Origin: Bacteroidota bacterium
GTDB taxonomy: Bacteria; Bacteroidota; Ignavibacteria; SZUA-365
Assembly (NCBI GenBank): GCA_029907355.1
Contig: JARYLZ010000032.1
Coordinates: forward strand, 1 to 32,122
Direction of reading: 5' to 3'
Length of the DNA stretch: 32,122 nt
Below are positions 1 to 32,122 of this stretch, one piece after another. Within the stretch, counting starts at the first letter, position 1, and the number at the start of each line of letters is the position of its first letter. The notes under the pieces are model-generated. The model was not told where the DNA came from. It ran no database searches and saw nothing but the letters and a program-made list of their open reading frames with translations. Made by a program: the position numbers and the translations under genes.

Positions 1-678
1 GAAGCGGCGATACGTCCCCCCGAGTACTATTATCCCCGAACGCGCCTCGTTTGTATCGAGAACACGCATAACCGAGCAGGGGGACGCATCGTCCCTTTCG
101 AGGTGCACCGACGGTTGTTCTTCCTCTGCCGCGCCAACGAAATCGCCGTGCATCTCGACGGGGCGAGGATATGGCATGCGCATGTCGAGACCGGGGTGCC
201 ACTCGGAGAATACGGCAGATATGCGGACACCGTGTCGGTATGCTTTTCCAAAGGGCTCGGCGCCCCCGTCGGATCGATGCTCCTCGGGACGCACGCGCAC
301 ATTCTTCGCGCTCGTAAAATTCGGAAAACGCTCGGCGGTGCGATGCGACAGGCGGGCATCCTCGCTGCCGCCGCGGAATACGCTCTCCGGGTCAATCTCC
401 CGCGGCTTGCCGAGGACCACGCGAAGGCCCGCCGGTTTGCAGCGGCACTCGCAGACCGACGATCCTTTTCGTTGGATGTATCTCAAGTGGAAACGAATAT
501 GGTTCTCTTGCATTTCCCCGGCAAGGAGCGAGCCCGGTCGGCCGTGTCCCGGCTCGCCGATCGAGGCATTGGAACGGGGTTGATCTCGCCGTCGGTCCTG
601 CGCGTGGTGTTTCACGGCGACATCCCCGCTGAAGCGCTCGACGAAATCATCGGTATCTTTACGGAGCTCTTCGACTGA
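1..678 (+). CDS. ltaE: L-threonine aldolase, low-specificity type (5' end missing)
   Basis: PLP enzyme that cleaves L-threonine or L-allo-threonine to glycine and acetaldehyde in the cytoplasm. The frame is open from base 1, so the N-terminal part lies outside the window and about 225 residues are visible. Family marks are IENTHNRAGG near bases 58-87, the cofactor-binding VHLDGAR, and FSKGLGAPVGS. The lysine in the last motif (codon 250-252) is the expected Schiff-base lysine. The C-terminal small domain is complete and ends in TGA at 676-678. The thioesterase gene starts one base later, so the two are probably co-transcribed. The GTG at 103 is internal and not a credible start, because conserved sequence lies upstream of it. 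The family is clear; the exact substrate preference is not. Confidence 0.9.
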   Translation, partial: EAAIRPPEYYYPRTRLVCIENTHNRAGGRIVPFEVHRRLFFLCRANEIAVHLDGARIWHAHVETGVPLGEYGRYADTVSVCFSKGLGAPVGSMLLGTHAHILRARKIRKTLGGAMRQAGILAAAAEYALRVNLPRLAEDHAKARRFAAALADRRSFSLDVSQVETNMVLLHFPGKERARSAVSRLADRGIGTGLISPSVLRVVFHGDIPAEALDEIIGIFTELFD

Positions 679-679
679 C

Positions 680-1117
680 ATGCCGTTCGAACGGAATCTC
701 TTCCATCACGTGTACCCATTCCGCGTACGATCCTTCCACGTGGATCGCCAGAACGTGGTGCACAACGTCTGGTACTTCTTCTTCCTCGAGGAAGCGCGCG
801 TCGAGTACCTGCGCAGCGTCGGCTTCCCCATCGATGACGCATCCTTCGTGGGGCGCGACAAGTTTCTCGTCGCGCACAACGCCTGTTCTTACCACACGCC
901 GGCTCTATTCGACGACGCGCTCGTCATCCGCACGCGCGTGGCAAGGGTGGGGAACACATCGCTCTCCTTCGAGCACATTATCGAGCACGCCGAGACGGGC
1001 CGCATCATCGCCGAGGCGACGCACGTGCTCGTTCACGTGGATGCGGCGACGGAGCGCCCGGCACCGCTTTCGGAGAACCTCAGGAAGTGCATCGAGAAAT
1101 ACGAACGGGGGGAATGA
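680..1117 (+). CDS. Acyl-CoA thioesterase, 4HBT/YbgC-like hotdog family
   Basis: A single hotdog-domain protein of 145 residues, the usual length for YbgC/FadM/4-hydroxybenzoyl-CoA thioesterases. These hydrolyse acyl-CoA thioesters in the cytoplasm as oligomers. The N-terminal stretch VDRQNVVHNVWYFFFLEEAR matches the family's catalytic loop and central helix. Asp22 is the likely catalytic acid and His27-Asn28 sit in the usual turn. The ATG at 680 follows the aldolase stop by one base, so translation is probably coupled. The C-terminal end is basic and charged (KCIEKYERGE). Substrate cannot be told from sequence, and I see no neighbouring tol-pal or aromatic-degradation genes that would narrow it. 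Confidence 0.85.
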   Translation: MPFERNLFHHVYPFRVRSFHVDRQNVVHNVWYFFFLEEARVEYLRSVGFPIDDASFVGRDKFLVAHNACSYHTPALFDDALVIRTRVARVGNTSLSFEHIIEHAETGRIIAEATHVLVHVDAATERPAPLSENLRKCIEKYERGE

Positions 1118-1178
1118 ACGCCGTCCCTCCCCGCTCGTCATGACCCTTTCCCATGCGGCGCCCGGAACGGGGATGGCG

Positions 1179-1195
1179 CTCCGGGTCTACCGGAG
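1179..1195. terminator. Hairpin between convergent genes, possible bidirectional terminator
   Basis: The stem CTCCGG (1179-1184) pairs perfectly with CCGGAG (1190-1195) around the loop GTCTA. It lies in the 84-base gap between two convergent genes. No clear T-tract follows on either strand, so termination activity is only a suggestion from position. Confidence 0.3.
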
Positions 1196-1201
1196 AGGTG
1201 T

Positions 1202-1744
1202 TCAAGGGAGCAGGATCGCCGCCGCGATGACCGTGGTCCAGACGCCCCGTTTCCCTTCGGCGGACTGGGTGACGTTGAACGACTTGAATATTTTTCCGCT
1301 GCTCTTGTAGACCTGTTGTCGTTCGTCCCACGCTTTCTCGGGGTCGAAATCGATGCCGAGCGTCGTGGCTAGCATCGTGGCGGCGAGGTCTTCCGCGTAC
1401 TCCCCGGCCTCCTTGCACGTTTCCCCGAAAGGATGGTGCTCGGAGAGGTACCCGTAATTCGAACCGCCGACGGGGATCGCGGCGCCGATCGACGCGGCGA
1501 TGAGTCGATTCGGTTCGTTCGTCGCGTTCCGTGCCATGACGCAGAAAGTGATTTCGCCCGGCTGGATGAGCTTGAGCCCTTCCTTCAGCGGGATGATCTT
1601 GCACTGCGCCGGGAAAATGCTCGAGACGGTGACGATATTCTGCTGCTCGATATCGGCCGCGCGGAGTGCGAGCTCGAAGGATTGAAGATACTCCTTGTGG
1701 CGTCCGACGCCTTTCGTGAAGAAGATTTTCCTGGGGACGAACAC
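1202..1744 (-). CDS. pdaD: Pyruvoyl-dependent arginine decarboxylase proenzyme
   Basis: Converts L-arginine to agmatine and CO2, the first step of the agmatine route to putrescine and spermidine. The 180-residue proenzyme is expected to cleave itself into alpha and beta chains, turning a serine into the pyruvoyl cofactor. The cleavage region is [12 protein letters not shown], with the Ser41-Ser42 pair where the family cuts. Other family marks are [16 protein letters not shown] and the [10 protein letters not shown] segment. The start is a GTG at 1744 with a GAAGGA purine run upstream; no ATG fits the frame. The gene lies 25 bases after tyrS on the same strand and is probably the last gene of smpB-tyrS-pdaD. 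The family is best known from archaea, and it also occurs in Chlorobi and some other bacteria. No other polyamine gene is in the window. Confidence 0.92.
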
Positions 1745-1769
1745 GATGATGATCCTTCACATTGCAGGG

Positions 1770-3005
1770 TTAATGGTTTGTGTCCGCGCGGCGGATGCGG
1801 AGAAATCTGCGCTTCCCCACTTTGACGACGCATTCCGGTGTGTCGGGGACGCGCATGAGCGGGTCGTGGACTCGTTCACCGTCGATGCTGACCGCCGACT
1901 GTTTGATGAGGCTCCGCCCTTCATTCTTGGAGGAAATCAGCCCGGTTTTCAAGAGGATATCGAGGAGGTATTCCCCGCTTTCTGGTGAGTGAATATACGT
2001 TTCTATCTCTTCCGGAGGGAGTTTTTCCCGGAAGAGCCTGTCGAAGTGCTCTTCGGCGGCACGAGCCGCTTCCGTGGAATGGTATGCTGCGACGAGGGTC
2101 CTCGCAAGCTCGCGTTTCGCGTCCCGAGGGTTCTTGCCAGCAAGGATGTCCTTGTGAATCCGTTCGACGTGCTCCGGCGGGGCATCGGTCAGAATGGAGA
2201 ACCACGGGACGATGAGATGGTCGGGGATCGAGAGGACCTTTCCGTAGAAATCGTTCGGGTTCTCATCCAGCGCGATGTAATTGCCGAGCGCTTTGCTCAT
2301 CTTCTCCGTGCCGTCGGTTCCGGCGATCAAGGGCATCGTGAGGATCACCTGGGGGGACTGCCCGTATTCGCGCTGGATCTCCCGCCCGATCAGGAGGTTG
2401 AATTTCTGGTCTGTGCCGCCGAGTTCGATGTCCGACCGGACGGCGACGGAGTCCATCGCCTGGGCGAGAGGGTAGAGGAGTTCATGGAGGGAAATCGGTT
2501 CACGGTTGCGATACCGCTTTTCGAAATCGTCGCGCTCGAGCATCTGGGCGACCGTCACCTTGGCCGCGAGGGCGATGACATCCTCGAAACGCATGTTCGC
2601 GAGCCAATCTGAATTGTACTGGATCACGACGTGCTTCGGGTCGAGGATGCGCGAAGCTTGTTCGAAATAGGTCCTCCCGTTCTCGCGCGTCTCTTCGAGC
2701 GTGAGAGGGGGGCGCGTTTTATTCCGACCGGATGGGTCGCCGATCATCCCCGTGAAATCCCCGACGATGAGGATGGCCTGATGTCCGAGGTCCTGGAACT
2801 GGCGGAGCTTGCGCAAAACGACGGAATGCCCCAGGTGCAGGTCGGGTTTGCTGGGGTCGCAGCCGAGTTTCACACGGAGCGGAATGCCTGTTTGAAGGGA
2901 ATGCTCGAGTTTCCGGACGAGGTCCTCTTCGGGGAGGATTTCCGCGGCACCCCGTCGGATCACATCCATCTGTTCATGGAGAGGAGGGAATGTTCGTGTG
3001 GTCAT
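1770..3005 (-). CDS. tyrS: Tyrosyl-tRNA synthetase
   Basis: Class I aminoacyl-tRNA synthetase of 411 residues that charges tRNA-Tyr. The HIGH-type signature is HLGH at residues 57-60. The KMSKS-type loop reads KMSKA at 235-239, a mild variant. The tyrosine pocket segment SDIELGGTDQKFN lies near residues 191-203. The C-terminal 70 residues form an S4-like RNA-binding domain (SAVSIDGERVHD). The ATG at 3005-3003 overlaps the smpB stop codon in an ATGA arrangement, which indicates translational coupling. Length and motifs suggest the TyrS type related to TyrZ rather than the E. coli type; this subgrouping is from memory of the motifs. Confidence 0.96.
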   Translation of the reverse strand: MTTRTFPPLHEQMDVIRRGAAEILPEEDLVRKLEHSLQTGIPLRVKLGCDPSKPDLHLGHSVVLRKLRQFQDLGHQAILIVGDFTGMIGDPSGRNKTRPPLTLEETRENGRTYFEQASRILDPKHVVIQYNSDWLANMRFEDVIALAAKVTVAQMLERDDFEKRYRNREPISLHELLYPLAQAMDSVAVRSDIELGGTDQKFNLLIGREIQREYGQSPQVILTMPLIAGTDGTEKMSKALGNYIALDENPNDFYGKVLSIPDHLIVPWFSILTDAPPEHVERIHKDILAGKNPRDAKRELARTLVAAYHSTEAARAAEEHFDRLFREKLPPEEIETYIHSPESGEYLLDILLKTGLISSKNEGRSLIKQSAVSIDGERVHDPLMRVPDTPECVVKVGKRRFLRIRRADTNH

Positions 3006-3466
3006 GGCAGCCGGTTCCGTGCGATATCCCGCTGGATTTCCCGTTCTTTCACGGACTGGCGTTTATCGTACAGTTTTTTCCCTCGACACACGCCGAGCTC
3101 GATTTTCAGGTACGGACCCTTGAAGTAAAGTTGCAGCGGGATGAGTGTGAGCCCTTTTTCCAGCGAGTACTGGGAAAGTTTCCGTATTTCGCGTTTTCGT
3201 GCTAAAAGTTTTCTCGTTCTCACGGGGTCATGGTTGAACACGTTGCCTTTTTCGAACGGGCTGATATGCAGATGGATGAGGAAAAGCTCCCCTCCTTGTA
3301 CCGTGGCGTACGAATCCTGGAAGCTCACCTGGCCGGCGCGGACGGATTTCACTTCCGTCCCCTGCAACACCACACCGACTTCGAAGATCTCCAGGATGTG
3401 GTAATCGTGCCGGGCGCGGCGGTTGGTGGCAATGATCCGTATAGTGGGTTCCTCGGTCACGCTCAT
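3002..3466 (-). CDS. smpB: SsrA-binding protein SmpB
   Basis: Small RNA-binding protein (154 residues) that delivers tmRNA to stalled ribosomes during trans-translation. The family core is EVGVVLQGTEVKSVRAGQ near residues 27-44, followed by HISPFEKGN and the basic C-terminal tail VKEREIQRDIARNRLP, which enters the ribosomal A site. I chose the ATG at 3466 because it gives the usual SmpB length. The frame stays open 43 codons further upstream, but that stretch has no SmpB character and would run through the divergent promoter region. The gene is first in smpB-tyrS-pdaD and divergent from rimP. The tmRNA gene itself is not in the window. Confidence 0.95.
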   Translation of the reverse strand: MSVTEEPTIRIIATNRRARHDYHILEIFEVGVVLQGTEVKSVRAGQVSFQDSYATVQGGELFLIHLHISPFEKGNVFNHDPVRTRKLLARKREIRKLSQYSLEKGLTLIPLQLYFKGPYLKIELGVCRGKKLYDKRQSVKEREIQRDIARNRLP

Positions 3467-3536
3467 CGATTCAATCCCTAAGTATATGCCATCGTGCACT
3501 GCGAAACAATTCCTGTTACGAAAGTGATTTTTCCAG

Positions 3537-3567
3537 TTGGAAATACGGAGCCCGCAATCTATATTTG
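3537..3567 (+). promoter_or_regulatory. Candidate Bacteroidota-type promoter of the rimP operon
   Basis: TTG at 3537-3539 and TATATTTG at 3560-3567 are separated by exactly 20 bases. This matches the Bacteroidota housekeeping pattern TTG-N19-21-TAnnTTTG in full. Transcription would start near 3574, about 45 bases before the rimP ATG. The match was found by eye and not scored. Confidence 0.5.
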
Positions 3568-3577
3568 ACCGATGGAA

Positions 3578-3599
3578 TGTGGGGCCACCCCGCATTTTT
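3578..3599 (+). promoter_or_regulatory. Stem-loop with T-run in the rimP leader
   Basis: TGTGGGG (3578-3584) pairs with CCCCGCA (3588-3594), with one G-T pair, around the loop CCA. TTTTT follows at 3595-3599. The form is that of a compact intrinsic terminator, but it lies only a few bases after the predicted start point and 20 bases before the rimP start codon. It could be an attenuator or a 5' mRNA-stabilising stem. Confidence 0.4.
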
Positions 3600-3618
3600 C
3601 TTTATATGACCAGAAGAG

Positions 3619-4098
3619 ATGGGCGCGAAAGAGACGGAAAATATCGATGCACGGATCGCGGAAGTCGTCACCGGCTTCGGCGCACGGCTGGTGGATATCG
3701 TCCGAAGGCGCGAACGCGGCGTCGATGTCGTCGAGGTCTTCGTCGATCATGAACGGGGAATCACCGTCGAGGAACTCGCCGATCTGAGCAGGTCTCTCTC
3801 GCCGATGGTGGAAACCGCGTTGGAAGCGCGAGGGGCATATCGGCTCAACGTCTCGTCGCCGGGATTGGACAGACCGCTCCGTTTCGGGTGGCAATACTCC
3901 CGCCATGCCGGGAGGACGGCGCAAATCGTATTCGAGGCGGAAGCAGGCGAACGAACCGTGGTCGGAAAACTCCTCGGCGAGGAGAACGGTGTCATCACCG
4001 TCGAGGAAGGGGGAGAACTCTTCCGTATCCCCTTCGAAAAAGTGCGCCGCGGAGTCGTCCTGCCGCTGTTCAAGGAGACGGAAAGAAAAAGAGGGTAG
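3619..4098 (+). CDS. rimP: Ribosome maturation factor RimP
   Basis: Cytoplasmic factor (159 residues) needed for late assembly of the 30S subunit. The family signature VSSPGLDRPL lies near residues 78-87, between the N-terminal alpha/beta domain and the C-terminal Sm-like beta barrel (TVVGKLLGEENGVITVEEG). Length is normal. The ATG at 3619 is preceded by AGAAGAG almost directly, so ribosome-binding-site support is weak, but a start further upstream would enter the leader hairpin. It is the first gene of the operon and is followed by nusA after 20 bases, the common rimP-nusA-infB order. Confidence 0.95.
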   Translation: MGAKETENIDARIAEVVTGFGARLVDIVRRRERGVDVVEVFVDHERGITVEELADLSRSLSPMVETALEARGAYRLNVSSPGLDRPLRFGWQYSRHAGRTAQIVFEAEAGERTVVGKLLGEENGVITVEEGGELFRIPFEKVRRGVVLPLFKETERKRG

Positions 4099-4118
4099 CA
4101 CGGAGGAATATTGCCTTT

Positions 4119-5438
4119 ATGAAAACCAGGACCTCGATCGAACAACAGAGAATCGAACGCAAATCCGAGATCGTCGACTCCTTCAGCCAAATGGTACGCG
4201 AGAAGGGAATCGACCGGGACCGTCTCACTTCGATCGTCGAGGACATCTTCGGCATGATGGTGAAGAAGAAATACGGGCCTGACGCGAATTTCGAGATCGT
4301 CGCCAATATGGATAAGGGCGAGATCGAGATCTTCCTGATTCGGGAAGTCGTCGAAAACGTCGAGAACCCTGCGACACAGATCGACTCTCAGACCGCCTAC
4401 GAACGCTCCGGCGAACACCTCGAGGTCGGGGAGGAGTTCGTCGAGATCATACCCTTGGAATCCTTCGGCCGCCGGCTCGTATCCACGGCGAAGCAGAACC
4501 TGAACCAGCGCATCAAGGAGATCGAAAAAGACCTCATCTACGACGAGTACTCGGAGAAGATCGGGGAAATCATCGTCGGGGACGTCTACCAAGTCCGCAA
4601 GAACGACGTGCTCATTAACCATAACCGAACCGAGCTCGTCCTGCCGAAGAGCGAGCAGATCGCCAAGGAACGCTACCGCAAGGGCGACGTCATCCGCGCG
4701 GTGGTGAAGGAGGTCCAGCGGAAGGGGAGCGGCATGCCGGTGGTCATCGTATCACGGGCGGACAACCTCTTCCTCCGGAAACTCTTCGAGCAGGAAATCC
4801 CTGAAGTGTACGATGGGATCATCACCTTGCGGAAAATCGCCCGGGAGCCTGGAGAACGTGCCAAGGTGGCCGTACAGTCGCACGACGACCGGATCGACGC
4901 CGTCGGTGCCTGCGTGGGGATGAAAGGCGTCCGCATCCATTCCATCGTCCGCGAGCTGAACAACGAAAACATTGATGTCATCAACTACACCGACGATCCG
5001 TACCTCTTCATCCAGCGCGCGCTCGCCCCGGCGAAATTGCTCGAGGTGACGATCGACCGCGCAACGCGCACGGCCAAAGTCCGCGTCGAGCCCGACCAGG
5101 CTTCGCTCGCCATCGGACGGAACGGCCAGAACATCCGCCTCGCCTCGGAACTGACAGGATACCGGATCGAGATCGTCAAGGAAGGCGAGGATATCACGAA
5201 GACCATGGACGAATACGAGATCGAACTCGACGAGTTCATCGAGGACTTCGGCGAGGAGCTCATCGAGACGTTCAAAGCGGCCGGATACCGCACCGCAAAC
5301 GACGTCATTCAGGCACCCGTGTCGGAACTGCTTGCGAAGATTCCGGGGATGACCATCGAACGGCTCAACGACATCGTGGTCGAGATGAAGAACGCTTTCA
5401 CGGAAGAAAGCGCCGAAGAGGACGAAGAAACCGCCTGA
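4119..5438 (+). CDS. nusA: Transcription termination/antitermination factor NusA
   Basis: RNA polymerase-associated factor (439 residues) acting in pausing, termination and antitermination. Domain order is the NusA N-terminal domain (1-135), an S1 domain (about 148-215, starting GEIIVGDVYQV), tandem KH domains (about 235-360, with IGRNGQNIRLASE in the second), and an acidic C-terminal region. That region contains a helix-hairpin-helix-like segment (AAGYRTANDVIQAPVSELL). The frame is open upstream into rimP, but NusA homology begins at the ATG at 4119. GGAGG at 4102-4106 lies about 12 bases before it. The gap to infB is 30 bases, with no ylxR or L7Ae-like gene between them, unlike Firmicutes. 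Confidence 0.95.
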   Translation: MKTRTSIEQQRIERKSEIVDSFSQMVREKGIDRDRLTSIVEDIFGMMVKKKYGPDANFEIVANMDKGEIEIFLIREVVENVENPATQIDSQTAYERSGEHLEVGEEFVEIIPLESFGRRLVSTAKQNLNQRIKEIEKDLIYDEYSEKIGEIIVGDVYQVRKNDVLINHNRTELVLPKSEQIAKERYRKGDVIRAVVKEVQRKGSGMPVVIVSRADNLFLRKLFEQEIPEVYDGIITLRKIAREPGERAKVAVQSHDDRIDAVGACVGMKGVRIHSIVRELNNENIDVINYTDDPYLFIQRALAPAKLLEVTIDRATRTAKVRVEPDQASLAIGRNGQNIRLASELTGYRIEIVKEGEDITKTMDEYEIELDEFIEDFGEELIETFKAAGYRTANDVIQAPVSELLAKIPGMTIERLNDIVVEMKNAFTEESAEEDEETA

Positions 5439-5468
5439 ACCTGTCACTTCCCCTGGACCCGATTCCGC

Positions 5469-8306
5469 ATGCCCGTGTCAGAAAAACAAAAAACACGCTT
5501 GTACAAGGTCGCGAAGGAATTCAACCTCTCGCACGACACGGTGATCGAGTTCCTCGTCAAGAAGGGATACGACGTCAAGAACCACATGTCCGTCGTCGAC
5601 GAGGAAATGCTCGACCTCCTCGAGCGGCACTTCAAGAAAGATAAAGCCGAAGCCGAGCGGCTCGCCCGCAAGCGGCGCGAGTTCGACGAGCAGGACCGCC
5701 GCAGGAGGGGAGAAGAAGAGCCTGCCCCGACTGCGAAGACGGCGACGCGCGAAGAAACCGTCGCTCCCGCCGTTGTCGAAACCGCTCCCGAGAAGAAGGA
5801 AGTTCCTCCCCTGGTCGAGGAAACGACCGAGATCGAGCACGCCGTCGTCGCTCCGCCGCCAGAAACCGAAATCGAGGTACTACCCGCTCCCGTCCCGGAA
5901 GTGGTACACGTGGCGATGGAGGAAGGAGAAACCCGGGAACAGGTCGAGGTCGCAGCAGTGGAACCGCCGGCCGTCGAGGTCGAATCGACCCCGGAGGCCG
6001 TGGAAGCCGCTGTCGGTGCCGTCGTGCCCGCCGCCGAGTTGACGGTCGTCGAGGAAACGATTGCCGAAAGGGGAACGACAGCGCCCGAGGTGGAAGAACC
6101 GATAGAAATCGTCGAGGAACAAACGGATCTGGATGTTTCCATCGAGGCGAGCGTACCGAAAATGGGACTGACGGTCCGGGGCAAGATCGACCTCGATGCC
6201 CTCGAGGCGAAACGGGCGAAAATCGAGCGAAAAAAAGAGACAGGTGCCGTCCCCGCAGTTGAGGCCGAGGAAAAACCGAAGCACAAAAAGAAGAAAAAGA
6301 AAAAGATCGTTGCGGGCGGAGTCGAGCCTCTGGAGGACACGGCGGAAGCTGAGAAGAAGAAGGCGGCCAAGCGAGGGAAAAAAGGCAAAGTGCGGGAAGT
6401 CGACGCGGGCGAAGTGGACGATGCCATTCGCCGCACGATCGCGGCCATGGGCGATTACGGAACCGTATCGGCACGCGCACAGCTCCGCAAGAAAAAACGC
6501 GCACGCAGGGAAGAAGAAGAAAAACGGGAAATCGCGCGGGCGGAGCAGGAGAAACGGACCCTCAAGATCTACGAGTACGCAACCGTCAGCGAAATCGCTT
6601 CAATGATGAACGTCACGGTCGCCGAGGTCATCTCCTCCCTGATCAAGCTCGGGATCATGGCGTCCATCAACCAGCGCCTCGACCTCGATACGATCACGCT
6701 CGTCGCATCGGAATTCGGTTACGATGTCGAGCATGTGGAACTCGAGGAAACCGATGTCCTCGAAGACAAGCCGGATGATCCGGCCACTCTCGTCCCGCGG
6801 CCGCCCATCGTCACCATCATGGGGCACGTCGATCATGGGAAGACGTCCCTCCTCGATTACATCAGGAAAACCAACGTCGTCGCGGGCGAAAGCGGCGGGA
6901 TCACCCAGCACATCGGTGCATACATGGTGGAACTCCCCCCGGATGCGCGGAAGATCACGTTCCTCGACACGCCCGGTCACGAAGCCTTTACCGCGATGCG
7001 TGCGCGAGGCGCCCAGGTGACGGACATCGTCGTCCTCGTCGTCGCCGCCGACGACAGCGTCATGCCGCAGACGGTGGAAGCCATCAGTCACGCCCTCGCA
7101 GCGAACGTCCCCATCATCGTCGCCATCAACAAGATCGACAAGCCGGGGATCAACATCGACCGTATCAAGCAGCAGCTCGCAGATCGGCACATCCTCGTCG
7201 AGGAATGGGGCGGGAAATATGCCGCCATTCCCATCTCGGCGAAGACCGGTCAGAACGTCCCCCTTCTCCTCGAACGCATTCTCCTGGAAGCGGATATCCT
7301 CGACTTGAGGGCGAACCCCAACCGGGAGGCGCGCGGCGTCATTCTCGAATCGAAAATGGATAAGAACGGTATCACGGCAACCGTCCTGGTCCAGAAAGGG
7401 ACGCTGCGCATCGGCGACTCGTTCATCGCCGGCAGCGAGTACGGCCGTGTGCGTCTCCTGCGAGACGAGCGGGGGAACCGTGTGGAATCTGCACCGCCGT
7501 CCACACCAGTCCAGGTGCTCGGCTTCAACGGTTTACCGCAGGCCGGCGATTCGTTCGTCGTCGTCCCGTCCGACCGCGAAGCGCGTTTCATCGCAGGAGA
7601 GCGGCAGATGATCAAGCGGGAAGCGGAGTTCCGTGCCCGCCGGCGCAAGACCCTCGACGATATCTCCGAGCAGATCAGGGTCGGCGGTGTCGGGGAACTC
7701 GCCGTCATCGTCAAAGCCGACGTCGACGGGTCGCTCGAAGCGCTCTCCGACTCTCTCGGCCGTCTCTCGACCGACGAGGTCCGTGTCCATGTCATCCACG
7801 CGGGCGTCGGTGCAATCTCGGAGTCCGACGTCCTCCTCGCATCGGCATCCGGCGCGATCATCATCGGGTTCCGCGTCCGCCCGAATCTCAACGCGCGCAA
7901 GCTCGCGGAAACGGAGGATGTCGACATCCGTCTGTACGATATCATCTACAACGCGATCAGCGACGTCAAGAGCGCGCTCGAGGGGATGCTCCGACCCACG
8001 ATCACCGAGAAAGTCACAGCCACCGTCCTCGTCCGCGAAACGTTCAAGATCTCGAAGGTCGGCACCATCGCCGGCTGCTATGTCCAGGAAGGCAAGATCC
8101 ACCGCCACAACCACGTGCGCCTCCTCCGCGACGGCGTGGTTGTATATACCGGCACCATCAGCTCGCTGAAGCGCTTCAAAGACGACGTCCGCGAAGTGGA
8201 ACAGAATTTCGAGTGCGGGATCGGACTCGACGGTTTCAACGACATCAAGGTCGGGGACGTGATCGAGGCCTTCGAACGCGTCGAGACCAAGCGCACGCTA
8301 TCCTAG
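5469..8306 (+). CDS. infB: Translation initiation factor IF-2
   Basis: GTPase (945 residues) that places initiator tRNA on the 30S subunit and drives subunit joining. An IF2-N module lies at about 1-50, followed by a long acidic Glu/Val/Pro-rich linker (about 70-235) and lysine-rich runs (about 245-310). A second IF2-N module lies at about 365-425. The G domain has GHVDHGKT at 452-459, DTPGHE and NKID. Domains II, III and the C-terminal tRNA-binding barrel follow. The low-complexity linker makes it longer than the E. coli protein (about 890). The ATG at 5469 has no obvious Shine-Dalgarno sequence, but the first IF2-N module begins right after it. rbfA follows after 15 bases. Confidence 0.97.
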
Positions 8307-8321
8307 GCACCGGGGGGAACG

Positions 8322-8675
8322 ATGTCCATCCGCACGGAACGTGTCGCCAACGTCATCCGCGATGTCATCGGGGAGATGTTCCTCCGGGAGATCGATACGA
8401 CGGGGTACGGTCTCCTGACCGTCACCGATGTCATCATGACCGCGGATCTCCGCATCGCAAAGGTCTACGTCAGCCATTACCGTTCCGAGAAGACGGACGA
8501 GGCGGTTCAAGCGTTCCTCGCGGATCACGTCAAGGCCGTGCGGATGAAGATCGGCCGCTCGATCCGGCTGAAATTCACACCGGAAGTCCGGTTCTACATC
8601 GACAACACGATGAACCGGGCCGCCAGGATCGACGAACTCCTCACCCGCATCCGTCACGAAGAAGGGAATCGGTGA
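8322..8675 (+). CDS. rbfA: Ribosome-binding factor A
   Basis: A 117-residue KH-type protein that binds the 30S subunit and helps mature the 5' end of 16S rRNA. The family pattern is visible in the N-terminal helix (RTERVANVIRDVIGEMFLRE), the strand DLRIAKVYVS, and the C-terminal segment KFTPEVRFYIDNTMNRAARI. GGGGGAA lies just upstream of the ATG at 8322. The stop codon shares one base with the truB start (TGATG), so the two genes are translationally coupled within the operon. Confidence 0.94.
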   Translation: MSIRTERVANVIRDVIGEMFLREIDTTGYGLLTVTDVIMTADLRIAKVYVSHYRSEKTDEAVQAFLADHVKAVRMKIGRSIRLKFTPEVRFYIDNTMNRAARIDELLTRIRHEEGNR

Positions 8676-9385
8676 TGCACCCGGAGGGCTTCAATAGCAT
8701 TGAGCGGTTCCTGTCGGACCAGGGGGGGGTGTTGCTCATCGACAAGCCTGCGGACATGTCGTCCTTCGACGTGATCCGGTTCCTGCGCCGTATCCTCGGC
8801 GTCCGGAAAATCGGCCATGCGGGTACGCTCGACCCGATGGCGACCGGCTTGCTCATCGTCGCCTCGAGGAGGGAGACCCGCTCGCTGGGACAATTCCAAT
8901 CCCTCCCGAAAACCTACGAGGGGGAGATGGTGCTCGGGGAGACAACGGCGAGTGACGATGCACAGACGCCGGTCACGAGAAAGCGGGCTGTCGAGGGGAT
9001 CGGAGAATCCGAGGTGTATGCTACCTCACGGGAGTTCCTCGGCGTCATCCGCCAGGTTCCCCCCATGTATTCCGCGGTGAAACGCGACGGGGTGCGCCTG
9101 TACCGGCTCGCGCGCCGCGGTGTCGAGATCGAACGGGAACCGCGGCAGGTGGAGATTCACGCCCTGGACATACTCCGCGTGGAAATGCCGGTGGTGTCCT
9201 TCCGTGTCGTGTGCTCGAAGGGGACGTATGTCCGTTCGCTCGCCCGCGATATCGGCGAACGGCTGGGTTGCGGGGCCCATCTCCGATGTTTGCGGCGGAC
9301 CGCGATCGGAGGGTATTCCGTCGGGGACGCGTGGACGCTCCCTGTCCTCGAGCGCAGGAGACGCATGTCGGGGGCGGAGGCGTAA
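8675..9385 (+). CDS. truB: tRNA pseudouridine(55) synthase, short form
   Basis: Makes pseudouridine 55 in the T-loop of tRNAs. The catalytic aspartate lies in GHAGTLDPMATGLL. Other conserved parts are LLIDKPADMSSFD, the KTYEGEMVLG strand, PPMYSAVKRDG and CSKGTYVRSLARDIG. At 236 residues it is shorter than E. coli TruB (314) and ends just after the catalytic domain, so the C-terminal PUA-type domain appears to be absent. The ATG at 8675 overlaps the rbfA stop by one base; a GTG directly before it (8672) is a possible alternative. ribF starts 4 bases after the stop. Confidence 0.94.
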   Translation: MHPEGFNSIERFLSDQGGVLLIDKPADMSSFDVIRFLRRILGVRKIGHAGTLDPMATGLLIVASRRETRSLGQFQSLPKTYEGEMVLGETTASDDAQTPVTRKRAVEGIGESEVYATSREFLGVIRQVPPMYSAVKRDGVRLYRLARRGVEIEREPRQVEIHALDILRVEMPVVSFRVVCSKGTYVRSLARDIGERLGCGAHLRCLRRTAIGGYSVGDAWTLPVLERRRRMSGAEA

Positions 9386-9389
9386 ACCG

Positions 9390-10358
9390 ATGAGAACCGT
9401 CCACGATCTCACCGCCGTAAAGCCTGAACCGTCGGTTGTGACCCTCGGGACGTTCGACGGCATCCATCGCGGACACCGGCTCATCATCGAGAGCGTCTGC
9501 GATGAGGCGCGCCGAAACGCCCTGCGATCCGTTCTCGTCACGTTCGATCCCCACCCACGCGAAGTTCTCCGCCATGACGGCGAACGCATCTATCTCCTCA
9601 CGACGCTCGAGGAACGGCTTCGCATCCTGAATGAGACACCACTCGATCTCTGCATCGTGCTCGCATTCACCCGCGACCTTTCCTTGCTCGAAGCGGACGA
9701 ATTCTTTCACCAGGTTCTCGTCGAGCGCATAGGCGCGCGTCACCTGGTGGTGGGATCGGATCATGCGTTCGGGAAGGGCCGGCGCGGGCGTATCGAACAG
9801 CTCCTCGCCCTTGGGGCCGAGAGCGGGGTCGTGGTGACCGCCGTGCCGGAACTCGTGCTGCCGGGTGGACCCGTCAGCAGTACAGCGATACGGAGGGCTC
9901 TGCATGCCGGTGATATGCGCACGGCATGGGAATTCCTCGGCCGTCCGTACACCCTTTCGGGCGTTGTTCAACGCGGGGAAGGGCTCGGGCGGCGCATCGG
10001 TTTCCCGACGGCGAACATCCGCATCGCCTCGGAACGGAAACTCGTTCCCCTCGACGGGGTGTACGCCGCCCGCGTCCGGACACCAGACGGGATCGACCGG
10101 GCTGCGATGGTGAACATCGGGCGCAGGCCCACGGTGTCGGATGACGACACGCGCAGTGTGGAGGCGCATATCCTCGACTTCGACGGTGACCTCTACGGGG
10201 CCTGCCTCGAGGCGGCATTGATGGAACGCTTACGGGACACCATCCGTTTCCCTTCCGTCGAAGAACTCGCGCGGAAACTCGCGGAGGATGAACGAGAGGT
10301 TCGTCGACTCCTCGCCACCGAAGACCTTTCACGGATCAATAACAGGATACACACGTAA
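9390..10358 (+). CDS. ribF: Bifunctional riboflavin kinase / FAD synthetase
   Basis: Phosphorylates riboflavin to FMN and adenylates FMN to FAD (322 residues). The N-terminal nucleotidyltransferase domain has GTFDGIHRGH at residues 20-29, TFDPHPREV, and the late SSTAIR motif. The C-terminal flavokinase barrel starts near YTLSGVVQRGEGLGRRIGFPTAN and includes LDGVYAARV. The frame is open upstream inside truB, but homology begins at the ATG at 9390. The stop TAA (10356-10358) abuts the AAGGAG ribosome-binding site of rpsO. Its place between truB and rpsO is common in bacterial operons of this type. I see no FMN riboswitch; the gap to truB is only 4 bases. Confidence 0.95.
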   Translation: MRTVHDLTAVKPEPSVVTLGTFDGIHRGHRLIIESVCDEARRNALRSVLVTFDPHPREVLRHDGERIYLLTTLEERLRILNETPLDLCIVLAFTRDLSLLEADEFFHQVLVERIGARHLVVGSDHAFGKGRRGRIEQLLALGAESGVVVTAVPELVLPGGPVSSTAIRRALHAGDMRTAWEFLGRPYTLSGVVQRGEGLGRRIGFPTANIRIASERKLVPLDGVYAARVRTPDGIDRAAMVNIGRRPTVSDDDTRSVEAHILDFDGDLYGACLEAALMERLRDTIRFPSVEELARKLAEDEREVRRLLATEDLSRINNRIHT

Positions 10359-10370
10359 GGAGCATCATTC

Positions 10371-10640
10371 ATGCCGTTGACCAAGGAACGCAAAGCGGAA
10401 CTCGTCAAGAAATACGGTGCCCACGAAAACGACACCGGAAGGCCGGAAGTCCAGATCGCCATTTTGACGGAGACGATCAACGGGCTTGCGAGCCATTTCG
10501 AACGGTTCCGTAAAGACCACCACAGCAGGCGAGGTCTGTTGAAGATGGTCGGCAAACGCCGTCGACTCCTGGCATACCTCCAGAAAATCGATATGGACCG
10601 TTACCGGACCATCATCAAGGAACTCGACTTGCGGAAATAA
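10371..10640 (+). CDS. rpsO: 30S ribosomal protein S15
   Basis: An 89-residue protein that binds the three-way junction of 16S rRNA early in 30S assembly. The sequence is typical throughout: [10 protein letters not shown], the [22 protein letters not shown] core, and a C-terminal helix ending LDLRK. AAGGAG at about 10358-10363 lies 7-8 bases before the ATG. The rpsO-pnp order is one of the most widespread bacterial gene pairs. Confidence 0.97.
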
Positions 10641-10646
10641 ACCGAG

Positions 10647-10661
10647 CCGCGACGTTCGCGG
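10647..10661 (+). promoter_or_regulatory. Short perfect hairpin between rpsO and pnp
   Basis: CCGCGA (10647-10652) pairs with TCGCGG (10656-10661) around a CGT loop, in the 43-base gap between rpsO and pnp. It ends just before the purine-rich pnp ribosome-binding region. No T-tract follows, so it is unlikely to be a terminator. In E. coli the equivalent gap carries a processed hairpin used in PNPase autoregulation, and this stem could serve similarly. Confidence 0.35.
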
Positions 10662-10683
10662 AATGGAGAAGGAAAGGAAAGAC

Positions 10684-12840
10684 ATGGCTGTAAGAAAAGA
10701 ACTCGACATCGGCGGGCGCACGCTCATTCTCGAGACGGGGCGCTTCGCCAAGCAAGCCGACGGAGCCGTCATGGTGACGTACGGCGATACGATGGTGTTG
10801 ACCGCCGTCGTCGCGGCAGACACTATCCGCGAGGGGGTGGATTTCTTCCCCTTGCAGGTCGAGTACCGCGAGAAAACTTCCGCAGCGGGGAAAATCCCCG
10901 GCGGTTTCTTCAAGCGCGAGGGGAGGCCGACGGAGAAAGAAATCCTGTCGTCCCGCCTCATCGACAGACCGATTCGGCCGATGTTCCCCGAGGATTTCCG
11001 CTGTGAGACTCAGGTCCTCTGCAACGTCTACTCCTCCGACCAGGAGAACGACGGGGACATTCTCGGCTGCATCGGTGCATCCGCCGCCCTCATGATCTCG
11101 GATATCCCCTTCGACGGCCCGATCGCAGAGGTGCGTGTGGGGCGGATCGACGGGGAGTTCGTGATCAATCCCACGTATACCCAATTGAAATCGTCCGACA
11201 TCGACATGGTCGTCGCCGGCACGGCCGATTCGATCATCATGGTCGAAGGGGAATCACGGGAAGTGTCGGAAGCCGATATGCTCGAGGCCATGCGCTTCGG
11301 GCACGGTTCCATTCGGAAAATCTGCGCGCTCATCGAGGATCTGGCCAGGGAAGCCGGTGTCCCCAAGCGTGCCGTCGAAGCGCCCCAGATCCCGGAGGGC
11401 CTGGCAGAGGCTGTCGCCGAGATCGCCGAGGCACGCCTCACGGAACTCGCGGAAACCGTTCTGACGAAGGACGATCGGAAAAAAGCTACCCAACTGGTGT
11501 ACGACGATGTGCTGGCGGCTCTGGCGGAACACTTCCCCGAGCAGGAGGAAACGATCAAGCGGCTTCTCAAGGAGATCGAGAAAGCGGCGATGCGCAGGAC
11601 CATCCTGACGAAAGGGAAACGTCTCGATGGTCGCGGACACCGCGACATCCGACCGATTTCCATCGATGTCGGTCTCCTGCCCCGCGCACACGGTTCCGCT
11701 CTTTTCACGCGCGGAGAAACGCAAGCGCTCATGTCGTGTACGCTCGGGACGAAACAGGACGAGCAGATGATCGACGGGCTCATAACCGAGTTCAAACGCT
11801 TCATGCTCCATTACAATTTCCCGTCGTTCTCCGTCGGTGAGACGGGGCGTATCGGTGCGACCTCGCGAAGGGAAATCGGTCACGGCAATCTCGCCGAACG
11901 CGCCCTCAAACCGCTGATCCCCGCGGAAGAGGAGTTCCCGTATACCATCCGACTCCTCTGCGATATCCTCGAATCCAACGGCTCCTCGTCGATGGCGACG
12001 GTCTGTGCGGGTTCCCTTGCCCTGATGGATGCGGGTGTCCCCCTGCGCAAGGCCGTGGCAGGCATCGCGATGGGTCTCATCAAAGAAAACGACGATGTCG
12101 TCATACTCAGCGACATCCTCGGGAACGAAGACCATCTCGGCGACATGGATTTCAAGGTCGCTGGGACGCGGGACGGGATTACCTCGTTCCAAATGGACAT
12201 CAAGATCAAGGGCATCTCCTTCGATGTCATGGAACGCGCTCTCCAACAGGCACGGGAAGGCCGATTCTTCATCCTCGACAAGATGGATGCGGTCATCGCG
12301 GAACCTCGTCCGGATCTCTCGCCGTTTGCCCCGCGCTTGACCACGATCTACATCCCGATCGACATGATCGGGGCGGTGATCGGACCCGGTGGAAAGGTGA
12401 TCAAGCAGATCGTCGCCGAGAGCGGCGCGCAGGTGGATATCGAAGACGACGGTCGCGTCATCGTGGCGGCGGTCGACAAGGAATCCGCCCGCAAGGCGAT
12501 CGAAATGATCACGCGTATCACCGCTGTCCCGGAAGAGGGGGAAGTGTACACGGGCCCCGTCAAGAAGATCACCGAGTTCGGTGCCTTCGTGGAAATCCTC
12601 CCCGGCAAAGAAGGCTTGCTCCACATTTCCCAACTTGAACACCGCCGCGTGGAATCCGTCGACGAAGTCCTCAAGGTAGGCGACATGGTCACCGTGAAAT
12701 TGCTCAAGGTCGAGGATAACGGGAAAATGAGCCTGAGCCGGAAGGCCCTCCTCGAAAAACCGGGAGGCGCGGACGGCGATTCCGACGATGACGGCCGCCC
12801 TCCGCGCAGACATGGACGCCCACCGCGGAAACGAAATTGA
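10684..12840 (+). CDS. pnp: Polyribonucleotide nucleotidyltransferase (PNPase)
   Basis: Phosphorolytic 3'-5' exoribonuclease and RNA-tailing enzyme (718 residues), normally a trimer. Domains in order are a first RNase PH domain (about 10-220), an all-helical linker, a second catalytic RNase PH domain (about 315-540), and a KH domain with GPGGK at 567-571. An S1 domain (from about 620, GEVYTGPVKKITEFGAF) and a short Gly/Asp then Arg-rich tail follow. I prefer the ATG at 10684 because it is preceded by the purine-rich GGAGAAGGAAAGGAAAG. The in-frame ATG at 10663 would add seven residues and use that same run as coding sequence. It is the last clearly recognised gene of the operon. Confidence 0.96.
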   Translation: MAVRKELDIGGRTLILETGRFAKQADGAVMVTYGDTMVLTAVVAADTIREGVDFFPLQVEYREKTSAAGKIPGGFFKREGRPTEKEILSSRLIDRPIRPMFPEDFRCETQVLCNVYSSDQENDGDILGCIGASAALMISDIPFDGPIAEVRVGRIDGEFVINPTYTQLKSSDIDMVVAGTADSIIMVEGESREVSEADMLEAMRFGHGSIRKICALIEDLAREAGVPKRAVEAPQIPEGLAEAVAEIAEARLTELAETVLTKDDRKKATQLVYDDVLAALAEHFPEQEETIKRLLKEIEKAAMRRTILTKGKRLDGRGHRDIRPISIDVGLLPRAHGSALFTRGETQALMSCTLGTKQDEQMIDGLITEFKRFMLHYNFPSFSVGETGRIGATSRREIGHGNLAERALKPLIPAEEEFPYTIRLLCDILESNGSSSMATVCAGSLALMDAGVPLRKAVAGIAMGLIKENDDVVILSDILGNEDHLGDMDFKVAGTRDGITSFQMDIKIKGISFDVMERALQQAREGRFFILDKMDAVIAEPRPDLSPFAPRLTTIYIPIDMIGAVIGPGGKVIKQIVAESGAQVDIEDDGRVIVAAVDKESARKAIEMITRITAVPEEGEVYTGPVKKITEFGAFVEILPGKEGLLHISQLEHRRVESVDEVLKVGDMVTVKLLKVEDNGKMSLSRKALLEKPGGADGDSDDDGRPPRRHGRPPRKRN

Positions 12841-12847
12841 AACCGAT

Positions 12848-12869
12848 GGGAAAACGCCACCGTGTTCCC
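12848..12869 (+). terminator. Imperfect hairpin after pnp
   Basis: GGGAAAAC (12848-12855) pairs with GTGTTCCC (12862-12869) with one A-G mismatch, around the loop GCCACC. It lies a few bases after the pnp stop. The following sequence is C-rich with few Ts, so if it acts at all it may protect the mRNA 3' end or terminate weakly. Confidence 0.28.
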
Positions 12870-12946
12870 GTCCTTCCCCCGTGGGCCCGGCGGCGGTCCC
12901 CGATGCAGGGTAGGAGAAGAGAACAGACGATACAGGAGAACGAGAA

Positions 12947-13249
12947 ATGCCGAGAGTGATTTTTTCGATCACATATGCCGTGAAACCGGAACTCCGCGAG
13001 GAGTATCTCGAAACGATCGGCGCTCTGAAGAACTATCTCACGGCGGAACGGGGCAAGGACTATTCCGTCTTTGAGGTCAAGGGAAAGCGCAATCACTTCA
13101 GCGAGGTCTACATCTGTAAATCGATGGAAGAGTACGACCAGCTGGAGGAGGATTCCGACGAAGTGACCGATCAACTCATCAACCGCATCGTGAACGATTT
13201 CGTCCGCGATGGAAAGGTCGAGTACAAGACGCTTGTCGAAACACTCTAA
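12947..13249 (+). CDS. Conserved-looking small cytoplasmic protein of unknown function
   Basis: A 100-residue protein starting MPRVIFSITYAVKPELREEYL. The opening strand followed by a long helix, then FEVKGKRNHFSEVYICKSMEEYDQLEE, resembles the layout of dimeric alpha/beta-barrel (ABM-like) proteins. That is a resemblance in pattern only, and no function can be assigned. There is no signal peptide or membrane segment. AGGAGAACGAG lies just upstream of the ATG at 12947, supporting the start. It lies 106 bases after pnp on the same strand, so it may be a distal operon gene. Its TAA (13247-13249) overlaps the stop of the convergent dacB gene. The clean ribosome-binding site and compact size argue that it is real. 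Confidence 0.75.
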   Translation: MPRVIFSITYAVKPELREEYLETIGALKNYLTAERGKDYSVFEVKGKRNHFSEVYICKSMEEYDQLEEDSDEVTDQLINRIVNDFVRDGKVEYKTLVETL

Positions 13250-14721
13250 CGACCCGCCGAGAGGCTGTACCGCAGGCAGTGGCCGACGATATTGTCCTGA
13301 ACAGCCCGGAACGGCGCATGGTCGCCTGCGAAGTTCTGCATGGTGATACTGAATACGAGGGGGACACCCTGCGGCGGGAGCACGTAGCCGGACAGCGAGC
13401 TCACACCGTTGAGCGTACCGGTCTTCGCGTGAACGTAGTCGGCACCTTCGACGTTTTTCAAACGCGACATCATCGTCCCGGATCCTGGTTGGGCCAGAGA
13501 TGCGATGAAACGCTTTGCCGCACTCGACCTGTACATGGTGCGGAGGAGGGATCCGATCGCGGAGACGCTCACGAGATTGCCGTGCGAGAGTCCGGAGCCG
13601 TCGACGAGCCGTATGCTTGCCGTGTCGATTCCCATGCGGTGAAAACAACTCGCCATGGCGAGCAGGCCGCATGCCCACGATCCCAGACCCTCTACCGCGA
13701 GTCCGATGGTCTTGAGGAGGCATTCCGCTGCGAGATTGTCGCTCGAGCGGTTCACCGCCGCGAGGACCTCGTCAAGCCCGCGTTCCACCGCGGCGATGGA
13801 GCGGCGCCGAATCGGGACTTTTCCCGTGGCCGCCGGTCGGTCCGGGGTCTCGATGCCGAATGCCCGCAGGGCGGATGCGAGCGTACAGGCCGCGTGCGCA
13901 GGCGGGTCCCACGTCGCGACGGTGACGGTCTTCAGCGTTCCTGCAGGGACGCTCCCTGTGATCCGGTGGTACGGTCGGCCCGGCCGATTCGTCCGGTTTT
14001 CCTCCCGGACGTCGATGGCTCGGCATGGGATGACGCGTGCCTCGACGCCGCGACCGGTCACGGCGTCGACGAGGATATCCGACCCTCGACAGCTGTCCGT
14101 ATCGACGGAGACGCGCTCACCCTGACGTGTCCCCCCGCGAAGGCGTACGGGGGATACATTCCTCTCGAAGGAAAGGGCGGTGACGGGTGTGCAGTAATCC
14201 TCGCCGACGTCTTCGAGCATCCACGCGGGGTTGTACAGAACGGAATCGAACGCGGTGAGATCCAGGCAGATCGCTGAAATCGTGGGTATACCGGTCTCAC
14301 TGACCGCTGTTGCGAGACGCTCGACGTCCTTCGTACTCAGCAAGGGGTCGCCACCCCCGATCACCCAGAGAGCGGGTGCACCCGATGAACTCTCGTCGAA
14401 AGCGAGCTCGGTGCGGAAACGGAAATCCGACGGAAGCGTCCAAAGAGCTGCGGCCGTCGCGAAAAGCTTCGCATTGGAAGCGGGCCGAAGGAGCACACGG
14501 CTGTTATGGGCGTACAGAATTCTCCCCGTCTCCGCCTCGGAAATTTCAACGGCGGCGATCACCTTGCGGAAGAGAGGGGTGGAAAGTTCCTTGTCCACCG
14601 CACGCTGCAAGCGTTCGAGCCGGGCCGTATCCTGGGCATCGACAGGTATATGTCGGAAGCAGAGGAGAACGGCGATCAGCACGATGTGCAAGACCGGTTT
14701 CACGGGTATGGTTTTCTTCAT
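13246..14721 (-). CDS. dacB: D-alanyl-D-alanine carboxypeptidase/endopeptidase, PBP4 (S13) family
   Basis: Periplasmic peptidoglycan hydrolase that trims or opens D-Ala cross-links (491 residues). An N-terminal signal peptide is clear: MKKTIPVKP, a hydrophobic core, then cleavage near VDAQ at about residue 30. All three active-site motifs of the family are present: SNAK (Ser82 nucleophile, Lys85), the SxN motif S327-D-N329, and KTG at 433-435. The large insert between the first two motifs is typical of S13 enzymes. The frame is open another 148 codons upstream, but that part is antisense to the divergent gene and lies outside the signal peptide. I therefore chose the ATG at 14721. The 5' end overlaps the divergent gene by 38 bases and the 3' end overlaps the preceding plus-strand gene. 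Confidence 0.92.
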   Translation of the reverse strand: MKKTIPVKPVLHIVLIAVLLCFRHIPVDAQDTARLERLQRAVDKELSTPLFRKVIAAVEISEAETGRILYAHNSRVLLRPASNAKLFATAAALWTLPSDFRFRTELAFDESSSGAPALWVIGGGDPLLSTKDVERLATAVSETGIPTISAICLDLTAFDSVLYNPAWMLEDVGEDYCTPVTALSFERNVSPVRLRGGTRQGERVSVDTDSCRGSDILVDAVTGRGVEARVIPCRAIDVREENRTNRPGRPYHRITGSVPAGTLKTVTVATWDPPAHAACTLASALRAFGIETPDRPAATGKVPIRRRSIAAVERGLDEVLAAVNRSSDNLAAECLLKTIGLAVEGLGSWACGLLAMASCFHRMGIDTASIRLVDGSGLSHGNLVSVSAIGSLLRTMYRSSAAKRFIASLAQPGSGTMMSRLKNVEGADYVHAKTGTLNGVSSLSGYVLPPQGVPLVFSITMQNFAGDHAPFRAVQDNIVGHCLRYSLSAGR

Positions 14722-16048
14722 CGGGATGATGGTGAGTTCGACGTTCTCCGCACCTGCCGTGGGGTCCGGTATCTCCGTGTGCAGAGAGGCACCCGAATGT
14801 GAAGCCGATAGTGCGAGGCGGAATGCTTTTACCCGCAAGCTCGCGGAGAGCTTCACGGAGGCGCAAATCCGGAGCATCTTATCGAATTTACCGCCGGCGT
14901 GCAACGTGTATGGGTACGACGTCGGGGATCTCGACGGGGACACGACCGCTGATCTCGTGCTCACCGTCGATGCGGAACCGGCAGGGAAATCCCTGCATGT
15001 GCGCTTCTTCCTGCAAAGGGGTGCACGCATGGATCTCGTGCGCGAACTCGAGCGGGCGTACCTGTCGGATCCCGTCGAGGTCGGCGTGTCCATCGATGAC
15101 GGTGTATGCCATGTGGCGAGGAAACGGGCCGAGTTCTCGTGGGAAATCGTCGGGTACTCTCTCAAGGGGAATGTTTTTCGGCAGATCGAACACTGGGAGA
15201 CGTATCGGCTCGCTCCGCCGTACCCGCCCGGTCTCGCCGTCGAACATACCAGCGACCGCCGATCGAATAGGACCGTCGAATCCTTTTACCGGCTGGGCGA
15301 TGAGCGGGTTCTTTCCCGGCACGAGGGAGGAATGGTTCCCGTCTTCCCGAGAAGAATGAAACTCCCACCCCTTCTCGACGACGCTATAGCCGACACGACC
15401 CCTCACAGCCTGACCCGGGGTCCCAGCAGCTGGTTCGGTCCGCTCGACTGCGGACTGCGAGTCACTGCACGCTACGACACGGCATCCATTACCATCATGG
15501 TCAGGGTGAACGATGATCGGATCGTCCGGGACAGCGCCGGTGTCGAGGGCGATCGCCTGGAACTCTGGTTCGATCCCGGCACCGAGCCTGTGATAACGCC
15601 GAGCGGAAAACCGAGGGATAAGGCTGGTTCTTCCGCGTTCGGTGTCCGCATCTCCATGAACGGCGGGGAACAGCCTGCGATTCTCGCACGGCAAGCAGAA
15701 AGGAAATCGAGAGACGAGCGTACCGCCTTGTTCGGGAAGGTTCATAGTACGGTGAACACTGTGGAAGCAGGCGTGTGGGACGTTTCGTGCGAAATCCCTC
15801 TCCGCATTGTTCGAGGGGTGTCCGGGGCGAAAACCTCCCGTTTCGCGGCATGCTATAGGGATATCGATTCCCGCGAGCATCCGGAGTGGGTGACCGTCAT
15901 CGCCACGGCGGAAGATTTCGATCCGGATATCCCGGCTACATACGGTTTCCTGACATTTTTCGAACCCGGCGAAATCCCTTATGAGTGGGAAGATTTCAAC
16001 CTCTTGCCCTTAGTGAGCCGTATGCGAAGTGCTGGGGTCATCCCTTGA
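14684..16048 (+). CDS. Secreted protein with an FG-GAP-like loop and a C-terminal CBM9-like domain
   Basis: A 454-residue predicted exported protein of unknown function. With the ATG at 14684 it begins MCKTGFTGMVFFIGMMVSS, a plausible signal peptide that ends near SAPAVGS. Residues about 76-95 contain GDLDGDTTAD, the Asp-rich calcium-binding pattern of FG-GAP/VCBS repeats. The last 210 or so residues look like a beta-sandwich of the CBM9/DOMON type (ITIMVRVNDDRIV, DRLELWFDPGTEP, ending TYGFLTFFEPGEIPYEWEDF), as seen in surface carbohydrate-binding proteins. ATGs at 14708 and 14726 would lose the positive N-region. The gene is divergent from dacB, with overlapping starts. Longer upstream readings are antisense to dacB and were not used. 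Confidence 0.7.
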   Translation: MCKTGFTGMVFFIGMMVSSTFSAPAVGSGISVCREAPECEADSARRNAFTRKLAESFTEAQIRSILSNLPPACNVYGYDVGDLDGDTTADLVLTVDAEPAGKSLHVRFFLQRGARMDLVRELERAYLSDPVEVGVSIDDGVCHVARKRAEFSWEIVGYSLKGNVFRQIEHWETYRLAPPYPPGLAVEHTSDRRSNRTVESFYRLGDERVLSRHEGGMVPVFPRRMKLPPLLDDAIADTTPHSLTRGPSSWFGPLDCGLRVTARYDTASITIMVRVNDDRIVRDSAGVEGDRLELWFDPGTEPVITPSGKPRDKAGSSAFGVRISMNGGEQPAILARQAERKSRDERTALFGKVHSTVNTVEAGVWDVSCEIPLRIVRGVSGAKTSRFAACYRDIDSREHPEWVTVIATAEDFDPDIPATYGFLTFFEPGEIPYEWEDFNLLPLVSRMRSAGVIP

Positions 16049-16054
16049 GAAATC

Positions 16055-16072
16055 GCAATCGTGTGAGATTGC
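16055..16072 (+). terminator. Hairpin after the CBM9-like gene
   Basis: GCAATC (16055-16060) pairs perfectly with GATTGC (16067-16072) around GTGTGA, 6 bases after the stop codon. The sequence after it (TCCTTTCCCC) is only moderately T-rich, so it is a weak terminator candidate. Confidence 0.4.
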
Positions 16073-16099
16073 TCCTTTCCCCTCGGGATTGTTCTTTCC

Positions 16100-16130
16100 T
16101 TGTTTGCCCTGCAAAATCGACATAACTTTT
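16100..16130 (+). promoter_or_regulatory. Candidate promoter upstream of secA
   Basis: TTG at 16100-16102 and TAACTTTT at 16123-16130 are 20 bases apart. This fits the Bacteroidota TTG-N20-TAnnTTTG pattern with one mismatch at the last base. If used, it would give secA a leader of roughly 400 bases. Found by eye and not scored. Confidence 0.3.
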
Positions 16131-16539
16131 TGCTGGAATTATTGACGAGAAGTCAAGGGATGACGGGCATCGTTTTCGCATTGTCGGTAGCATCGGGTTT
16201 CGTACACGCGGGCGGCTTGTTTTTCTGCCACGAATCGCCGCGTTCCCTTGCGGTGGACTGTGCGCGAACCGACCGTTGCACGCTGACCGGCGTCGCCACA
16301 CGGGTGGAAGCCGCTTGCAATGCCGGGGCTTTTCGTGCATCCCCCAGCCCGATCATCGAGGCCCCCGAGAACCGCGGCGAAAGCGGTGATGTCCGACCCC
16401 TTCCCCTCATCTTCGCTTCCCATGACACGCCGTTGAGAAAGTTCCAGCGGGGGAGCGGTCGAATCCGCGCACCGGATTCGTTCCCTCCCGCCGCCGACAC
16501 CGGAACGATTTCTCACAAGACAGGAACGGACACAGCACC

Positions 16540-19500
16540 ATGTTGCAATTCATATCCAAACTCTTCGGGGGGAAGAAATCCGAGCGGGATATCAGGGAAC
16601 TTCTCCCCATTGTCGAACAGATCAATGCGCATTACGCGGAACTCCAGTCCCTGACGGACGACGAACTCCGGGCGAAGACTCAAGAATTCAAGAGACGGAT
16701 CGCCGACGCGACGGGCGACATCGAAAAGCGGATCGAGGAACTGCGCGAGAAACTCCGCTCGGACACGGAAGAGGAATTCGACCGCGTCGCCGTCCACGAA
16801 GAAATCGAGGAATTGGAGAAAGAACTCCACGAGACAATCGAGGAGACGCTGGACGAAATTCTCCCCGAAGCGTTCGCCGTCGTGAAGGATACATGCCGGC
16901 GACTTGTCGGAAAAGAATTTGAAGTGGTGGGGCACAAGGTCGTCTGGGACATGATCCCCTTCGATGTCCAGCTCATCGGCGGCATCGTCCTGCACCAGGG
17001 AAAAATAGCGGAAATGGCGACGGGGGAAGGGAAGACCCTCGTCGCTACGCTCCCGATCTACCTCAACGCCCTGCCGGGTAAAGGCGTCCACATCGTGACG
17101 GTCAATGATTACCTCGCCCGGCGGGACAGCGAATGGATGGAGCCGATTTTCGAGTTCCACGGTCTGAGCGTCGGCTGCATCCAGAATACGATGGATTCCC
17201 GCCAGCGACGGGAAATGTACGCCCGGGATATCACGTACGGCACGAACAACGAGTTCGGCTTCGACTACCTCCGCGACAACATGGTCGTGGACCCGGCCGA
17301 CATCGTACAGCGTCCGCACAACTACGCCATCGTCGACGAAGTCGACTCGGTCCTCATCGACGAAGCCCGGACGCCGCTCATCATCAGTGGTCCGGTGGGG
17401 GAGACCGAACATAAGTTCGACGAGATGAAACCGCGTGTCGAACGTTTGGTCAACGCCCAGAACGCCCTCGTCGCGAAAATCCTCGCGGAAGCGGAGCGCC
17501 TGCTCGCGGAGGGGAAGACCGACGAAGCGGGCGTTCTCCTGTACCGCGCCCAGCGGGGTCTCCCGAAGAACAAGAAACTCCTGAAGCTCTTCTCCGAGCC
17601 CGAGAACAAGGCCCTCGCCCAGAAGACCGAGTACATCTACCGCGCAGACAACGCACGGCGCATGCCGGAGATCATCGAGGAATTGTATTTCTCGATCGAG
17701 GAGAACACGCATACGGTGGATCTCACCGAAAAGGGGCGCGAATTCCTCGCCCCCTCCAAGGAGGAAGCGGATTTCTTCGTCCTCCCCGACCTCCCCTCGC
17801 AGCTCAGCCAGCTCGAGGCGCTGAACCTTCCCCCCGACGAGATGCAGCGGAAAAGGGACGAGCTCCAAAAGATCTACGCCGACCGGAGTGACCGCATCCA
17901 CACGGTACACCAGCTCCTGAAAGCGTATTGCCTCTACGAGAAGGATGTCGAGTACGTCATCCAGGACGGCAAGGTCATGATCGTCGATACCTTCACGGGG
18001 CGCATTCTCCCTGGTCGGCGGTATTCCGACGGTTTGCACCAGGCCATCGAGGCGAAGGAGAATGTCAAGGTCGAGTCGGACACCCAGACGCTCGCCACCA
18101 TCACCCTCCAGAACTACTTCCGTCTTTACCGGAAACTCGCGGGAATGACCGGAACAGCGGAAACCGAGGCTGCGGAGTTCTACGAGATTTACAAGCTCGA
18201 CGTCGTCGTCATCCCCACGAACAAGCCGTGCATCCGCATCGACCACGACGACCAGATCTACCGGACCAAGAGGGAGAAATACAACGCCGTCATCGACTTG
18301 ATCGAGGAGCGGAGAAAGAAACGGCAGCCGGTGCTCGTCGGGACGACGAGTGTGGAAGTCTCCGAAACCATTTCCCGCATGCTCAAGCGGCGGAACATCC
18401 CGCACAGCGTCCTCAACGCGAAACAGCACCAGCGCGAGGCGGAGATCGTCACCAACGCGGGACAGCCCGGCGTGGTGACCATCGCCACGAACATGGCGGG
18501 CCGCGGGACGGACATCAAGCTCGGCCCCGGAGTCCGCGAGGTGGGCGGGTTGCTCATTGTCGGGACGGAACGGCACGAGGCTCGACGCATCGACCGACAG
18601 CTCCGGGGACGCGCGGGTCGGCAGGGTGACCCCGGCGAGTCGATCTTCTTCATTTCCCTCGAGGATGACCTCATGCGCCTGTTCGGATCCGACCGCATTG
18701 CGCGTGTCATGACCCGTTTCGGCGCTCAGGAAGGGGACGTCCTCTCGCACCCGATCATCACCAAGTCGGTCGAGCGCGCCCAGAAGAAGGTCGAGGAGAA
18801 CAACTTCGGGATCCGGAAACGCCTGCTCGAGTACGACGACGTCATGAACCAGCAGCGCACGGTGATTTACAACCGGCGTCGGCAGGCGCTCACCGGCGAA
18901 AACCTCAAGGACGAGATCCTCGACATGCTCGACCAGTATGCCGAAGACCTCGCCGATCGACACTGGGAAGCGGGTACGCTCGACGAACTCCGCGAGGAGG
19001 TCCGTCGCAACCTCGTCGTCGACATCGCCTTCGACCGAGAGAAGCTCGACGTGGGAGGCGTGAAGGAACTCAAGGAGCAGATCGTAAAGGCCGCTACCGC
19101 ATTTCTCCAGAGAAAGGAACGCGAACTGACTCCGCCCGTGATGCAGCAGCTCATGCGCATCGCGATGCTCCAGGTCATCGATATCCGGTGGAAGGAACAC
19201 CTCCGCGAGATGGACGAACTCAAGGAGGGTATCCACATGAGGGCATACGGGCAGAAGGACCCCCTCATCGAGTACAAGAAGGAAGCCCTGGATATGTTCA
19301 TCCAGATGATCGGGATGATCAACCAGGAAGTGCTCGGGATGGTCTTCCGCCTCTACCCCGTCCCCGAGCAGTTGGTCAGAAGGCCGGTCGGCCCGCGGCC
19401 GCAGGACCTGCAGACGACGCACCGCGAAACGGCCGGCATGGGGTATCACGCGGACCGGCCGCCCGTTCCCGGCCAGCCGGAAGCGCCTGCGGAAGCGCAT

Positions 19501-19605
19501 GGCGAGAAACGTATGCCGGTCCGGAAGGAAAAGGAACCCGGGCGCAACGACCCCTGTCCATGCGGCAGCGGGAAGAAATACAAGAAATGTCACGGGGCGT
19601 CGTGA
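16540..19605 (+). CDS. secA: Preprotein translocase ATPase SecA
   Basis: Motor ATPase (1021 residues) that pushes unfolded preproteins through SecYEG. The first nucleotide-binding domain has ATGEGKT at 160-166 and DEVD in the Walker B region (IVDEVDSVLIDEARTPLIISGP begins near residue 266). NBD2 carries TNMAGRGTDI and the RQLRGRAGRQGDPG finger. The C-terminus ends in the zinc-binding SEC-C motif CPCGSGKKYKKCH (Cys1006, Cys1008, Cys1017, His1018). An insert of about 100 or more residues (about 300-450) sits in NBD1 before DVEYVIQDG, as in many FCB-group SecA proteins, which makes the protein longer than the E. coli form (901). The start at 16540 fits the conserved N-terminal helix. The ribosome-binding site is weak (AGGAACGG about 13 bases upstream). 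Confidence 0.97.
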   Translation: MLQFISKLFGGKKSERDIRELLPIVEQINAHYAELQSLTDDELRAKTQEFKRRIADATGDIEKRIEELREKLRSDTEEEFDRVAVHEEIEELEKELHETIEETLDEILPEAFAVVKDTCRRLVGKEFEVVGHKVVWDMIPFDVQLIGGIVLHQGKIAEMATGEGKTLVATLPIYLNALPGKGVHIVTVNDYLARRDSEWMEPIFEFHGLSVGCIQNTMDSRQRREMYARDITYGTNNEFGFDYLRDNMVVDPADIVQRPHNYAIVDEVDSVLIDEARTPLIISGPVGETEHKFDEMKPRVERLVNAQNALVAKILAEAERLLAEGKTDEAGVLLYRAQRGLPKNKKLLKLFSEPENKALAQKTEYIYRADNARRMPEIIEELYFSIEENTHTVDLTEKGREFLAPSKEEADFFVLPDLPSQLSQLEALNLPPDEMQRKRDELQKIYADRSDRIHTVHQLLKAYCLYEKDVEYVIQDGKVMIVDTFTGRILPGRRYSDGLHQAIEAKENVKVESDTQTLATITLQNYFRLYRKLAGMTGTAETEAAEFYEIYKLDVVVIPTNKPCIRIDHDDQIYRTKREKYNAVIDLIEERRKKRQPVLVGTTSVEVSETISRMLKRRNIPHSVLNAKQHQREAEIVTNAGQPGVVTIATNMAGRGTDIKLGPGVREVGGLLIVGTERHEARRIDRQLRGRAGRQGDPGESIFFISLEDDLMRLFGSDRIARVMTRFGAQEGDVLSHPIITKSVERAQKKVEENNFGIRKRLLEYDDVMNQQRTVIYNRRRQALTGENLKDEILDMLDQYAEDLADRHWEAGTLDELREEVRRNLVVDIAFDREKLDVGGVKELKEQIVKAATAFLQRKERELTPPVMQQLMRIAMLQVIDIRWKEHLREMDELKEGIHMRAYGQKDPLIEYKKEALDMFIQMIGMINQEVLGMVFRLYPVPEQLVRRPVGPRPQDLQTTHRETAGMGYHADRPPVPGQPEAPAEAHGEKRMPVRKEKEPGRNDPCPCGSGKKYKKCHGAS

Positions 19606-19625
19606 AGAAGACGGCACGGAGAGGC

Positions 19626-20360
19626 ATGGCCGCGACGTCCCGTTCACTCACCATCCCCTGCCCGGTCTGCCGGGAAGTGAACGATGTGCTCGCCGTTCGG
19701 TGCTCCGCGTGCGGCGCGTTCATCCGGGACCGCGTCCCGACGTTGAATTTCTTCACCACGCTGTGGAACATCTGCGAAACGCCCGTCGAAGGCTTGATTC
19801 GCGTGATCCGGAGCGAGCAGAAAAACTACGTCTACGTCCTTTTTTCTCTCGGCGGACTTTTCGCCGCTGTCGTGACGGCATCCCTCTCGCGGGCAGGGGA
19901 AACATCACTTCACCCTGCCGTTCTCTTCGCTGCTCTCTACGTCCTCGGTTTACCCGGAGGGATCATCCTCGGCACCGTGTTCTCATTCGTCCTCGATATC
20001 CTCATCCGGCGGGGAAGGATACGGCGCATCCCCTTCCGGACGGTTTCCGCCGTCGCCGCGTGGTCTTTCGCGCCGTACAGCGTCATGTCCGCTTTCCTCG
20101 TCCCCGTCCTCTTCGCCCTGTTCGGAAAACACCTGTTCGCGTGGGACCCTGGGCCGTGGTCGCTGAAACCCGGGCCGTTCTGGGTTGTTAGCACGCTCCT
20201 CGGAGCGGCCGTTCTCGCGTCGTTCCTGCTCACCGCTCGAGGGGTATCCCTCCTCGGTGTCGGTGTACAACGGGCGGTTGCCTCCGTTTTCGGAGCGCTC
20301 GTCATAGCCCTTCTTCTCGTCGCGGGTGCATCCGTATGCGTAACGCTGTTGGTCGTGTGA
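19626..20360 (+). CDS. Zinc-ribbon multi-pass membrane protein, Yip1-like
   Basis: A 244-residue protein with an N-terminal four-cysteine zinc ribbon (CPVC at 12-15 and CSAC at 26-29), then a short amphipathic stretch. About five hydrophobic segments follow (near 69-86, 97-126, 142-167, 185-203 and 218-243). The overall layout resembles bacterial Yip1-domain proteins, whose function is poorly known. I chose the ATG at 19626, with CGGAGAG just upstream. An in-frame ATG at 19589 would overlap the end of secA and add a short basic stretch before the ribbon. It lies 20 bases after secA and could be co-transcribed with it. No specific function is claimed; a role at the membrane is the only inference. 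Confidence 0.75.
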   Translation: MAATSRSLTIPCPVCREVNDVLAVRCSACGAFIRDRVPTLNFFTTLWNICETPVEGLIRVIRSEQKNYVYVLFSLGGLFAAVVTASLSRAGETSLHPAVLFAALYVLGLPGGIILGTVFSFVLDILIRRGRIRRIPFRTVSAVAAWSFAPYSVMSAFLVPVLFALFGKHLFAWDPGPWSLKPGPFWVVSTLLGAAVLASFLLTARGVSLLGVGVQRAVASVFGALVIALLLVAGASVCVTLLVV

Positions 20361-20451
20361 GGTCGTGGGAGGGGCATGGGAGACGCGGATCGATATTGCG
20401 GTGCTGGCACGGGGAACCGGAATGACGACCTGATGGAGCCCGTGAATCGCC

Positions 20452-21150
20452 ATGCCTGACCTGCGTGATCGTTTGTCGCCGGGAGTGATCGTCTCTCTGA
20501 TTGTCGATGAGATCGATGGCTTCGACACACGCGATCTCGTGTGCGCCTTCGCCTGCGCGGCGGAACGAGGAGGCGCGGTCGGTCTTCGCGTAGAAGGCAT
20601 CGCTGCGGTGACAGCAGTGCGGGAAAGGACGAACCTCCCCATCGTCGGCTTCGTCAAGGGGACGTACCCCGACGGTTCCGATCTCGTGACGCCCGACCTC
20701 CGCGATATCGAAGCGCTTTTCGCGGCAGGTGCCGATATCGTAGCCGTGGATGCCACCAAAAGGAAAAGGCCGAACGGTATGGATGGGTTCATCTTCTTCG
20801 AGGAGGCGCGGAAACGGTTCCACGAACCACTCTGGGCGGACTGTGCTCAGTTCCGCGAGGGAATCCGTGCCGCCGAATCCGGCGCGGACGCTGTGGCAAC
20901 GACCTTGGCCGGCTGCGTCGTCGATGCAGCGGCGGGGGAACACCGTCTCCCCGATTTCGAACTTGTCCACGATCTCGCCTCGTCGCTCCTCATTCCCGTC
21001 ATCGCGGAAGGCGGGATCTGGACGCCCGAGGACGCCGTCCGCGCCGTAACGATCGGCGCGTACGCCGTCGTCGTCGGAAGTGCCATAACCCGGCCCCGAC
21101 TCTTGACGCGCATGTTCGTCGACGCGGTCGGATCGCTGTACGAGGGTTGA
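20452..21150 (+). CDS. nanE: N-acylglucosamine/N-acetylmannosamine-6-phosphate 2-epimerase, NanE-like
   Basis: TIM-barrel enzyme (232 residues) that would convert ManNAc-6-phosphate to GlcNAc-6-phosphate in amino-sugar or sialic-acid use. Family marks are GGAVGLRVEG, PIVGFVKGTYP (Lys69 in the catalytic-lysine position), GADIVAVDATKRKRP, ADCAQFREG, VIAEGGIWTPEDA and the phosphate-binding GAYAVVVGSAITRP. The N-terminal strand (VIVSLIVDE) differs from the usual VSCQA. The start ATG at 20452 fits the family length. Neighbours are a membrane gene upstream (91-base gap) and yqeY downstream (65-base gap). No nanA, nanK, nanT or nagA/B is visible, so its pathway here is unclear. Confidence 0.85.
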   Translation: MPDLRDRLSPGVIVSLIVDEIDGFDTRDLVCAFACAAERGGAVGLRVEGIAAVTAVRERTNLPIVGFVKGTYPDGSDLVTPDLRDIEALFAAGADIVAVDATKRKRPNGMDGFIFFEEARKRFHEPLWADCAQFREGIRAAESGADAVATTLAGCVVDAAAGEHRLPDFELVHDLASSLLIPVIAEGGIWTPEDAVRAVTIGAYAVVVGSAITRPRLLTRMFVDAVGSLYEG

Positions 21151-21215
21151 TCGTGTTTTCCCCGGGGTGAGGAACCGGTGAAGCCATGACGATTGCCTGA
21201 TTGGAGGGTGCAACC

Positions 21216-21668
21216 ATGACATTGAACGAACGAATCATGGCGGATCTCAAGGAAGCGCTCCGCGCAGGGAGAACCGTCGAACTCATGGCGCTCCGAAGCA
21301 TCCGCGCGGGGATCCTCGAAGTGGAGAAGAAACGTGTCGGCACCGTCCTGACGGAAGAAGACGAACTCGCCGTCCTCTCGGCGGCAGCGAAAAAGCGACG
21401 TGAGGCGATCGAACAATACCGCTCGGCGGGACGGGAAGACCTTGCCCGCAAGGAAGAGGAAGAACTCGCCGTGATTTCACGCTATCTGCCGCAACCGCTC
21501 ACGGACGAAGAACTCGAAACGCTCGCAACCGGCACGATCGCGCGTCTCGGTGCGGCAGGCATGGGCGATTTCGGCAAGGTCATGGGGGCGCTCATGAAGA
21601 CCGTGCGGGGAAGGGCCGAGGGAGAGCGTGTCCATGCGCTTGTCCGCCGCCTTCTCGGGGGAAGCTGA
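21216..21668 (+). CDS. yqeY: GatB/YqeY domain protein
   Basis: A 150-residue protein of the YqeY family, related to the C-terminal tRNA-binding domain of GatB; its cellular role is not settled. The family pattern is visible: LNERIMADLKEALRAG, MALRSIRAGILEVEKK, REAIEQYRSAGREDLARKEEEELAVISRYLPQ and the C-terminal GMGDFGKVMGALM. GGAGGG at 21203-21208 lies about 7 bases before the ATG at 21216, which decides this start over a TTG at 21201. Its stop codon overlaps the mutS2 start by one base, so the two genes are coupled. Confidence 0.9.
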   Translation: MTLNERIMADLKEALRAGRTVELMALRSIRAGILEVEKKRVGTVLTEEDELAVLSAAAKKRREAIEQYRSAGREDLARKEEEELAVISRYLPQPLTDEELETLATGTIARLGAAGMGDFGKVMGALMKTVRGRAEGERVHALVRRLLGGS

Positions 21669-24049
21669 TGCCCGACACTCATCCCTTCCAGGACGCCGCC
21701 GAGAAACTGGAACTCCGTTCCATCACGGAAACGATCGCGCGGTCCGCGCGTTCCGATTTGGGACGCGAGCATGTCGCCTCGCTTCAACCGACGAACGTGT
21801 TCGCCGAGGTGGCCGACGAGCTCGGGCGGGTAAGGGAATACCTCTCGCTCCTCGAGTCGACTGACATTCCCCCGCTCGATTCCCTTGACGATATCCGTCC
21901 CGCACTCCACCGCGCCTCCATTGCCGGGAGCATCGTTTCCGCCAAGGACTTCCACAATATCGCGCGTGCGCTCGAAACGTTTCGGAACCTCGCCGCCTTC
22001 TTCCGTAAACGTGCCGACCGTGTGCCGTTTCTGGCCGCTCTGACCGAAACGCTTTTCCACGATAAGCTCCTCGCGTACCACATCGACCGCGTCGTGGATG
22101 AGGAAGGGACAGTTCGAGACAGCGCCAGTGCGGAACTCCGTGCCATCCGACGGGAGATCATCGAGAAGACCGAACGGCTGCGCCGCAGGATGGAGGCGAT
22201 CCTCAAACGGGTTTCCCAGGAGGACATTGTCCAGGAGGAACTCGTGACCCTCCGCGACGGACGGATGGTCCTCCCGGTGAAGGTCGAACACAAGCGACAG
22301 GTGAAAGGCTTCATCCACAGCACGTCCGCCACCGGTCAGACCGTCTATATCGAGCCGACTGAAACGCTCGATCTCAATAACGACATCTGCGATCTGCAAT
22401 TCGCCGAACAACGGGAAATCTCCCGGATTCTCGCGGAACTGACCGAACGGTTGAGGCCGCACGTTCAGGATATTCTCCGTTCCCTCGAACGGTATGCGGA
22501 ACTCGACTCGCTGGCTGCACGTGCCACGTATGCAAGGGAGAACGGCTGCGCTATCCCCGCCGTCGCTCCGCAGGGGACCCTCACCCTTGTCCAGGCTCGT
22601 CACCCCCTCCTCCTTGCCCACAAACGCCGCGAAGATGTCGTACCGCTCGATCTCACCCTCGGCGACCCGGAGACGACCATCCTCATCACCGGTCCGAACG
22701 CCGGCGGGAAAAGCGTCGCGATGAAAACCGTCGGCCTCCTCGCGCTGATGGTTCAAAGCGGCATACCTGTCCCGTGCGACCCGGCGAGCTGTTTCCCCGT
22801 GTATACAGCGGTCGCCGTCGATATCGGCGACGAACAATCGGTCGAGAACGACCTGAGTACGTTCAGCTCCCATATCGAGCGACTTGCCCGCATCACGAGG
22901 ACGGCGGATGAACGGAGTCTGGTCCTCATCGATGAGATCGGGACGGGAACCGATCCGGCGGAGGGAAGCGCGCTCGGCGCTGCGATTCTCGAGGAATTGA
23001 CCCGAAAGGGTGCGCACGTGATCGCCACGACGCACCACGGCATGTTGAAAGCGTTCGCACACGAGCACCCCGCCATGCGGAATGCGGCGATGGAATTCGA
23101 TGCTCGTTCTCTCCTGCCGACGTATCGATTCCGAGCTGGGCTTCCGGGGAGCAGTTACGCCTTCGAAATCTCCAGGCGGCATGGGTTGGATCCCCGCATC
23201 ATCGATCGTGCACGGCATTTCCTCGCGACGCGGAGCGATGCGCTCGAGAACCTCCTCGCTGAGGTGGAGAGGCGCGCCCAAGAACTCGGGGATCGTGTCC
23301 GCGAATCGGAAAAGGCCGAAAGGGAGTACAGGAAAGCGGCGGAGGAATACGAACGCAGACTCGAGGCTTTTCGTCGCGAAGTCCGCGAGATGCGGCGGGA
23401 GGCCATGGTGGAAGCCGAACGCCTCCTGCAATCCGCGAATTCCGCCATCGAAAACGCCGTCCGGGAAATCCGCGAATCACAGGCCCGGAAAGAGGTGGTT
23501 CGCCGTGCCCATGAAGAGGTGGATGAGATCCGGAGAGCAGTCAGAGAAGGGTTGGAAGACCTCGCATTGGAAACACCCATTTCCCATCGCAGCGAGGACA
23601 GGGAGACTCCTTTCCATCCCGGAGACTTCGTCGTGATCGCCGGTGAGCCGGCGCGCATAGGCGTCGTCATCCAGGAACCGCGGGGGGGGAAAGTCGCGGT
23701 CGCGTTCGGTTCCGTGAAAATGCGTGTGGATATCGACCGTCTTGAACATGTGGAACCTCCTCCAACCTCGCATCCTATGCCTACTCTTTCTCCCACAAAC
23801 AATACGCGCAATGAAATCGATATCCGGGGCATGTATGGCGACGAAGCGGTCGCTTCCCTCGACACCTATCTCGCCGAAGCCTATGCCGCCGGGTACCGGC
23901 GCGTGGATATCATTCACGGGAAAGGGACAGGGACACTACGGAAACGAGTCCAGGAATTTCTCCGCACGATACCGTTCGTCGAGAGCTTTCGTCTCGGCGA
24001 GTGGAACGAAGGCTCCAGCGGGGTGACGGTCGTGTTTTTCAAAGAGTGA
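21668..24049 (+). CDS. mutS2: MutS2 family endonuclease / ribosome-splitting ATPase
   Basis: A 793-residue MutS2 protein, known in various bacteria as a suppressor of homologous recombination or as a factor that acts on collided ribosomes. After the core and lever helices come the ATPase Walker A motif GPNAGGKS (342-349), the Walker B region VLIDEIGTGTDP, and TTHHGMLKAFA. A long charged coiled-coil (about 535-625) and a KOW-like barrel (HPGDFVVIAGEP) follow. The C-terminal Smr domain has DIRGMYGDEA and HGKGTGTLR. The N-terminal mismatch-recognition domains of MutS are absent, as expected. The ATG at 21668 overlaps the yqeY stop (TGATG). Confidence 0.95.
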   Translation: MPDTHPFQDAAEKLELRSITETIARSARSDLGREHVASLQPTNVFAEVADELGRVREYLSLLESTDIPPLDSLDDIRPALHRASIAGSIVSAKDFHNIARALETFRNLAAFFRKRADRVPFLAALTETLFHDKLLAYHIDRVVDEEGTVRDSASAELRAIRREIIEKTERLRRRMEAILKRVSQEDIVQEELVTLRDGRMVLPVKVEHKRQVKGFIHSTSATGQTVYIEPTETLDLNNDICDLQFAEQREISRILAELTERLRPHVQDILRSLERYAELDSLAARATYARENGCAIPAVAPQGTLTLVQARHPLLLAHKRREDVVPLDLTLGDPETTILITGPNAGGKSVAMKTVGLLALMVQSGIPVPCDPASCFPVYTAVAVDIGDEQSVENDLSTFSSHIERLARITRTADERSLVLIDEIGTGTDPAEGSALGAAILEELTRKGAHVIATTHHGMLKAFAHEHPAMRNAAMEFDARSLLPTYRFRAGLPGSSYAFEISRRHGLDPRIIDRARHFLATRSDALENLLAEVERRAQELGDRVRESEKAEREYRKAAEEYERRLEAFRREVREMRREAMVEAERLLQSANSAIENAVREIRESQARKEVVRRAHEEVDEIRRAVREGLEDLALETPISHRSEDRETPFHPGDFVVIAGEPARIGVVIQEPRGGKVAVAFGSVKMRVDIDRLEHVEPPPTSHPMPTLSPTNNTRNEIDIRGMYGDEAVASLDTYLAEAYAAGYRRVDIIHGKGTGTLRKRVQEFLRTIPFVESFRLGEWNEGSSGVTVVFFKE

Positions 24050-24110
24050 TATTCCCGTTCAATCGCCGAAATCTTAATCTCCGCTTCTGAGAATACCAGG
24101 GACGGAGAGA

Positions 24111-24131
24111 GGAGAGATCCCCATTCTCTCC
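24111..24131 (+). terminator. Hairpin after mutS2
   Basis: GGAGAGA (24111-24117) pairs perfectly with TCTCTCC (24125-24131) around TCCCCAT, in the 221-base gap after mutS2. No T-tract follows, so termination is uncertain. Confidence 0.3.
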
Positions 24132-24192
24132 GGTTTGGAAGAAGGAATTGCGGCGGTTTGTGTGACATAGCCGAGTGACCGTGCATACTCGG

Positions 24193-24223
24193 TTGTCTGT
24201 TTGTGCGTCTTAGGGAAAGTTTG
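24193..24223 (+). promoter_or_regulatory. Candidate promoter of the tandem membrane-protein pair
   Basis: TTG at 24193-24195 and AAAGTTTG at 24216-24223 are 20 bases apart. The second element differs from TAnnTTTG at one base (A for T at its first position). Start of transcription would fall about 40 bases before the GTG at 24271. Found by eye and not scored. Confidence 0.33.
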
Positions 24224-24270
24224 TATCCTGCGTTCGAAACATCTCCGGAACATCCTTCTGGGGGAACGTC

Positions 24271-25641
24271 GTGAGATTCGCGACACCGGGTTTTATCCTC
24301 CTGTGGTTGTTGGTTCTCCCCTCGAACGCGCAGGTCGTCCAGGTCCCTCTGGATGCGGGAGGGAAAATCATGTCGGTCGATCGCTCGCTCGAGCGGCGTA
24401 TCCGACTGTTTCCCGAGTACGAAGGGTTCACGGCGGCACGCCTTTTCCAAGCTCCCGATTCGTCTTTCATCCTCGAAATCGAAATGCTCCGGGATTCTGT
24501 GGTGTTCAGGGAGAAGAAGGTTCTCTCCCCGTTGGAAGCCGGGATGTTTCGGAAAGAGGTGACGGCAAGAATCCTCCGGGCGGCACCCGAGTTCCATTTT
24601 GACCAGGAGGGACGCCCGCGTTTCCTGATCGGAATGGCGGGACTGGCAATCGGGTTCTACAGCTGGGCGTTACCCACCATGCTCGGAATCACCGGGATGC
24701 ACGAAGATGAGGCAGCGGCCACGATCGCTGTCGGGACGGGCGGTATGGCCGCAGGTTTTCTCATTCCCTACCTCTGGACCGGGGATTCGCGCATGACGGC
24801 GGGGATGGCTACGCTTGCGCTCCAGGGGGGATATCGCGGGATTGTCGACGGCCTTCTCCTCGCCGGTCTCATCGACCCGTCGGCGGATGTACGAAGCGCC
24901 ATCACGGCGGAGTTCCTCGCGAGCGTTGGGGAAACGATCGGAGGTGCTGTCATTGCAGACAAGGACGGATACACGGCCGGCTCTGCAGGAATCATCGCGG
25001 CGGGAGGAAATCTCGGCCTCGGGGCGGGTATGGTCTCTGCTGTGCTTCTGGGTTGGACGGAAGGGAGTTGGGAATCGTATGGACGTGGAATTTCCGCTCT
25101 CGGCCTCGCAGGGACGGCGGGCGGATACTTCGCCGGCTCTCTCATGGCACGGGACGCCCGGTATACGGACGGCGACGTGGATGTTTTCTTTACTGCAGCA
25201 TTGCTCGGTGCAGCCATCCCCGTCTCACTCCTCGTCGCTGCCGAGGTCAAGGAGACAAAGTTGTACGGGGGTGCGGTGCTCGTCGGCTCGACAGCAACGT
25301 CGTTTCTCGCTCATCGGTTCCTTCGCACGCGGGATTTCAGCGCCAGTCAGGGACGCATCGTCGCCTTGTGCTCACTCGCGGGGGGACTCCTGGGAGGCGG
25401 GCTCGGGTATTTGCTAACGGGTGACGAGAAACCCGAACGCCTTATCGCACCGATGACGGCGGCGGGCTCCGCTGCGGGGTACGTCCTCATCCTTTCGAGT
25501 TTGGATGAGGAAGCCAGGGCGGCTTCTTCCTCGTGGTCCATTCACATCTCGCTCGTTCCTTCCGCACCGGATGCGATGACGAATTCCCATCGAACTTCGC
25601 TCGCTCTCGTCCCTTCCCTTTCCTTTCATGCCGTATTCTGA
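24271..25641 (+). CDS. Predicted exported multi-pass membrane protein, tandem paralogue A, unknown family
   Basis: A 456-residue protein I do not recognise. The GTG at 24271 (GGGGGAA just upstream) opens a signal peptide (MRFATPGFILLWLLVLPSNA, cleavage near residue 20). A soluble stretch of about 85 residues follows with VPLDAGGK, LERRIRLFPEYEGFTAARLF and FRKEVTARIL. Residues about 118-410 form many Gly/Ala-rich hydrophobic segments linked by short charged loops (GGYRGIVDGLLLAG, GSAGIIAAGGNLGLGAG, RYTDGDVDVFFTAALLGA). The C-terminal 35 residues look beta-stranded and end LVPSLSFHAVF, with a terminal Phe. The gene is followed by a clear paralogue, its TGA overlapping an in-frame ATG of that gene. 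A transporter or envelope structural role is possible; no function is assigned. Confidence 0.72.
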   Translation: MRFATPGFILLWLLVLPSNAQVVQVPLDAGGKIMSVDRSLERRIRLFPEYEGFTAARLFQAPDSSFILEIEMLRDSVVFREKKVLSPLEAGMFRKEVTARILRAAPEFHFDQEGRPRFLIGMAGLAIGFYSWALPTMLGITGMHEDEAAATIAVGTGGMAAGFLIPYLWTGDSRMTAGMATLALQGGYRGIVDGLLLAGLIDPSADVRSAITAEFLASVGETIGGAVIADKDGYTAGSAGIIAAGGNLGLGAGMVSAVLLGWTEGSWESYGRGISALGLAGTAGGYFAGSLMARDARYTDGDVDVFFTAALLGAAIPVSLLVAAEVKETKLYGGAVLVGSTATSFLAHRFLRTRDFSASQGRIVALCSLAGGLLGGGLGYLLTGDEKPERLIAPMTAAGSAAGYVLILSSLDEEARAASSSWSIHISLVPSAPDAMTNSHRTSLALVPSLSFHAVF

Positions 25642-25664
25642 TGAGAACCAGGGCCGAAGGGGGC

Positions 25665-27098
25665 ATGATGACACGGGAAACGATCGGAAAAAAAGGAAAT
25701 GCCTGCCCTTGTCGGATCCTTCGAGTTTTGTGCTTTCTTTGGATCGGGTTCGAGTTGGTTCTCTCCACGTGTGCGGTCGCTCAAGCGCAGGAGATTTCCG
25801 TACCCATCGACGCAGATGCTCGTTTCGAACGAATTACCCCCGATCTCGAGCGGGAAATTCTCCTCTTCCCTGAGTATCCCGATTTCCGCGACGCGCGTTT
25901 GTTCCTCCGTCCGGATTCGACGTTCGTCCTCATCGTCGAGTACGGCCGGAACGATTCCCTTCTTCACGTCGAGCGGCTTATGACGAAAGAGGAGGTTTCC
26001 GCTTTCCGGGCCGAAGTGACGGGGCGCGTGAGACGCAGGGTCCCGATAGCTTCGGTCGGTGGTGAGGGACGGACCGCATTTTTGGTGACGACGACGGGTC
26101 TCTCGACGTTTTTATACGGGCTGCTGGTTCCGTCCGTCCTGGAAATACAAGACGGGAATGAGAAAGTGGGGACGTACCTCGTCACCGCAGGTGCGGGGTT
26201 TTTCGTTCCATACCTGTTCACGCGCCGTGCCCGGGTGACCGATGCCATGGCGGTATTGGCTTTGCAGGGCGGTGTCCGCGGTGCACTCGATGGGCTTCTT
26301 GCCGCGCATTTCCTCGATATTGATGACGGTACCGCTGTCAGCGGGTTCGTGCTCGGTGCCAGCGTTGCAGAACTTCTCGCTGGTTACGGCATCGCGCAAG
26401 CCTCGCATATGGAAGCGGGAAAAGCGGGAATCATCAGCGTAGGCGGGAATTTCGGTCTCGGTGTGGGGCTGTCGGTCGCCGTGATGGTGGACCCGAAAGC
26501 TCTCGATAAGGGAAATGCGCTCGGCGCGACAGGAGCACTTATCGGAACGGCTGCAGGTTATGCATCGGCAACGCTCATGGCAAAGAAATCCTCGTACACA
26601 TCCGGTGATGTAGATGTCGTCTCGACGGCAGGCCTTCTCGGAGCGGGGTGGGGCTTGACATTCCTAACACACCTCGAGAGGGGGAACGAGCGGACTGTAG
26701 CATGTTTCTTGTCCACAGGCGCGGTGGCTGGTTTGACGGTAGGTCATTTCATCCAGCGTGAAAGGGATTTTCGAGGCGTCCATGGCACATATCTGCGGGT
26801 CGGCACAGCGGTTTCTTGGATAGCAGGGGCGGGTTTCGGGACCTTGCTCAGCCTCCACAACGATTACAACGAGTCGGCACGGATCATTCTCACGACGGCG
26901 AGTTCTTTGTCCACGATCACATACGTATGGATGGTGTCCTCGTTCGCGAACGAGGCGCAGAAGGCATGGGAAGAGAAGAATCCCGCGATCGGTTTCTCGG
27001 TATCTCCCGACTGGCGGACCGCTTCCGTGCTGACGTGCGAGGGGGGAAGAATGGTTCACCTCCGTTATCCGTGCGTGACCGTCCGTCTTCATTTTTAA
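25665..27098 (+). CDS. Predicted exported multi-pass membrane protein, tandem paralogue B, unknown family
   Basis: Paralogue of the preceding gene, with the same architecture: signal peptide (core VLCFLWIGFELVLSTCAVAQAQ), a soluble N-terminal domain, a Gly-rich membrane region and a short beta-like tail ending CVTVRLHF. Over the 82 aligned residues that start VPIDADARF here and VPLDAGGKI in paralogue A, I count about 34 identities by eye. Shared blocks are LFPEY-x2-F-x2-ARLF, GG-x-RG-x2-DGLL, AGII-x2-GGN-x-GLG-x-G and YT-x-GDVDV. The start could be the ATG at 25665 (477 residues) or at 25668; AAGGGGG lies just upstream of both. The ATG at 25641 overlaps the previous stop but would put a long polar stretch before the signal peptide. 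The pair is most likely one operon. Confidence 0.72.
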   Translation: MMTRETIGKKGNACPCRILRVLCFLWIGFELVLSTCAVAQAQEISVPIDADARFERITPDLEREILLFPEYPDFRDARLFLRPDSTFVLIVEYGRNDSLLHVERLMTKEEVSAFRAEVTGRVRRRVPIASVGGEGRTAFLVTTTGLSTFLYGLLVPSVLEIQDGNEKVGTYLVTAGAGFFVPYLFTRRARVTDAMAVLALQGGVRGALDGLLAAHFLDIDDGTAVSGFVLGASVAELLAGYGIAQASHMEAGKAGIISVGGNFGLGVGLSVAVMVDPKALDKGNALGATGALIGTAAGYASATLMAKKSSYTSGDVDVVSTAGLLGAGWGLTFLTHLERGNERTVACFLSTGAVAGLTVGHFIQRERDFRGVHGTYLRVGTAVSWIAGAGFGTLLSLHNDYNESARIILTTASSLSTITYVWMVSSFANEAQKAWEEKNPAIGFSVSPDWRTASVLTCEGGRMVHLRYPCVTVRLHF

Positions 27099-27505
27099 CA
27101 ATCGAAAGAACTCTCGCGGTCTGGTCCCGGAAATACATCCGCCCTGATTCTCTCCATTTTTTTCTTCCTCTATCACTGCTCTGTTTGCTTGTGCATCGCT
27201 CGTTGCCGAGATGAACCGGGAAGCTCAATACCATGACCACTCGGCAAAGCGAATCCGGAGAGAGAACGAATTTCTCCCTGGCGCGTTGATGTCGCCATTC
27301 TGTGAAAATGTGTAAAACCATCTGAACCCCTCCCGCAAACACGTTTTTCATATTCAGGTTCTGTTCCCAGCAGTGATCGGCTCTGTTTCTGGGATATTTC
27401 TGGGGGCAGGGTGCAGGAAAAGAATGCCTCATGAAACGGCACGGGATTTTGACCGAATCGGTGCACAATGGAAATTCAAGGAGACCTTGGAAAAGGAGGA
27501 GAAAC
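27099..27505. other. Intergenic region of 407 bases with an inverted repeat
   Basis: No convincing gene or promoter was found. An 8-base perfect inverted repeat, TTGCCGAG (27203-27210) and CTCGGCAA (27240-27247), is separated by 29 bases. Just downstream GGAGA and TCTCC can also pair across about 11 bases. A T-run lies near 27160-27170, upstream of these. The region may hold leader structure for the following gene, but I recognise no RNA family. Confidence 0.35.
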
Positions 27506-28402
27506 ATGCCTGCATGGTTTATTCCACCGCTTTTACCGACGTCGATGAGTGCCGGAAGATGCAGTGTGTTCCTTTCGACATGTCGTTTCCTCGGTCTGTC
27601 GCTGGTTCTCTCCTTGCCGCTCTGTGCCCAGAAACCCCTCTTTTCCTTCGGTCTTATCGCCGATATCGAGTGGGCGGATCGGGACGACTCGGCAGGGTGC
27701 TATCACCGAGCCGTTGCGGGGAAACTCCGAGAAGCGGTTCATGCCCTGAATTACGAACCGCTTCGTTTCGTCGTTCAGCTCGGCGATCTCATTTACGCAC
27801 GCGGAGATGAAGTGGTGCACGCACAGGAAAACATGGATGCGGCTCTTTCTGTATTGACCAAGCTCAAGGCACCTCTTTACCATGTCGCCGGCGAACATTG
27901 CCGAGAGGTGGGCATCGATGTCCTGAGGAAAAAATGGAAAGCGACACGTCTGTACCGCGATTTTACCGTCACCGGACTGCACGGTTGGCGGTTCGTCATC
28001 CTCGATGGGGCGGAGGAAGGGGATGGGTTTCTCGGGAGGGACCAGATCGCGTGGTTCGGGAAAACCCTCGCGCAAGCGATGAAAAAAAAAGAACGCGTCA
28101 TTGTTTTCTCCCATTACCCTCTCATCCGAGAAGCTGCCCCTTCCCGGCGGTTGAGCCGACCCGACACTTTGCTTGCGATTCTCGACTCGTTGCCGTGCGT
28201 TGCGGCGTGGATTGCCGGTCATGACCATGGAGGAGGTTACGCGGTGCGGAACGGTGTGCATCATATCACCATCCGTGCTCTCGTGGCATACCCCGAACGA
28301 GCGACATACTCCATCGTGAACGTCTTCGCGGACCGCATAGTGGAACTCGGATGCGGGTTCGAACCGGTGCGTGTGTGCTCGTTCGAACCAGTGAAGAAAT
28401 AA
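27506..28402 (+). CDS. Exported metallophosphoesterase related to ADP-ribose/CDP-alcohol diphosphatase (ADPRM), with altered metal sites
   Basis: A 298-residue calcineurin-like phosphoesterase closest in pattern to ADPRM, which splits ADP-ribose or CDP-alcohols at the pyrophosphate. Shared features are FGLIADIEWAD, a YHRAVAGKLREAV helix, FVVQLGDLIY, YHVAGEHC, WRFVILDG, VIVFSHYPL and GHDHGGGYA. Expected ligands D53, D94, H203, H239 and H241 are present. Position 55, usually Gln or His, is Glu; position 130, the near-invariant Asn of GNH, is also Glu (codon 27893-27895). The strong ribosome-binding site AAGGAGGAG, 6 bases upstream, sets the start at 27506. A hydrophobic stretch (SLVLSLPLCAQ, to about residue 42) is a likely signal peptide, so the enzyme probably works in the periplasm. 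A Cys at 40 lacks a good lipobox. Activity may be changed or lost. Confidence 0.82.
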   Translation: MPAWFIPPLLPTSMSAGRCSVFLSTCRFLGLSLVLSLPLCAQKPLFSFGLIADIEWADRDDSAGCYHRAVAGKLREAVHALNYEPLRFVVQLGDLIYARGDEVVHAQENMDAALSVLTKLKAPLYHVAGEHCREVGIDVLRKKWKATRLYRDFTVTGLHGWRFVILDGAEEGDGFLGRDQIAWFGKTLAQAMKKKERVIVFSHYPLIREAAPSRRLSRPDTLLAILDSLPCVAAWIAGHDHGGGYAVRNGVHHITIRALVAYPERATYSIVNVFADRIVELGCGFEPVRVCSFEPVKK

Positions 28403-28454
28403 TTTCCTTTCTCGAAGCACAGTCATAAAACCGGTTAATCGGGGGGAAATCTAT

Positions 28455-28485
28455 CGAGCACCGCAAGGGCTCCGAACGGCGCTCG
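28455..28485. terminator. Hairpin in the convergent gap after the phosphoesterase
   Basis: CGAGCACCG (28455-28463) pairs with CGGCGCTCG (28477-28485), with one A-C mismatch, around a 13-base loop. It sits between two convergent genes and could act on both strands, but neither side has a clean T-tract. Confidence 0.35.
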
Positions 28486-28552
28486 GGGGAGGGAAGGCTC
28501 TTCATGCATGTTGTTGATTCCTTCCCTCGAGGATCCTTGTGAAAAATATGAT

Positions 28553-28798
28553 TCACTCGTGGTGTGTGGCGGCTATGAGGTAAAAACCATGACCGACAGC
28601 GCCTTCATGCGTCCAACGGGGAAAAGCACTATCGAAAACCGGTGGATATCGTTCTCTGGGCGATGGTTCATCGTGGCGTAGATACGGGTATCTCTTCTTA
28701 TCCGGTAGCATGACACAGCCTATTAATGGAATACTGATAAAAAACAGGTATATAGCGCAAATTATGAAGAGGATACGAGAATGCAGTTTCGCTTTCAT
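28553..28798 (-). CDS. Small predicted lipoprotein of unknown function
   Basis: An 81-residue protein with a textbook lipoprotein signal. A basic N-region (MKAKLHSR) and a 19-residue hydrophobic core lead to the lipobox LIGC, giving Cys28 as the lipidated residue. The mature part of about 54 residues starts CVMLPDKKRYPYLRHDEP and is rich in Pro, Arg, Tyr and His, with no domain I recognise. The frame is open 36 codons upstream, but the signal peptide fixes the ATG at 28798. No Shine-Dalgarno sequence is seen. A promoter-like pair lies about 60-95 bases upstream. Codon use is more AT-rich than in the housekeeping genes. The gene is convergent with the phosphoesterase. Without a homology check its reality rests on the signal sequence and promoter. 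Confidence 0.6.
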   Translation of the reverse strand: MKAKLHSRILFIICAIYLFFISIPLIGCVMLPDKKRYPYLRHDEPSPRERYPPVFDSAFPRWTHEGAVGHGFYLIAATHHE

Positions 28799-28860
28799 TA
28801 ACGGAGATGAATCGCAAGTCGCTTGAACAGACCGATCCCTGCTTTGATTCGTTCTTGTGA

Positions 28861-28892
28861 AAAAAGTACCTTTACTAACAACTTCATACAAA
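28861..28892 (-). promoter_or_regulatory. Candidate promoter of the small lipoprotein
   Basis: Read on the minus strand, TTTG (28892-28889) and TACTTTTT (28868-28861) are separated by 20 bases. This matches TTTG-N20-TAnnTTTG apart from the final base. It would give a leader of about 55 bases before the ATG at 28798. Found by eye and not scored. Confidence 0.35.
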
Positions 28893-29091
28893 TCTCGATA
28901 TCTCAAAGAAATTGCTGATATTGCCGATACACTGAAAATATTTCAGAATTATATCGCCGCTTATGGTGCAAATACTGCAATCTTAAAGAAATCCGTTGCT
29001 GGCATATGTATTGTTTTCAAATGGGGAGCAAGGTCTCACTGAGGAAATTTGAAATCGTGAGACGAAAACATTCATTACACAGCAAATTTCC

Positions 29092-31038
29092 ATGAGCGAC
29101 CACGTCGAGCAGGAAAGCGGAAAAGCGCGGATTCTCATCGTCGAAGATGAGGCAAGCGAAATCAATCTTTTAACTCACCGTTTGGCACAGAGAGGCTATG
29201 AAATATGCGGCGTGGCAGAAACCGGCCAGGAGGCGGTGGAGAAAACCGCCCAGCTCAAGCCCCATGTCGCCTTGATGGATATCCGCCTTCGTGGTCGAAT
29301 GGATGGGATCGAAGCTGCCCATATCATTCGTGAACGGTATCGAGTCCCGTGTATTTTCGTCACCGCCTACGATGACGACGAAACCCTCTGCCGGGCACGT
29401 GTCTCCGAGCCCTATGCATACCTGCTCAAACCATTCACGGACAGGGAATTGTATTGGGCGATCGAGATCGCGTTGTACAAGCACCGCATGGAACAGATCG
29501 TCCACGAGAAGAACTCCTGGTTTGCGACGACTCTTCGCAGTATCGGAGATGCATTGATCGCGGTCGATCCGCGGGGAAACGTCCAGTTCATGAACCCGGT
29601 CGCGGAAAACCTGACAGGGTGGAAACAGGCAGACGCGCTGGGGAGACCGGTTGCGGAAATATTCGACATCATCCACGAACAGACTCGGAAACCGGTCGAC
29701 TCGCCGGTTCACATCGTCCTTCGCACGAACGTCTCCGTCGGCGTGTCGAATGGCACCATTCTGCGCGCGAAGGATGGGACGGAAATCCCGGTCGACTCGT
29801 CGGCTTCCCCCATCAAGAACGAAGGGAAGGAACTCGTTGGTGCCGTCCTCATTTTCCGCGACGTGACGGAGCGGAAAAGGGCCCTGCGGATGATCAAGAA
29901 AAGCGAGGAACATTACCGCCAGCTCTTCGAGTGGAGTTTGGCAGGGGTGTACAAGGCGGACATGCAGGGCCGTATTCTCGACTGCAATGACGCGTTCGCT
30001 AAAATGTTGGGTTACGCCGAGCGCAAAGATGTCATTGCGGCGGGCGATCGCCCCTGGTTGGCTTCACCGGAAGACCGGAACGCTTTTCTCGAGAGGATAC
30101 GGACGAATCGTTCGACTGTCCAGGAAGAGCTTCGCTTCATGAGAAAGGACGGGACGACGTTCTGGGTCGTCCAGAACGCCGGCGTCCTCGACGATGCCGA
30201 GATCGGGAACGTCATCCTGGGGACGGTGATCGACATCACCGACAGGAAACGGATGGAAATGGAACTCCGCGAGGCGAAGGAACGAGCCGTCCAATCCGAT
30301 ACGTTGAAAACGTCCATCATCGCGAATCTCTCCCATGAAATTCGGACGCCGCTCAACATCATCCTCGGCTACGCGGGCGTCATCCGGACATTCCTCGCCG
30401 ACAGGATCAAACCCGAGGAAGAGGAATTGTTCGTGCACCTCGAGTGGGGAGCGAAACGCTTGATGAGGACGGTCGAGAACGTGATCAACGTCTCGAAAGT
30501 CCAGGCGGGGATGTATCAGTTCAGGAAAGAGATTCTCGATCTCTCAGCCGAGCTGCGCGCCATTGTCGAGGAAATGCGGCCTGCAGCGACCCAGAAAGGA
30601 CTCGAGTTGACGCTCAATTCGCCGGGTCCCGTCTACGTGTCTGCGGATAAGTATGCCGTCGACCAGGCGTTTCTCAACCTCCTGGAAAATGCGGTCAAGT
30701 TCACCCAGAAAGGGGGTGTCACCCTCGATATCTCCATGGACAACGCAACGGCGAATGTGATCGTCCGCGATACGGGGGTGGGGATTGCTCCGGAGTTCCT
30801 TTCCCACGTGTTCGGTGTCTTCCTCCAGGAAGAGAAAGGCTGTGCGCGGGCATTCGATGGGTTGGGCCTCGGTTTGCCGCTCGCGAAACGGTACATCGAG
30901 GGGAACGGCGGGACGATTCGGATCGACAGTGCGAAATGTTCCGGGACCTGTGTGACGGTTCGTCTTCCCCTCATCGATCTCGCATTTTCATCGCAGGGAA
31001 CGGAAGGCTCGAAGGATTCCCAAGGTATGTTTTCCTGA
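29092..31038 (+). CDS. Hybrid sensor: response-regulator receiver, two PAS domains, histidine kinase
   Basis: A 648-residue cytoplasmic signalling protein without membrane segments. The N-terminal receiver domain (about 12-130) has the acidic group E18-D19-E20, phospho-acceptor D63 (MDIRLRG), and K113 in LLKPF. PAS1 follows at about 140-265, ending FRDVTERKRA, and PAS2 at about 270-400, ending DITDRKRMEME. The HisKA box NLSHEIRTPLN puts the phospho-histidine at His415. The ATPase domain has NLLENAVKFT, DTGVGI and GLGLGLPLAKRY. The order REC-PAS-PAS-kinase suggests that phosphorylation of the receiver by another kinase tunes this one. No partner regulator lies nearby. The ATG at 29092 has no clear ribosome-binding site; the preceding 290 bases are AT-rich. 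Confidence 0.92.
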   Translation: MSDHVEQESGKARILIVEDEASEINLLTHRLAQRGYEICGVAETGQEAVEKTAQLKPHVALMDIRLRGRMDGIEAAHIIRERYRVPCIFVTAYDDDETLCRARVSEPYAYLLKPFTDRELYWAIEIALYKHRMEQIVHEKNSWFATTLRSIGDALIAVDPRGNVQFMNPVAENLTGWKQADALGRPVAEIFDIIHEQTRKPVDSPVHIVLRTNVSVGVSNGTILRAKDGTEIPVDSSASPIKNEGKELVGAVLIFRDVTERKRALRMIKKSEEHYRQLFEWSLAGVYKADMQGRILDCNDAFAKMLGYAERKDVIAAGDRPWLASPEDRNAFLERIRTNRSTVQEELRFMRKDGTTFWVVQNAGVLDDAEIGNVILGTVIDITDRKRMEMELREAKERAVQSDTLKTSIIANLSHEIRTPLNIILGYAGVIRTFLADRIKPEEEELFVHLEWGAKRLMRTVENVINVSKVQAGMYQFRKEILDLSAELRAIVEEMRPAATQKGLELTLNSPGPVYVSADKYAVDQAFLNLLENAVKFTQKGGVTLDISMDNATANVIVRDTGVGIAPEFLSHVFGVFLQEEKGCARAFDGLGLGLPLAKRYIEGNGGTIRIDSAKCSGTCVTVRLPLIDLAFSSQGTEGSKDSQGMFS

Positions 31039-31233
31039 ATCCCGCACGACAAATCGATCGCCAGCTTTGAGCGGGAAGGTGATCGTTTCGTTGATCGGTC
31101 GAAGGGAATTCGAGGGGTATCGGGTCGTTCTTTCGATTGACTGATAAAGAATCGCCACGGATATTGCATGGCGAACGGTCGGCACTACCGCGCCGCGGAC
31201 ATTCGATATCCTGACGAAACGACTCCAACACCG

Positions 31234-32122
31234 ATGATTCTTTGCCTTTCGCAACGGTCCCTGCTTTTCGGGACTATCGCAACGATAACGGTACTCGTTC
31301 TTCACCTCCCAGCCCATGCGCAAAGGGTGAGGACACATGAAGAACGCGAAAGAGAAAACCGAATTTTGACTCTCTCGAACGAGATCGTCTCCTGCTCCGT
31401 TACGCTGAACGGAGACCGCATCGAAAGCGACAGACTTGCGATTCTCCTTCCGTGGGCACGAATGCATAACGCTCCGCTCGTCGAGATCGTGTCAGACGCA
31501 GGCTTTTCCGTCGAGTGCGTATGGAGCGGACCGTTCCCACAGGGCATGGGGAGTGACGAAGGAGGCTCTATTCGTTTCCAGAAAGGGGACTTTTCCGTTA
31601 GCGGTTTCGCTTTCCGGCAACAACCCGACGGTTCCGCCACGCTACGCTTGGAATGCAGGCACCGACAATCGGCGATTCATGTTCGTGTCGAATACATGCT
31701 CGACACCGGGGCTTTTTATTTTCGGCGTAGGATTCTCCTTTCGGACACGAGCGGTTGCGGGCATTTTATCCAGACCATCGCCCCGCTCGATGCGGCTCTG
31801 CTCGGGAAGTGGAAAATCCTCAAATCGGGGGGACTCGGTCAACCCGCGGTTCTCCAGTCACTCGACGGCGGTGCCTTTTTCGGCTTGGAGTATCCGGCTG
31901 CGTCCGTCTCGGTGACTGTATCTCCGCACGGGAGTACGGTGCAGTGTATCCAAGAATGCGGCGAACGGCTTCGTGGGCTTTGGCTGGAAAGCGACTGGAC
32001 CGTCCCGGCCGGGATCACGATGACGGTGGCGCCGGGGGCCATCCTCATGGGGCCATTGAATGTCGAGCTCAAGGTACAGGGCCACCTGGACGCGCTGGGC
32101 ACGGCGACGCAGCCGATCACCT
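31234..32122 (+). CDS. Secreted protein with a sugar-hydrolase-like N-domain and a beta-helix-like repeat (3' end missing)
   Basis: The frame is open from the ATG at 31234 to the window edge, giving 296 residues; an in-frame ATG at 31168 is also possible. From 31234 the protein opens with a good signal peptide (MILCLSQRSLLFGTIATITV, ending LPAHAQ near residue 30). Residues about 50-250 look like a beta-rich domain (SNEIVSCSVTLNGDRIES, LPWARMHNAPLVEIVSDAGF, VRVEYMLDTGAFYFRRRILL). This is reminiscent of the super-sandwich domain of GH36-like alpha-galactosidases; that likeness is weak. The last part, WTVPAGITMTVAPGAIL then VQGHLDALGTATQPIT, matches the repeat common at the start of bacterial right-handed beta-helix regions. 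It probably continues as a long surface or exported protein. Confidence 0.7.
   Translation, partial: MILCLSQRSLLFGTIATITVLVLHLPAHAQRVRTHEERERENRILTLSNEIVSCSVTLNGDRIESDRLAILLPWARMHNAPLVEIVSDAGFSVECVWSGPFPQGMGSDEGGSIRFQKGDFSVSGFAFRQQPDGSATLRLECRHRQSAIHVRVEYMLDTGAFYFRRRILLSDTSGCGHFIQTIAPLDAALLGKWKILKSGGLGQPAVLQSLDGGAFFGLEYPAASVSVTVSPHGSTVQCIQECGERLRGLWLESDWTVPAGITMTVAPGAILMGPLNVELKVQGHLDALGTATQPIT

Follow-up and report, generated by a model that had tools for sequence, protein, structure and literature searches.

Two adjacent genes in the window analysed here (the whole stretch of DNA, 32,122 nucleotides) raise the question of how proteins whose middle part looks helical and membrane-like can end in the manner of proteins sorted to the outer membrane. 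A preliminary description made from the sequence had called this an odd mix; the combination is real and family-wide.

The gene pair and its family

Both ORFs were confirmed on the + strand and have the same architecture: a signal peptide and an N-terminal domain (N-domain), followed by ten helices rich in Gly and Ala and then a beta tail (Table 1). ORF2 had been listed from a GTG at 25533, inside an overlap with ORF1; a start at ATG 25662 or 25665, 20 nt past the ORF1 stop and downstream of a GAAGGGGGC stretch, appears more likely. A promoter and terminator scan gave results near chance level.

Table 1. Coordinates of the two genes and of their predicted parts in the window
Feature	Position	Strand	Basis and remarks
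ORF1, first paralogue	24271..25641	+	GTG start, 456 aa; family-wide alignment
ORF1 putative signal peptide	24271..24330	+	Cleavage-like site SNA/Q; sequence, Q in 56/59 filled rows at the column
ORF1 N-domain, LFPEY..F..ARLF, beta/alpha fold	24331..24612	+	AlphaFold2 model, mean pLDDT 82
ORF1 hairpin repeat 1 (helices 1-2)	24604..24786	+	hhalign repeat comparison; helices in low-confidence model
ORF1 hairpin repeat 2 (helices 3-4)	24787..24966	+	D193 and E221 within helices; hhalign
ORF1 hairpin repeat 3 (helices 5-6), AGII..GGN.GLG.G	24967..25152	+	hhalign
ORF1 hairpin repeat 4 (helices 7-8), YT.GDVDV at start	25153..25329	+	hhalign
ORF1 hairpin repeat 5 (helices 9-10)	25330..25512	+	hhalign
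ORF1 C-terminal beta tail, ends PSLSFHAVF	25501..25638	+	Beta-signal-like; family alignment
ORF2, second paralogue	25662..27098	+	Likelier start ATG 25662 or 25665
ORF2 putative signal peptide	25662..25787	+	Cleavage-like site AQA/Q; sequence
ORF2 N-domain	25788..26069	+	Alignment to ORF1; model
ORF2 ten-helix glycine-zipper region	26067..26957	+	Alignment to ORF1
ORF2 C-terminal beta tail, ends PCVTVRLHF	26958..27095	+	Sequence

The mature proteins are identical at 155 of 424 positions (37%, E 2e-68) and the N-domains at 37 of 94 (39%), close to the 34 of 82 obtained earlier by hand count. The motifs LFPEY..F..ARLF, AGII..GGN.GLG.G and YT.GDVDV and the terminal Phe are common to both, as first described, and reappear with variation in relatives. 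In the tree, a tandem pair from another genus split in the same way, its first copy grouping with ORF1 and its second with ORF2 (support 100/96 each), so that on sequence comparison the two are old tandem paralogues, as the preliminary description had supposed. By our own count, the family is present in 54 of the 391 genomes sampled from the class. Most of these carry a single copy; the tandem pair is thus not universal, and an always-paired two-gene system, for which a genome survey had been proposed, was rejected. Two distant members that lack a match to the N-domain retain the helices and the tail. Two scans of a collection of 84,980 genomes and one of viral contigs yielded no confirmed relatives. 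Apart from the family itself, neighbours were shared only among the loci of clades f16 and f24, one of them in both, in a sample of 20 loci plus the window with crude ORFs and clusters required in three loci.

Profile and structure searches bore out the view that the family had not been recognised. Neither protein had a significant match in Pfam, NCBIfam or the PDB, to a known transporter or otherwise, and a PDB fold search with the low-confidence model of ORF1 and ORF2 gave no match up to E 0.001. No Pfam glycine-zipper profile scored above its cut-off in ORF1, ORF2 or 12 members, the best score among ten wider relatives being that of PF13441 in L075 (E 0.19, below cut-off). Matches to YtxH (two of the 12 members, E 0.038), to prePAAR_I in L064 (E 0.007, under the cut-off) and to an NCBIfam entry in one of 32 N-domains (E 0.009) were all weak and were disbelieved. 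A literature search by concept found no account of the family, an absence that is hardly provable for something nameless. ORF1 and ORF2 belong, as judged from these comparisons, to an undescribed family of exported proteins.

Signal peptide, N-domain and C-terminal tail

Export, also proposed earlier, is predicted from the sequence motif of the signal peptide. Among the 60 proteins compared (61 less one ORF that was cut at the end of its locus and duplicated the second G001 copy), Gln occupies the putative cleavage column in 56 of 59 filled rows and is preceded by Ala or Ser in at least 35 of 60. This would be a cleavable Sec signal, as BAM-assembled proteins have. The N-domain that follows spans 94 residues in each protein and was modelled by AlphaFold2 with a pLDDT of 82. 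Its fold is too weakly matched to be named, the best hits being at E 0.044 in Foldseek and, in VIA-align, at Z 5.5 (a designed protein) and 4.9 (a COMM domain). The same domain is found at the head of barrel-like proteins.

The last residue is Phe or Trp in 37 of the 44 members outside clade f24, as against 13 of 219 background ORFs obtained by crude ORF calling; the seven others, two of which lie at a contig end, were all retained as misses. In those 37, positions -1, -3 and -5 are hydrophobic in 95-100% and positions -2, -4 and -6 in 0-3%. Position -3 (hydrophobic in 95%) is Tyr in 20 of 37, and position -6 is mostly Ser (19/37), with the Gly that is canonical for a beta-signal in 4 of 37. 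Clade f24, whose 16 rows were tallied separately, carries 3-37 extra residues after the strand in the 15 rows where the pattern was found. P430 in the ORF1 tail is invariant (60/60). The tail thus resembles a C-terminal beta-signal (GXXaromaticXaromatic), and homologues of BamA and BamD are present.

The helical middle region

Comparison with hhalign revealed a further feature: the ten helices are, on this sequence evidence, five homologous glycine-zipper hairpins (E 6.6e-11 to 2.9e-3, the best of ten reversed controls reaching 8e-4). The AlphaFold2 model, run on the two window proteins in one job, also has ten helices, with a pLDDT below 50 in the helical part. Charged residues make up 3.7% of the helix cores, and nothing pointed to a middle outside the membrane, in agreement with the earlier reading of this region as membrane-like. 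In hairpin 2, the position of ORF1 D193 is His in 45 of 60 members and that of E221 is Glu in 50 of 60. We consider it probable, from these sequence features, that the proteins form a polytopic alpha-helical family of the outer membrane and that a beta-signal delivers them there.

An ordinary polytopic inner-membrane protein with an exported N-domain and a periplasmic tail, in which the tail resembled a beta-signal for some other reason, for instance because it docks to a partner in the outer membrane, seems to us unlikely. The ten hydrophobic spans with so little core charge would suit it, and the polar pair in hairpin 2 would fit a transporter. It is opposed by the insertion scores, calculated with DGapp parameters entered by hand. 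When the ten lowest segments of each protein were taken, none had a predicted DGapp below 0 in 46 members, one in 13 and two in a single member (n=60). None of the 27 inner-membrane controls had so few segments below 0: the count was 5-7 in 7 of them and 6-9 in 20 more. The 20 are E. coli carriers of roughly ten spans or more, picked from annotation; other membrane proteins in the same regions, such as secD, secF, dsbD, cyoE, yicG, eptA and yjdF, were skipped. In the family, 586 of 600 helix segments scored above 0, as in helical outer-membrane proteins of the Wza and VirB10 kind. The helices thus score as too weak for Sec. According to the available part of PMC11845990, all helical outer-membrane segments examined there have DGapp above 0, with the caution that positive values are also possible in polytopic inner-membrane helices. 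The Wimley-White octanol scale is kinder to an inner-membrane location: several helices score as transmembrane, the medians (-5.7 to +1.6) lie mostly near or under zero, and SlyB stands on one side of the family and YdhK, an inner-membrane control, on the other. Loop charges again argue against it: in 54 of 60 members, Lys plus Arg are more abundant in the loops on the side of the N-domain, the reverse of what the positive-inside rule predicts when that domain is exported. The sidedness of net loop charge is weaker (42 members in this sense, 14 in the other), and, since the 60 proteins are kin, sign-test and binomial values overstate their independence. In short, neither the charge pattern nor the insertable helices of an inner-membrane transporter were found, and the F/W ends with their strict alternation and the N-domain shared with barrel-like proteins also count against one.

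That the middle is instead a beta-barrel of Gly-rich strands, in what would be an ordinary outer-membrane protein whose N-domain is periplasmic, appears quite improbable, even if both termini and the low confidence of the model would allow it. Gly-Gly pairs at spacing 4 numbered 654 vs 302 in shuffles (z 26), with z 8.8 at spacing 8 and -0.8 at spacing 2. Conservation had a helical period (100 degrees, p 0.001), with 160-180 degrees not above chance. The peak of mean hydropathy lay at 80-85 degrees instead of 100, and additional power came from small residues at 155-180 degrees, as it might in a barrel; we read both as an effect of the period-4 Gly spacing. Hydropathy autocorrelation at lags 1 and 2 (-0.05, -0.12) lacked the alternation by two residues seen in 14 barrel-like relatives chosen by eye (-0.16, +0.01), two inner-membrane controls giving -0.10 and -0.13. 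Few polar residues are available to line a barrel, and the segments run uninterrupted for 20-25 residues. The periodicity, the GxxxG spacing and the low-confidence model thus all depart from a barrel body.

We give equally little credence to helices that do not cross the whole outer membrane, whether they attach to the membrane from the periplasmic side or build helical assemblies after export. The weak insertion scores would suit them, and two N-domain-related proteins (L137 and L145) have an apparent single glycine-zipper hairpin and no beta-signal; against this stand the conserved tail with its beta-signal and the ten segments, which are regularly spaced and as long as a membrane span. A soluble helical solenoid was rejected on the low charge of the cores.

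Proposed route and comparison with known systems

For the outer-membrane reading, we infer the following route. Sec would export the protein and signal peptidase would cut it, as the h-region and the conserved small-residue/Gln site suggest. The ten glycine-zipper helices would be too weakly hydrophobic for capture by the inner membrane, so that the chain would arrive in the periplasm. There, BamD/BamA would recognise the two-strand tail, with its alternating strand ending in Phe or Trp, as a beta-signal, and the tail would guide the five hairpins of helices into the outer membrane. Ten being an even number of spans, N-domain and tail would both be periplasmic, and the tail strands may pair with another barrel or combine across subunits to complete a small one. 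In function, the family might stabilise the membrane as a scaffold, a role that has been proposed for the rings of SlyB, or might form a channel around the polar positions conserved in hairpin 2 (His/Asp and Glu). In this complete form, with a true ten-span helical outer-membrane family made of five tandem glycine-zipper hairpins and delivered by its beta-signal to BAM, we give the proposal about an even chance.

Almost all outer-membrane proteins are described as beta-barrels. If the proposal is true, that rule would be broken in a rare case, by a protein of many helices that carries a BAM-type signal; BAM or its partners would be able to place polytopic helical proteins, and the helices would have been tuned by evolution against inner-membrane insertion. 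The family would then be a natural system for testing how Sec discriminates inner- from outer-membrane helices and would raise the question of the insertion range of BAM. Even if the location is wrong, there remain a family and a barrel-shared N-domain without a significant Pfam or NCBIfam match.

The Gly-rich segments of SlyB, an E. coli outer-membrane lipoprotein, probably form a helical glycine-zipper hairpin. Like the helices of the family, these two segments have low insertion scores (DGapp +2.6 and +3.7), but SlyB has one hairpin and a lipid anchor, the window proteins lack a Pfam glycine-zipper match, and no sequence relation between them was shown. In the part of PMC13067283 available, SlyB is described as assembling in the outer membrane into transmembrane complexes that have the shape of rings. 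Pores of the Wza/VirB10 type likewise have outer-membrane helices with DGapp above 0 (PMC11845990, in part), and Wza gave no segment up to DGapp 4 apart from its signal region. They differ in being oligomeric barrels, with one or two helices per subunit, as have the helical exceptions treated in that part of PMC11845990, and no match to them emerged from Pfam or PDB sequence searches. Wza is also BAM-independent according to the same part of PMC13067283, which counts against the BAM route. With BAM-assembled beta-barrels, finally, the family has in common a signal peptide, a C-terminal strand ending in Phe or Trp and an N-domain that occurs on barrel-like proteins, but its body is helical and each chain has only about two strands.

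The gene pair and its family

ORF1 and ORF2 lie on contig 99 of a 3.25 Mb genome in 173 contigs, in the neighbourhood summarized in the table. Their spacing makes an operon probable. Both mature proteins have 436 residues, and they were 37% identical across 424 columns (E 2e-68). Neither a protein search (E up to 10) nor the N-domain profile (E up to 1) revealed a further copy in the genome.

Features of the window around and including the gene pair
Feature	Position	Strand	Remarks
ORFs of 332, 605 and 230 aa	13279-16048 and 19499-20191	+	No Pfam hit (threshold E 0.001); overlapped by other long ORFs and perhaps not the true coding frames
mutS2-like gene	21668-24049		Flanks the pair
ORF1	24271-25641	+	Adjoins ORF2
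ORF2	Likeliest start ATG 25662 or 25665	+	Begins about 20 nt past the ORF1 stop
Metallophosphoesterase-like gene	27431-28402	+	Flanks the pair, directly downstream; PF00149, E 1.4e-5; product with a hydrophobic, signal-like stretch near the N-terminus
Hybrid protein	29092-31038	+	Response-regulator receiver, two PAS domains and histidine kinase

The family had been regarded as unrecognised in the preliminary description, and this is supported here. Neither ORF1 nor ORF2 matched a Pfam or NCBIfam profile at E up to 1, the best Pfam match of 12 members was YtxH (in two, E 0.038), PDB sequence searches gave a best E of 0.42, and a literature search by concept found no published description. With ORF1 as sole query, 10 of 61 genomes (its own and 60 relatives) gave a match. 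In the class, of which 391 genomes were sampled, a 12-row profile matched 60, or 54 by our own count after subtracting six (G012, G036, G040, G082, G156 and G348) that matched mainly by the N-domain. Sampling across the phylum gave matches in 22 genomes out of 395, four of them (G040, G082, G156 and G582) by the N-domain only; beyond the class, the helical part was present in four (G531, G609, G624 and G683).

In a maximum-likelihood tree of 60 members, each gene grouped with one member of a tandem pair in G001, a genome of another genus: ORF1 with the first copy, ORF2 with the second (support 100/96 each). The single copy of G002 fell outside these groups. The duplication is thus older than that genus split, in keeping with the earlier view that it was not recent. 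A survey for constant pairing had also been proposed; since most other genomes with the family carried one copy, the pairing is not obligatory. One clade, f24, has tandem arrays of its own, with two or three copies each (G155, G175, G281, G362 and G365). Longer members of about 700 aa were found in G155 and G147 (L068, L072), with some 200 extra residues ahead of the N-domain that begin with a Cys-containing, signal-like start.

Signal peptide, N-domain and helical repeats

At the cleavage-like column of the signal peptide, 56 of 59 filled rows had Q, and in at least 35 of 60 rows the residue before it was A or S. The N-domain (about 94 residues), modelled alone from the two window sequences (mean pLDDT 82, pTM 0.69), showed the order b-b-a-b-b-b-a plus a last short strand, and had no clear match in the PDB (at best E 0.044 with Foldseek and Z 5.5 with VIA-align). 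Its profile matched 44 of 149 class genomes, a count that includes family members. When 24 N-domain ORFs were read out, the remainder resembled, by sequence character, a beta-barrel in several; nine ended in F (L138, L140, L141, L143, L146, L147, L148, L150 and L151), and two (L137, L145) appeared short, with the N-domain and one glycine-zipper hairpin. Six N-domain-only proteins gave one weak barrel match in Pfam (L065, PF13505, E 0.0017, below cut-off). As far as sequence resemblance goes, these associations favour an exported N-domain linked to the outer membrane. Some N-domain genes stood in clusters of two to four neighbours (L137, at 29500-38500 of G012 contig 4; L138, L139, L140), the C-terminal parts resembling a glycine-zipper hairpin or a barrel, which suggests a putative outer-membrane module, so far undescribed and often duplicated locally.

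The N-domain is followed by ten segments, each 20-25 residues long. In their cores, Gly makes up 17%, Ala 14% and charged residues 3.7%. The model placed ten helices here with pLDDT below 50, because only two sequences were usable; independent sequence signals agree with it and support the helical middle first described by eye. The conservation signal was periodic at 100 degrees (p 0.001), and at 160-180 degrees it did not exceed chance. Gly-Gly pairs were enriched at spacing 4 (654 vs 302, z 26.3) and 8 (z 8.8) and not at 2 (z -0.8), and hydropathy lacked the two-residue alternation present in 14 barrel-like relatives. Two measures were less clean: mean hydropathy peaked at 80-85 degrees, and small residues also had power at 155-180 degrees, which could come from the period-4 Gly spacing. 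Profile-profile comparison put the five hairpins in register across 54-59 columns, with E from 6.6e-11 (strongest pair) to 2.9e-3 (weakest). The best of ten reversed controls reached 8e-4; pair 1-2 would not be convincing taken alone. Inside hairpin 2 lie the polar residues 193, which is H in 45, Q in 6 and D in 5 of 60 members, and 221, which is E in 50 of 60.

Membrane insertion, topology and the C-terminal tail

Insertion was scored as DGapp (below 0, insertable by Sec) with a Hessa-type predictor whose parameters were entered by hand. The score was above 0 for 586 of 600 helix segments. When the ten lowest-scoring segments were taken from each mature protein, none was below 0 in 46 members, one in 13 and two in 1, with per-protein means of 1.11 to 2.84. 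Inner-membrane controls (SecY and three Na/H antiporters of the same genome; E. coli YdhK, WzxC and WcaD) had 5-7 segments below 0 and means of -1.00 to -0.02, and 20 further E. coli carriers, hand-picked from annotation, had 6-9 and -1.37 to -0.35, so that family and control ranges did not overlap. The outer-membrane lipoprotein SlyB scored +2.6 and +3.7, and Wza, a known helical outer-membrane protein, had no segment up to DGapp 4 apart from the signal region. According to PMC11845990, every helical outer-membrane segment examined there was above 0, although helices of polytopic inner-membrane proteins may be positive too. The octanol scale was less decisive, placing the family between SlyB and YdhK.

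With the N-domain exported, inner-membrane placement would put loops 1-2, 3-4, 5-6, 7-8 and 9-10 in the cytoplasm. These contained 131 K+R in 2297 residues, against 238 in 2302 for the N-domain-side loops, which were the richer in 54 of 60 proteins; by net charge, the same direction was seen in 42 vs 14. This bias is the reverse of what the positive-inside rule predicts.

The tail, of about 45 residues, conserves P430 (60/60) and P448 (56/60). Outside f24, 37 of 44 members ended in F or W; in a background of 219 neighbouring ORFs, crudely called and at least 150 aa long, 13 did. In those 37, positions -1, -3 and -5 were hydrophobic in 100, 95 and 100%, and -2, -4 and -6 in 3, 3 and 0%, with Pro at -9 in 32. 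The resemblance to an outer-membrane sorting signal, proposed from the two genes, therefore extends to the family. The beta-signal consensus, GXX(aromatic)X(aromatic) in the review PMC13067283, differs in that residue -6 of the family is mostly Ser. In f24, the pattern was found in 15 of 16 rows, and in these the strand was followed by 3-37 extra residues. Helices and tail were both retained in L091 and L102, two distant members that gave no N-domain match, so these parts go together.

A candidate polytopic helical outer-membrane protein

In the genome, proteins of the Omp85/BamA type were found (best E 1.6e-38), and one search matched YfiO/BamD (E 3.3e-18). Por_Secre_tail (PF18962), the T9SS tail family, had 95 matches (E up to 0.001, some below cut-off). 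Together these indicate a diderm with BAM and probably type IX secretion. With moderate rather than strong confidence, we take the evidence to fit best with a polytopic, alpha-helical protein of the outer membrane. What the computations show is the family with its repeats, its helical character, its weak helices and its tail; the placement, the use of BAM and the function are inferred from these. The chain would slip past Sec insertion into the inner membrane because its helices are weak, the beta-signal would target it to the outer membrane, presumably through BAM, and N-domain and tail would remain in the periplasm. As to function, a membrane-stabilising scaffold or channel is favoured.

Helical outer-membrane proteins are already known, and one of them, Wza, is BAM-independent according to PMC13067283. 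Each subunit of those listed in PMC11845990 contributes one or two helices, whereas the family described here has ten predicted helices.
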